Source of the DNA: Rosellinia necatrix
Lineage: Eukaryota > Ascomycota > Sordariomycetes > Xylariales > Xylariaceae
DNA length: 64,000 nt
Reading direction: 5' to 3'
Assembly: GCA_021209875.1 (NCBI GenBank)
Contig: JAGYVD010000002.1
Coordinates: forward strand, 1 to 64,000
Under the pieces are notes generated by a model. It made no database searches. It was not told the origin of the DNA and worked only from the letters and a program-made list of their open reading frames with translations. Made by a program: the position numbers and the translations under genes. Below, one piece after another: positions 1-64,000 of the stretch (position 1 is the stretch's first letter; each line of letters opens with the position of its first letter).

Positions 1-212
1 AACCCTAACCCTAACCCTAACCCTAACCCTAACCCTAACCCTAACCCTAACCCTAACCCTAACCCTAACCCTAACCCTAACCCTAACCCTAACCCTAACC
101 CTAACCCTAACCCTAACCCTAACCCTAAAACCCTAACCCTAACCCTAACCCTAACCCTAACCCTAACCCTAACCCTAACCCTAACCCTAACCCTAACCCT
201 AACCCTAACCCT
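1..212. repeat. telomere repeat array (CCCTAA)n
   Basis: About 35 uninterrupted CCCTAA units, i.e. TTAGGG read toward the left end, so position 1 is at or near a chromosome terminus. One variant unit, CCCTAAAA, lies at 123-130. The array stops at 212 and passes directly into a short GC-rich stretch (213-250) and then AT-rich subtelomere. Confidence 0.98.
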
Positions 213-596
213 GGCGCTAGCCCCAGGCAGGCTCCGCGCGTTAGCTACTTATAAGACCATAAGATATATGAAAATATAAGTTTAAAAATATAAATAAATA
301 AGGGCATAATATAAAATTATAAGTTAAATTTAAGATTAATTTATAAAGCATAAAATTAATATATACTTAATTATATAAATAACAACAAATAAGAATCATA
401 AATATTATATATAAATTAATATAATAATATTAAAATTTTAGTTTTAATAAATATAAATAATTAATTTATAAAATATATAATTAAATAAAATATATATATT
501 TTTAAAATTATATATATATATAAATACAAATAATTCTTTTAAATTATTTTTATTATATATTAATATTAAAGTTAAATAAATCTTATATATATTTAT

Positions 597-872
597 TAAT
601 AAATCTGGTTAGAGATATAAAGCTGTAAATAGCTATATTTATAATATACTGGTCTGTATTATAATGTTATATATGTGTAAGTAATAAAGATAGTAGAATT
701 CTAGGTGTAGTTTTAGAATTTTAAGTGTAGTCCTAAAATTCTATTTATTAGTACAGGTAGATAGGTAGGCCTAGCCCAAGTGGGCTAGCCCAAGTGGCCT
801 AAGCCACTTTATCTAATTTTATAGTTAGGTAACTAGTAGTGCTAAACCTGGTACTACTTGCTTACTGTAACA
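597..872 (+). mobile_element. solo LTR, subtelomeric family A, copy 1
   Basis: Starts TAATAAATCTGG (a TG start with a RIP G-to-A change) and ends GTAACA. It is flanked by the direct repeat TTTAT at 592-596 and 873-877, a clean 5-bp target-site duplication. It is 276 bp because an internal stretch of about 21 bp (GAATTCTAGGTGTAGTTTTA region) is tandemly duplicated relative to the 255-bp copies. Confidence 0.8.
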
Positions 873-1435
873 TTTATATATAAATTTTAAATATTTATAT
901 TTTTAATAATTTTTATATATATTAATATACTTATTTTATTTATTAATAATAATTTTAATATTTTATATTAATATTTAAACAAAAAATATTTAATATTATA
1001 AAAAAATTTTTAACTATTTTTAAAAGTTTATATTTATAAAAGTTTAAAAATAAAATCTTGTTATTATAATATTAATTTAAATAAATTAATTATTTTTAAA
1101 TCTTTATTTAATGTTTATAATATATTTAATATAAAATTTAAATAAAAAATAAATAAATAATATAACTTTATTTTATATTTTAATTATTTTATTAATAATT
1201 TATTATTACTGCATATATATAATAAAAAAATTTTAAACATTTATTTATATAATAATTAATTTATATTTATATATAAATTATTTTATTATATGTATATTAT
1301 ATTAAAAAATATAAATGTTAATAAATTTTATTTTTAAAATTATTTTATATTAAATATTATTAAATTATTTTATATATTATTTAATATTATTTATTTTAAA
1401 ATATTTTATATAATAAAATAATTTATGTTTATTTA

Positions 1436-1690
1436 TAATAAATCTAGTCAGAGGTATAAAACTATAAATAGCTATATTTTACTATATGCTGGTCTAGTTT
1501 ATAGTGTTATAAATAGTTGTAATAAAAATAATAGAATTTTAAGTGTAGTTTTAGAATTCTATTTATTAATATAAGTAAGTAGGTGGGCTTAGCTTAAATA
1601 GGCTAGCCTAGGTAGCCTGGGCCACTTTATTTAATCTTATAATAAAACAACTAGTAGTGCTAAGCCTGGCACTTTTTGCCTACTCTAATA
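1436..1690. repeat. left LTR of family A element
   Basis: 255 bp, TAATAAATCTAG...TCTAATA, same length and orientation as 3907-4161. RIP-type transitions distinguish the two. Confidence 0.82.
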
Positions 1691-3906
1691 AAATACTAAG
1701 CATTTAAAAAATAATTGCTGCTTTTAACAACTATTTAGCAGCAGCTGGCTAATTAATTCCTTAAAATTCTATTAGTTTAATCTAAGCTTTTTATTTAGTC
1801 CTAAAGCTTTAATTTAGTTTTAAGCCTTTTTTAAATGCTAATTTATATAAAAACGTAATAAAATTAAACAAGCCGTTATTTAGCTAGCATACCAGTTGGC
1901 TATTTTTTTATTTTAGAATTCTGCCGGTCTAGCTGCAGCTGCCGTTCTAGTTGCAGTTCTAGCCGCTTTTAGTTCTTCTGCGGTTTTAGCTATATATATT
2001 AAAACTAATAAAACTATTAGTTTTATTTAAATAATTAAAACTTTTAATATTTTAAAAATTATTTTATTTATATAGTCGCTGTTAATACTTTTGCTTGCTT
2101 AAGCTAAAGCTACAGCTAAAGCTAAAGCTAAAGCTATAAAAACGTTTAGTTTTCCGTTTAAGCTTATTATAAACCTGTTCGATTTTTTTTATATAGCTTT
2201 TTAAAATCTTTTTAGCTTTTAGCTTTTTTATATAATTAAAAATAAGCTTATTTTATTAGTTTTAAATAGTTGTTATAACTTTTAGCTAATTAAAATTATT
2301 TTTTTTTTTAAAGTTTTATTAGCTTGCGCGTACTATAACTTATGCTATATAAATTAAAATATTACGTGCTTATTTTTAGCTATATTATATAAAAACAGGT
2401 TGTTAATTATAAATAAATATATAGCGCGTTTAAACTATATTTTAAAACAGTTTTTTAAAGCTGCAATAATTTTATTTAAGCCGGCTTTATATAAAATACG
2501 CCGTTAGTTAGCTGGCAATTTACTGTTCTATTATTTTAAAGCTTAGCCGTATAACAAGCAATTAATCTAATTAAAAATTTAGCTAAAAAAAGTATTACTT
2601 TTCGATTAAAGCCCGCAGTTTATTTATAAACAACTAAATATCTGTATAAATAACGTTACTTCTAGCAGTTATTATTTTAATATCCGCTGGGTTAAAATAA
2701 TTAAAGTTAAAATAGCTTATATTTAAAGCTTTTAAATAAACCGTATATTTAAAGCCTTAATTAGCTAAAGCTTAATTAACTAAATTAAATTAGCTAGTTT
2801 AATTAGCTGGATCGAATTAACTGGCTTAATTAACTAAATTAAATTAGCTAGCTTAATTAGCTAGATTAAAACAACTGGCTTAGTAGGCTAGATCGTTAAA
2901 ATAACTAAACATTTAATTAATTAAATTAGTTAGATTATAAGTAAAATATATAGCTGTATTAATAATTAAATATATAACTAGTTTATAATATATAGCTAGA
3001 TTAACTAAAACTATAGTATTTGTAAAAAAAAAGCTAACACTAGTATTTTTAATGTTTATTAATCTTATAAGTAAAATTTTTTTAGCTAGTATTATTATTA
3101 GTTTTAATAAAATTATTAGCTTTAGTAAAATTATTAGCTTTAAATTTGTTAGCTTAAGCTGTTTTAGTTTAGTTGCTCGTTTAGTTTTTAAAACTACTGC
3201 TATTTTATATATAGCCGATTAATAAGTTTAAACGGTTATTTATAAAGCTTATTTTTAACTTTAAAAAACTTAGTTTTATATTTAAAACATTTACTTTTAA
3301 GTTAAAAAACTTAGTTATAGCTTATAATTTAACATAAAATACTTTTAATTTAATAATATCCGTAGTTAATTTATCGTACTTTTTATTTAAGCTATTAATA
3401 TGTTTTTATAATATATTTACATTTTTCTGTATATTATTTATTAAAACAGCTTTTATTTAATAACTAATAAAAGCTATAACTTAATTTAGCTGGCCGGTTA
3501 GCCGGCTAAGCTAAGCTAAGCTAAGCTAGGTTAGATCAGTCGGCTAAATAAAATAAAATAAGCTAAGCTAAAATAAGCTAGGTCGGCTAAAGCTAAAATT
3601 AATAAAATTAATAGCTTAATTAAATTAGCTAGAATTAACAGATCTGGCTAAAAACGTTAAAAACGATAAAATTAGTAAGACTAGCTAGAATTAATAAATT
3701 TAAAGCTTTAATTAGTTAGTTAATTAATTAGTTAATAAGATAGCGCAATTTGCAGCTAATTCTACTAGTTTTTTTTATATTTAGCCGCGCAGTATAAACT
3801 GCCGCAAAACAAAAAAGCTATTTTCGACCGCAAAACTTAAATAAATAGTTCGTAAAAGCTGCTTAAAAAAAGTACTTTTAGTCCGATCGTTATAAAAGCA
3901 TTAATT

Positions 3907-4161
3907 TAATAAATTTAATCTAAAATATAAAGCTATAAATAATTATATTTTATTATATGCTAGTCTAGTTTATAATATTATAAATAGTTATAATAAAAAT
4001 AATAGAATTTTAAATGCAGTCTTAAAATTCTACCTACTAGTATAAATATATAAGTAGGCCTAGCTTAAATAAGCTAGCCCAGGTGGCCTGGGCCACTTTA
4101 TCTAATCTTATAATAAAGTAACTAGTAGTGCTAAGCCTGGTACTTTTTGCTTACTTTAACA
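3907..4161. repeat. right LTR of family A element
   Basis: 255 bp, TAATAAATTTAA...TTTAACA, followed at once by the ATTTA target duplicate. It retains the TG..CA-type end (AACA) that the left copy has lost to a transition. Confidence 0.82.
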
Positions 4162-4840
4162 ATTTAATATATATTAAATATAATAATATAACTTATATTT
4201 TTTATAGCTTGTAATAATAAAATAATTTTTATATTTTAAAATATAAGATTATTTTAAAGTTTTATTTTAAAAAATATAAAAAATATTAAATATTTTAAAA
4301 TTAAATATATTAATATTTATATTTTTAAATTTATTTATTACTTTATAACAAATATAATATTATTATTTTATTATTATTTAATATATATAATTAAATTTAT
4401 TAAACTTTTAACCTTTTTATTATAAATTTAATAAAAGCTTTTAATAGAATAAAAAATTATAAATTTTATATATATTTTTATAAACTAGATTATTTTAATT
4501 AATTTTTATAAAATTTAATAATTATATAAAATAAAAATATATATTTTGTTATATATACTATTTTATATTTTAATAATATTTAAAAATATTATTTATATAA
4601 AGATTTGTTTATTTATTAAATTATTAATCCTTAAAGATTAAATTTTATATAATAAATTAAATAAAATCTTAAATAAAATTTTTTTTTTTATATATAATTT
4701 AAACTTTATATAAAACTGCTTTAATAATAATTTAAAATCTTTTAATAACAAATTTTTTTATATTATTTAATATATATAAATATATTAATTTTTTATTTTA
4801 TATAAACTTTTTTATTATTACTTATTTATTTTTAATAAAT

Positions 4841-5094
4841 TTATAAACCTGGTTAAAAATAAAAGCTATAAATAGCTATATTTTGTTATATATAAATTTA
4901 TGTTTTAATATTATATATATATAAGTAATAAAAATAATAAAATTTTAAACATAGTTTTATAATTTTATTTGTTAATATAAATAAATAGGCCTTGCTTAAA
5001 ATAAATTTAGCTTAAAATAGCTTGTGCTGCTTTATTTAATTTAATAAAAAAGCAACTAATAATGTTAAGTTTAGCATTTTTGCTTACTTTAATA
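4841..5094 (+). mobile_element. solo LTR, family A, heavily RIPed
   Basis: About 254 bp aligning end to end with the other family A LTRs, including the GGCC..GCTT..palindromic core and the TTTTGCTTACTTTAA end. Flanks TAAAT/TAAAG match at 4 of 5 bases, so a decayed target duplication is likely but not certain. Confidence 0.65.
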
Positions 5095-7403
5095 TAAAGA
5101 TAATATTTATAATATTTAAAACATTATAGTTTTAAAATAAAATAAAAGCAATTAAAAATTATAAATTATAAATAAATATTATTAATAAGTTTATATTTTT
5201 TTATTTATAATTTAAAAATAATTTTAAAAATTATATATAAAATTCTTTTTATAATAAAAAACTATAATAAAAATTAAAAATAGTTTAACATATTATAATT
5301 AATAAATAAAGTTTAATAATTATTTAATTTTAATTTATTATATATTAAAAATATATTTTAATATTATAAATATATATTTAATATTATATAACTAAAATAT
5401 ATATTATATTATAATATAACTATAAGAAATTATTTAATAAAAACTTTTAGTTTTAAAGTTTTAATAATTTAAATCTTTTAAATATAATAATAAAACATAA
5501 TTTTATAGTTTTTATATATAAATATAAGTTATAAATTTATATGCTAATAATATAAAGTTCAAATTTTTATATAAAAAAAGTTAAATATTATTTTAAAAAA
5601 TATATAGATTAAAATTAATAAAATATTATTATATAATAAAATTTAAAATATTAATTATTAAAAAATCAAATAAAAAAATGCATAAAGTTTTATAAATTAT
5701 ATTATTTTATATTTAAACTAAATATTAAAAAAAATATTTTATAAAAATGTTATAAAAATAGTTATAAATAATTTATAAAATTAAAAAAATTTATAAATAT
5801 TATTAATAATAAATAGTTTTTATTATTTATTATTTATTTTATATATAAAAATATAATATATAAAATTATAATTTATAAATTCTTTATTTATATGTTTTAA
5901 TTAGTTTTTATATAATTTTATTAATAAATATTTTAAAGTTTATTAAATTATTTATTTATTTAAAATAAAACATTTAAATTTATAATAAAAAATATAAAAT
6001 TAAATATTATTAAACTAAAAACTATAAAATTATTTTAAAGCTTTAAATATTTTAATATAATTAATTTATACTATTAAAATTAAAACATAATAAAATATAA
6101 AAATATTAAAATTATACTTTTATAAAAAAATTTAAAAATATTTTTATAAAGTTTTTTTAATATTATTAATAAAATAAATAAAAAATTAAACAAACAATTA
6201 TTAAAAAGTTTTAATTTATTTTAATATTTTAATATAAAACTAAAACTTTAAAATATTTATAAAACAAAATGTTTATAATTATTATAATTTTTTATTATAA
6301 AATAAAATAATATATATATTATAAAGTTTAATTTATTAAAATTATATTTATTTATTAATATAAATTAATTATATTTTAACTTTATTTTAAAAACTTTATA
6401 GTATTTTTTATTTTTATATATATTAAAACATATATAAACTAAAATATTTTATATATAATAATTTTAGTTTTATATTTTTATTTTGTTTAATTATTAAATA
6501 AATTGTTATAATTTATTATATAATTATTTAAAACTTTTAAATTAAAAGCTTATAAAAAAATAATATTATATATAATATATTTTAATATTATTAGATTTTA
6601 TTGTTTATATTAATTTATTAATATAATTAATATTATAATAATTTAAAAAAATAAATATAAAAGAATAAAAATATTTTAAAGTTTTATATAATAATCTAGC
6701 AAAAATAGCAAATTATAGGCTGAAAAAAAGACTTGCTATGCTATCTAGATAAAGGCTGTCTAAAAATAGCTAGTAGACTATTTTTATCTTATTTATTATG
6801 GGCCTGGCCAGGCTTTGCAGGCCTAGCCTAGCCGGCCTAGCCTAGCCTAAAGTAGGTCTTTTAAACACTTTTTACTTGTTTATATTATAAAAGAAATATA
6901 TTATATTTAATATTATTAGTTATTTTATTATAAAAGTTTATAAAAAATATAAGTTATTTATTTTAAACTTATTTTTTATTTAAATTAATTAATAAAATTT
7001 ATAACTTATATTTAAAACTTTTAATAATTATTATTTATATATATATAATATTATTATATAAATAGTTAAAAATAATTAAATTGTTATTATTATATATATA
7101 AAATTTTATAATATTAATATATTTATTATAAACTAATATATATAAACTAATTATTATTTATATAAATTAAACTTATTTTTAATATTTATATTAAATTAAA
7201 ATTTTAATAAACAAAAGTTTTTTGTTTTTATTTTTTATATAAGTTATAATTTAAAATTAAACTTTTAACGTTTTAATTAAAATAAATATATAATAAATTA
7301 AGATATTATAAATATAATTATTAATTGTTTTATATTTTATTATATAAATTTTAAAATATAATTATAAATTTAATATTTTAACTATATAAATATTTATATA
7401 TAT

Positions 7404-7663
7404 TATAAAAATAAGCAAAAAATACTAGGCTTAGCACTATTAGTTGCTCGACTATAAGATTAAATAAAATAGCAAAAGCTATTTTAGGCTAAGTTTACTT
7501 AAGCTAGGCCTACTTATTTATATTAGTAAATAAAGTTTTAAAACTATGCTTAAAATTTAATAAGTTTTATTATTAATATATATATATTATTATAATATAA
7601 ACTAATATCTTATAAATACAGCTATTTATAACTTTATATTTTTAATAACACTTTTATATTTAT
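7404..7663 (-). mobile_element. solo LTR, family A, inverted copy
   Basis: Reverse complement of the family A LTR: AAGCAAAAAATACTAGGC at its left matches the inverted 3' end of the other copies, and CTATTTATAACTTTATA near its right matches the inverted 5' end. The outer boundary on the right is approximate because of small indels; no target duplication was identified. Confidence 0.6.
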
Positions 7664-8250
7664 TAAAAAAAATTAACAGTTTATATATAAAAATAGTTTT
7701 TTTATTATATATAATTAAAATAATAAAACTTAATATAAAAGCGTTAATATATAATTAATAAAATTAAGCAAAAATATTTTTGCAAACGCTTCTTATAATT
7801 AAATAAAATTTCAAAATAATATAAAAACAAATTAATATTATTTAAAAAATAAATATTAATTAAATAATATATTTAAATATATTTAAACATTTTAATTATA
7901 AATATAATAAAATTTATAATTTATTATTTAAATAATATTAATATTAAAATAAATATAATATAATTATAATTAATTTTACATATTGTTTAAATTTATATAT
8001 ATATATATTTATTTAATATTTATATGTTATATTATTTTTAAGTTTAATTTCTTATAATTATTTAAATAATAATAAATTTTTAATAGATTAAATAAAATAT
8101 ATTAATATACTTAAAAAATTAATATAATTTATATAAAATATATAATTTATTATATTTTTTATAGCTTTAATCAGATTTATTTTTACATTTTATATTTACA
8201 ATATAGTTTTTTATTTTTAGCTTTTAACTAATAAAATTAATTTATACCTT

Positions 8251-8772
8251 TTATTTAATTTATTAAATTTATTTAATTTATTTAATTTATTTAATTTATT
8301 GAATTTATTGAATTTATTGCCTTTATTTAATTTATTATATTTATTGCATTTATTTAATTTATTGAATTTATTAAATTTATTTAATTTATTAAACTTATTT
8401 AATTTAAATAATTTTTTAATTTATTGAATTTATTGCATTTATTTAATTTATTGTATTTATTAAATGTAAATAATTTATTTAATTTATTAAATTTATTTAA
8501 TTTATTGTATTTATTGCATTTATTTAATTTATTTAATTTATTCAATTTATTTAATTTATTGCATTTATTTCATTTATTTAATTTATTAAATTTATTGCAT
8601 TTATTTTATTTATTTAATTTATTGAATTTATTGAATTTATTTAATTTATTGAATTTATTTAATTTATTAAATTTATTAAATTTATTAAATTTATTAAATT
8701 TATTTAATTTATTTAATATATTAAATTTATTGCATTTATTTAATTTATTGAATTTATTGCCTTTATTTAATT
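8251..8772. repeat. 9-bp AT-rich tandem array
   Basis: About 58 units of TTATTTAAT with variants TTATTGAAT, TTATTGCAT and TTATTAAAT. Because 9 is a multiple of three it leaves a long open frame (8424-8774) encoding only Asn-Leu-Leu/Asn-Leu-Phe triplets. That is a by-product of the period and not evidence of a gene. One short interruption lies near 8400-8420. Confidence 0.9.
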
Positions 8773-8799
8773 AATATTTTAATAGTAGCTTCTAACCAG

Positions 8800-9270
8800 C
8801 AGTAATAACAACATATAACTGGCTGTTTTAATAAGCTGTATTTCTACAGGCCTGTGGCTACTTGGGATATTAATATATTACCGGCTGTTTTTATTAGGTG
8901 CATGCCTGTGGGTCTGATTAGCAGGGACATCGATATATAACCGGCTGTTTTTATTAGGTGTAGTACTGCAGGTAGGTAACGGGCAGGGATATTAACATAT
9001 AACCGGCTGTTTTTATTAGGTGCAGTACTGCAGGTGGGTAACGGGCAGGGATACCGACACGTAACCGGCTGTTTTTATTAGGTGCAGTCCTGCAGGTGGG
9101 TTACTAGCAGGGTTAGCGACACGTAACCGGCTGTTTTTATTGGGTGCAGCACTACGGGCCTGTAACTGGCAGGGATAGCGACACGTAACCGGGTGTTTTA
9201 ATTGGGTGCAGCACTGCGGGTCTGCAACTAGCAGGGATAGCGACACGCAACCTAGGCTTTTAATTGGCCG
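8800..9270. repeat. 62-bp minisatellite, about 7-8 units
   Basis: Core CCGGCTGTTTTTATTAGGTG recurs at 8819 (as CTGGCTG), 8881, 8941, 9003, 9065, 9127, 9189 and 9251 (degenerate), a spacing of 60-62 bp. The units become steadily more GC-rich away from the telomere. The array sits exactly at the border between AT-rich subtelomere and normal-GC sequence. Confidence 0.92.
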
Positions 9271-9819
9271 GGCTTTTTTGTATGGCAGAAAATCAGCAAA
9301 ATTTTGGCTAAGTCAACAGCCAACAGCAGTGGCAACCCTAACCCGAAAGCAAAGAGCAATTTGCACAAGAAATGCTAGGAACATAAGAATCCTGTTCTTA
9401 GGCTGGGAGGCAGATCTTGCTATGCCTGAAATAGAGTAGAATGAATATTCAGAAGCAGGAACGCCGCCTGACCGCAGGCGCAAGGTTCACCTCTCCATGC
9501 CATCACCATTTGAGACCTGGGCTTTTATTATCCCTTCATTGTTTAGAAAACACCTTCGGTCTATACATCTAATACTTGTTATAAATGTTCCGAGTTGTCA
9601 GGTCTAATAATAACCCTGCTAGCTACCACCCGACACCTAGGGTGGTTCTAGTACTAGAAATGGGTGTATATAAGGACCTTCGGGACCCCCTTAGGTCTTG
9701 AACGGTTCAGGAATCAATTGTTAACCCTATTGAGCCCTAAATACAACCACCTACGCCCTAGAACATGCCTATCTATTCACTCCGTGATACCTACCCCTGA
9801 CATGAGTGTGATAGTATGA
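9271..9819. other. intergenic, no feature recognised
   Basis: Unique, normal-GC sequence between the minisatellite and the 3' end of the sugar isomerase gene. Only short open frames without family resemblance. Confidence 0.6.
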
Positions 9820-11103
9820 TTAATTGCCAAGAGCCCCTCTGAATAGCTTGTCAAGGCGCAAACCTTCACTGTTGGCCACATCGCTGTAGGTTTGAGCGCT
9901 TGCAAAAGGGTGGTAAGGAAATGGACTGAGGGAAAGAGTTAGCAACACAGGAGAGTACAGTTATCTAGCAGAGTGCGGAAATCATCTGTAACTCACCCGT
10001 ATTCGGGAACCCAGGTAATTGTGCATTTAGGTTCCTTTTTAGCTCTGTGTTGAACAATCCGGACCCAAACCTTGTCAAAGAACTCCCTCTCCGCGGCGAA
10101 TACAGGATCGGTCGGTGCAGGACATTGTGATGACTGGGTCGTCCCGATACGTGTATGTATGTGGTATACCTAGTATATGATCAGTCCTTAAGTTTAGCGG
10201 GGAAGATCGGTATACCTACGTGAGGAATAACTCGTTCTAAGATCTCTTGGTCTTCTTCACCTTGGTCTAAAAGCCGTTCGCAAGCAACAACCCAGTGAGA
10301 AAAGTCTGCCGTTATCCTAATCCTGCCGAATATGTGAGACGCTTGCTATTAACGAGCCATAGATATGGGATCTTTACTGTGGAACACGCTGTAATACATA
10401 ATCCGTCATATACGGGGTATACAATGCGCGGTTGCGGTGTGTTTCGTGGCACACTAGCCCCTCAACTCCCTCCTCCCTGTCGATATCGAGTGTCTTTTGG
10501 TAAAAGTAAACTGCCTCATCTGGAGTCCAGAAATCGCTGGCAAGACAGTGCGTGTTAGCCAACTAGTATGGTGCATGTTGCCTCTCCACGGTTCTAGAGG
10601 GCCTTACGATCCACTGTGAGCATTTATCCTTGAAGGTTTCATGTGCTTCGCGAGTTGAATAGATTCACGGTATATGCCAAGCTGAACATCAGGGGTCAAG
10701 CCGCGTGGCCGCGGACCCATAGTTGCTCCCCAGCTGGAAAAGATGCTTCTCATCTGTTAGCACGTAAGCTCGTTCAGCATGATGATTCGCCTTGGATATT
10801 ACAGAGCGCTGAGCTGTAGTCCGGCATCACTGCAGATTTTTTGTAGCTGTTTTAGTTGTTCCGCACCCAAGAAGAAGCAGAAGGTATCCACCTCGATTCC
10901 AACTGCGAGAGGTATTAGTCCAAATCATCTCGACGGGCGGACAGCAATGAAAAAACGATGACGGTGACTTATATCCCAGCAACAGAGTACAAACACATAC
11001 CGTATCCCAGGCTTTTCCATTCCTCAAAGTGTTTTGTCCACCCGGCAAAGTTTGCACCGGGCTCGATGCCCCAGACTGTTCTAAAGCGAGCGAGAGTCAC
11101 CAT
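9820..11103 (-). CDS. sugar phosphate isomerase/epimerase (xylose-isomerase-like TIM barrel)
   Basis: Seven exons on the minus strand: 11001-11103, 10803-10902, 10608-10745, 10378-10536, 10220-10322, 9997-10169, 9820-9925. All six introns (50-98 bp) are GT-AG and the phases join to one 293-residue frame. The protein starts MVTLARFRTVWGIEPG and contains YVGIEVD, LIFSSWGATMGPRP, INAHSGSDFW, CHETHRNR, RITADFSHWV, HIHTRIGTTQSSQCP and PFPYHPF. These are the ordered signatures of the fungal branch of the AP_endonuc_2/xylose-isomerase-like barrel, with HETH and DFSHW likely near the metal/substrate site. Such proteins isomerise or epimerise sugars or sugar phosphates; the substrate cannot be read from sequence. 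No single frame exceeds about 60 codons, so ORF scanning misses the gene. It is divergent from the dehydrogenase at 12371 and appears intact. Confidence 0.88.
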
Positions 11104-12370
11104 TTTGAGATCGAAAGAGCACCCCGGTTCGAGTAAGGTTTGTTATTAACCGTTACAACTTCATTGCAGAAATCAGCAGAATTGAGCGACTGGCCCTTCA
11201 AATACCAAAGACACACAGGCATTGCATATTGTAGCCAGGAGGGACTCTGAGGCTTATTGTACCATCGTGGAGTGGGTAGTATTTCTGCCGTTAGACCCAT
11301 CCGGGGAAGTTTTCCTAATTCGGATCGATGTATTTTCTACGCGTAGGGATTTGCCTTAGATACACGGTTTAGGCAAATGCGCTCGATAGAATCTAGCGTG
11401 CGACTATAACGACATAATTGTGGCGGCAGTCTTTCTCATACGAGGCGGCGCCATGACACATGCTAGTATACGATAACCCCGCAGAAGAAACCAACCACAT
11501 CCATACTGCTCCGCATTGAAAAGACAGCACAGGTCGGAAGACCCTTTGGGGGAGCGAAATTATTAAAAAGAAACAAAAGACGTATTCAGTAAATCCTCTC
11601 CTAATTCTGCCACCTCCACCATTTGATAGTAGTTAATCCCAGCACATGGAGTTTGAAATAGCCATCACTGAAACACCATACGGAGGGTAATAAATAGCAA
11701 TGCCACCGAACTATTCCCCTTCACACGCTTCCCTCCTGCTTTTGCGATTAGGCGAAGTGTCTCCACCAGCGCCAGAAAATAGGCCGCTTTCCCCGACTTT
11801 CTCGACCGGAGAAAATTTCCCCTTTCAATTACTAAAACCAAATGATTGTGTATGGTGAGCATAGCTATGCAGTGTGCGACTCGCAGGGATGGGAGCCCTT
11901 GGCAGCATCGGTCCGTGAGCGATAGCCAGTAATGTGTGGGAATTCGCATGCCCAGTTAAGTCCAAGCATTCTACATGAGCTCGCCTCTTAAGTAGTAGTG
12001 CCAACTCGGCCCTTCTCGGGTCTCTTTCGGTGGTTACTGGGCTTCCCTTCCCGACTCAGGTAGACTAAATCTCTATCATCGCCATCCATGGCAGTTCTCA
12101 CCGGCGAAGCCTACCATCGGGTATTTGCCAAGCCACACCAATCAACTTCCGCGCGGGGATGAATGCCATGGGGATTAACTCCATATAAACAGAAACTCTA
12201 GTCAAGCTATGAGATCGGTGGTGGTGCGTGCCTTTAAAAGCAACGGGATCTCGCAGCTGAAAACCTGATGGTTCTGGAGCGTCGGATGATATCTGCCATC
12301 AACGCCTCTAGTCGCGCTTGCCTACCATCTACTAAAACTCTTCCAGAATAAGACCATCCAGGATTTTATC
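11104..12370. promoter_or_regulatory. 1.27-kb divergent intergenic region
   Basis: Lies between the start codons of the minus-strand sugar isomerase and the plus-strand dehydrogenase, so it must hold both promoters. Short open frames on both strands (for example 11665-11949 minus) resemble nothing I know and I do not call them. No convincing operator could be picked out. Confidence 0.45.
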
Positions 12371-13949
12371 ATGAAGGCCGTAAACTACACAGGGCCGTAT
12401 AAGGTGGAGGTGCAAGAGGTCGAACGGCCAAAGTTGGAGCACCCCGATGACATCATAGTCAAGGTCACGACTGTAAGACCGCCGACTATATTCAGCAAAT
12501 CAATGGCTTGTGGCTAACAGACGTGGTAGGCAGCTATCTGTGGTTCGGATTTACAGTAGGTATATCCATTTGGCGGCGACGAGTAGTGTTGTAGCTGCCC
12601 AACCCGCTCACTATGAACTAGCATGTACGAAGGCAGAACAGCAGCGCAGCCAGGTTTCACTTTCGGTATGGTTTTCATACGTCGGTGGACCCAAAGTAAT
12701 GATGCTAACTCCCTTAGGTCACGAGAACTTGGGTGTTGTAGAGGAGCTCGGTGATGGAGTCACTCTGTTAAAGAAGGGTGACCGCGTTGTTATGCCATTC
12801 AATGTCGCCGACGGCCGGTGCCGCAACTGCGAGGAGGGCAAGACGGCCTTCTGCACTGGCGTTAACCCTGGCTTTGCTGGTGGAGCATATGGTTCGTAGT
12901 GTAAATACTGTTCATCTCGAGAAAGTCACAAAATTAAAGCGCGCAATAGGATATGTGGCTATGGGCCCGTACCGTGGTGGCCAAGCCCAGTACGTCAAGG
13001 TACCATTTGCAGACTTCAACGCCTTAAAGCTGCCACCTGGAAAGGAGCATGAAGCTGATTTCGTACTTCTTGCTGATATCTTCCCGACCGGTACGTTCAA
13101 GTTGAAAGCGTAACCCAAAGCTCCCACGCTGTCGAGGAGGCGTATCAGACATAGCTAACGACTCTCCTGTTTTCACAGGCTGGCACGGTGTTGAGATATC
13201 AGGGTTCCAACCTGGAGAAACTGTCGCAGTCTTCGGTGCTGGGCCTGTAGGCTTGATGGCGGCCTACTCCGCTGTTTTACGGGGTGCCTCGCGGGTATTC
13301 GTCGTTGACCGTGTACCAGAGCGCTTGGCCGCTGCGGAAAAGATCGGCTGCACGCCCATTGATTTCACCAAAGGTGATGCTGTCGATCAAATCATCAAGT
13401 CAAATGGGGGAGAGGAAGTCGACCGATCGGTGGACGCAGTCGGATACCAAGCAGTTACCCAGAATGGCAGCACAGAACAGCCCAACATTGTCCTAGAGAA
13501 CATGATCCGTGTAACTAGAGCATGCGGTGGCCTTGGAATCCCAGGTCTTTACGTGCCTAGGTATAAATTCTCTGTTCCCAGACGCAAATATAAGCTAACC
13601 GATGGATGTTAGTGATCCTGGTGCACCAGACGAAGCCGCGTCGAAGGGCATGATCAGCCTAAGCTTCGGCAAGCTGTTCGAGAAGGTTAGAACTTTTCCA
13701 CTTTTACGCCAATCAAGTACCGTCCCAGACTAACGATCATTCTAGGGTCTCACATTAGCGACCGGCCAGTGCAACGTCAAGGCCTACAACCGCTACCTGA
13801 GAGACTTGATCATCGCAGGAAAGGCGAAGCCTAGCTTCGTCGTCTCACATGAGATTCACATTGATGATGCACCCATAGCGTACGACAAGTTCCAGAAGCG
13901 GATTGATGGCTATACTAAGGTCTTAATTCACCCCAACGGAGATTTGTGA
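12371..13949 (+). CDS. zinc-dependent alcohol dehydrogenase, glutathione-independent formaldehyde dehydrogenase-like
   Basis: Eight exons: 12371-12472, 12530-12555, 12622-12665, 12718-12891, 12950-13090, 13179-13560, 13613-13685, 13746-13949. The seven introns are 52-88 bp, and several show CTAAC branch points. The joined frame is 381 residues. It reads MKAVNYTGPYKVEV at the start. Catalytic zinc ligands are Cys38 (AICGSD) and His59-Glu60 (GHEN). A CRNCEEGKTAFC cluster lies in the structural-zinc position, FGAGPVGL is the NAD(P)-binding glycine motif, and the NAD-domain aspartate is in VVDRVPE. The length and the insert around GGAYGYVAMGPYRGGQ fit the FDH/threonine-dehydrogenase-like MDR subfamily, cytosolic. 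It would oxidise an aldehyde or alcohol with NAD+; the actual substrate is inferred only from family. The 26- and 44-nt exons 2 and 3 are unusually small. No disabling change is seen. Confidence 0.9.
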
Positions 13950-14334
13950 TCATTTTATATAGCCATAAAGAAGAAACCACAGAGCGTCAATCAGCAAATC
14001 CTTGTACATCCAACTCATAGCGAGTGAATGAACTCTGGGTGTTGGCAGCCTTTATACACACGGCAGACCAGATCAAGCTGCTAAGAGTGTAGTGAATATT
14101 CGTGCTTCATACCCACTATTACAGTTGAGCCCAGGATGACATGACCGCTTCAATCTTTGACTTTATTTTTGATATAGATGAGTTGTTTTACTTTGCTCTG
14201 GGTGTTGAACCAAGAGTACATGGTCATAGATGAGCTCGCTGATGTGCGATAACTTATGGGTGATTAGAGCTTACAAGGTAAGCGCACAACTACCTAGCGA
14301 GAGCCATGTGGCGCGCGAACTACTGAAACATGAT
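13950..14334. other. intergenic, convergent 3' ends
   Basis: Space between the dehydrogenase stop and the end of the broken hydrolase on the opposite strand. No gene or repeat recognised. Confidence 0.5.
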
Positions 14335-15269
14335 TCATGCGTTTTCGCTGGCTGTAGTCATGAACTTCCTCGTCCACATCAGCTTGAACATTGACATCTT
14401 CATTGTCCCCATAGTTGATGAAGGTGATCTGAATCCATTGCCGACTCTCACAATGATCGCCGCTAATGCTTCAGGCTGGCTGATGAACGGCATACGGCCA
14501 GTATCGAAGTCAGTCACATCTCACTGAACCTTTGACTTCTCGAGCCATGCATCCTGTACCCGTGAGGAATTGCAGTTGTCCTTCAGCGTCCGTACATACG
14601 TTATTCTCCCGTCGAAGGCCTTGTCAGCCCAACCAGGCGCCGTAGTAGGGGTAGCGAACGCTAAAAGCGAATGGGGGTATGTATGCTTAGCGAACTCGGA
14701 CTCTAGCGCGGGGTCACAATCATTGTATAATATTTTCATAACCGGTTCGATAACTGTAAGACCTTTGGATGGCTAAGTTCAAGCCAACAAACATCATTAT
14801 GTCAGTTGGTCTTGTGTCTAAATTCTGGCTTGTGCGATCTACCTTACTTTGTCTGCCTTGATAAACAGCGGGTAACCTCCAGATGCCCCCACGAGCGATT
14901 CGTCCTCAAGCATGATGTTACCAGCGATGGAGATTAACCCGATAACTCGGTAACATGGCCCTCTGCCCTGCGGGCTTGTTTATCGAGATCCTTCACCGCG
15001 CCGGCAGCTACTACGCCACCGTATGAGTGAGCAAGGACAGCGACGTCTTTCTGCTGCTCTACGAGAGGAAGAAGCACATTATCATGAAGAGAGATCGTAT
15101 CATTCTCGCAGGTTGTCGCATATGGATCTGCTAGGTTAAAGCTGGGGTACGGCCCTGCATGTCTAACGAACCCGGCTTTTTCGAGATATGGTAGTATGGG
15201 ATCGCAGGCCTCCGGCTTGCCAAATGCACCGGAAACGAGAAGGATGGTTGGTAGGTCTGTAGAAGACAT
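14335..15269 (-). pseudogene. alpha/beta hydrolase, inactivated
   Basis: Starts MSSTDLPTILLVSGAFGKPE at 15269 and carries the nucleophile-elbow region LAHSYGGVV. Near 14950 the frame shifts by one base: the expected family strand VIGLISIAGNIM continues in a different frame. A GT-AG intron (14773-14847) then joins to IEPVMKILYNDCDPALE. A TGA at 14521-14523 interrupts LEKSKVQ*DVTDFDTGRM where relatives have Trp. A TGG-to-TGA change is a G-to-A transition of the RIP type. After the stop the frame still encodes DFDTGRMPFISQPEALAA, which holds the likely catalytic His-region equivalent. Family: small fungal esterase-like hydrolases. The remaining sequence is well conserved, so the damage looks recent; a sequencing error could explain the frameshift but is less likely to explain both lesions. 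Confidence 0.8.
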
Positions 15270-16616
15270 GCTGGTGCTGTTTAAGGAGGCTGACTACAAT
15301 TTGGATACGACCTTGAGCGAAAGGAGAAAGTACGCAAACTCCACGGAATATCTGCTAAGATTCAAACGAGGGGCGGTTAGTATTCAGCGTTAGCCACTGC
15401 ATACCTACTGTTGATGTGCCTGCACCTTACCTGTATGCCTAGCATGCCCCGTACCATACACCCACACTTGATGTATTATTCATGCGATCGAACTGTCATG
15501 GTGGTTGTGTAACCCTAGCTTGCGCTTTAATTCTGGTATATAACGAAAGGATCTGAGCCAGAGCTGCTGCGTGACAATGGAGTAGACTAACTAACTTTAG
15601 CGGGTGTCCCCTTTTCAAATGCCGAAGTAGAGCACATCTGGTTGTCTCTTGCGCATGATTACGGAACCTAGAATATATTTATTTCTCATCTAGAACAAGA
15701 CCAATGTGATTCTGGGTAAATTGTACAGCCACTCAGATTTCATCTGTGCATAGAATAGTAGTCATTAGTTTCAGACAACATTGACACGTGAGCTACATAG
15801 AATAAAAATAAGGTGAGCATGTGCCAGACAACATCTCATCACTACTAAATCAGCCCAGGAGCCTCGACTACCCTGCGATATAGAAACTATTGGCCCACGG
15901 GAGACAAGTTCGGTGTTCCAAGCCTATGGAAGCATGAGATGCAACACGCATTAACATGGGCGGCAAGATGATTATGCGAAAAGGAAGCCTGTAAGGCTTT
16001 TTTGTCATTCTAAACTGCGTTTAAATCCAGCTTGAACAATTCCTCAAACTGTGAATAGAGAAGGCAACCATGTGTTGGTACTAAGGCGTCTCGTACAGCA
16101 GGTGAATGGTCCGCATTAATAATCACTCAGCTACATACGAAATAACCCAACGCTCACAAGTTATATAATTTCCTGATAACACCTGTCAGTAAGCGCTTCA
16201 TATTAATAAGTCTTAAATACCAGCCTGTGCATTGTTCTGCGACTTGGCCATGGAGAAGGCTACCCAGTAACTGTACCAGTGCAGGCTTTAGAAGCCGGAA
16301 AATATCGCCCACCGCGGTTCCCATCTAGCATTCCTTTTGCCCGCTGTCTAACTACATTTTTTGGTCTCTGAGAACACGTTAAATCTTCTATCATTGTGGC
16401 CTATTCTCATCCATCTACACACAACACGTGAAACCCTGTAAGACTGAACAGAGCGCACTCTATATACTTGTGCCTAGGCTGTCTTAACTAGCTTCTACCA
16501 GTACCGGTATCCGACGTTTGACTACCGGTCAAGAGAAAAAGTTAACATATCCCTTCAAGAAATCCTATATAAGTCGCCTCGAAAAACGGCTTGGAGAAGA
16601 GAGCGGCGCACTTCAA
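15270..16616. other. intergenic, no gene recognised
   Basis: 1.3 kb of normal-GC unique sequence. Short open frames only. A TATA-like CCTATATAAG at about 16565 precedes the next gene model by about 50 bp. Confidence 0.45.
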
Positions 16617-17190
16617 ATGATGTCGCAGGTGGCGACAATGTGAGTGACTCTATTCTATGCAGTTCTAATGAGTGTAATGTCTAATTCTATGTAGGTATAT
16701 CTGCGTTACTTCAGCTAACCAGATGCGTAGCCGGACACACACTTCAGGCAGTCATATACGCCAAGTCCATGATGTGGTGCCCTCCATGTTACAGTCGCCA
16801 GTGACGCAAACGCAGAATACATCGTTAACAGCTGCTAGTACTATACCCCAGCTAGCAGCTCGGGTGACTCATATAGCGTCCCTAGATGTAAGTAAATCTA
16901 TCGCACAACTAGATACTAGACCTCTAAAAACTTATGTTTGTATTCTACTCAGCCAACATTCCTACGTTCTCAACTTTGAGCTTCCAAATCGTCTACCTAA
17001 CTCAATTGAATGCCTACAGGATCGAGATACTCTATCTCAATCTTACTCTTGTCCACAGTCCCTCATGAGATCATATCATCGTAGCTGGGGACACCCCCCT
17101 CTTCTTATGGGAATTCAGGTACCAGAAGACATCGACAAGATTGTCCGTTTTCAAAGACCACCAGGATACATGCTATTCAGCTTAAAATGA
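16617..17190 (+). CDS. hypothetical protein, two-exon model
   Basis: Proposed exons 16617-16639 and 16695-17190, joined by a 55-bp intron with GTGAGT donor, CTAAT branch-like site and TAG acceptor, give 172 residues. A TATA-like box about 50 bp upstream of the ATG supports a promoter. The protein has no signal peptide, membrane segment or family motif that I recognise; it is Ser/Thr/Gln-rich in its first half. The following stretch (17187-17375 and 17384-17557) has two further short open frames, so the true gene may be longer or may be a decayed remnant. The 155-codon open frame alone is the main support. Confidence 0.3.
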
Positions 17191-18638
17191 ATTACAGAAT
17201 ACGGCGAACACTGCTGCGAAACGCTCTTACTTTAGCACTCCTGGCTGAGCCGGGTGCTGGAGGAATAAGCATCAGTCGTAACTTGATTTATTACCCGGTC
17301 GTCAACAAAATCGTCGCCGCCTTCAGTATTTTGCGGCTAGCTTCATTAATGAGAAATGTTCGATTTCTATCTTAAAACATAATGAATCTCGAAGTTGTAA
17401 TGAAAACGATCCAATCCCGTTGCACAGGCATCCTCAAACTATATAGTCAGAATCGAGCAGCACCCAAGGACATCGACTCATCTAAGCTGTCACTAATACA
17501 CTCAGTGATTAAACTCATTCCCCCTATAAGCCTATATACTGAGATATCCCAATAGCTTTTAACTCTCCCTACAGGTTGGTGGACCCCTGTTGGTGACGTT
17601 TGGGGTCGACATATTTTTATCATTTATCGCTATTCTGGTTACTTATGGAACACCAATCACCACGTATGGCGCCAAGGGCTTGTAAGTCCAGAATTTTAAC
17701 AAGGTACAGGTATTCGAATAAAGTCTTTATAAAAAGCTCATCTAGTTAAAACAGCACTCCGTCTGCGCAGTTGGTACAGACGCTTCCTCAACATAGATCA
17801 TTCGATAAGCTCAGAAAGTGGACTTTCCCCCGAGACCTATATACACCATTGTCCATATTCATACTTCCTTCCATGATCAATCAGATATCTTCTGGTTTCT
17901 GTATAATATAGAATTAGTTGCAGGTTTGCGCAACTCTGTTTGTTCGATTCACCCATTGCATAGCTGACTGGAATGCAGCCCATGAGTGAGGTCCCTACGT
18001 GGTAGAGCGTGAATGCAATTGCAAGGACTCATGCAGAAATCGGCGGCGGCCAACTCTTGCTAAACTTGCAGAGTCGCCTCACCCCATTTCCCTCCGAACC
18101 CGCATTCTATGCTTTTCTCTGTGTGGTCTACAGCCTCTACAATCTCTACTCCACCTCGGCAATATCGTTAGTAAGTACGGAAAGATATTGACCACGTCGG
18201 GCGATCCTTGCCAGCCACTCCATGTCCTCTCGCGCGGTAATTTCATGTTAGGATTGCCCAGAGTGAGGTCTAGTCACTGTGAGGTAGCAGCTGGGTAGCA
18301 GGTAGATAGCCAAGTATAGGGGTAGGGCTCAATATCATTGATTCCTGGGCCTACTATCTAGGTGGGAGGCCTTCAGTCCTTATATACACAATTATGCCCT
18401 TAGAGCTACCCCCTAGGGTAGCTGGTGCCTCGCTATGTGATCCATTTGCCTGACAGGTAAGCCAAGTTTCCAAATCGGATATTGCTCTTGGGTGTGACAT
18501 CAGACTGACTGACGCGAGGGCGGGATGGCGGCGGGATCGGAGGATTCGGCATCCTTTTGATTCTCGCCGAGGCTATGAAGGGTCCTCGCACTACTCTTAG
18601 GCCCCCTCGGCCTTGCCGTACCGGAATGCATAAGCGCG
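17191..18638. other. gene-poor stretch with possible exon remnants
   Basis: Several short frames on the plus strand look better than random but cannot be assembled. At 17575-17685 a hydrophobic 36-codon segment (LLVTFGVDIFLSFIAILVTY) follows an acceptor-like CTACAG and ends at a possible GTAAGT donor, suggesting a membrane-protein exon. At 18009-18191 another hydrophobic frame occurs. A perfect hairpin AGCTACCC-CCTA-GGGTAGCT lies at about 18401-18420. The minus-strand frame 18433-18756 overlaps the kinase remnant and is not called. Confidence 0.3.
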
Positions 18639-19316
18639 TACTGGGAGATTTCGATACTGGCTCTTCGCCGAGACGACTATGGTTCTGTATTGCCCGTGTC
18701 CGATGGGGAGAAGCTGAGAAAGGCAGTGGATGACATTGTGCGACAATACTATCCACAGGGACAAGAACTACCGCCGGCAGACGAATCAGAGCATACTTGC
18801 AAAGTGTACGGCTCTCTACGCTCCTATGGATGAACGGTTTAAACCTCTCTAACCGACTCTAGTGTGTCTTTGCCGTACAGAACCACACCGTCGAAAGTTA
18901 TATTTACATCAGGACCTACGTATCCCTCGAGAACAAGCTCGGGAATGTCTCCGTCGCCGAGACCGCTGTTGCTGTCTTGGCCGCACAGGGTTTGTTTGCC
19001 GAGGCCAAGATCGCCGCCGCCACAGACGACGTTCTACGGGCTCGCAGACGCGCTCTGCTCTTTGCACAACGAAAATATTCGTCACAGTGACTTGAAACCC
19101 GAAAATATCCTCCGATTTGTTAAATCCCCAGAGACTGACGTTGGATTGCTCAAAATCACCGATTTCGGATCAGCCAAGAAGCACAATTATGTGACGGCAA
19201 AAAGGATGACGGACGCGACTGGCCACTGCATAACAATTCGGTACGAGGCGCCTGAAGCATTCGCGGATATGCAAAGCCGTCGTCCGCATCCTTACTCTAA
19301 CAATGTGAGGGAATAA
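18639..19316 (+). pseudogene. protein kinase, truncated remnant
   Basis: Two separated blocks of one fungal kinase family. Block one, 18639-18833, encodes YWEISILALRRDDYG and ends at a TGA after VYGSLRSYG; it resembles the N-terminal leader of these proteins. Block two, about 19030-19316, encodes GLADALCSLH, HSDLKPENIL (catalytic loop), KITDFGSAKK (Mg-binding DFG) and TIRYEAPEAF (APE motif), then stops at 19314. The N-lobe with the glycine loop and Lys is missing between them, and the C-lobe ends early. In these fungal kinases the HRD motif is usually HGD; here it is HSD. The region 18862-19030 is open in three frames but matches none of the kinase. I read it as a rearranged, dead gene. Confidence 0.7.
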
Positions 19317-19740
19317 CGTAGGGCAGTGGTTGTTCAACACTAATGAGCGTAATAAGAGTACAGCTGTTGGTGTAAAGTAAGTGCATCCTGGCCAATAGGT
19401 CTCAGCCCGGATCGCATAAGGGGCGCTAGTTGAAGGGAACTATGATTAATCGCAGGCCGGCCATACATGTGGCTGCCTCACCCTGTGATACCACAGAAAC
19501 AAGCCTGTGAGGCTAGGTAGGTAGCGCAAAAAGGGGGGCAGGGGCTTTTTGGCTGTGTCGGTAAATAACTGACTCGTACCCCATCGCTCCTTTTGAGGCT
19601 CAATACGTGCTACAGCGAGCTTATGCGCCTCAGGACAATGTTGAACGCCTGGACCTCCGCACTACAGTGCTCTATAATAAAACACAAGATTATTATAATT
19701 TAGGGGATATATCTTTTTTAATCTTATAACTAACATATCA
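19317..19740. other. intergenic, no feature recognised
   Basis: Between the kinase remnant and the lipoxygenase stop codon. The lipoxygenase 3' UTR probably lies here (an A/T-rich stretch at about 19670-19720). Confidence 0.5.
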
Positions 19741-21626
19741 TCAAACGCTAAGAAAGAAAGGAATCTGGCCGGGGTCCATCGCCCTCCAGACGAAGGGCAT
19801 GCCTTGGCACAACCCGGCCTCGTCGAACGTCTTCTCGTTGATTTCATCGCTTATGGCGCGCATGTCGGCCATGAAGCGCTCGTTGGCGAAAACGAGACTT
19901 CCGGGCCCGTGGCCCAGCAGCGCCTCGTGGTTAAACATGTGCAGCAGTGTCTCGCGGGAGTCGACGAGCTGTGGCCGGTTGAAGCGCGCGAGTAGGGCGA
20001 TCTGCTCGATCGAGGCGCGCGCGTCCGGCAGGAACGGCAGTAGGTCTGCTACGACTCCCTTCTCCGTTGGCGGCGGCGCGTACAGCGCCGCCGGGTGCAG
20101 CGGGAGCACGCCTGCCGTGGCGACAGGGGTGCCGGCGTTGAGAACGTGGTGCGACACGCCGCCGAGCCACGCGATGTGCGTGATAATGTCCACCAGCGTC
20201 TCCACGCGCGTGAGCGGCGCCGGCGGAAAGTCGATGACCTCCGCCGGCCCATTCGCCTCCTCTATCCAGGCCTGCAGCTCCCAGTCGTACGCGAGCATCG
20301 CATCGCTCTCGTAGTACGCATCAACATAGGACTGCACGAACCGCCGGATGACCGGTAGGATCCGCGAGCCGTCCTCATAGAACGGTAAGTGCGGGAGCTC
20401 AGGGCCGTCGGTGCTGTTAATCAGGCCACGCCGCCGCAGCTCCTCCTCAAAGTAGTTGGGCATGAACGCGCCGGCTACGGTGGGGTAGAAGTCTGTGGCA
20501 AATTGGCGCACGGCCTGGCTGTTGACGGCGAAACTTCGGTCGAAGAACCCGCCTTCGTTGAAGAGCACGGTTTCGCCAACGGGCCGGATTGCGTAGGCTT
20601 GGTGCATGAGCCGGTCTAGAAGGGCGAGCACGGGGTGGCTACCACTCATGCTACGGAGAGCTGCCTGATGGACAATCTCCGCGACGGCATGTGAGTTGGC
20701 CAGGTGGAAGATCTGCCCGTGGAAGAGATCATTCTGGTTAAACATGGCCTTCGCTAACAGCCAGTCATTCTCATCATCTAATGGCGTATAAATTAAGTCG
20801 CTCCCCACGTTTGTTTTGATGGCTAGGGGTAGCAATTGTGCCGACCTGACGTCTAGGTAGAAATATGCTTGGCAGCCAGCAACGTATCTGCCTTCAGTTG
20901 TCGGATAATCTTTCTGATAACTATGATCTACAAAAAACAACAATCCTTTCTTGTGTAACTTCGTGATCTGGGACCCAGTGAGAGCCATGGCAATTTCGGC
21001 GTCCAGCTCAAAAGGCAAGACGTCGCGTGTTGGATGTAACCGGCGAATGGAGTAAGGATTTGTCGACAGCCGTTCCATAGCAAACAACAAATCTGAGGTG
21101 AAGTTGGTGAGCTCCCCAGGAGCAATACCTGTAGGGACTGAACCTTGCCATTGTCCATCATAAAGGAGATGATAGTCTGACAGGGTTTTTATGCCTCCGG
21201 CCTATTGAATGTCAGAATGATATACGGCTCGTCCCAACATGGGATACATACACGTTCGACAGCGGCAAGAGCAGCCGCTGTTTCCCCACCGACAGTCTCT
21301 ACCAACCACCCTGCGTCCTTGTACCATTGCTCCTGATGTTGTTGTACTATAGCATCACCGAGAATTCCGGTAGGGAAGTAAGAGCTATTGCCTAGCAGTG
21401 AAGGTCCATATAAGAATCCGGCCCGCCTGTATTCTACTTCTCGCCTCCGAGAAAAGGGGTCCGGGTCTTCAATCGGTAATAGAAATTTCTGCTCGGGTGG
21501 ATTGACGGGTAATTGAGAATTTAATGGTGACTGATCATATAACCTGAAGGGTGATAACCGCGACCTAGTTAACGGCAGGGCGGCCGCGGGTACAGCAGCC
21601 CAACACAAAAATATTATTGAGACCAT
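19741..21626 (-). CDS. secreted manganese lipoxygenase
   Basis: Exon 1 is 21252-21626 and exon 2 is 19741-21201. The 50-bp intron has a consensus GTATGT donor, CTGAC branch and ATAG acceptor, giving 611 residues. A signal peptide is plain (MVSIIFLCWAAVPAAA). Metal ligands are visible and spaced as in the Gaeumannomyces Mn-LOX: His291 and His296 in HLANSH, His476 and Asn480 in HHVLN, and the C-terminal carboxylate of Val611 (PFFLSV). The WLLAK motif is present, as are RPVGE and the HPVLALLDRLMHQAYAIRP helix. Mn-LOX enzymes dioxygenate linoleic or linolenic acid outside the cell to hydroperoxides (11- or 13-/9-, depending on the enzyme). Terminal Val rather than Ile, together with secretion, fits the Mn-type family. 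It is divergent from the heme-thiolate peroxidase at 22732, with 1.1 kb between. Reading through the intron gives a false stop, so it can be mistaken for a frameshift. Confidence 0.92.
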
Positions 21627-22731
21627 GATGGCATATCACAGCATCGAGTACTCAAGATATTGGAAACTGTCGGCTCGTCGTATAAATATTACAACTGAAG
21701 GAGTTTTACCGCTGCCCGGAAAAGAATAACCGCCTTGCTTCTATACCACGCCATTATCAGTACGACAAAACGCCTGCCGAGCCGCTGAAGGCCCTAAGAC
21801 GGGAGTTTCGTAAGCGGCAACATCAACGACTCGGCCACCGAGTCCCGCCGTGACTTGCTTAGTCGTTCTGGCAAAGGGCCTAGAGTCTCCCTGCCTAGGC
21901 TATTTTTATCAGTCACCGCCAGCACAGCATGGGCTTTTTACACTATGGCCTCACGTTCGGGGCAATCTCATTACGGGCGAAGACATGTGAAACGCGTGAT
22001 CCACCATAAAAGAGATCGTATCAGTCGTACCTGCCGAATTCTATCGGACCGTGGCTGGCGATGAAGTTGAGTAATTGAATCGGGCAGATCCCTTGGAAGG
22101 CGCGTGGCGTACGTCTATCAAGGTCGATGCTAGACATAGTGTACCCCACCGATTCGCAGGGATCAACTTATAACTATATCGTATTTGTGCTAGACTCGGT
22201 GTTGGGCACCGCTTCCGCTGGCGGCCCGGAAAGGGCCAAGATGGTAGTGGGTGACTTCCATGTATGTAATCATTTCTAAGCCACGGACTGATTCCGTGTT
22301 CTGGACTGCCAAGGGTATGAAGAAATGCCTAGTTTGACTGACTAGCAACAGAATAGGCTATCCAGGGTGACGAGGGCGCGCGCTATTACGCGAGAGGCGC
22401 AGCTGAGGGACAAGGGTGTCTGACCATGTCAGCATCCAGCCAAATAGATACAGGGCTATAGGGAGATGATTTGGATGTACCTACCTCGTAGCCCCAGGGT
22501 CATCTATAGGATCATCTATAGGATTGGATGCGCCGTTGGGCTAATTACGGGCAGTATCGAAGTGTGCCTGCTTTGATGCAGGTATTGGCCCGGCGCACGG
22601 TGTCGCCCAGGGTAGTCCACGCTGAGGTGGTCGTGGCGCTGGAGTTGGGCATCGGCATATAGCAGCTAGCACCTACTTCAAAGCGATTGTTCTTGGGCCT
22701 CGACTCCTCATCATCGCGTAAGCCCAACAGC
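21627..22731. promoter_or_regulatory. divergent intergenic region, lipoxygenase/peroxidase
   Basis: Separates the start codons of two secreted oxidative enzymes transcribed away from each other, so it contains both promoters and could co-regulate them. A short duplication of ATCTATAGGATC occurs at about 22503-22526. No gene recognised. Confidence 0.45.
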
Positions 22732-23772
22732 ATGCATCCTTCGGTTTCGCTACTATTCCTCGCGAGTGCAGCGCAAGCGCTCCTCCCGCAAGCATTGCTG
22801 GAAAAGACAGGACCGGCCCTCGAAACTCGGGGGCAGAAGGCAATCGGGCATAACGACCTCTTCTATCCAAACCCGGATCACCCCATCCCGTACAAGATCC
22901 CATTCGCCTGGGATGAAAGACAGCACTACCATGAAAAGCAGACTAACGGGTCTGGCAAAGGGTATTTCCGAAGGTCATCCTGTCCCGCAATCAATACTCT
23001 TGCAAATCGAGGGTACATTGATCGATCGGGGCGGAACATAAGCTATGAAGAGATAAGTCAAGCTGCGAGAGTAGTCTGGAACTTCGGTGATGATAATGTA
23101 TGCACCTACCCACAAAGCATTCGGAGTGACTTACTAACGAGTTAGACCATGGTTGTCTTAGAGCCAACCAAAAAGCACTACCCAGGGCTAGACAGGATAG
23201 ACCTAGACATGCTGGCAGGCGACGCGGTGCAATACGACATTAATTGCCCTGCCGCCCCGACAAGAAACGACCGTAGGCTCGGGGATAACGTCAACATCAA
23301 TATGACCCTCTTCGAACAGCTGCTATCTGTGTCCAAGGATGGGGCAACGCTGTCATTTGAGGACGCAGCCGAGCACCATCACCGGCGCCACAATGACTCG
23401 AAAGCCAATAACCCAGAGTTCCGCTTTGGTAACCAGATGGCCATCTGTTCATTGGCCCAATATGGGAATATGTTTGGGGTGTTAGGACGAGCGGGAAAGC
23501 ACGGCCTGAACACACTATATATCGAGGATGTGAAGAAGTTTTACCTAGATGATGATTGGCCTGTCGGCTATGCGCGTCGGGAGATGCCCTACTACTCGCC
23601 AGAGGCAAATAGCTATATCGACCGCATGGCGCATCACATTGGGTATAGGATCCAGAGGCCGTATCCGCCAGGTGACGGCGACCTCGGCGTCGACGTCGAG
23701 CCCGAGACCGCCAAATTTCAACTAAGCGAAACGTGCAAGGGAGATAAGGGCGTGGAGGTCTCGGAATTATAA
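22732..23772 (+). CDS. secreted heme-thiolate peroxidase (chloroperoxidase/peroxygenase-like)
   Basis: Exons 22732-23097 and 23146-23772 flank a 48-bp intron (GTATGC, CTAAC branch, TTAG) and give 330 residues. The start at 22732 is chosen because it begins a signal peptide, MHPSVSLLFLASAAQAL; a longer upstream frame has no ATG. The signature SSCPAINTLANRGYIDRSGR contains the proximal heme-ligand Cys. The distal acid region reads DAAEHHHRRHNDS, with a Glu followed by His-His where classical members have EHD or EGD, so activity may differ. Family members use H2O2 to halogenate, epoxidise or hydroxylate substrates, including fatty acids. The Gly/Asp/Glu-rich last 40 residues extend beyond the usual domain. 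It is convergent with the hotdog gene. Confidence 0.88.
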
Positions 23773-23904
23773 GATAGTGTGTTAGGCGCAAATGAATATA
23801 CAATTAACAGCTGCTTACAGGATCCTATGTGCGATGGGCGACTCGTCATATGACACCAGAAATGGCCCGGAAGCCATCAATGGTAATTATCGATGAGGCA
23901 ATCC

Positions 23905-24604
23905 CTATAATTTCGAGCTCCTGGGTTTCTTAGGATTCGCTTCGTCCCACTGAGCTCTTTTCTGCTTTGTGACCTTGGCCTTCTCACTGAGTGCAGCATG
24001 GAGATCTGCATATACACCTCCTGCTTGGATCAGGTTCGCCGGCTTTCCTTTGGAGTAGTCGAAGAAGACAACCCATCCGTTCGATTCGGCGACAGGAGCC
24101 TGTTGTCGCAGGGACCACATGGTAGTGGTAGCGTGGTAACGATCGGGTTTCACCTCGTCAATCCTATTGGCGACGATAATCTGCCGGACGATCAGCTGAG
24201 AAGGTCCCGGTAACCGGGGATTCGTCGGCCATCCCGGCTGTGCTTACCGAGTCTGGGTAGGACACAGGCCTCTTTATGTCCAACGTGGTGGTCTTCACAA
24301 TAACGCCAATGCCTCGCACCTTCATGAGGTCCTGGAACTTCTCTTTGAGGTGCTCCTCGAAACTCTCGAACAGGCGGAAGTTCGATGCCGACGCGAAATG
24401 GGGGTATCCGGCGTTCATGATGTGGCCCCAAGGATCCTGGTCGTCCGCCCACGATACGCCGTGCTCCATCATTGTCGACTCATCGTAACCTTGCGCGAGT
24501 GCCTGGCTTACTATCTTCTCTCGCAGCGGCTTGTAGGCCTCGCCGCCTCCGGGGGTATGGTACGAGGACGCCTCGAGCTGGTTCTTGAACTTGGCCGGTG
24601 CCAT
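23905..24604 (-). CDS. hotdog-fold thioesterase-like protein
   Basis: Exons 24248-24604 and 23905-24180, intron 24181-24247 (67 bp, GTAAGC, CTGAT branch, GCAG), giving 210 residues. It begins MAPAKFKNQLEASSYHTP. The block PWGHIMNAGYPHFASASNF matches the active-site helix region of fungal 4HBT-type thioesterase/thiol ester dehydrase proteins, and IIVANRIDEVKPDRY followed by ESNGWVVFFDYSKGKPANL completes the fold. Known members hydrolyse acyl-CoAs, and some are mitochondrial; substrate and location here are inference. The gene is divergent from the MFS transporter, sharing an 800-bp promoter region. No damage seen. Confidence 0.82.
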
Positions 24605-25404
24605 TGCTGACTCAATCGGTTGGGTTTAGGACGGAGGGTGTGGTTTTGCTGACGTTGGCGACGAACGGTCGACGATCGGATGGTAGGAATGAAGAAAGGC
24701 AACAGTGGATGATGGAGAGCTCTTGGCCCAGGTGTCAGATGGTATTCTGATAAACACTAGAACGCTGGACCATCACGTGACTAGCATGGCCGAGGTGAGC
24801 TTACAGTAGTTGGGTCCTTCCTCTCTCTTGGAGTAAACCCTTCGGGGGCAGGTGGGTCAAAAAGGCACCTCCCGAGGTTCGTGTGGGGCTCTCAGCGGGG
24901 CATCAACACAGAAGCCGAGGGCGAAAGTGGGCTGAAGCGTGATGCAACCAATAGAAACAGCAGCCGAGCATCTTGCTTTTCTCTAGGATCCACTCGATCT
25001 TTTAGCTATCTCTTGGCGCTTGTCCTGGTGCGTTGAAGCAAACACTGTGCGCTTTTGTATCCATCTGTGGCCATACCTATCTCGCGCAGAAGAAGGGCGA
25101 GGAAGGAGGACCTGAAACCAGCAGGACAGTTACATCAAAGCCTTCGTATCGCTCTCTTCGTCGATACTAGAACAAACCACCACCGTCATTTATCCGTTCC
25201 TCACACGGTCCTCATACAATGTCGCCAGGCATCGTACCTGAGCGATGGCCCAACCTCGCATAGTGAGATCTCACTCCCCGTGCTGCCGGTCTGCTTTCTT
25301 CATTTCCCAACTCCTACATATCTTGGCCAGAGAAGGTCCTCTCCTCCGAAGCCTCAGTACGCGAACTCATGCATTGGTAAGAGCGTGCCACCATCTCGAC
25401 CAAC
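24605..25404. promoter_or_regulatory. divergent intergenic region, hotdog/MFS
   Basis: 800 bp between two divergent start codons. Short frames at 25055-25432 and 25245-25508 overlap the MFS 5' leader and do not resemble proteins. No binding site could be singled out. Confidence 0.4.
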
Positions 25405-27018
25405 ATGGCCATCGACGTCGCAGCACATGTAAAGCAGGAACCGCCTGCCATCCCGCTAACCGACTCCAACCCATCTCTGCCTGGCCCTTTGGGTGGTATT
25501 CCGGGTAAGGTCGATGCCATAACGGACTGGGATGGCCCTGACGACCCGGCGAACCCCAAGAATTGGAGCCTCGGGTTGAGGATATACCATACGACTCTGC
25601 CGGCGTTGTATGGTTTCTCCGTGTAAGTCGGACAGCCCCTAGCTAGCCCGCGAAGCCGTCCAGGCCGCTGACCATGGCCAAGATCCCTTGGCACCTCTAT
25701 TTACGCCGCCGGCGTTTTCGCCGTCGCGGAGGAATTCCAAGTCAGCTTGTCCGTCTCCCTGCTGGGGCTATCCCTCTACGCGCTGGGTCTAGCCCTCGGC
25801 CCCGTCGTTGGCGCGCCCATCTCCGAGACCCAGGGCCGCAAAGCCGTGTACCTCATCACGCTGCCCATCTTCCTTCTGTTCACCGCCGGCGCAGGCCTCT
25901 CCAGGAACATTGAGAGCTTCATCATATTGCGCTTCCTCTCCGCCACGTTCGGTTCGCCGGCCCTCGCCGTCGGGGCCGGCACCGTCGCCGACATCTGGGA
26001 CATGGAACACGGCGGCGGCCTGGCGACGGTGCTGATCACGAGCACCTTCTTCCTCGGCCCCAGTCTCGGGCCGCTGATAGGTGGTTACACAATCCAGACA
26101 CGTGGTGACTGGCGTTGGCTCATGTGGGTTCTGCTCCTCATCGCCGGACCCATCGGCCTCATCGCACTGCCCAGCAGAGAGACGAGCAAGAAGATCATCT
26201 TGGCCCGGCGTGCCAAGGAACGCGGAGTGCCCGGGCCGCCCAAACCGCCGCCCGCCGCGGCCCTAAAGATGCTTCTGGTAATCACCCTTGGGCGCCCGCT
26301 CAAAATGCTGGTCTCGGAGCCCATTGTGATGAGCTGGGCGTTGTACCACGCGTTCGTGTTCGGCGTGTTGTTCGCCTTCTTCGAGAGTTATCCCTACGTC
26401 TTTGCCAAGGTCTATGGTTTCACTTCCGGGCAGACAGGGCTTGCGTTTCTGGGCATCTTCATCGGCACGCTGTTCGCCGTCATCACATTTGGCATCATCG
26501 ACAAAACGATCTATCAGAAGAAGAAGGTAGCGTGCGCGCCTGAGAAACCACCACCAGAGGAGAGGCTGTACACAAGTATGCTCGGGGCTTTTGGTATCCC
26601 TATCGCACTGTTTTGGTTCGGCTGGACGGCGAGGTCAGACGTGCATTACCTCTCTCCCATCGCCGCGGGGATCCCCTTCGGATGGGGCGTGGTGACACTT
26701 TTTGTGGGTGCACTCTAAATTCTATGATACTTTCAAGGAGTTATGCGGCTGACATGCATCTAGCTTGGCGGCATCACCTTCTTACTCGACACATATGGTG
26801 CGATGTATGGCGCGTCTGCTGTTGCGGCAAACGGTCTATTGAGGTATGCATTTGGTGCCGGGTTCCCCTTATTTACAATCCAGATGTACGAAAAACTCGG
26901 CATTGCCTGGGCTACCAGTCTTCTCGCATTCATCGGGCTAGCGCTGTTGCCCATTCCGTTTGTATTGTATAAGTTTGAGCCCGCGCTGCGCGCGAGAAGT
27001 CGAATGACGATGACGTAA
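25405..27018 (+). CDS. MFS transporter, DHA1-type drug/metabolite exporter
   Basis: Exons 25405-25622, 25683-26703 and 26764-27018, with 60-bp GT-AG introns, encode 497 residues. A soluble N-terminus (to NPKNWSLGLR, the usual junction in fungal DHA1 proteins) precedes about twelve hydrophobic helices. The MFS motif-A region reads GAPISETQGRKAVY, and the motif-C/TM5-type GP pair occurs in STFFLGPSLGPLIGGY. A plasma-membrane H+ antiporter is the family expectation. Position between a thioesterase-like gene and a P450 suggests export of a local metabolite, which is inference. The start is the first ATG in frame. Intact. Confidence 0.9.
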
Positions 27019-28354
27019 ATGCTCGATCTATGCGATGCACTATAGAGCCGTTGGCATTTTACAAATCTATGTCAACCCGCGACTGGTCGGTGGTGACCTC
27101 GCACATTGCCAGGCCAGACTAGAAAACAATTTGACCAAATAAACTCAATTCTTTCACGGTGTTATCTAAATATAGTGCATGTCTTATGTATACATCCGAG
27201 TGACTTAGTACGACTGTAGTTACGAACAAGTTAAGCTGTAATCAGCATTGCGGTGATTGGCTCAACGACAAGTATTTAGGTAATCAATTGCCGATATCGC
27301 GTATATTTGTACACTATGTATGGCAATTTCAAATCAGATGCACGGGGACCGTTTTTCAAACAGACATGGGTATAACGTATAACACCGTTGTAGTGTACGC
27401 CTATTTTTGAATCCCAAAGACTCAGGCACGTACTTATGTAACTACACCACTTGTGGTTAAGATTCCTCCCACATATGCAAGGTATCAATTTAGCCCACTT
27501 TAACTTTGACAGTTCCCTCTACCAACCATGTGCCTCTGTAGGGCTTTCAACCCCACCGCCACAGCCAGCCATATCCATGCTGGTGATCGCCCAGGTCCAC
27601 CAAGATCCGATCCTGGAGCTCACCCCCCTCCCCCTCCCCCCTTCCCCACACCCCTGGGAGATGAGGATAAGTTCTAAGCCAATTACCAGGGATAAATAGT
27701 ACTGAAGTAACACGAGATGGGATAAACTCTCCCGGCTTAGCTAGCTTCAGGACAGTAAGTTGACTTAGGTCGGGTAAGCAGGCCAGGGTTGCAATCCTTC
27801 CACTAACGACAAGTACGTAGTATATTCATTTCTCCCACTTCAGATACGTATACTACGTTTAATATTGCGCGGCGGCGAGCATCCCACTCGATTCTCCTCT
27901 CTTGGGGGGGTGACCAATGTATGTATGTGGTGTATGTTACAATATGTATGTGGTATGTATGTGGTGTATGCAACCTTGTGTATGCATATCTGATGGGAAA
28001 CCCGGGTACAACATCAAATCCTAATCCACACTACACGTGGAATGTCACTGTGACTGGGTCTTCCGCACGGCGAATGGCACCCCTCCCTTGCACGGGGAAG
28101 GTGACCCGTAGGTTTCCGCCTTTGCGTTACGAGGCACAAGTATGTAACTATCCCGTATCCCGGCGGCTATAAGGTGGCCTCAAAGTCGAGGAACAGTTCT
28201 AACGCTGTTAAACTCATTATTTATGACTCATCCCACCACGGCCTGCTTCACGACGGATCAGCCCCCCTCCCCCCTCGAAGATAACTATACTCGGAAGGAA
28301 GGAGCTTCGCAGGAGTAGCCCTCCCGCCGAATAGAGACCCCTCGAGGTACAGCC
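27019..28354. other. intergenic with simple repeats
   Basis: No gene recognised. A C-rich run CCCCCCTCCCCCTCCCCCC occurs near 27624-27645 and a (TATG)(TGGTG)-type repeat at about 27916-27985. The same GTATGTATGTGGTATAC-like string also occurs at 10152-10170, there spanning an exon start of the sugar isomerase. Confidence 0.5.
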
Positions 28355-29407
28355 ATGGCTCGCAGAAAGCACCCAGGGGCATCGTCTCTCAAACCGAGGG
28401 TCGTTGGGCGCGCCGAGCTGCCGGCCTGGATGCAGCAGTGCCAGTTCATCGAGAGGGCGTACCGGACACAACAAGACTCGTATCGTGGCTGTTTCCAGTC
28501 GCTGCTGTACATCCACAACGAGACGGTGAACATATGGTCGCACCTGGTCGTCGGCGTCTTCTTCGTGGCTATGGCCATCTGGGCGGCGTTTCCCGCCTTC
28601 CATGGCGGCTATGCCTTTAAGAGAACCGATCTGTTGGCCCTCCAGACATATCTCCTCGGCGCCTCCATCTGCTGCTTATTCTCTGTAAACGCCCTTCCCA
28701 CAGCCCACCCAGACATTCCATTCACGCCCGGAGCTCTAACCGACCTGGCGCAAGGCTTTTTACCACTGCGTCAGCTGCCACTCGGAACATGTTGCGAGGC
28801 GCTGCCTAAAGCTGGATTACCTTGGCATCGCGTCCAACATCACGTCAACGTGCGTCTCGGCTACGTATTTCGGGTTGTATGGCCAACCGAGGCTCACCAA
28901 CTTCTACGTCACCATCATCCTGGCATGTGGCTTCGCCGCGTTTTGGTCCATGCTGGACCCTAGCGCTGATGGCCCTCGCGCTGCTAAGTTTAGGTAGGCC
29001 TGTCGCGATTCATCATCTGTGCCCAGGGTTTCGCTAACGCCGAGTTCCCTGAACCTCTCAGGGCCGCCGTCTTCATCGCACTGGGCGCCAGCGGCTTCGC
29101 GCCCATCCTCCACGCTGCTCTGTCGCCCAGTCTTACGTTGGACGGGTTTTCTGTGGAGCACGTGGTGGCCCAGTCTGCTTTTTACCTATTGGGGACGGCC
29201 TTCTACGTCAATAGAATACCCGAGAAGTACTGGCGAAGAACCTTCGATGTCTGGGTAAGCTTCTTAACCGATCGAGCGACGGCAGGTAGAGATCCTGACA
29301 CTATACAGGGCGCTAGCCATCAGGTGTTCCATATCCTTGTAAGCGTGGCACAGATCTTGCATCTACTAGGCTTGAAAAAGTCCTTGCTACGGCACTACAC
29401 TACATGA
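28355..29407 (+). CDS. PAQR/AdipoR-like seven-helix membrane protein (haemolysin III family)
   Basis: Exons 28355-28684, 28755-28993, 29062-29254 and 29309-29407 give 286 residues. The third intron (54 bp) is a multiple of three, so an unspliced frame also reads through, but relatives have FDVW directly followed by GASHQ. The signature block DSYRGCFQSLLYIHNETVN is classic PAQR. The zinc-site residues are all present: FYHC (helix 2 His), KLDYLGI (Asp) and GASHQVFH (two His near the C-terminus). Yeast homologues (Izh proteins) affect zinc and sterol homeostasis, and animal ones are ceramidase-like. It probably sits in the plasma or ER membrane. No sign of decay. Confidence 0.9.
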
Positions 29408-30045
29408 CGGCTTAGTAGATGCGCGCGGGTGGTTGCGGTACCGGAAACGGCTTGGCTCGGAAGGCCAGAACACCGCCGATTCCATGTACCTGCGGCGACT
29501 TTCACATGTTTCCCGCGCATTGCTACACATACACCGTGCTGTTCAAATACAGCCCCTGCATGGCTTACAGTAAGCTAGACCATCGACATAGCCGGACTCA
29601 GATAGGATCACGATGCTTCTTCGGCGTCTTCAACAACGTCCCAGAACGAAGTCCTAAACAGGTAATAATACACCCCTCTCGGAGACCGAAGGGGTCTCGT
29701 GGCCCCATAACGATAGCCAACAGGATTGTATGGTACTGGTATACAATGAGGGCTAAGGGGAGCGAGGTGCGGGATACAGGATGCTCGGCACAGGCATATG
29801 ACACAGGTCTAGATCAGGTACTCAACTCTTCTTGTATTCGCTCTAGTAGGATAATAGTTCACTATTAGATGCAATTAATCGGCCGCATCGTGTATACTCA
29901 TCCCACGCTATTGCACACATTACGATTGATACCGCAATCGAGACGGACAAATACTGCCCAGTGTATTCCACTCCAGTCCCTATCGCTTTGTTGAGCGCTT
30001 GGATTCTCGCTGCCGTCTGGCGTTATTTCCCTCGAAAACGCCGTC
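29408..30045. other. intergenic, P450 upstream region
   Basis: No gene recognised; open frames here (29419-29868; 29961-30158, which overlaps P450 exon 1 in another frame) have no family resemblance. Confidence 0.45.
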
Positions 30046-31743
30046 ATGGAAGCAACGGTTATGCCGACGCAGCCTGTTGGACTAGTGTCTCAGCTCTATG
30101 GCCACCTCAACGTCGCCAATACTACCATTGGGTTGATAGTTGGCGTAAGCACTCGTAAATATGAGCCCAAATGCGCATTTACTAACCGATGTTCTTCAGT
30201 TCGTGCTGTACTGGGTTGGAGCTAGCATCTATTCGCTTTATTTCCACCCTCTCTCCAAATATCCAGGCCCTAGACTGTGGGCGATATCCCGTCTCCCATA
30301 TGCATATTATTTGCGAAAAGGTAAACTGCCGCAAACAGTCAAGACCCTCCACGATAGGTATGGTACCATAATCAGGATCGCACCGGACGAATTGAGCTTC
30401 GTCGATTCTGCAGCATGGAAAGACATCATGGTGCCCAAGCCCGGCCACGGGCCTTTTGACAAGTGGACAAAATATCTCAACCCTGCCGTCAATGGCGCAT
30501 ATTCTGTCCTTACACATCCAACCACGGAAGGGCATGCGCGCATCAAGCGTCAGCTCAACCATGGATTTTCAGACAAGGCTCTACTGGCACAGGAGAGCAT
30601 GTTCCAGGGCCATGTCGACCTTCTCGTAGACCGTATCCGCACGGCCGTTGATGGTGGCGAGAAAAACCTAGACATGTACAAGTGGTACGTCTGGGCCACC
30701 GCGGACATCATGGGAGACCTGGTGTTCGGCGAGTCTTTCGGCTGTCTTGAGGATGGCAAGCACCACCACTGGGTTAGCATCTTGATCAAGCAGTTCACCT
30801 CGGTCGTCGACCTCACCTGCCTGCGCTTTTTCGCGATCACGAGGAAGCTTATTGAATGGTATATACCAGAGAAGATGCAGAAGCGGCGGCGCGAGATCCA
30901 CGGTTACGCCGTGGAGAAGGTCAACAAGCGCCTCAACACAGACACGGACAGACCTGACTTCATGTACTACATGCAACGGCAGAACAAGGATGCCGTGCCC
31001 ATGACGCGGGAGGAAATCGACTCGACCATGTCGACCCTGATCATCGCCGGCGGCGAAACGACGGCCACATTCCTGTCCGGTATCACTTTCTACCTAGTAC
31101 AGTATCCCGAGGTCCTCCGTAAGCTCGAGGCCGAGATCCGTGGCGCGTTCAAGTCGGAGGACGAGATCAACGCCATCACCACTAACAAGCTGCCTTATTT
31201 CAACGCATGTGTGAATGAAGGCCTCCGGCTCTGTCCTGCCGTTCCTTTTGGCCATCCACGTGTCGTCCCTCCGGGAGGCGATGAAGTGTGTGGACAGCGC
31301 CTGCCAGGCGGAGTATGTCCTCCCCCCCCCCCCCTCCAATTGCTCCCCGCCCATGCTGATAGCTGATATTCATCTCTCTCTACAATAGACTAAGCTTACC
31401 TTGATGGCATGGGCTATGTATCGCTGCGAGCGAAACTTCAAGAACGCCGCCGCGTTCTATCCAGAGCGTTGGTTAAGCTGGAATGGCTACGATGATCGGG
31501 ACGCCTTCGAGCCGTTCTCCCTTGGCCCTCGAAACTGTATCGGGAAGAACCTTGCCCTGGTGGAGTTCAAGATCATTCTTGCGCGGACTTTTTTTCAACT
31601 TCGATCTCTCGCTCCCGGAGGGAAAGAGGGATATGGGTTGGGAGTGGGGTGACCAGAACATCTTCATGCTGTGGCAGTGTGCACCCATGGTTGTTCGTGT
31701 TCGGGAAGCCAAGCGGAATGTAGAGCATGAAGTCACTTTATGA
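30046..31743 (+). CDS. cytochrome P450 with a C-terminal 1-base frameshift
   Basis: Exons 30046-30144, 30200-31312 and 31389 onward. An N-terminal anchor (IVGFVLYWVGASIYSLYF) leads to HPLSKYPGPRLW. The I-helix is AGGETT, ExxR is EGLR, then FYPERWL, and the heme-binding loop is FSLGPRNCIGK with its Cys. The frame is like fungal CYP65/isotrichodermin C-15-hydroxylase-type monooxygenases. After IILAR (about 31587) the expected LFFNFDLSLPEGKRDMGW continues one frame over, so a single extra base near 31587 (ACTTTTTTTC) would cut the last 50 or so residues and replace them with about 20 unrelated ones. Without it the protein would be about 521 residues. The heme loop is upstream of the lesion. Intron 2 contains a 14-base C run. 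Either a recent pseudogene or a sequencing error at a homopolymer. Confidence 0.85.
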
Positions 31744-32190
31744 AGAGAGTAGTCTCTTCTGCTCATATTAGCCTATTTCAAGGAACTATCTACCTGCGTC
31801 TGCCCCGAGTTGTCGAGTTGCTTCTCTACATATAAGCAACCCATAGGGAGCTAAGTTTCAGAAGTTTAGCTTACAAAAACCGTACTTGAATCTGCCCTAT
31901 AGTGGTTGTAGCACTGAATTAGCTACATGCAGACATTCAAATCCTTCAGGTTAGAAATAAAGTGAAAACAATGGAATTGGGCTACCGTAGCTAGGTAGAA
32001 GTATGCCCATAATATCAAATACCGTCAAACAGTTATTGAGTCAACTTATATGCTACCTAGACGTCACTCTGCTGCCAACCCTCCTTGCATCAAAATATGT
32101 AAGTTTCATCGGCGCCTAGCTGTCTAAGGACCGATTCCATTGGCAGAATATTATAGAATCAATCACCAAATAGCTGCCCCCTATGACTAT
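31744..32190. other. intergenic, boundary to AT-rich block
   Basis: Unique sequence between the P450 and the first retrotransposon. It ends with the 5-bp ACTAT that is duplicated beyond the nest at 60541-60545. Confidence 0.6.
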
Positions 32191-32328
32191 TGTCAAATAT
32201 ATGTGGGTCACTCCACACCTCCGGATATATATTCTATTAAATATCCTAGGTCCTTTAACTTATCTCTATAACTAATTCTATTTTTTAAATATATTTTTAA
32301 TTATTATAATAATTTATTTTTTTTAACA
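32191..32328 (+). repeat. left LTR of element 1
   Basis: 138 bp. Its outer 90 bp keep normal base composition and its inner part is AT-converted. All differences from the right copy checked in the first 30 bp are C/T or G/A. Confidence 0.9.
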
Positions 32329-32342
32329 GGTTATAAGCCCGG
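32329..32342 (+). other. primer-binding site, initiator tRNA-Met half-molecule type
   Basis: Immediately after the LTR is GGTTATAAGCCCGG. The complement of the anticodon stem-loop of initiator tRNA-Met is GGTTATGAGCCC, so only one G-to-A (RIP-type) difference exists. Drosophila copia and other Ty1/Copia elements prime from such an internal tRNA-Met fragment. Confidence 0.75.
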
Positions 32343-35300
32343 ACTTGCTTATTTATATTATTTATTTAGTTTTTATTTTTAAACTTAGCTAAATTATTTA
32401 ATTTTTTAACTTAAAAAATTTAAAGCTAGAACTGTTTATATAAAAATTAATATTTAAAAATAAATTAAAAAACGTTAAATTATAAATATAATATATTATT
32501 TTGTTTAAAAATAATATTAATTATAAAATTTATTAAATTATTAATTTAAAGCTTATTAATATTTATAAAACATAAGATTTATTAAAGTTAAACTATTAGT
32601 AATTATTAGCTATAATTTTAAGCTTTTAGCTTTAAATAATATTAAGCTATTAAAAAAGTTTTTATTTTATTTTTTATTTATTAATTATTAAATTTAATAA
32701 ACTTTATTATTTTTTAAACATAAAATTATAAAAAAATAGATTATTATTTTAATAAGTTATTATTATTTTAATTAAATATTTAAAATGTTTATAAATATTT
32801 ATAAATATTTTTATAAAAAAACTTTTATAATGTTTTTTATATTATTATTTTTAAATAAATATAATTTTTTTATTTTACTAATAAATATGTTTTAATTATA
32901 TTAGACTTTTTATAAACAACGTTAAAAAAATAATTATATTTTTTTTATTATTATAAAACTTTTAAAAATTTGTTGTTAAGTTTACAGTTTATATTTTTTT
33001 GTTGCTATTTAATAATATTAAACTTTTAGTTTTAAAATAATTATTTTAAAAATTTATTATTTTTATTTTTAATTTTATATTTTATATATAAGTAAATATA
33101 AAAAAAAACAGAAAACTTTGCTTTATTTTTAATTTAAATATTAACGCTTTATAATTAAAAATTATTTTAAAATGTTAATATAAAAATAATAAAATTATAA
33201 ACAGCAAAAAAGCTTAATATTAATAATTATAAGTTTAATAAAATTATTAAATAATTATATAAGATTTATTAAAAAATAAAAATTATTTAATAATATAAAG
33301 CTATAAATATTTTTTATTTAAAAAATATAAATATTAATACTAAAAAAGCCAGCAAAAATAATAACAATTATATAAAACATATTAAAATATAAAAAATAAA
33401 TAAATTAAAAATATATAGTTATATAAATATGTTTTAAAATTAATATTTAAAACTATTTTATAAATAAAATTAAATATAAAATAATATTTTAAATTTAAAA
33501 TATTATTTTAAAAACTTTAAACTTAAAAAGTTATTTATATTATTTTATTTGTTTAATAAAATAATATAAGTTTAAAAACAGCAGTAAAACTATATTAAAG
33601 CTTGCAGAAAAATTTTAAACTATTTATAATAACATAGTTATTTTAAATATTAACTATATAATTTATAAACTTATGTTTTTAATAAATTTTTGTTTATTTT
33701 AAGCTTAAATTATATTTTTATTTTTATTTTTTTAAATAGAACTATTAAATTATTTTTAAAAAACTTGTTTAATATAATAATTAAAAAACTATTATATTTA
33801 ATAACGCTGTTTAAAAAGCTTAAATTAAAAAATAGTTATTAAAATTAATAAAAATTTTAACGTTATATTAGTTATAGTTATAAACTATATAAATTATAAA
33901 AAAAATATATATATAATAGCTAAATGTTATAAATTATATTTAAAACTAGTATTAAAAAAGCTTTTATTTTTAAAAACAATTTAATAAAAATAAAACAAAA
34001 AAGTATTAAAAAATAAAAATTTTAATAATAGCTTTAATATAAAATAAATAAATATTTTTTTTGCTGCCTAGCTTAATTAAAACTAATAATATAATTTTAA
34101 TTTTATTATATTTAGCTTTATAAACAACTTTTTATAAAAATGCTTAAACCAAGCTATTTAATAGTTAAATTTAATGCTAGTATATTAAAGTTATACGTTT
34201 TAAAAATATAACTTTCTAATAACGTTTTAAATAATTTGCAGGTTATTAATATATTAAAATAATTTTTGCTAGCTAATACTATTAAACAAGTTTTTAAAAC
34301 TTTATAAAATAATTTAATAATATTATTATTTTTAATTTAAATTATAATTAATATATATTTTATAAATAAAATAGTTTTATTAATTTAAAACGTTATAATA
34401 AGCTAGAAATAATAAAAATTAAAAATAAAATAATTATATTTAAATAAATAAAGAATTATATTATTATTATTTTTATAAACAGTAAAAAGTATAAAATATT
34501 TTTATAAAACAGTATATTATTTTAAAACAAAAGTTAAATTAATTTTTATATTTTAATTATTTAAAAAAGTACAGAATTTTTTTTATGAAAATAAAGTATT
34601 TAAAACTAAAAGCAAGAAATATTTTTTAACGCGTAGATAAACAGCGGTTTATATTTAGTTAATACGCCAGGTTTTAATATTAATATATTTAGTTTAAACG
34701 ATAAGCTTTACGTTTATTTTATTTTTAACTTTAGAATATAAGTCTGGTATAACTAATTTAAATATATTAATAATTAAAGATTTTAAATGCTAATAAATTC
34801 TATAATAAAAATATTATTTTTTAAAAGCATTATTTATATAAAACCTGTATTAAAAATAAATAAAAAAACCGTATAAAAAACTCTAGTTAAAAAACTTATA
34901 AACTTAAATTTATTTATATTAATTTTGTTAAAATACTAATAAAACAAAATTATATTATAAAATATAATAAATTTATTTAATAAATAATTATAATTAATAA
35001 TTATATTTAAAAAACTTGGATTTTTTATAAAGTTTTTATTTAAATTTATTAATATTATTTAAACTTTTTTAATTAATATAAACGATTAAAACAACGTTAT
35101 TATATTATTATATTAGATTAAAAGTTAAATTTTATAAATAACGCGTTTAAACTTATATATTAAAATAAAAGCATTACTTTATTTTTTTTTATTATAAACT
35201 AGCATTAATAAAATAGTATTATAAAACAGGCTATAAAAGTTATTAAAAAAATCGTTTAAAAATTACTTATAAATATTATAACTAATAAAATAAATTTAAA

Positions 35301-36368
35301 ATATTAGCTTATATTAGTTAAAACAGCAGTATATTTAAAAAACTTATAGTTTAGCTTAAAAATAAAAAATAAAATTTTATATAAAATATAATATAATATT
35401 AAACTAAACTTAATATATTTACGCGTTATTAAATCGGACAGCTATTATTTATTAAAAAAAGCTGTTAATATTTAATAAAAAATATAAAAATATAAAATGT
35501 TAAGCTATTAAAAAATAACGTTATAAATTATATAATATTATTTTTTTTTAATAAAATAATATAAACTAACAACGTTATTTTTAAAAAACAGCGTATATAT
35601 TTATTATTAAAAAACTAGTTTTTTTTTTAAACTTATTTTAAAAACTAACTAATACTATTATAAAAGCCCAGCTAGTTATTAAAACTATTATAATTATTCT
35701 GCAGCTTAAAGCGCTAAAATTAAAAAAAAAAGTTTTTAATTAAAAAACTAAAAAACTATAACATACGTTTTTAATAAAACTTTATAAAAAATATATTATT
35801 TAAAACTATTAAAAGTAAATAATAAAAACAAACTTTTAAAGCTACTTTATAAAACTTTTTTTAATATTTTAATTATTATATTTTAAAAAACACCGGCTGT
35901 TTTATTTAAAATAATACCGCTTTTATTATTAAAACTATAGTTTGTTTTAAATTAAAAAACTTATAGTTTAATTATTAGTTATTTTAAAAGCAGAACAAAA
36001 ACTAAAAACAATAAAAATATTTAAAAGTTTATTATAATTATTGCTTTAAAAGTTTTATAAAGTTATTTTAATTTTTGCTTTTAAATAGGCCTATTTAGCC
36101 GGTATTTAATATTAATTATTAACAGCTTTATAAAACTTTTTATTAATATTTTTAAGCTGATAATATTATTAATTAGCATAATATTTATATTATTATTTTT
36201 TTAAAGCCTATTAAATTAAAATTATTAGCTTAAATAAAAAAAAGCGCTAATTAGTTTAATTAGCAAAAAATAATAAGCTGTAAATATAAGTTTTTTATAA
36301 ATAATAAAATATAAAAACTTATAAAGTTATTTAAAAAGCAGAAACTGCTTATAAGCAAATAAATTTAT

Positions 36369-36638
36369 TGTAATAGCTGCAATAGCAGTAGTTGGAGCAG
36401 AGCCTAACTATACCTATATATTAAAAAGAAAAACTAAAGTTAAAAAAAAAAAAGAATTATATATAGGGCCGACGGCCAGAATTCCTACTTATATATACTA
36501 CTAGCTATTTACTACATGACTAGCTTATTATATTTATTATTTTATACTTATATTTATTTAACCGGAGAATTAATTAAAAGCTGCTAAGCTATTTATTTAT
36601 ATAGTTAATTAAAGCTATTATAGCTGTAAGTTATAATA
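36369..36638 (-). repeat. left LTR of element 2
   Basis: 270 bp. Outer half well preserved, including GGGCCGACGGCCAG; inner third AT-converted (GTTATAATA where the right copy has GTCATAACA). Confidence 0.9.
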
Positions 36639-39239
36639 ATTTTTTTTTTATAAAAAAACTTAGCTTAAGTTTTTAGCTATGCAAAACTAAAAATATGTTA
36701 AGCTGATTTTTTTTTAAAGCTGTTTATGCTACGTTTAAAGCTTAAACTAAAAACTTTTAAATTAATATTTTTAAGCAGTAAAAAAATATTTTTGGCGTAT
36801 ATAATTAGTTAAAATTTAAAAGTTTTTAATTTTTAGTTTTATATTTATTATATTAATTAATTAATTTTTATTTGATTTATTTTTAATTAAGCTATTTATT
36901 ATGTTATTTATATTTTATTTATAATTTTAGCTATGTTTTATTTTTAATATATTATTATTTTTATATGTTGTAACAAATATATTTTTTTTAGCTGCTTTAA
37001 TAGTTTTATTTTTTTTAAGTATTTATTATAATATTTTTTTAGCTTAACTAAAGCGTTTTTTAAGTTAGCAGCTAAATATTAATTATTGTTATGCTTTTAG
37101 CTTTTTTAAAACATTTTATAAAACAGTTTTTTTTTTAGATTTTTAATAATAAAAATTTTTTTATTTTTTTTTTTTTTTTAGCGCTTTATTAACTACTTTT
37201 TTTTTTAATTAAAACATTTTTTATTTAAATAAAAAATTATTAACGTATTTTTATAGTTGTTTAATATAAAATTAACAGCTTTTTAGCTATATTGTTAATA
37301 ATTTTAGTTTAAATATATTAAAACAGTTAGTTTTAATATTAATAATTTTATAAGCTTGTTATATTATTAAATAGTTTAGTTTATTATTAAATTAATTAGT
37401 TTTTTTTTTTTTATAGTATAAATATATAGTTTTTAATTATAAAGTCTAAGTTTTATTAATGCTTGTTAGCTTATATAATTATTTATTATTATATTTTTAT
37501 ATTTATATTTTTGTTTTTTAACGTAGTTGCAGACTTTTTATAAACGTTTAAGCTTTTTTAAATAGTTTTTTTAATTTATTTTTTTATAGTTGTTTTATTT
37601 TTATTTAAAACTTTTAATTAAATATTATATTTATTAGCTTTTTATTAATATTTTTTTAAAAACAGTTTTTTAAAGCTTTATAAAATAAAAACGCTTATAT
37701 AACGTTTAAAATTAAAAACGTTTTAAACTAGTTTTTTAAAAATAATTAATAAATAGTTGCAGCTATTAATTTATTTATTAATATATTATTTTTATTTGTT
37801 TTATTAATTAATAATGTTTTATTATAAAAAGTCCAGCTTTATATTATAGATTTTTAATAATTTGTTTATAAAATTAATAATAAACTAGCTTTTTTATTAC
37901 TAACTATTATTTTTAGCTATTTATATATTTAATAAAAACTTTTATAATATATTTTAGCAGCATTTTTGCTATTATTAATTTTTATATATAGTTATTTATA
38001 TTAGTTTTAATAGTTTATTAATTATATAAAATATTATATTATTTTTATATTTATTTTTAAAAAGCTTTTAAAATTAATTATTATATATTGTTATATATAT
38101 TTTAGCACCGGTAAAAAATTAGCTTTTTTAATATTTTATTATAAAAAACTTTTATAACATAATAAAAATAGTTTATTATATATTAATCGATTTTATAATA
38201 TAGCTTTAGCTATTAATAACGTTAAAATATTAAATATTTTATTTTTTATAACTTAAATATGCTGTTATTAATTTTATATAAGCTTTTTAATTATTTAAAT
38301 CTATAGATTATTTAATTTAAAACAACTAATTTTTTTTATATAATAAAAATCTGTTAATATTAATTAATTAAAGTTTTTATTAGCTTAAGCTTTTTTTAAT
38401 ATTTATTTAAACTAGTATTATATTAATTAATTTTAAATATTACGTTTATAAATATTATTTTTAACAGCAGTAAAAATATAATATTTTTATAGTATATATT
38501 TTATATATAGTTTTTATTATTTTAAAATTATTAATTTAAAAAAGCTATAATTTTTATTTATTTTTTGCTGTTTTTATTTTTAAATTTTTATTAATTTAAA
38601 AAAATATCTGCTATTATGTTTTTTAATCTTAGGCAATATATAATATTAAAATTATAATATATAATAAGCTTAGCTTATTTAGCCTGTTTTAAGTTCAGGA
38701 TTTTTTATATTAAAATATTTTAATAAAATATAATTTATAATAACTAAAAATAGTTGTAGCTGCTATAAGTTTATTAGTTCTGTTTTTAATAAAGCAGCTT
38801 TTTAACTACTGCTAGTATTTTTTTATTATAAATATTATAGTTTAATTTTACGTTATAAAAAGTTTTTACATAAAATATAATTAGCTGTTATAAAACGTTT
38901 ATAGTTTTTTTTTATAATAAAACGCCGGCGGCTATACTATTAAATATATTTATTTTTATTTAAGTTTTATTTTTATAAGTAAAATGTTTTAGCATTAACG
39001 CGCTAATTAGTTTATTTTTAACGTTTTAAACGTTTTTTAATAAAAATTTAATTAAATTAAATTAGCTTTAATATAAATTAAATTATTTAATAGTTTAGCT
39101 ATTTATTTATATTTATAAATAAACTTTTATAAAAGTTATAAAAACTTAAAAATAACCGCACTTTTTTAATAACGTTTTATTTTTTTTTAAATATTTTTAG
39201 CTATAAATAATTTTAATTTTATTAAAATTAATTTTTATA

Positions 39240-39360
39240 CTTTTAATTTTAATAATAAACTTAAAAACTTAGTTTTTTATATAAAACTTATATTTTTTAA
39301 ATCAGCTTATAATTTTATTTTTTAAAACGTAATAATATTTTATTTATATAATATTAATGT
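39240..39360 (-). pseudogene. Gypsy reverse-transcriptase remnant, element 2
   Basis: Minus-strand translation gives YYVLKNKII.., then FKKYKFYIKN.VFKFIIKIKSIKI-like text. This fits the conserved Gypsy block in which a Leu/Lys-rich helix is followed by KCEF..TEV.FLGFIIS..GI. In-frame stops are all explained by G-to-A changes. Confidence 0.55.
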
Positions 39361-40343
39361 TTTAATTTATTATTTAAATAAATCAGGATATTATTAATAT
39401 AAACTATACAAAAATATCTAAGTATTTTTATAATATATTATTAATATACTTTTAAAAGTCGCTAGCTTATTAATTAATTTAAAAATAATATTTTAAACTA
39501 ATAAGCTTTATATTACGTTTAAAAACAATTAATTATTTATTTTTTTATAATATAAATATAATAAAATATTTATTTAATATTAATTTTAATAAATATTTTA
39601 GCTTATGTTATATAAGCTAGTATTTTTTAATTAATAATAATAAATATTAATTTTTTATATTAAAACGTTTAATTTTTATAATTAACATATAAATATAACG
39701 ATCTGTTATTTTTTATATAAACAATATAAAAACAGCTTAAAAACCAGCGTAAGTTTTATAAATCTTTTGCTAAATTATTGTAAATATACTGTTAGCAGGT
39801 CTTAGCTTTTTAAATAATATTTTATAAAAAAATTATATTTTAATATTTTTAAGTTTTAATTTAAAATTAAGCAGTAATTTATTTCAAGCTTATATAAAAA
39901 CAAATTGTTTAAAACAGCTTTTAAAAAATATTTAAATATTTGTAGTAAACTTTTAAAATAATTTATTGCAAGTTTTTTTTAATTCTATTTTATTTTTAAA
40001 TAACAGCTTATTTTAAGTTTTTATTATTTATTATTTATTATTTTATTAATTTTATACAGCATAGTTATAGTGTAATATATTATATTATTTTATTATAATG
40101 TTATATTAAAAGCTATAGCTTTAATAGTTGCAATTTTTATTAATTAATATTTATATTATTTAATAATATTTTGCTAAAGTTAATAAAAGTTTTAAACGTT
40201 TTTTTTTAATAAAGTTTTTATTTTAGGCCTAATTTTTATTATTTTAAAAGCTAATTTAGTTTTTTACCTTAATATTTTTTTTATTTTATATATTTTTTAT
40301 ATAGTTTTATTTTTTGTTTAAAACACCTGCTAGTTTTAAAGTT

Positions 40344-40546
40344 TGATAGAGTCCCCAAAGGGGCCCATATTAATCGAGCCAACGGCTCGTGTATTATTAG
40401 ATTAAATAGGTTGCACAGGCTACGGCTGGCAACAGGTGGCCTACGGCCACCCCTGCAGGGGTTAATTCTAAACTTATTAGAATTTTTTATTTAGCAGAAG
40501 AATTAATAAAAGCATTTTTTTTTTTATTTTTATACTAATTTTTTTA
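40344..40546 (+). repeat. left LTR of element 3
   Basis: 203 bp. Retains a GC-rich palindromic core at 40435-40460: GGTGGCC-TAC-GGCCACC followed by CCCCTGCAGGGG. Its inner 80 bp are AT-converted. Confidence 0.9.
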
Positions 40547-43452
40547 AAATAGTATATTTATATAACTAATAAATTTTATTATTAAACTAAACTAAACTAA
40601 TATTATTTTTTAGATTTTTAAAGTTAAAAAATTTTGTTTATAACTAAAAATTTAAGCGTGCGCGTTTTAATCCAGCTATAACTAAATAATTAATATAAAT
40701 AAAATATTATTTTAGCAACTATTTTTTTTTATATAAATTATATATTTTATTAAAGCTTATAAATAAGCAGTTGTTAAAAAATGTTTAATAGTTTATTTTT
40801 ATGTTTTAAAAGTTATTATTATTAAAGTTATATATTTAAGCGTGTTTAATAACTAAAGTATATTTAGATTTATAAACGTAATAAATTATTTATTTTTATT
40901 TATTATTAAAAAAGCGCTAGTAAATATATTTATTAAACAATTATAAATATATATATTATAGTCTAAAGCTAAAATCTTTTAAAAATAGTTTTATTATTTT
41001 ATTTTTTATATGTATAGTTTACTCTGTTTTACCCCTATAGCTTTTAAACCACAAGTTAACAAATTAAAAGCAATAGTTAATAATATTTATACGTAAAAAC
41101 TATTTAAATATATTATATATATATTTAAACATTTTTTTAATAATATGTTTAATTTTTTTAAGCTTATAATAATATTATGTTATTATATCTTGTTATATAT
41201 ATTAAGCTTAAATATAAACGCTTTTAAAAAAATTTTAATAAAATATTTTAAATCGGTATAATTTTTATTTAAAAATATACTGCTGCTAAAACAACTTAGC
41301 TTAAACTAAAAAACTGTTGATTATTTTTTAAAATATTAAAAATAAACTAACGTTTAAATTAATATTTTATATAAAAACATAAAAACTATAAAAATATTTT
41401 TTAACTTAGTTTTAAAATTAATTAAGCAGGTTTAAAAGTTTTTAAACTTTTAAAAATATAAATATTAAATTTTTAATAATATAAAACTTAAAACTATAGC
41501 TAACTAAAAATAATATTAAAGCTAATAAAGCTATAGATTAATTATTTAAAATAAAACCTGCCGATAAAACAAAAATAAAGCTGCTATATTAACTAATGTT
41601 TAAATAGCCAGCATATAAAATATAATTATAAATATTTTAAATAAATTAAATATTGCAACTATTATATTTTTTATATGTTTTATTAAATATAAACTTTTTA
41701 AAAAATAATATCTTAGAACTTTTTATTAAATATTAAAACAATTTTTATAAGCGCTGTAATAATAAAAACGGAAGTAATAACTATTGTTGTAATAAAAACT
41801 ATAGTAATAATAATTTATTTGATTTTTTTAGCTTAAATAGTTCTAACGATAATAAATATAGTTATACTACGTTAAATTAATAAAAACAGTTTATATTAAA
41901 TATAATAGCTAAAATAAAAAAAGCATATATAAAATTAAATAAAATAATATTAATATTTTTAATTTAAAATAAAAAACTTTAATAATAAAAATATATAACT
42001 AATAAAAAAATATAATTTATATAAACGTTTATTTTTTATTAATTATATTAAATTATTATTAAAAAATAAAAACATTTAAGGTTTAAACGTTTAATAAATA
42101 ATTTATCTGTTTAATTATTTATTAATAAAATTAGCTTTATTATAATAAAACAGCAAAATCCACGCAAGCAATTAATATATATAAAAAAAAACAGGCTTAA
42201 ATATATTGTTTAAAAAACTATAAAAAAAATTTAAAACATAAGCTAATAAAACGTTTTAAAAGTTTATAAAAAAAACCTTATTTTAAAAAATATTGCAGAA
42301 AATTAAAACATACTTTTTTAGTTTATTTAACGCTAAATATAATATATTAAAACTATAAAAACATTATAAAAAGCAATAAAAACTAGCATAAAATTATAAA
42401 AATATTTATAACTAATAAAAAACATAATTTTAAATTATATTTAACTTTTAAATTAAAAAAACTTTAGCTAATTATATATATAAAATAAAAACAGCTAATA
42501 TAAGCTAAAACGTAAAATTAAAAAATATATTTAAATATTAAACTAAAAATAATATTAATAAATTTAATATTAGCTATTAAAACAACTTATTAAAAAGCTA
42601 TAATTATTAACCTGATTAAAAAAATATTAATTAAATAATAAATATTTTAAAAATTAAAGCTAAAACAGCTGTAAATATAGTCGTAAATAATATTAAAGCT
42701 GGAGTAAAAATTATAACATTTAAAATAGCAGCTGTAAAAAAAGCCGCAAGCGTTAGAACTAAAACTGCAATAATTATTAAAAAAATAAAAAAAACTATTA
42801 AAAATTAAAAAGTTATAATTAAAAGCGTAATTAAAAACGTAACTATAATTATAATTAAAATTAAAATTATAGATATTTAAATCGTAAAAATTATAATTAA
42901 AATTAAAAAAAAAACGATTAGCGTTTATTCTACGTATATTTTGCAAATAATAGTATAAATAAATAAAAAACTAAACGAAATAATAACAAAAACGCGTTTT
43001 TTTATTTAATATTAGATTTAGTTTTTATTTATTATTAATACTATTAAATTTATAAATTAAAAACTATTTTAAAGTTATATATAAAAAGTATAACTTTTAT
43101 ATTAAATTAAAAAAATACAACATTTTTTTTAATTATATGTAAAAATATATTTATAAGTACTACTTTTAAAAACTATTTTTATATAACTAATTTTTTAAAT
43201 ATTTATAAAATTACATTAAAACTAAAATTAAAACTATTAAACAAATTAAAACTAAAAATAAAATTATTAAATAAAAAAAAGTAAATTATAACGTGTTAAA
43301 AACACGTTTTAATATAATATATAAAGCAGCTAATAATATTTTTAACTGCAAAATCTTTATAATTAAAGCGTTAAATATTAACAATAGATATAATAAAGCT
43401 TTTTAATTAAATTATATATATCTGCAGATTAATATTAAGCTGTTTTTAGTTG

Positions 43453-43712
43453 TGTTGCACCAGTTATAATTAAGAAGTCAAGGCTCCAGCAATAAGTGAT
43501 GTATTATATAAAAAAATCTATAGATGAAAAAAGAAAGAGTAAGTAGAAGGAATTAGCTTATTAGAATTCTGGCTAAGTGCAGGTGTGTAAAGTAGGTCTA
43601 GTTTATGCGCTATAGCTGGTTTATACGTGCTAGTTAGCAGCAGATATATAAATGTTTTATATATGCATGCTATATATGCTATATATAGCTAGTTATTTAA
43701 TTATTTATAACT
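43453..43712 (-). repeat. left LTR of element 4
   Basis: 260 bp. The first 190 bp are relatively spared from RIP; the inner end is AT-converted. Confidence 0.88.
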
Positions 43713-43880
43713 ATTTTTTTTAAAAAAAAAAATAGCTTGTTTATAAAATATGTTTAAGTTTTAAACGTGCAACTTTTATATACTTTTTAATAAAAAAAAA
43801 ATTGCTTTAAATATTTATTTATATAACGTTTTTTAAGCTTTTATATTATTAAATTATTATATAAGTTTTTTTTATATTAC

Positions 43881-44063
43881 TAGTATAGTTTACTAGGGGT
43901 AGTGTGGTTAAGTCTGTAAAAGTGTGATGTAGAATTAAAGAAGGAAGGGCCTCTGGTCCCGCAGGGACCAGAAGCCTTAGGCTAGTACCTTATCTAATCT
44001 ACACAATCCTTATCTAGCTAGCTGCGCTAGCTAGATAAGGAGCCCCCCTTCCTGACTGTGTCA
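43881..44063. mobile_element. solo LTR with strong hairpins, inside element 4
   Basis: 183 bp bounded by the exact 5-bp duplication ATTAC (43876-43880 and 44064-44068). It begins TAGTATAG (TG with a RIP change) and ends GTGTCA. Two hairpins: arms 43948-43960/43964-43976 around loop GCA (12 of 13 pairs), and arms 44008-44022/44026-44040 around loop TGC (15 of 15 pairs). Outer GGAAGGG/CCCTTCC could close them into one branched structure. It is nearly free of RIP although surrounded by destroyed DNA. Confidence 0.75.
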
Positions 44064-46440
44064 ATTACGTTGTTTTTTTAATTTTTTATTTTAGTTTATG
44101 CTTGTTTTTATTTTTGTTTTATTGTTTTTTTTTGTGCAGCTTTATTATTATTTTTATATATTAAATTAAACTTGTTTTTTTTTATAGCTTATAATTAATC
44201 GTTTAATTTTATCGGAAGTTTTACTACGTTTAAGTTTATATTATAAAATCTTTTTAATAATTCTATATTATTTTTAAAAATTTTTACTAAATATTATTTA
44301 TTATTAACGTTTTAATTTTTTAATTAATTTAATATTATAGTTTTTATAATATATTTTAAAGCTTTAATTTTTTAATAATAAATTTTTTTTTTTTATAGCT
44401 TGATTAATTTTTGTTTAAGTTTTCGGCTTTTTAGCTTAATAGCAGATTATTTAAATATAATTATAATCGGTCGGTATAATATTAGTTTATTAATTTTTAA
44501 ATAAATAGTATTTTTAAAATAAATATATTTTTATTTTTATTAATTATTTTAAATTTTTATTACGTTATAAAATAGTTTAGTTTATTAAACAGGCGGTCTG
44601 TTTTTTATAACTGTTTTTTTTTTAATATTAATATATAGTTTTTTATATTAAAGTTAAAGTTTTATTATTTATAATTAACTTGTTTTATTATTTATATTTA
44701 AGTTTATTTTAAATGTTTTTAACTAAATTTATAAAATAAATTATTTTTAATATTTTTTTAAGCTTTTATTTTAAGTGTTTTTTTTAACTAATAATTTTTT
44801 AGTTTTTTACAGCCGTTTTATTTTTTAGTTAAAATTAAAAAACATTAAAATTTTATTTTTATTTTATAAAATAATAGTTTTATAAACTTATAAAATAATA
44901 ATGCTTAAATATAATTTATTGCTAATATTTATTTTAACTAATTATTTTAATAATAATTAATATAAAGCTTTAATTACTAATTAAAATATTTATTTATAAT
45001 TTTTATTTGTTTAACTATTTTATAATATTTTATAAAAGCTAATATATATTTTATATTTATTAATTTATATAATTTATTAATAAAAACTAAAATAAATTAT
45101 AATTTTTATCTAATATTATTATTATAAATATATTAAATACTTAAAAGAATTTTTATAATATATTTTTGCTATATTAGTTATTATAGCTTATATTATATAA
45201 AAAATTATTTATGTTTTTTTTTTTAAACGGTTTATTATAACTAGCGTATTATTATATTTATGCTTATTTTTAAGCTTTTATTTAAAATTTATTACTAAAT
45301 GTTGCTATATATAATTAAAAATTAATAGCAGTTTTAAAAACCTTAGGGTTTTATTATAAAATATTTTTACCGGCTAATATTTTATATAGTTTATTATATA
45401 TATATTATAACTATTAGCTAGTTTAAGCCACTAGTATTTTTTAACACCAGCTTTTAAATTTTACGTTTATTTAAATAAACTATAAGCATATAATTATAAA
45501 TTTTTAAATAAATCTAGTTTTTAAATAAAAATAATTAAAAACTACTAGTTTTTATAAATTATTATTAATTTATTTTTAAGTTATTATAGGTTGTTATTTT
45601 TGTTTTTTAGCTTTTTATTAATAGATTTTTATTTTAAAGTTCTTCTGATTTTTTTAATATGTTGTTAATTAATTAAAAATTATTTAATTTTTTATTTTTT
45701 TTATAAAGCTAATATAAAACTTAACATTTTTTATTTATAAAAATATTAATTTTGTTTTATTAATAATAAATTAAAATATCGTTAAATATTTTTAAGTTTT
45801 TTTTAGCTTTTATATTATTAAATTTTTTATTTTTATAATAAAACGTCAGCTATTATGTTTTTTTTAAAACAAAAATAATTAAAAGTTATATTTTAAAAAT
45901 AATTTAATTTATTTAGCTTATTTTAAATTTAAATACTACTTTATATTAAAATGTTCTAATACTTAATAGTCTATAATTATAAAAAAGGTTTTTTTCGGCT
46001 ATTTATTAATTTTAGTTTTTATTTTTTTAATGCTATAATTACTGCTAGCATTTTTTTATTAAAAATATTATAGTTTAATTTAACGTTATATAACGTTTTT
46101 AAAAAATAAGCGGTAAAATATTATTTATTCCCGTATAACTGCGATAATATTTCCGCTATAACTCTATTAAACAAATTAGTTTTTATTTTTATAAACAGTT
46201 TATATTAATAATATTTTAATAAAAAAGCTGTTATTAAAGCTTTTTTTAACTAATAAAAAACTTTGTTGCAGTTATTTATTTATTTAAAAACTTTATTTTT
46301 TATATTAAACAGTTTATAAAAATTATAATATAACTATATTAATTAATAAATTTTTAATAAAAGTTATAAAATTTTAAAAATAATTATATATTTTTACTGT
46401 AGTAGATAATTTTTAATTTACTACGGCTTTTATTTTATAA

Positions 46441-46620
46441 AATTAACTTATATATTTTTAATGCTAATAATATAGCTTAAAAATTTAGTTTATTATATAT
46501 AAAATTCTGATTTTTTAAGTCAGCTTATAAGCTTGTATTATATAATTTATAAAAGACTTTTTAATATATATTTATTATATTTTTAAGTTATTTAAATAAA
46601 TAAATACGTTGTTTATATAA
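46441..46620 (-). pseudogene. Gypsy reverse-transcriptase remnant, element 4
   Basis: Minus-strand text includes YNKYILKSLL, YKLIS, KKSEFYI and TKFLSYIISIKNI, aligning with the conserved Gypsy order H..YVLKVL..L, YKLI, KSEF and FLGYIVS..GI. Stops interrupt it at Trp/Gln-type codons as RIP would cause. Confidence 0.65.
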
Positions 46621-49600
46621 ACGTTATAAAATCGTTTAAAAATTAAATAATATATTATTAATATACTTTTAAAACATAAATAAACTGTTTATTAATTTAA
46701 ATAATAATACTTTATAATAATATATTTTATATTTTATATAAAAATAATTAAATTTTATTGCTTTTATATATATAAATATAATAAAAAGCTTGTTTTATAT
46801 TAATTTTTATAAAAATTTTAATATTTAAAATATAAAACAAAATTTTTTAATAAATAATAACAAATACTTATTTTTTTGTAATTTCGTTTAGTTTTCGATA
46901 GTTTATATAAAAACAGAGTCTTTTTTAGCTTTTTTATAAATAAAATAAACAACATATATAAAGCGTTGTTAAATTTAATAAAACTTTTTATAAGTTATTA
47001 ATCAGATATTTTTGCATAGCTTTTAATTTATTAAGTAATATTTTATATAAAAATTATATTTTAAGTTTTTAATTAACTTGTTTTTATAAAATTTATTTTA
47101 TAATTTATATGCCGTTAATAAAAAGTAAATTATTTAACTTTTTTATTTAATATGTTAAAAAATTATAATATTTTAAAAATATAAGTTGTAATGTTTTCTG
47201 TTTTAACTTGTTTTTATTTTTTATTTGTTTATTTTTTTTTTTATTTATTAGTTTATTAATTTAATAAATGCTGGTAATTTATATTTTATTAGCGCTGCGG
47301 TTTTTTTTTATTAAAGTTATAAATATAATAATATTAAAAGTAGCGATTTAAAAGTTGGTTTTTTTTTTATACTAGCTTATACTGTTTTTTTTTATATAAT
47401 AAAGCCTGTTAATATTAAACTTTTATAATGTTAATATATTTTCGTCGGCTTTTTTTAAAGTTGATTTTTTTTTTAACACAAAAAGTGTAATTTTTTTTAA
47501 GTTTTTTTTTATTTTTATTAAATAGTTTTAGGTTAAGTTGCTTTTTTTTATTTTTATTTTTTATATTATGTTTTTAAAAATATTTGCTGCTGCGTTTTTT
47601 TTTAGTACTTTTTTTTTTATTAAATTTAATATTATAATTTTATTAATTAGCGTTTTTTAATATTTTAAATATTATATTTAAGTTTTTATTTTATTTATAG
47701 CTAGTATATAATTATATTTATAATTTTTAATAAGTTAGAAAAAATATTAAAGCATATTATTTTATATTTAATAATATATTATTTTATTTAAACTATTTTT
47801 TTTAATAACAATTTTATAGTTTATGTTTAGCATGCTAATAAAAATATTTTTAAAAGTTTTATTATATATTTTTAAAATTAGTTATAACGCTGTATTAATT
47901 TTCTAATCTGATTTTTATTATATTTAATAATTATTTATCGTTTAAACTTATTTATAATTAATAAATTAAATAGTTTTATTAGTTTTTAATAAAAATATAT
48001 TTATATATATATATATATTTGCTTTTATATTTTTAAATATATTATAACTTGTTAAAATAATCTATTATTATATAAAATATAAATATATAATAAAAGTTTA
48101 TTGTTTAAATAATTATTTATTATATTTTTTTATTTATAAATAATAATCCTAGCTTTAAAAAAAGTTTATTTATTTTAAAGTTATTTTTTCTTATTTTATT
48201 ATTAAAAGTGTTTTTTTGCTACTATAGCAGGGGTTAGTTTATATTTGTTTATAATAACGTTAACATATATATTGCGCTATATTTAATTAAAAGTTTTAAA
48301 AGCAGTTTTTTATAATATATTTTTTTATTTATAATAAAAATATTTATTTTTATAATTAGCTGTTTTATTTTTTAATTAATAATTTAAATATTTAGTTTTA
48401 GCTGCTTAATAATATAAATAAAAAAAATATTTGTTTTTTAGCAGGTGTTATAAACATATAGCTACGTTAAACATAAATTATATTTTTAAGATTTTTTTTT
48501 ATTTTATAAGCGTTAATATGCTTTTAATTATTAACTAATAAATAATAAGCTATTTATATGCAGTATTTTATATATATATTAAAATCTATTAATTTTTAAA
48601 ATATTTAGAAATTATTTTTATTATAAGCTATAAAAACAATTTATTTTTAAACTTTTTTTATTTAGTTTTATTAAAACAAGTTTTGCCGGCTAGTTTTATA
48701 AAATCTGTTTTAAATTAAATAAATTTAAATAAAATATATTTATTAAACCTTAATAATTTATAATCAGCTTTTATTTTTTTAAAACATTTATATTTTTATA
48801 AATATTATATAAATATTATATTAAGTTTTTAAACGTTATAATTATATTAAAATGCTTATTAAACAAATAAAAATTAAGTTTTTAAAGCTTTTTAATAAAA
48901 TAAAACTTAATGTTGTTTATTTATATAAAATTATTTATAAACTAATCTATGTTAATTTTAAGCGGTTTATTATATTATAATATTAAACTTTAAAATTAAT
49001 TTTGTTTTTAGTATTTTTATTATAAAATTTATTTATTAAAATTTTAATAAACTTATAAAAATTTTTTAAAAACTTTTAAAAAAAATATTTTTTATTTAGT
49101 TAAACAAATCAACTACGCGTTAATTTAATTTATATAAAAATTTTATAAACGATTTTAATTTTTAGTTATTATTTTAAGTTTAATTATAACGTAGTTTATA
49201 GCGGCATTATTAAAACTTTTATTAGTTTAAATATAAAAATTAATAAAAAATAAAATAATATAATTTATTTAATTTTTATTAAGCTTTTAAATAATTTTTT
49301 ATAAATTAATAAAATAACTATATATTATTTTTAGTTTTATAGTTTTATTTTTAAGTTTTTTAAACTTTTTTAATTTTTATTTTATTAAATTATATATGTT
49401 TTAAATTTTTAGCTTATTTAAAAACAATTTTTGTTTATTTTATAATATATTATATAAAAACGTAGTAATTTATTATTATTTATCGAAATATTATTAATAT
49501 ATATATTTAAAGCTTTATTTTATTAAATAAAGCAGCAGCAGTAAAAAATATTTAAACTAAATTAATAAAAGCTTTAAAGTTAATTAATTTTTTACTGTTT

Positions 49601-50096
49601 AGCTAAGCTAAAATATTTTTTTTTATTATTAGTTTTTATAAAAAAACAGTTCGCTTATTTTTAACAGCTATATTTACAAATTATTATATTAACAAGCCGA
49701 CAGCTTTAAAAAAACTTGTTAGTTTTATTATATAATGCTTTTTAAAATTAAAGTTTTAAATTTATAAATAAAATTTAAAAATAAGTTTTATAAATAATTT
49801 TAAGCGCTAATTTTAATTTTATTTTTAGTTTTTATAGCTAATTATATTATGTTAAGTTTTTAAAGCTAAATTAAATATATTTAGTTTTATATATATTATT
49901 AAAAGTTTTACTAATAAAATAATTAAAAAATTTAAAAGCTAAGCGGGATAAAATCGTTTTTTAACGTGCTAAATTTTTAGCTTGTTTTTAGCCGCTTCTA
50001 GCTTTAATAATAAAAGCTATTTTTAAATCGGTTTTATAAAAAATATTTAAAAAAGCAGTTTTAATATTTTAAAAAAAAATTAAATAATTTATAAAT

Positions 50097-50355
50097 TGTT
50101 GCACTAGTTATAATTAAAAAGTTAAAGCTTTAGCAATAAATAATCTATTATATAAAAAATCTATAAATAAAAAAAAAAAAAAAAAATAAAAGAAATTAGC
50201 CTACTAAAATTCTAGCTAAATGCAGGTATATAAAATAGGTCTAGTTTATACGCTACAGCTGGTCTATGCGTGCTAGTTAGCAGCAGGTGTACAGATGTTC
50301 CGCACGCGCATGCTACGCATGCCGCGTGTGGCCAGTTATCCAGTTATCCGTAACT
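50097..50355 (-). repeat. right LTR of element 4
   Basis: 259 bp. The inner half is A-rich and RIPed; the outer 130 bp are GC-normal (GCACGCGCATGCTACGCATG), the mirror image of the left LTR. Confidence 0.88.
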
Positions 50356-52089
50356 AGTTGGACAAAACTAATAAATTTACATTAATTTAAATACTAAAAA
50401 AATTATTATTAGCAAATTTTTTTTAAATATTTTAATATATAAAACTGTTTTTAACTAAGTTAAATTTATTGTTTTAAAAAATAAATCGGTTAAACTTAAA
50501 AAAAACTAAGTTTATTTTTATATTAAAAAATACACAGAACTAAAAACTTAAAATATTTAAACATATAAAAAAAATAAATAATAAAAATTATTTAAAACTA
50601 GAAATATTATTTAGTAATAATTTTTATATTTATATAAAATTATAATCGATTATAAATCGGAAATATTAATTTGCTAAGCTAAAAAATAAATAAATTTATA
50701 GTTTTATTTAATATATTTATTTATAGTTATAAATATATATAAAAAGTTATTAATTAAAAAACATAAAACTATAAAACAGAAAAAAGCTTATTTTGTAGTA
50801 AAATATAAATTTTTATTAAATAATAAAACTTCTGCTTTATAGCTATATATAAAAATAATATATATAGTATAATCAACGCTAAAACTTTTAAAATAGTACT
50901 AGTAGTAAATACTTTAATAAAAACTATTAAAATTTATAAAAATATTAAGCTAAGTTAAATCTAAAAAAATAAAAATAGCAAAATATATATAAGCTTTTAA
51001 AAATTAATAATAATAACTTTTATAGTTGCAGCTACTGCTTTATTATTAGCAGAAACAGCTTTAGCTAAAACTAATAAATAACTTTTAATAAATATAACTA
51101 TTATAACTAATATAAAGTTTAATTTAAATCTTTTGTTAACCGCAGTAACAACTAATTTAATATTAAATATAAAAACAGTTGCATATTTAAATAAAATAAA
51201 TTACGTGTTAAACTTTATAATAACTTTTATAATAAACATATAAATAATTAATACGTTTAATATTATATAAAAAATATTAAATATAAAACAGTACGTTTAA
51301 ACATATTAATAAAAATATTTTTTTATAAACGTTATATTTAATATAATAATTAATTTAAAAGCGTTAAAAATTTTAAGCTAAACTTTTAATACTAGAAAAT
51401 AAACTTAAAGTTAAAAATACGTACTTTTTGCAGGTATTAAAAAACTAAGCGACTTTTTAAAATTATTACTAAAAAAATGTTTATAAATACGCTAAAAAAC
51501 GTTTAAAGCTTTCCGATTTATTAAAATAATTATATTTTATAATCTTTAAATAGATCGCAGAAAAATAAACATTTTATAGAAAAACAACTTAAAGTATTTT
51601 TGTTAATAATTAACAGAAAATTAAATTAAATTTAAAATAGTATTTTTTAATAAATAAAATATAAAAGTATTAAATAACATTTATAACAAGCTATATAAAA
51701 TAAGTCGACTATAATAAATAAATAAACAAATATTTTTTATTTATTTTGTTTTTATTATATAATAAAAATATATAAAATTAATAAAAACTAAATAATAATT
51801 AATTTTTAACAACTTAATAAAATAGTAGTTTTAAACAGTTATTTGTTATTTTTATAAAACAAAATAATTAAAAGCTTATTAAGCAAAAATATATTACAAT
51901 TATTAATACGACGGATTTTTTATTAATTTTTAATATATTTTAAATCTAGAAATATGTTTATAATAATTAATTCTTGCAGCTTAAAACAATTTAACGTAGC
52001 ATTAATAAAATATAATAATTTTTAGCATATATATAAAAATATATAGATTAACTGCTATATAAATATATATATTATTATTAATATTTTAT

Positions 52090-52440
52090 TAATAATGTTA
52101 TTATATACTCCGATAGTTATAAAAATTATTTTAAATATTTTAAACTAATTTTTATATTATTTCATGAAAAAACATTATAATATTTTCTATAAAACTTTTA
52201 TTAGTTATTTATTTATAAAATTTTTAAATTTTATATAAACGCTTTAAAACTGTTAATTACTGCTAAATAAATGTAAGCATTTTAATAATTAGTTTTTTAA
52301 AATATTACAAGTTTTTAAAAATATTTTAAAATAAACAGATTTTTTATAATCTGATTTTATATTACGCCTAGTTAGTAAAACTATTATAAAATTAAAAATT
52401 AACTTATTAATAAAAAATATAAAAAAAAATTTTAAATAAA
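52090..52440 (+). pseudogene. Gypsy reverse-transcriptase remnant, element 3
   Basis: Plus-strand text reads YSDSYKNYFKYFKLIFILF, then after RIP stops INALKLLITAK, then AF..LVF.NITSF and YITPS..NYYKI. The order matches fungal Gypsy RT ends: YSD..EEH..HL..VF.LF, VDALGL.T...RI.A...L.FP.TL..LE.YIG and IPYYAQL. It fixes element 3 on the plus strand. Confidence 0.65.
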
Positions 52441-53399
52441 AAAATATATTTATTACGTTTATAACATATATTATGAACTAATAAAAGCAGAAATAGTTTT
52501 GTTTAAAGCTATTTAAAATGCTATCTGTTATAAAATAATTTTATAATATTACGATTTAAAAAAACTGTTTTTTTTATAAATAAATAAAGCTAAAGAACGT
52601 GGTTTTAAAGTTATATTATTTTATATAAGCAAAAAATATAACTAAAAGCTTAAAAGCTTAATTTTATTAATATAAGTAAAACTAATTATATATTTAAATC
52701 GTAGTTTGTTGCAGGCTAAAACTAAATATAAATTATTTAAATTAAAAATAGTTTGTTTTATTTAAGCTGTTAAAAAACTATAAATAATAGTTTAATTTAA
52801 TAAAAACAACGTAATTATATTTATTAACTATTTAGCAACTAAAAATATAATTAATTAAATATTATTAAATATAGCTGCTATAAATTATATAAACATCCGA
52901 CTAGTTAACTTTTTAATATATTTTTTTAATATAGATTTTAAATATATTATTTGCTAAAAAATTAAATTATATATTAAACGTATTAAATAAACTTAAATTA
53001 ATATAAAACGCTATAAATAAAACAGGCAAGTTATAAAAATTAAAAAAAACCGGTAATATTAAACTTAGTATAAAATGTAGTAAAATATATAGTAGAAGCA
53101 GTAATAAACGATAAATAAAAAATAAAATTTAAAAAAAGTTATTAAACCGACGTACGGTATAACAAAATAGTAAATAAGCTAAATATTCCGGAATTTTGCC
53201 GGAACAATAAAAACGTTATAATATTTTTTAAACCTAGGCACTTTTTTTTTATTATAAATAGCTTAATTTATAATTAATATTAAAAAGCGAAATAATTATA
53301 TGTTCTGTATAATATAATTAAATAAATGTTTAAAGCTGTATATAATAATAAATATTACGCTGGTTTAGAAAAAATAATAAAAAATCTCGAAAAGTTTTT

Positions 53400-53620
53400 T
53401 ATTTACTGCAAATCTTAGTTAATTAAAAAATACGTTAAATATTGTTTAAGTTGCAATTTTAATCGTATAAACCGATTTAAACTAATATGTTTAAAAAAAC
53501 ATGTTGTTTATATAAATAATAACAATCGACTTTATATTAGAACTACCTCCGGTAAATATTAAAAATATTTTATAGCAGTTAATAAATAAAAAGTACTATA
53601 ATATATATAATTATATAATA
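53400..53620 (+). pseudogene. Gypsy integrase remnant, element 3
   Basis: Plus-strand translation gives KYVKYCLSCNFNRINRFK, the Cys-x2-Cys half of the integrase zinc finger, followed at the normal distance by IDFILELPP, the start of the catalytic core (first Asp retained). Confidence 0.7.
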
Positions 53621-54478
53621 ACCGTGTTATATTATATATTTAAGCGGAGCCTGTTTATTTTTAAAAATAAAAAATATATAACTAAAAATTAAACTAATAT
53701 ATTTATAAAATAATTGCTAATAAGCGATTAAAAAAATTTTAAAAACATTATTTCCGACTAAAACTAAAAATTTATATTTAACTTTTAAAAAAAAATATAA
53801 AAAGCTTTAGGTATAAAACTATTAATAATTATAACGTATTACTTTTAAAATAACAGATTATTAAAAAAAACTAAATAATTAAATTAACAATATATTATTA
53901 TAACTTTAAAAGTTTTAAGTTTAATTAAGTTAACTTATATTTAGTACTACAGTAAAACTTTAATACAGCGTAATTATAAGCGATATAGTTTATTCTGCAC
54001 GAACAGCTATTTAGATTTAAATTACCGGGACTTTTAGACTTTATTACTAATTAGTTTAATTAACCAAGCATAAAACAGGTAAAAATTTTAAAAAACTATT
54101 TTAAATAAAACGCTAAGCTAGCAATAAATTTTGCTATAGCATAAGCTAAAAAATATTATAACAGCAAATATTATATATTATAATTTATTTCTAGCGAAAA
54201 AATATTATTACGTTTATATAACAGATATTATTTATTAAACAAGCTTTTAAAAAAGTATTTATAATAACACGCAGAACTTTAAACAATAAAAAAAAAAGTT
54301 AAAAATTTAGCTTATAAATTAAACTTTTTAAAACATTATAAAATCTACTTAGTAATATTAGTAGCTTATTTAAAACATATATGCAGCTAAAATAATTTTT
54401 TTAAACAAACTAGACTAGCGCTTAAGCTAGTAGAAATTAATTAATATAAACATTTGAATAGTAATAACAAAAAAATAT

Positions 54479-54682
54479 TGATACGCGCGCGTAGAGGGAG
54501 CGCTTACATAAGCCCCTCTACTTGGGGTGCTGTGGCCCGTGGCCACACGCACAACCTAATTGGGCCTAGCTCCATGTATGTGGGCCCTAGCCCACACCTA
54601 GGTAAAACTTTAGCTTAGCCTAGATTTGCTAGATCTTCATCTTTTATAATACACACTTTACACCCCCAGGGTGCACCTCTCA
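54479..54682. mobile_element. solo LTR, almost un-RIPed, inside element 3
   Basis: 204 bp, TGATACGCGCGC...CACCTCTCA, with exact 5-bp duplication AATAT at 54474-54478 and 54683-54687. It contains three hairpins: GTAGAGGG/CCCTCTAC (54491-54521), TGTGGCC-CGT-GGCCACA (54531-54547) and TGTGGGC-CCTA-GCCCACA (54579-54596). High GC in a destroyed neighbourhood points to late insertion, or to being too short for RIP. Confidence 0.82.
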
Positions 54683-54953
54683 AATATATAAAGTTAAACA
54701 AATTTTTAAACACCGCGTTAAAAAAAAAAAACAGATTTAATTATTTAATTAAATAATAAAGCTAGAAATATAAATATAATTAATAGTATACTAAAAACTA
54801 ATTATATTATTTAAAAAAAGTAATAAACAATTATTAAAAAAAAAACAGCTTTTGTTTTAAAATAAAAAGAGAGATTAAACATAAAAAACGGCCTTATAAA
54901 ACAACTTAACGTATTACTAAAAACAGTAGCTGTTTTTCTATCCGCCGGCATTT

Positions 54954-55156
54954 TAATAAAGTTTTTAAAAAGGCCTATATTAATCAAGCCAATAGCTTAT
55001 GCATTATTAGATTAGATAGGTTGCACAGGCTACGGCTGGCAACAGGTGGCCCACGGCCACCCCTGCAGGGGTTAATTCTAGACTTACTAGAATTCCCCAC
55101 TTAGCAGAGGAATTAATAGAAGCATTTTTCTTTCTACCCTTATACCAATCTTCTTA
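54954..55156 (+). repeat. right LTR of element 3
   Basis: 203 bp. The outer 160 bp are GC-normal; the first 40 bp are AT-converted relative to the left copy (TAATAAAGTTTTT against TGATAGAGTCCCC). Confidence 0.9.
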
Positions 55157-57619
55157 AAGTTTTAAAAAAATAAAGACTTTTTAAGCTTATATTTTTAATA
55201 ATTAGTATAACTTTTAATTAAATAATTTTTATTATATTTAGTTTAAAATATTTTAAGCTTATAATTTTTTTTTGCTGTATTTAATTAAATTAATTGTTAC
55301 TGCGTTTTTATTTTTTAATTTATTAGTTTTTTTTAAATAATATTTTTTAATGTTTAAAATGTTTTAATAAATTTTCTGCTTTATTTATTAAAATTTTAAA
55401 AACTTAATATTTAAGTTTTTAATTGTTTAAAAATAAAATTGTTTATATAAAAATTTATTAGCACGTTATAATAATTATAATATTTTTTTAATAATTACGT
55501 TATATTTTATATTAATAATTATTAAAAAGCCTTTTATATAGTTTTTTATATTTTAAAATATAATTTTAAAGCTAAATTTATTTATTAAATTAAATTACTG
55601 TTATATTTAATAATAATAGCTGGTTTAAAACTTATTATAGTTTTAAGTTTTAAATATTTTATTATTTATACAGCAAAAATTATATTAATTAAAATATATA
55701 TATCTGCTTTTATATTAACTAAAGCTTTAATAAATAATATAAATTTATTATTTATTATAATATAATTTATAAAAGCAGGTTTTTTTAATATACTTTTAAA
55801 AAATTAAACAAGTTTTTTATATTATATTATATTAAGTGTTAATATTTTTGCTTAAAAAAAATTTAATTCTTTTAAGCTGTTTTTATTTTTATTTTTTATT
55901 TGTGTTTATTTTTTTATATAATCTATTTTTATAGTTTTTATAAAAATAATATTAATATATATATTATTTAATTAATTAAAATCGTTTTTATAAAAATAAT
56001 CGTTGCTATAATATTTTTATTTATAATAAATAAAACATTTGTTTTTAAAATAAAAACTTTAAATTAATTTAGTTTTAATTTAACGTAAATTTTTATTTTA
56101 TTTTTCTTTATTTAATAGCTGTTATTTTTTATTATTGTTTTATAGTTAATAAATACTTTTTAATTAAAAACTACTTTTAGCAGCTATAATTAAAACTTTT
56201 TATTTTTTTTTTTTTTATGTTTTGCTTTTTTTAAAGCTTTATTTTAAATAAAGTTTTTTATTATTAATAATTATATAATTATATATATTTATAATAAATA
56301 AAAAATTTATTATATTATTATATAGTTTATTTATATAAAGTTTATTTAAACGTTTAAACAATTTATTACATATGTTCTGCTTAAAGTTTTTCGGGTTAAC
56401 TTTTGCTATGCTAGCTTAATAAGCAAATTTAATATAAAATAAAATAAACTTGTTGTTTATTATTATTTTTAAGTTTTAATATTTAACTTTAGTTTTTTAT
56501 ATTTATTAAAATTATTATAAAACAAAAATAAACAATTTAATATTTTTAATTAGTTTTTAATATTAGTTTATTATAATTATTAATAATAAACAGCATAAAA
56601 TTTTTAAAAGCTTTGCTTTTTATACAACTAATAATATAATCGATTTTTTTAATTTATATTAAAAATAGTTGCTATTTTTAATAAGTTTGTTTTTAAAACA
56701 TAAACTAATATTTAAACTTTATTTTTAATTTATTTTTATTAATTTTTACTTATAAATATAAAAGTTTAGCGGCTTTAAAAATTAATTTTAATTTTTTTAA
56801 TATATTACAAGTTTAAAGTTTTTAAACAACTATTAAGTTTATTTAATTAAACAAATATTATAATAATCTAGTTTTTAAAATTTTAATTTTTTATTAGCTT
56901 TAATTAAAGCTTAGTTTAAATTAGCTTTAATTTTTTATTTTTAAGCCGAATTAATTTATTTAGCGTATTATTTATATAAAATTATTATTAATATTATTAA
57001 TTATATTAATAATATTTTTAAAATATTTTAAACAGCGTTTATAAATAAAAACAATATTTAAACTTATAATATATATTTTAAAATAGTTTTAAATTAATTT
57101 TATAAATTATTAAAAGTTTATAAAGCTGTTTTATAAAAAACGCATATTTTTTTTTGTTTATTATTATTATAAAAACTATTTTTGTTTATTTATTTTATAA
57201 AATTTTTATAAAGTTTTATAAAAGCTAGCTGTACACGTGCTTTAGTTATTACTGCTAATAATATAATTTTAGTACAAAAGTATTAATATGTCTGTTTTTT
57301 TGTTTTTTTATTTTTATTATAGCTTTTATTTTTTTAGTTGGAGCGCCTGGCTATATTAGTATTATTAGCTTATATTAACAACTTTATAAACTTTAAAAAC
57401 TAGCGCTAAAGTTTACAGTAATTATATTAGGCATTATTATATAAAACTAGTTTATTTAAGTCGTTTTTTTTAAAACATATTTATTGTTTAACCTTTACTA
57501 AAAAAATTAAATTATTTTTTTTTATTATAATATTTTAATAAATTAATTAATTAATTAATTATTTAATTAGTTAAAAAAATTTAACGTTTTTTTAAACAAT
57601 AAAAAATAAACTTTAGTTT

Positions 57620-57889
57620 TATAATAACTATAATAATAGCAGTTAAAACAGAGCCCAACTATACTTATATATTAAAAAAAAAAACTAAAGTTAAAAAAAA
57701 AAAAAAACTATATATAAAGCCGACGGCCAGAATTTCTACTTGTATATACTACTAGCTATTTACTACATAACTAGCCTACCGCATTTACTACCTTATACTT
57801 ATACCTATTTAGCCGGAGAACTAATCAAGGGCCGCCAGGCCACTTATTTATGCAGCTAATCAAAACTATCATGGCTGTAGGTCATAACA
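57620..57889 (-). repeat. right LTR of element 2
   Basis: 270 bp. The inner part is RIPed; the outer 130 bp (CCGGAGAACTAATCAAGGGC onward) are preserved. Confidence 0.9.
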
Positions 57890-58063
57890 TTTATAAGCTA
57901 AAAAAAAAACTTAACAAAAAAATTATTTAATATAAAACACAATAAATAGTTTAAAGCTTTAAATAAATAAAAAAAGCTAAATTATAACAAAATTTTTATA
58001 TTAGTAATAAAACTAATAAGCTATAAAATAATTTTTGTTATTATAGCAGCTTTAAACTTAAAA

Positions 58064-58470
58064 TTTAAACAAATAAACATTAAAACAGCGTTTTTATATA
58101 AATTAATAAAAAAAAAAATTTATATTAAACAACTATTAAAATTTAATAACACTTTTAATTATATATACTGTTTAAATAAAATATTTTATAAATTAAAACA
58201 GTTTTTAAAAATTTAATATAATATTTTTTCCGCGTTTTTAAAAAACTAAGCTTTATATTATTAAATATAAACGTTTAAATATTTATTAAAAGCTATTTAT
58301 ATATAATAGTATATATAAATAATTTATTAATAGCTAGATTTTTAAAATTAAAAATTAATCAGCTTAAGCAAACGTTAAATAAACGTTTTAAAATAATAGA
58401 CTTAAGCCTGTGTTTATATTATTTAAAAATAATAGTTTAAAAAAACTGTTTTAACCGGACAATTTATTTA
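58064..58470 (+). pseudogene. Copia reverse-transcriptase remnant, element 1
   Basis: Plus-strand text FKQINIKTAFLYKLI..IYIKQ matches the Copia block Q.DVKTAFLYG.I...VYV.QP. Further on come LNKIFYKLKQ (LNKALYGLKQ) and YINNLLIAR (YVDDLLIAG with both Asp turned to Asn by RIP), then LKQTLNKRFKIIDLS..YYL (L...F.M.DLG...YYLG). RNase H tail text ILTAEQIINKFIKTLL occurs at about 59170-59220. The order is right for Copia pol on the plus strand. Confidence 0.82.
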
Positions 58471-60402
58471 AAATAAAACGTTTATATTAAAAAATATTAA
58501 AAAGCTTTTATATATAAGAATATATTTTAAACGTTATTTTTATAAAAATAAAATTATTTAAATTTTTATTTATAAATTTTATTATATTTAATAAAAATAA
58601 AACTTAATATATAAAAACTATCGGCTTATTAATATATATTATATTTAAAACAAAACTAAATATTATATTTTTAATCTTATTTTATCGTTGTTTTTAATAA
58701 AATTTAATAAAAACTATATTATAACTATTAAATATATATTTAAATATTTAAAAAAATAGCGGACTTAAAATTAATTTATTATAAAGTTTTAAAAGTTTTG
58801 CCAGCTATATTAATATTAACTATATTAAAAACTAAAAAACTTAAAAATTAACTTTTAATTATATTTTTCTAATAAGTAATAATATTATTAATTAAAGCTT
58901 AAAATCATAAGCTATTATATTTTTATTATTTTATAAAACAGAATATATTAATTAAACGCAAGCTATTAAAAAAACTATTTAATTATAGCTAATGCTAAAA
59001 AGTTAAATATTAATAATAAAATTAAAACAATTATTATTTATAGCAACAATTAAAAAGCTATAATATTAGCTAACAATTTATTATATTATGCTAATATTAA
59101 ATATATAACTATTTAATTAAAATTTATTTATAAATAATAAGCTGTTAAAAACGTTAAATTATAGTTTATATTAACAGCAGAACAAATTATTAATAAATTT
59201 ATTAAAACATTATTAAAAATAAATTTTTATTTTTATAAAGCTATAAGCTTAAAATAAATAAATATTATATTATTAATAAAACTAAAATTTAAACTTTATT
59301 ATATAATTAAACAGTATTAATACTATAAAAACTTTTTAATAAAAATATTTTATAATTTATTTTAATATAAATAGCTTAATTAAAACTTTTAAATATTTAT
59401 AACTAATTTTATTTAACTTTTATTATTTTTTATTTTATAAACCGCTTTAAAGCTTTTTAATTATTAATAGAACAAAACCTATAATATTTATTAATATTAA
59501 TTATTTTAATATATTAAAAAATTATTTTTAACATAAAAACAATAAGCAATTAATTAGCTTTAATGCTTAATTAGTTTTATAAGCCCGCTGTAGCTATAAA
59601 TATATTATATATTTATTTAAAAGCTATTTTTTTTATATATTAGCAAAAAAAAATTAAAAAGCTTATAAAAAATACCGGACGTGTTTATTTAAAATATTTT
59701 TAATATATTTTACTACGTTAAAAAACCGGAAATATATATAAATAAGCTTATTTAACGTATTATAAAATATTTAGCTAAAAAATAATAAAAAAAAAAGCGT
59801 TTAACACGCGTTTATTATAATAATAATTATTAATTTAACCAAAAAAAAAAACATAATATTTTAAAACTATAACTTTATGCTTAAAATATTAAAAATATTA
59901 CAAGTAAAAAATATATTTTAAAATAAACAAAAAGCTTTTTTAAACTATTTATAATAAAAAATCAGACCTTTTAAAATTTAATATAACTTAAATTAAACAT
60001 ATATTAACTAGAACTTCTGCTTAATATATATAATATTTTATATTAAAAACTAAATATAATTAAAAACTTATTTTTTAAAAAAATTTAACTTTTGCTTAAA
60101 AAACTATATATAACTAGCATATCAATAATTTATTTAAAAATATATTAGCACATATTTTAAGTTTTTTTTTTTTTTACAAAAGTTTTTATAAGTTAAACCA
60201 TAATTAAAAACATTATAACTAAATATTAAAATAATATTACAAAATATAAAAAATATTAAAAAAAAAAAAAATAATAATATCGGTTAAATAAAAGTTATAT
60301 ATATTATATATATAAAACTTTAGTTCAAACTTAATATAAAACTTTAAAATAGTTTTTTAAAACTTTTTATAAAAAATATAAACGGTCTAAAATAAATAAA
60401 AG

Positions 60403-60540
60403 TATTAAATATATATAGGTTATTTTATACCTCCAGATATATATTTTATTAAATATCCCAGGTTTTTTAACCTATTTTTATAACTAATTCTATACTTTAA
60501 ATATATCTTTAACCATCATGATGATCCACTTCTTTTAACA
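60403..60540 (+). repeat. right LTR of element 1
   Basis: 138 bp. The inner 70 bp are AT-converted, while the final 60 bp (ATCTTTAACCATCATGATGA region) are intact; followed at once by ACTAT. Confidence 0.9.
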
Positions 60541-61323
60541 ACTATATTAACCAATATTATGCACTTAAACTTGTCTATATGTTGTATTGAATGTGTATAT
60601 GCCCCCCTGACCGGACCATTTAGACATTACTGTCTTGGTTCCTGTAAGAGCTAAGAGTTCAGCCTTGACTAAGTATACGACTAACTACTGACCCTCAAAC
60701 GGTCTGTTTAGTAACGTTTCAATTTTGCTATAGAAATAGTGATATTATGTTGATGTCATAGTTTTAGAAAATACCTTAGATTGAGGCGTAATAGTGTGAC
60801 ATCAGCAAGTAGGTAAGCGAATATAGAGTATTGATATGACCGCACCGGCACCTGAAGGGTTTTATCACTTTTATACATTATTGCTCTTGTCTATTGAATA
60901 CCACGGACACCTGTATTTGGAAATTTAGGTGTTAGTCCTCGTTCTAACGGCATCGCTACTGTTACCAAGAACACGTAATTCACTTCAACATGGAGTTTCT
61001 TCATTCTGTACAACTGTCTTATGGAGATTTCATATGCATCGAGTAACAGTTATCCTCATGATGTAAAGTACATTCATTCATTCATTCATTCATTCATATG
61101 CATCGAGTATGTCAACCGTCAAATATGTAACAGCATCGGTTAGCACCTCAGTAATAGTCATAAATGCAGTAGAACGACAACGTGGAGCTATAAGTTTTAG
61201 GATGCGAGAGTATTATCATAGACAAACCGAGCGCTGCGAAAGAGCTTAGCCTTAAATAGTATTCGATAAATTAAACTCTCACGCCGTTAGTATCACCCCA
61301 GAAGAGCAAATACCGTACAATAT
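60541..61323. other. intergenic with (CATT)n microsatellite
   Basis: Unique normal-GC DNA right of the nest. A CATT microsatellite of nearly seven units lies at 61071-61097. No gene recognised. Confidence 0.6.
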
Positions 61324-62418
61324 CTATCCAACACTGTAATTTCCTCCGACGCTGAAATTGCCTAAGTTCTGGACGCCCCGGCCGTGAAATACCATGCCAC
61401 CTATCACCCGTGGTCCGGGCGAATCAGCCGGCTCGGCTTCCACGGCCTCGGTTTCCACGGCCTCGGCTGCTGCAGCCTCCTCGGGGTCGATGTATGACAG
61501 GAGCTCCTTGGCGCAGGCCGCGGCGGCGGCGGAGGCGTAACGCTGCCAGCCCTGCGCCTTGTGCGCGTCCGCATAGTCGGATATGCCGCGGATGACGAGC
61601 GCCTCGTATTCGGTCATCAGACCTGCCGCTTCCATCTCAAAACAGAGCACGGGATAGCCCACGCGACGTACGATGTCGTCCCTCGCCGCCGCGTCTTTGA
61701 TGACGCTGTCGCCCGAGGCGATCAGCCCGTAGTGAATCTCGGGGCCCTCGGACAGACGCGGCTGTCGCCGGATGGGCCGGCGAAGACCGCTGTGTACGGC
61801 GCGCGTTAGGGCGTTGGGCGAATGCTGGTAATCCGCAGGGAAGAGGAGGTCGGCTTCGGACGGCTTTTTGTATATTGCCGTACCTGGCCATCTCTTGAAC
61901 ATAATTTCCAAGTACTCTCCAATCTTCTTGTCTCGGCCTATATGATCGGATTTCATCTTTTGAGCGGCGTTCATGAGGAGTGTAGGTGGTTGGCGAATAC
62001 CGCCCTTCATCTCAAACCCTGAGCTCGTCTGTTTCCCTAAATCGTACTGAACGACGCCCCCATGTCGTCCTTCCGGCATGCTAATGACTACATCACCTAG
62101 GCGGATATCGTTGTCGCCGCTGGGAACTCCACCGCCGATCCCTACGAACAGTCGCCACTTGATCGAAGGAAATGAGCGCGACATGTTTGTGGCAACAGTT
62201 GCGGCGGCACCCTTCCCCTGCTGACCCGGTAGGCATGCTAGAACCACATTATGACCTTGCATCTTGCCGAGTGTATAACAATTGGGGTCCCTCGGTTGAG
62301 TTTTCAGGTTGGGGTGCTCCTCATCCAGCATATAGCGAACAGCATTCCTTTCTACGTCCATGGCGCATAATATGGCAACCGTATAGGAAGCGTGGCTATT
62401 CTGGGTTGAGGGCGTCAT
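61324..62418 (-). CDS. PNP/UDP-phosphorylase-domain effector with C-terminal amyloid-like motif
   Basis: Single exon, 364 residues from the ATG at 62418; an in-frame ATG at 62514 adds 32 residues, but relatives begin near SYTVAILCA, so the inner start is preferred. The nucleoside-phosphorylase fold is marked by YTVAILCAMDVE, FVGIGGGVPSG (phosphate/nucleoside loop), HYGLIASGDSVIKD, CFEMEAAGL (purine-site Glu) and IRGISDYAD. A low-complexity Ala/Glu linker follows (about 310-338). The last 22 residues hold HGRGVQNLGNFSVGGN, which repeats the start of the neighbouring NLR. In fungal immunity-like systems PNP_UDP proteins act as NLR effectors or effector domains. The inferred role is to be triggered by motif templating from the NLR. 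Cytosolic, no signal peptide. Confidence 0.88.
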   Translation of the reverse strand: MTPSTQNSHASYTVAILCAMDVERNAVRYMLDEEHPNLKTQPRDPNCYTLGKMQGHNVVLACLPGQQGKGAAATVATNMSRSFPSIKWRLFVGIGGGVPSGDNDIRLGDVVISMPEGRHGGVVQYDLGKQTSSGFEMKGGIRQPPTLLMNAAQKMKSDHIGRDKKIGEYLEIMFKRWPGTAIYKKPSEADLLFPADYQHSPNALTRAVHSGLRRPIRRQPRLSEGPEIHYGLIASGDSVIKDAAARDDIVRRVGYPVLCFEMEAAGLMTEYEALVIRGISDYADAHKAQGWQRYASAAAAACAKELLSYIDPEEAAAAEAVETEAVEAEPADSPGPRVIGGMVFHGRGVQNLGNFSVGGNYSVG

Positions 62419-63256
62419 TGTGATGCGTTGTATATGAAACTGTACAGGCTCGTTTGATGGGATGCAGTAAAGCTCCTTTGTTATTAATATGGCCTTAAAA
62501 TCCGAGAATTTCACGATCTTTATAGAGCGGACGAGTTATCTATCTAGGAAGCTCCATGGAAATGTAGAGAAGGCAAGTGGGTCTAGTGATTCGAAGGCTT
62601 TGGTCAACGACTGGATGGCTACATCATGAGTGCTCTCGGATCTGGGAGTTGGGCATCAATAGATCTGAACATATGTGTGCTGGCACAGAGCGACCCCGCG
62701 TATCCTGCCGTGTCTGCTTGCCGTTCAGCACAGGGTGCAGACGAGGCTATTATGTATGCATACCATTCTGACCAGTTGCGGCTGATCGCTGTGCAGTAGT
62801 CGTGATTAGCATTGCGACCCTCGCTGGATGGGCTTGGGGGCCGGACTCCAAGAACCAAACTACACAAATATAGATACTTCTCCAACCAATCAATATTATT
62901 AACGTGTACTCCAGCATAAAAATATTCAGCGCGGATGTGAGCAATGCGCGCGAGAGAGGGGGTTGGCGGCAATCTTGATTAGCAGCTGCTACAGGGAGGC
63001 GGGGTATGAATGCAAAACACTCTCTCTCTTTCGCCCAACGGTTGCTGTTTCGGCAACTAGGATAGCTCTATGGCGCTATATACGGACTTCTAGGCCCGTC
63101 CTGCCCCCCCTTTTTCCGTCTCTGAGGGCGCATTGTTGGCTCTGCTTCACGGGGGTTCAGCTTCGATACTAGTTCTTGGAAAAGAAAAGAAAATAGTCTC
63201 TGATTGGCAGCGTTCGAGTGACGGGTGAAGCAGGCACTACCCACCTGTTCGGCAGC
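62419..63256. promoter_or_regulatory. divergent intergenic region of the effector/NLR pair
   Basis: About 840 bp between the two start codons, presumably holding both promoters. Short frames on both strands are without resemblance. No motif singled out. Confidence 0.5.
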
Positions 63257-64000
63257 ATGGAGCTTCATGGTCAGGGGATTCAGAACTCTGGCATCTTCAA
63301 CGTCGCTGGTGATATTAAAATCGGTATGCCGCCATAGAGACAACACCCTGCAGAAGCTGACAGCTGGGAAGCTGCCACACATACAGACAACGATACTCTT
63401 CTAAAGATACGGTTAACCGACCCTCTAGACGACAAAGCCCGCATCGAAGAGCAGAAAGGTGGCCTGCTCTACGACTCGTACAAATGGATCTTCAAACATG
63501 AAAATTTCCAAAAATGGCGTGACGGCGAGGGGAACCAACACCTCTGGATTAGAGGTGACCCTGGCAAGGGGAAGACGATGCTGCTTTGCGGGATCATCGA
63601 CGAGTTGAATAAAGCGGAGAGGAAGGACTGGAACATTGCCTACTACTTCTGCCAAGGCACCGACGACAAACTCAACAAAGCCACCTGCGTACTACGAGGG
63701 CTTATATTTTCGTTGTTATCGCTGCAGCCTAGGCTCCTAGAGTGTGTTCGAGAGCAGATTGACGGGGCAAGTGGAGACATGTTCCAAGACGCGAACGGTT
63801 GGGCCGCGCTGTGCAGGATATTCCGTCGCCTAATGGAGGAAATAGAGAAACGAAAGGAAACGGCTTGCGTTGTTGTGGATGCACTGGACGAGTGCATGGA
63901 AGGTCAGGATGGCCTTTTGAGATGGATCGCGAGCCTGTCGTCGTCGTCCATCAAAGTCCTTGTCTCCAGTCGCAATTGGCCTTCAATCGAGAGCGGACTC
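63257..64000 (+). CDS. NACHT NLR (STAND) protein with N-terminal amyloid-like motif, cut by the window end
   Basis: Exon 1 is 63257-63323 and exon 2 starts at 63387. The 63-bp intron has donor GTATGC, branch CTGAC (about 63356) and acceptor CATACAG, and it removes an in-frame TAG at 63335. Exon 1 encodes only the motif MELHGQGIQNSGIFNVAGD. Exon 2 gives TDPLDDKARIEEQKGGLL (the usual lead-in of fungal NACHT proteins), Walker A GDPGKGKTM, Walker B VVVDALDEC and the sensor-like VLVSSRNW. The C-terminal repeats (ankyrin, WD or TPR) that would recognise the ligand lie beyond 64000. There is no separate N-terminal effector domain, as in NLRs that signal through a short amyloid motif to a partner protein. 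Confidence 0.88.

What the first reader, a model, noticed from the sequence alone, without database searches (positions are those of the whole stretch)
61324..64000. Effector/NLR gene pair sharing a sigma-like amyloid signalling motif
The C-terminus of the PNP_UDP protein (HGRGVQNLGNFSVGGN) and the N-terminus of the divergent NACHT protein (HGQGIQNSGIFNVAGD) match at nine of sixteen positions with conservative changes at others, although the proteins are otherwise unrelated. Fungal NLRs of the HET-S/NWD2 and sigma (sesA/sesB/PNP cluster) kinds activate partners by amyloid templating through just such short Gly/Asn/Gln motifs. A PNP_UDP effector that carries its motif at the C-terminus and sits head to head with its NLR would be a self-contained programmed-cell-death or allorecognition module, placed next to a transposon nest near a telomere, where such genes diversify.
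Basis: partly seen in the sequence, partly recalled or inferred. Interest (0 to 1): 0.92.

Follow-up and report, generated by a model that had tools for sequence, protein, structure and literature searches.

The report
Fungal death-gene pair, receptor broken
A fungal enzyme and its neighbouring immune receptor share a short prion-like motif of an already described type (PUASM), so the pair most likely belongs to a known kind of cell-suicide circuit, but in this genome assembly the receptor gene is broken while the enzyme gene is intact.

Summary
A PNP_UDP protein (61324-62418, minus) ends VFHGRGVQNLGNFSVGGNYSVG; a NACHT receptor starting 838 bp away (63257, plus) begins MELHGQGIQNSGIFNVAGDIKI. 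Nine of 16 positions match; 0 of 20,000 shuffles reach the score. The motif is not sigma but fits PUASM, described in 2022 with the same effector and receptor types (PMC9815663). A profile of 95 other PNP C-termini gives the receptor motif 28.5 bits; the best of 10,000 shuffles gets 9.2. Twenty other PNP/receptor pairs on one contig were collected, six with consecutive locus tags. Cognate motifs are more alike than re-paired ones (0 of 5,000), but a partial Mantel test was not significant. Beyond the window the receptor is broken: an in-frame TAG at C2:64229-64231 and a frame change near C2:65371. The effector frame is intact. Verdict: new member of a known kind, with a probably dead receptor, in Rosellinia or a relative. 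Two more PNP/NLR neighbours with similar termini in this genome are a lead only.

The parts
61324..62418 (-). PNP_UDP effector gene, 364 aa, one open frame
   Evidence: ORF and translation; PF01048 52.2 bits; best hit 90% identical over 100%, Rosellinia necatrix
61507..62382 (-). MTAN/PNP-fold nucleosidase domain; residues aligned with catalytic Glu and Asp of MTAN kept (AMDVE, FEMEAAG, RGISDYAD; catalytic roles recalled)
   Evidence: phmmer to MTAN structures; model, pTM 0.80; Foldseek: futalosine hydrolase and MTAN, E about 5e-12
61327..61392 (-). PUASM-type motif at the C-terminus of the effector (VFHGRGVQNLGNFSVGGNYSVG), short form
   Evidence: modelled with low confidence (residues 321-364 pLDDT under 50)
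62419..63256 (.). 838-bp divergent intergenic region between the two start codons
63257..63323 (+). NLR exon 1, encodes PUASM-type motif MELHGQGIQNSGIFNVAGDIKI
   Evidence: same motif at the N-terminus of NLR relatives found with a query that lacked exon 1
63324..63371 (+). 48-nt intron, GTATGC...GCTGAC...AAG, contains an in-frame TAG that splicing would remove
   Evidence: the four orthologue alignments printed have no residues here
63372..64000 (+). NLR exon 2 as far as the window reaches: NPHP3_N/NACHT NTPase. Outside the window the frame stops at C2:64229-64231, resumes in the same frame, and changes frame near C2:65371 (WD40 part to about C2:66843)
1..212 (.). telomere repeat (CCCTAA)n: the window is the end of a chromosome

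Best explanation
The locus is a PUASM effector/NLR pair in a Xylariales fungus (Rosellinia or a close relative). In the working form of such a pair (inferred from published PUASM work and from orthologues annotated as whole genes), the WD40 part of the NLR senses a cue, the NACHT domain oligomerises, the N-terminal 22-residue motif nucleates a beta-arch amyloid, and this templates the same motif at the C-terminus of the PNP_UDP protein. Clustering switches on a nucleosidase that would exhaust a purine nucleotide pool (ATP is the best guess) and kill or arrest the cell. In this genome the effector frame is intact and the receptor is disrupted, so the circuit is probably not switched by its own NLR here.
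For: Shown: motif pair far above chance. A loose form of the motif pattern in 96 of 120 listed PNP relatives and the motif at the N-terminus of 14 of 120 listed NLR relatives (10 by pattern, the rest by eye, used), found with a query that lacked it. Twenty other PNP/NLR pairs on the same contig (same organism and contig length), six with consecutive locus tags. Cognate motifs 53.8% identical, non-cognates of the same clade 46.5%; 0 of 5,000 within-clade re-pairings reach the cognate mean, 2 of 5,000 in Xylariales alone. Published PUASM features met: core pattern (short form), PNP_UDP partner, NACHT/WD40 receptor, neighbouring genes. MTAN-type fold. Receptor frame split in two with 15 of 15 orthologue queries. 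Inferred: amyloid templating for these two peptides, nucleosidase substrate, cell death.
Against: Distances between PNP motifs and between NLR motifs are not correlated once divergence of the PNP domain is allowed for (partial r 0.06; 1,686 of 5,000 within-clade and 1,348 of 5,000 free permutations reach it). Motif length or the residue after Q differs between partners in several pairs (for example X. scruposa, F. falciforme, F. anthophilum, I. destructans, Nemania FL0916). Both window motifs are two residues shorter than the published core (GxF instead of GxGxF); the trailing GGN/AGD is only close to the reported GND/ARD; there is no His in front of the first F on the PNP side. The PNP protein lacks two cysteines (206, 210) that are nearly invariant in its relatives, so the effector may be drifting too. 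No expression data.
Confidence: 0.85

Rival explanations
1. Both genes work; the stop and the frame change in the NLR are assembly or sequencing errors, or are handled by splicing.
For: The rest of the NLR frame is well kept: 48-60% identity to 15 orthologues across the first piece, GC and RIP indices of normal coding sequence.
Against: Two separate lesions. All 15 orthologue queries give one alignment that runs through the stop, and the four printed have no gap there. At the frame change the two pieces meet or lie a few bases apart in some orthologues (P0250 0, P0247 6, P0248 15 bases), so an intron would remove residues that align.
Confidence: 0.2
2. The shared motif is a sigma (sesA/sesB type) motif.
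For: Short Gly/Asn/Gln-rich motif in an effector/NLR pair.
Against: No match to Pfam NACHT_sigma for either peptide, while the model does match two other NLR N-termini, though below its curated cut-off. Sigma is about 40 residues, built of repeated submotifs, and found in SESA, SESB and HET-eN in the passages seen of PMC5485727. The motif fits PUASM better.
Confidence: 0.02
3. The PNP protein is an ordinary purine-salvage enzyme and the motif has another role, such as oligomerisation without amyloid.
For: Fold and sequence are closest to MTA/SAH nucleosidases and futalosine hydrolase; the substrate cannot be read from sequence.
Against: NLR with the cognate motif on the same contig in 20 other genomes or strains; a PUASM peptide pair from Colletotrichum formed amyloid and the PNP-side one behaved as a prion.
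Confidence: 0.05

Closest known systems
PUASM effector/NLR pairs (Wojciechowski et al. 2022, PMC9815663; abstract and sections 19, 24, 32, 40, 55 read)
   Same: PNP_UDP effector with motif at the C-terminus, NACHT-WD40 NLR with motif at the N-terminus, neighbouring genes, F.G.G.Q..G core, Glu in front of the NLR-side motif
   Different: Core shortened by two residues (also in 9 of the 12 other Xylariales PNPs compared); the reported His in front of the PNP-side motif is not there (a His follows the first F/L on both sides instead); receptor frame broken in this genome
Sigma motif system of Nectria haematococca (SESA, SESB, HET-eN; passages of PMC5485727)
   Same: One NLR and neighbouring effectors share a short amyloid-type motif
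   Different: Different motif, different effectors; PF17106 does not match here
HET-S/NWD2 (HRAM) and HELLP/SBP/PNT1 (PP) systems (passages of PMC5485727; HET-S/NWD2 details partly recalled)
   Same: Same logic: NLR motif templates a motif in the effector
   Different: Pore-forming or lipase effectors; other motif sequences; no Pfam match here (no positive control run for these models)
Bacterial PNP-family ATP nucleosidase immune effectors (stated in a passage of PMC10197012; the system name Detocs is recalled)
   Same: PNP_UDP-superfamily nucleosidase used as immune effector
   Different: No amyloid link known to me; substrate of the window protein untested; PADLOC matches only a PN-superfamily 'Effector' model (42.5 bits) and PDC-M60C (36.8 bits)

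Membership tests
PUASM | Core pattern FxGxGxQxxGxGxF | tested here: met
   Met in its short form: PNP side FHGRGVQNLGNF, NLR side LHGQGIQNSGIF have the G, G, Q, G and final F; first F is L on the NLR side, as in P0144 and P0151; the full GxGxF end is absent
PUASM | Motif at the C-terminus of a PNP_UDP protein | tested here: met
PUASM | Motif at the N-terminus of a NACHT or NACHT-WD40 NLR | tested here: met
PUASM | Effector and NLR genes neighbours (within 20 kb) | tested here: met
   838 bp between start codons
PUASM | Trailing GND (PNP side) and ARD (NLR side); often His (PNP side) and Glu (NLR side) in front | tested here: inconclusive
   GGN and AGD: close, not identical; Glu present on the NLR side, no His in front of the PNP-side F
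PUASM | Peptides form amyloid; effector-side fusion behaves as a prion | not testable with these tools
   Published for a Colletotrichum pair
Sigma motif | Match to the sigma profile PF17106 | tested here: not met
   No match at E up to 10; two control NLR N-termini matched at E 7.8e-4 and 0.23, both below the curated cut-off
HRAM / PP | Match to HET-s/HET-S or Ses_B Pfam profiles | tested here: inconclusive
   No match, but no positive control was run for these short models
Fungal NLR (NACHT-WD40) | NACHT NTPase followed by WD40 repeats in one open frame | tested here: not met
   Both domains present, but one in-frame stop and one frame change divide them; member by descent, not as an intact gene
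PNP-type ATP nucleosidase effector | MTAN/PNP fold with catalytic residues | tested here: met
   the catalytic roles of Glu and Asp are recalled, in keeping with PDB titles of Glu12Gln and Asp197Asn mutants
PNP-type ATP nucleosidase effector | Hydrolyses ATP and kills or arrests the cell | not testable with these tools
   Needs purified protein or expression

The most novel reading that the evidence does not exclude
The locus is a natural 'effector kept, sensor lost' allele of an amyloid death circuit: the first open frame of the receptor encodes PUASM plus NACHT without WD40, next to an intact effector, and the genome runs three PNP/NLR pairs side by side, each with its own matched motif (PUASM, a PUASM-like variant with L for F and V for Q in both partners, and a third motif). 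That would make Rosellinia a place to test how parallel amyloid wires stay insulated and what an orphaned effector does, for example whether it makes the strain a one-way partner in allorecognition. Against it: the PUASM-like PNP motif scores almost as well with the window receptor motif (30) as with its own (32).
Probability: 0.15. Interest if true: 0.6.

Novelty: new member of a known kind. Interest (0 to 1): 0.35.

Why it matters
It places a single-reader guess about an amyloid motif in a named, experimentally backed class, and adds Xylariales pairs with a short form of the motif. The cognate-match result, if it holds on more pairs, is sequence evidence that the two motifs evolve together, as templating requires; the partial Mantel result warns that this is not yet firm. 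A broken receptor beside an intact death effector would be a natural experiment on whether such effectors are safe without their switch.

Tried and rejected
Sigma, PP, HET-s: Pfam scans of both peptides at E up to 10 gave nothing; rejected for sigma with a weak positive control, left open for the others. RIP as the cause of the receptor damage: the 32-60.4 kb block is heavily RIP-like (CRI +0.69 to +0.80 in 4-kb steps) but the PNP and NLR genes are not (CRI -0.47, -0.33, -0.25), so heavy RIP of the genes is rejected. An intron to explain the stop or the frame change: not supported, because it would remove residues that align to orthologues. Loss of WD40 repeats: in 11 of 15 orthologues the two aligned pieces leave 103-187 residues between them, but repeat number varies in this family and the shorter P0124 (902 aa) leaves none (three others start their second piece further on), so I do not count this as damage. 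Other PUASM-NLRs in the same genome: the next best NLR locus (C4:3334090-3335589, 39%, six stops) has a different N-terminus; only 50 of 173 candidates were scored, so absence is not shown. Species: only inferred from a 90% identical Rosellinia necatrix protein. Whether orthologous pairs are also head to head could not be seen (protein hits carry no strand). Partial Mantel test of co-evolution was negative. I did not find this Rosellinia locus described in print; the searches were (listings only).

Rows dropped and choices: for the PNP-side HMM, 24 of 120 listed hits did not fit the loose pattern (listed; a few, such as P0016 and P0096, do show the motif by eye) and P0002 was left out. The co-evolution test used 20 outside pairs chosen by eye by organism and contig length, plus the window; where a contig held more than one NLR hit (Ilyonectria destructans) I took the one with the motif, so motif presence on both sides was a condition of entry. 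Eight candidate pairs (marked '?') were left out: seven because a shared contig could not be shown, and Colletotrichum jinshuiense because the tags on the shared contig are far apart (000341/000560). In one search the genome search gave 17 PNP matches; I looked at the C-termini of only some. The peptides of the two further pairs were picked by eye, which their shuffle counts do not allow for.

Full report
What is there. The window is the end of a chromosome: it begins with CCCTAA repeats (1-212) and is contig C2:1-64000 of a 49.1-Mb genome in 12 contigs. The closest protein to the PNP gene is from Rosellinia necatrix (90% identity over the full length; 39 of 364 residues differ), so the fungus is Rosellinia or a near relative; the species is not settled. 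AT-rich, RIP-like DNA fills 32-60.4 kb. The pair lies just outside it, next to a class II aminoacyl-tRNA synthetase gene (C2:67.4-69.2 kb; that it is glycyl is my recall).

The observation. The PNP_UDP gene (61324-62418, minus, 364 aa) and the NACHT gene (ATG at 63257, plus) diverge from an 838-bp gap. The quoted 16-residue stretches match at 9 positions. The similarity is well beyond chance: local score 56, reached by 0 of 20,000 shuffles. Profile tests agree in both directions. A profile of 95 PNP-side motifs gives the receptor peptide 28.5 bits (best of 10,000 shuffles 9.2; best of 106 other NLR N-termini 2.2). A profile of 14 NLR-side motifs gives the PNP C-terminus 22.9 bits (best of 10,000 shuffles 11.6). 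Six-frame scans of the window with the same profiles find only these two places below E = 4.

What the motif is. In 2022 Wojciechowski and colleagues (PMC9815663; abstract and sections 19, 24, 32, 40 and 55 read) described PUASM, core FxGxGxQxxGxGxF, associated uniquely with PNP_UDP effectors, with NACHT or NACHT-WD40 NLRs in Pezizomycotina. They report GND trailing on the PNP side and ARD on the NLR side, and in front of the motif often His on the PNP side and Glu on the NLR side. The window pair shows FHGRGVQNLGNFSVGGN and (E)LHGQGIQNSGIFNVAGD. The fit is close but not complete: the core is two residues shorter, the tails are GGN and AGD, Glu is there on the NLR side, and there is no His in front of the PNP-side F. 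The short form is common in the family: among the 13 Xylariales pairs compared, 10 PNP motifs are short, the window's included. Pfam's sigma model (PF17106) does not match the window peptides but does match two other NLR N-termini, below its cut-off, so 'sigma-like' is very likely the wrong label.

Relatives. A search with the PNP protein gave 5,736 hits at E under 1e-10 among 7,997 scored. Of the 120 listed, 96 carry the loose motif pattern in the last 60 residues. A search with the NACHT part only, lacking exon 1, still returned NLRs whose N-termini carry the motif (14 of 120 listed; 10 by pattern, the rest by eye). A second search with a Xylaria NLR N-terminus returned more. Twenty outside pairs lie on contigs of the same organism and length. 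In six the locus tags are consecutive: Xylaria hypoxylon g7893/g7892, X. grammica g5703/g5702, X. bambusicola 001811/001810, Lasiodiplodia mahajangana g2275/g2276, Trichoderma virens 004679/004678 and Fusarium falciforme 015957/015956. For the others adjacency was not shown.

Do the two motifs evolve together? With 21 pairs (window included), cognate motifs are 53.8% identical on average and non-cognate motifs of the same clade 46.5%. None of 5,000 within-clade re-pairings reached the cognate mean; in Xylariales alone 2 of 5,000 did. Examples are QS/QS in one X. bambusicola strain where another has QN/QN, and QQ/QQ in Nemania NC0429. Against this, some pairs differ in motif length (X. scruposa, F. 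falciforme, F. anthophilum, I. destructans) or in the residue after Q (Nemania FL0916, F. falciforme), and the two distance matrices are not correlated once PNP-domain divergence is removed (partial r 0.06; 1,686 of 5,000 within-clade and 1,348 of 5,000 free permutations reach it). I read this as suggestive, not firm.

The effector. Sequence and fold point to the MTAN/PNP nucleosidase family (pTM 0.80, mean pLDDT 74.6). The residues aligned with MTAN catalytic Glu and Asp are kept (AMDVE, FEMEAAG, RGISDYAD; roles recalled). Residues 321-364, with the motif, have pLDDT under 50, as expected of a tail that orders only on assembly. A loop (204-217) differs at 13 of 14 positions from the R. necatrix protein, and two near-invariant cysteines (206, 210) are missing, so some drift is possible. 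That PNP_UDP proteins act as ATP nucleosidases in bacterial immunity is taken from a passage of PMC10197012 and one of PMC12881547. For this protein it is inference.

The receptor. The window ends inside the NACHT domain. The genome continues (L007). The frame meets a TAG at C2:64229-64231, resumes in the same frame, and changes frame near C2:65371; the WD40 part continues to about C2:66843. All 15 orthologues used as queries align as two pieces in two frames, the first running through the stop; the four alignments that I printed have no gap at it. In 11 of the 15 the pieces leave 103-187 WD40 residues between them, but repeat number varies and P0124 leaves none, so I do not count a loss of repeats as shown. 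Hence the receptor is, in this assembly, a pseudogene by a premature stop and a frame change. I name no change that would undo this. RIP indices of both genes are those of normal coding sequence.

Mechanism, with steps marked. Shown: matched motifs, recurrent pairing, nucleosidase-type effector, broken receptor. Shown by others for a related pair: amyloid formation by both peptides and prion behaviour of the PNP-side one. Inferred: ligand sensing by WD40, oligomerisation by NACHT, templating of the PNP tail, activation by clustering, nucleotide loss and cell death, and that all this is idle here for want of a receptor.

Novelty and score. The class is named, its logic is known and its amyloid nature was tested. 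This is one more member, useful for the short motif form and for the natural loss of the receptor. Interest 0.35. The most novel reading, three insulated PNP/NLR circuits in one genome with one orphaned effector, rests on two further neighbour pairs seen in passing. Their motif matches are weaker (15 and 125 of 20,000 shuffles, peptides picked by eye), one PNP motif scores nearly as well with the window receptor as with its own (30 and 32), the PUASM profiles match that pair only on the PNP side (E 0.002; NLR side E 2.8), and neither pair was checked in other species.

Noticed in passing
G000:C1:1093499-1098062 (L036:3924-4709 and 5702-8062): A second PNP_UDP/NLR-like neighbour pair, same strand: PNP ends SVFNGPITGRNVIAGTSMSGGVMNMNFS, and a reading frame just upstream of a TPR-repeat gene (no NB-ARC match at E 1e-6) gives CSLFGAISAGNTLAGNHFGGQTNITFNG. 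Local score 43, reached by 15 of 20,000 shuffles, peptides picked by eye. Motif class not identified.
   Followed up: partly
G000:C1:322786-327526 (L032, L033): A third, head-to-head pair: PNP ending VVLRGQGNVNVGSGSISIGRNQTF and a NACHT-ankyrin NLR whose upstream ORF reads IELSGYGIVNNDSRLEIGRDFKSK. PUASM-like, with L for F and V for Q in both partners. Score 32 (30 with the window receptor motif), reached by 125 of 20,000 shuffles; PUASM profile E 0.002 on the PNP side, 2.8 on the NLR side.
   Followed up: partly
window 32001-60400: Long AT-rich block (GC 0.12-0.18) with strong RIP-type dinucleotide indices, ending about 900 bp from the PNP gene; a second such block at 1-8 kb behind the telomere.
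   Followed up: no
window 61768-61809 (PNP residues 204-217): Thirteen of 14 residues differ in one loop between the window PNP protein and the Rosellinia necatrix protein P0002, which differ at 39 of 364 overall; a local hypervariable or converted stretch.
   Followed up: no
G000:C4:3333557-3335589 (L013, L015): A WD40 NLR relative with several in-frame stops and a less negative RIP index (-0.08), a decayed paralogue with a different N-terminus.
   Followed up: no
L010:3673-7677: PNP_UDP ORF followed directly by a 925-aa TPR-repeat ORF on the same strand; it looks like a single-gene PNP-NLR, but NB-ARC was not matched at E 1e-6.
   Followed up: no
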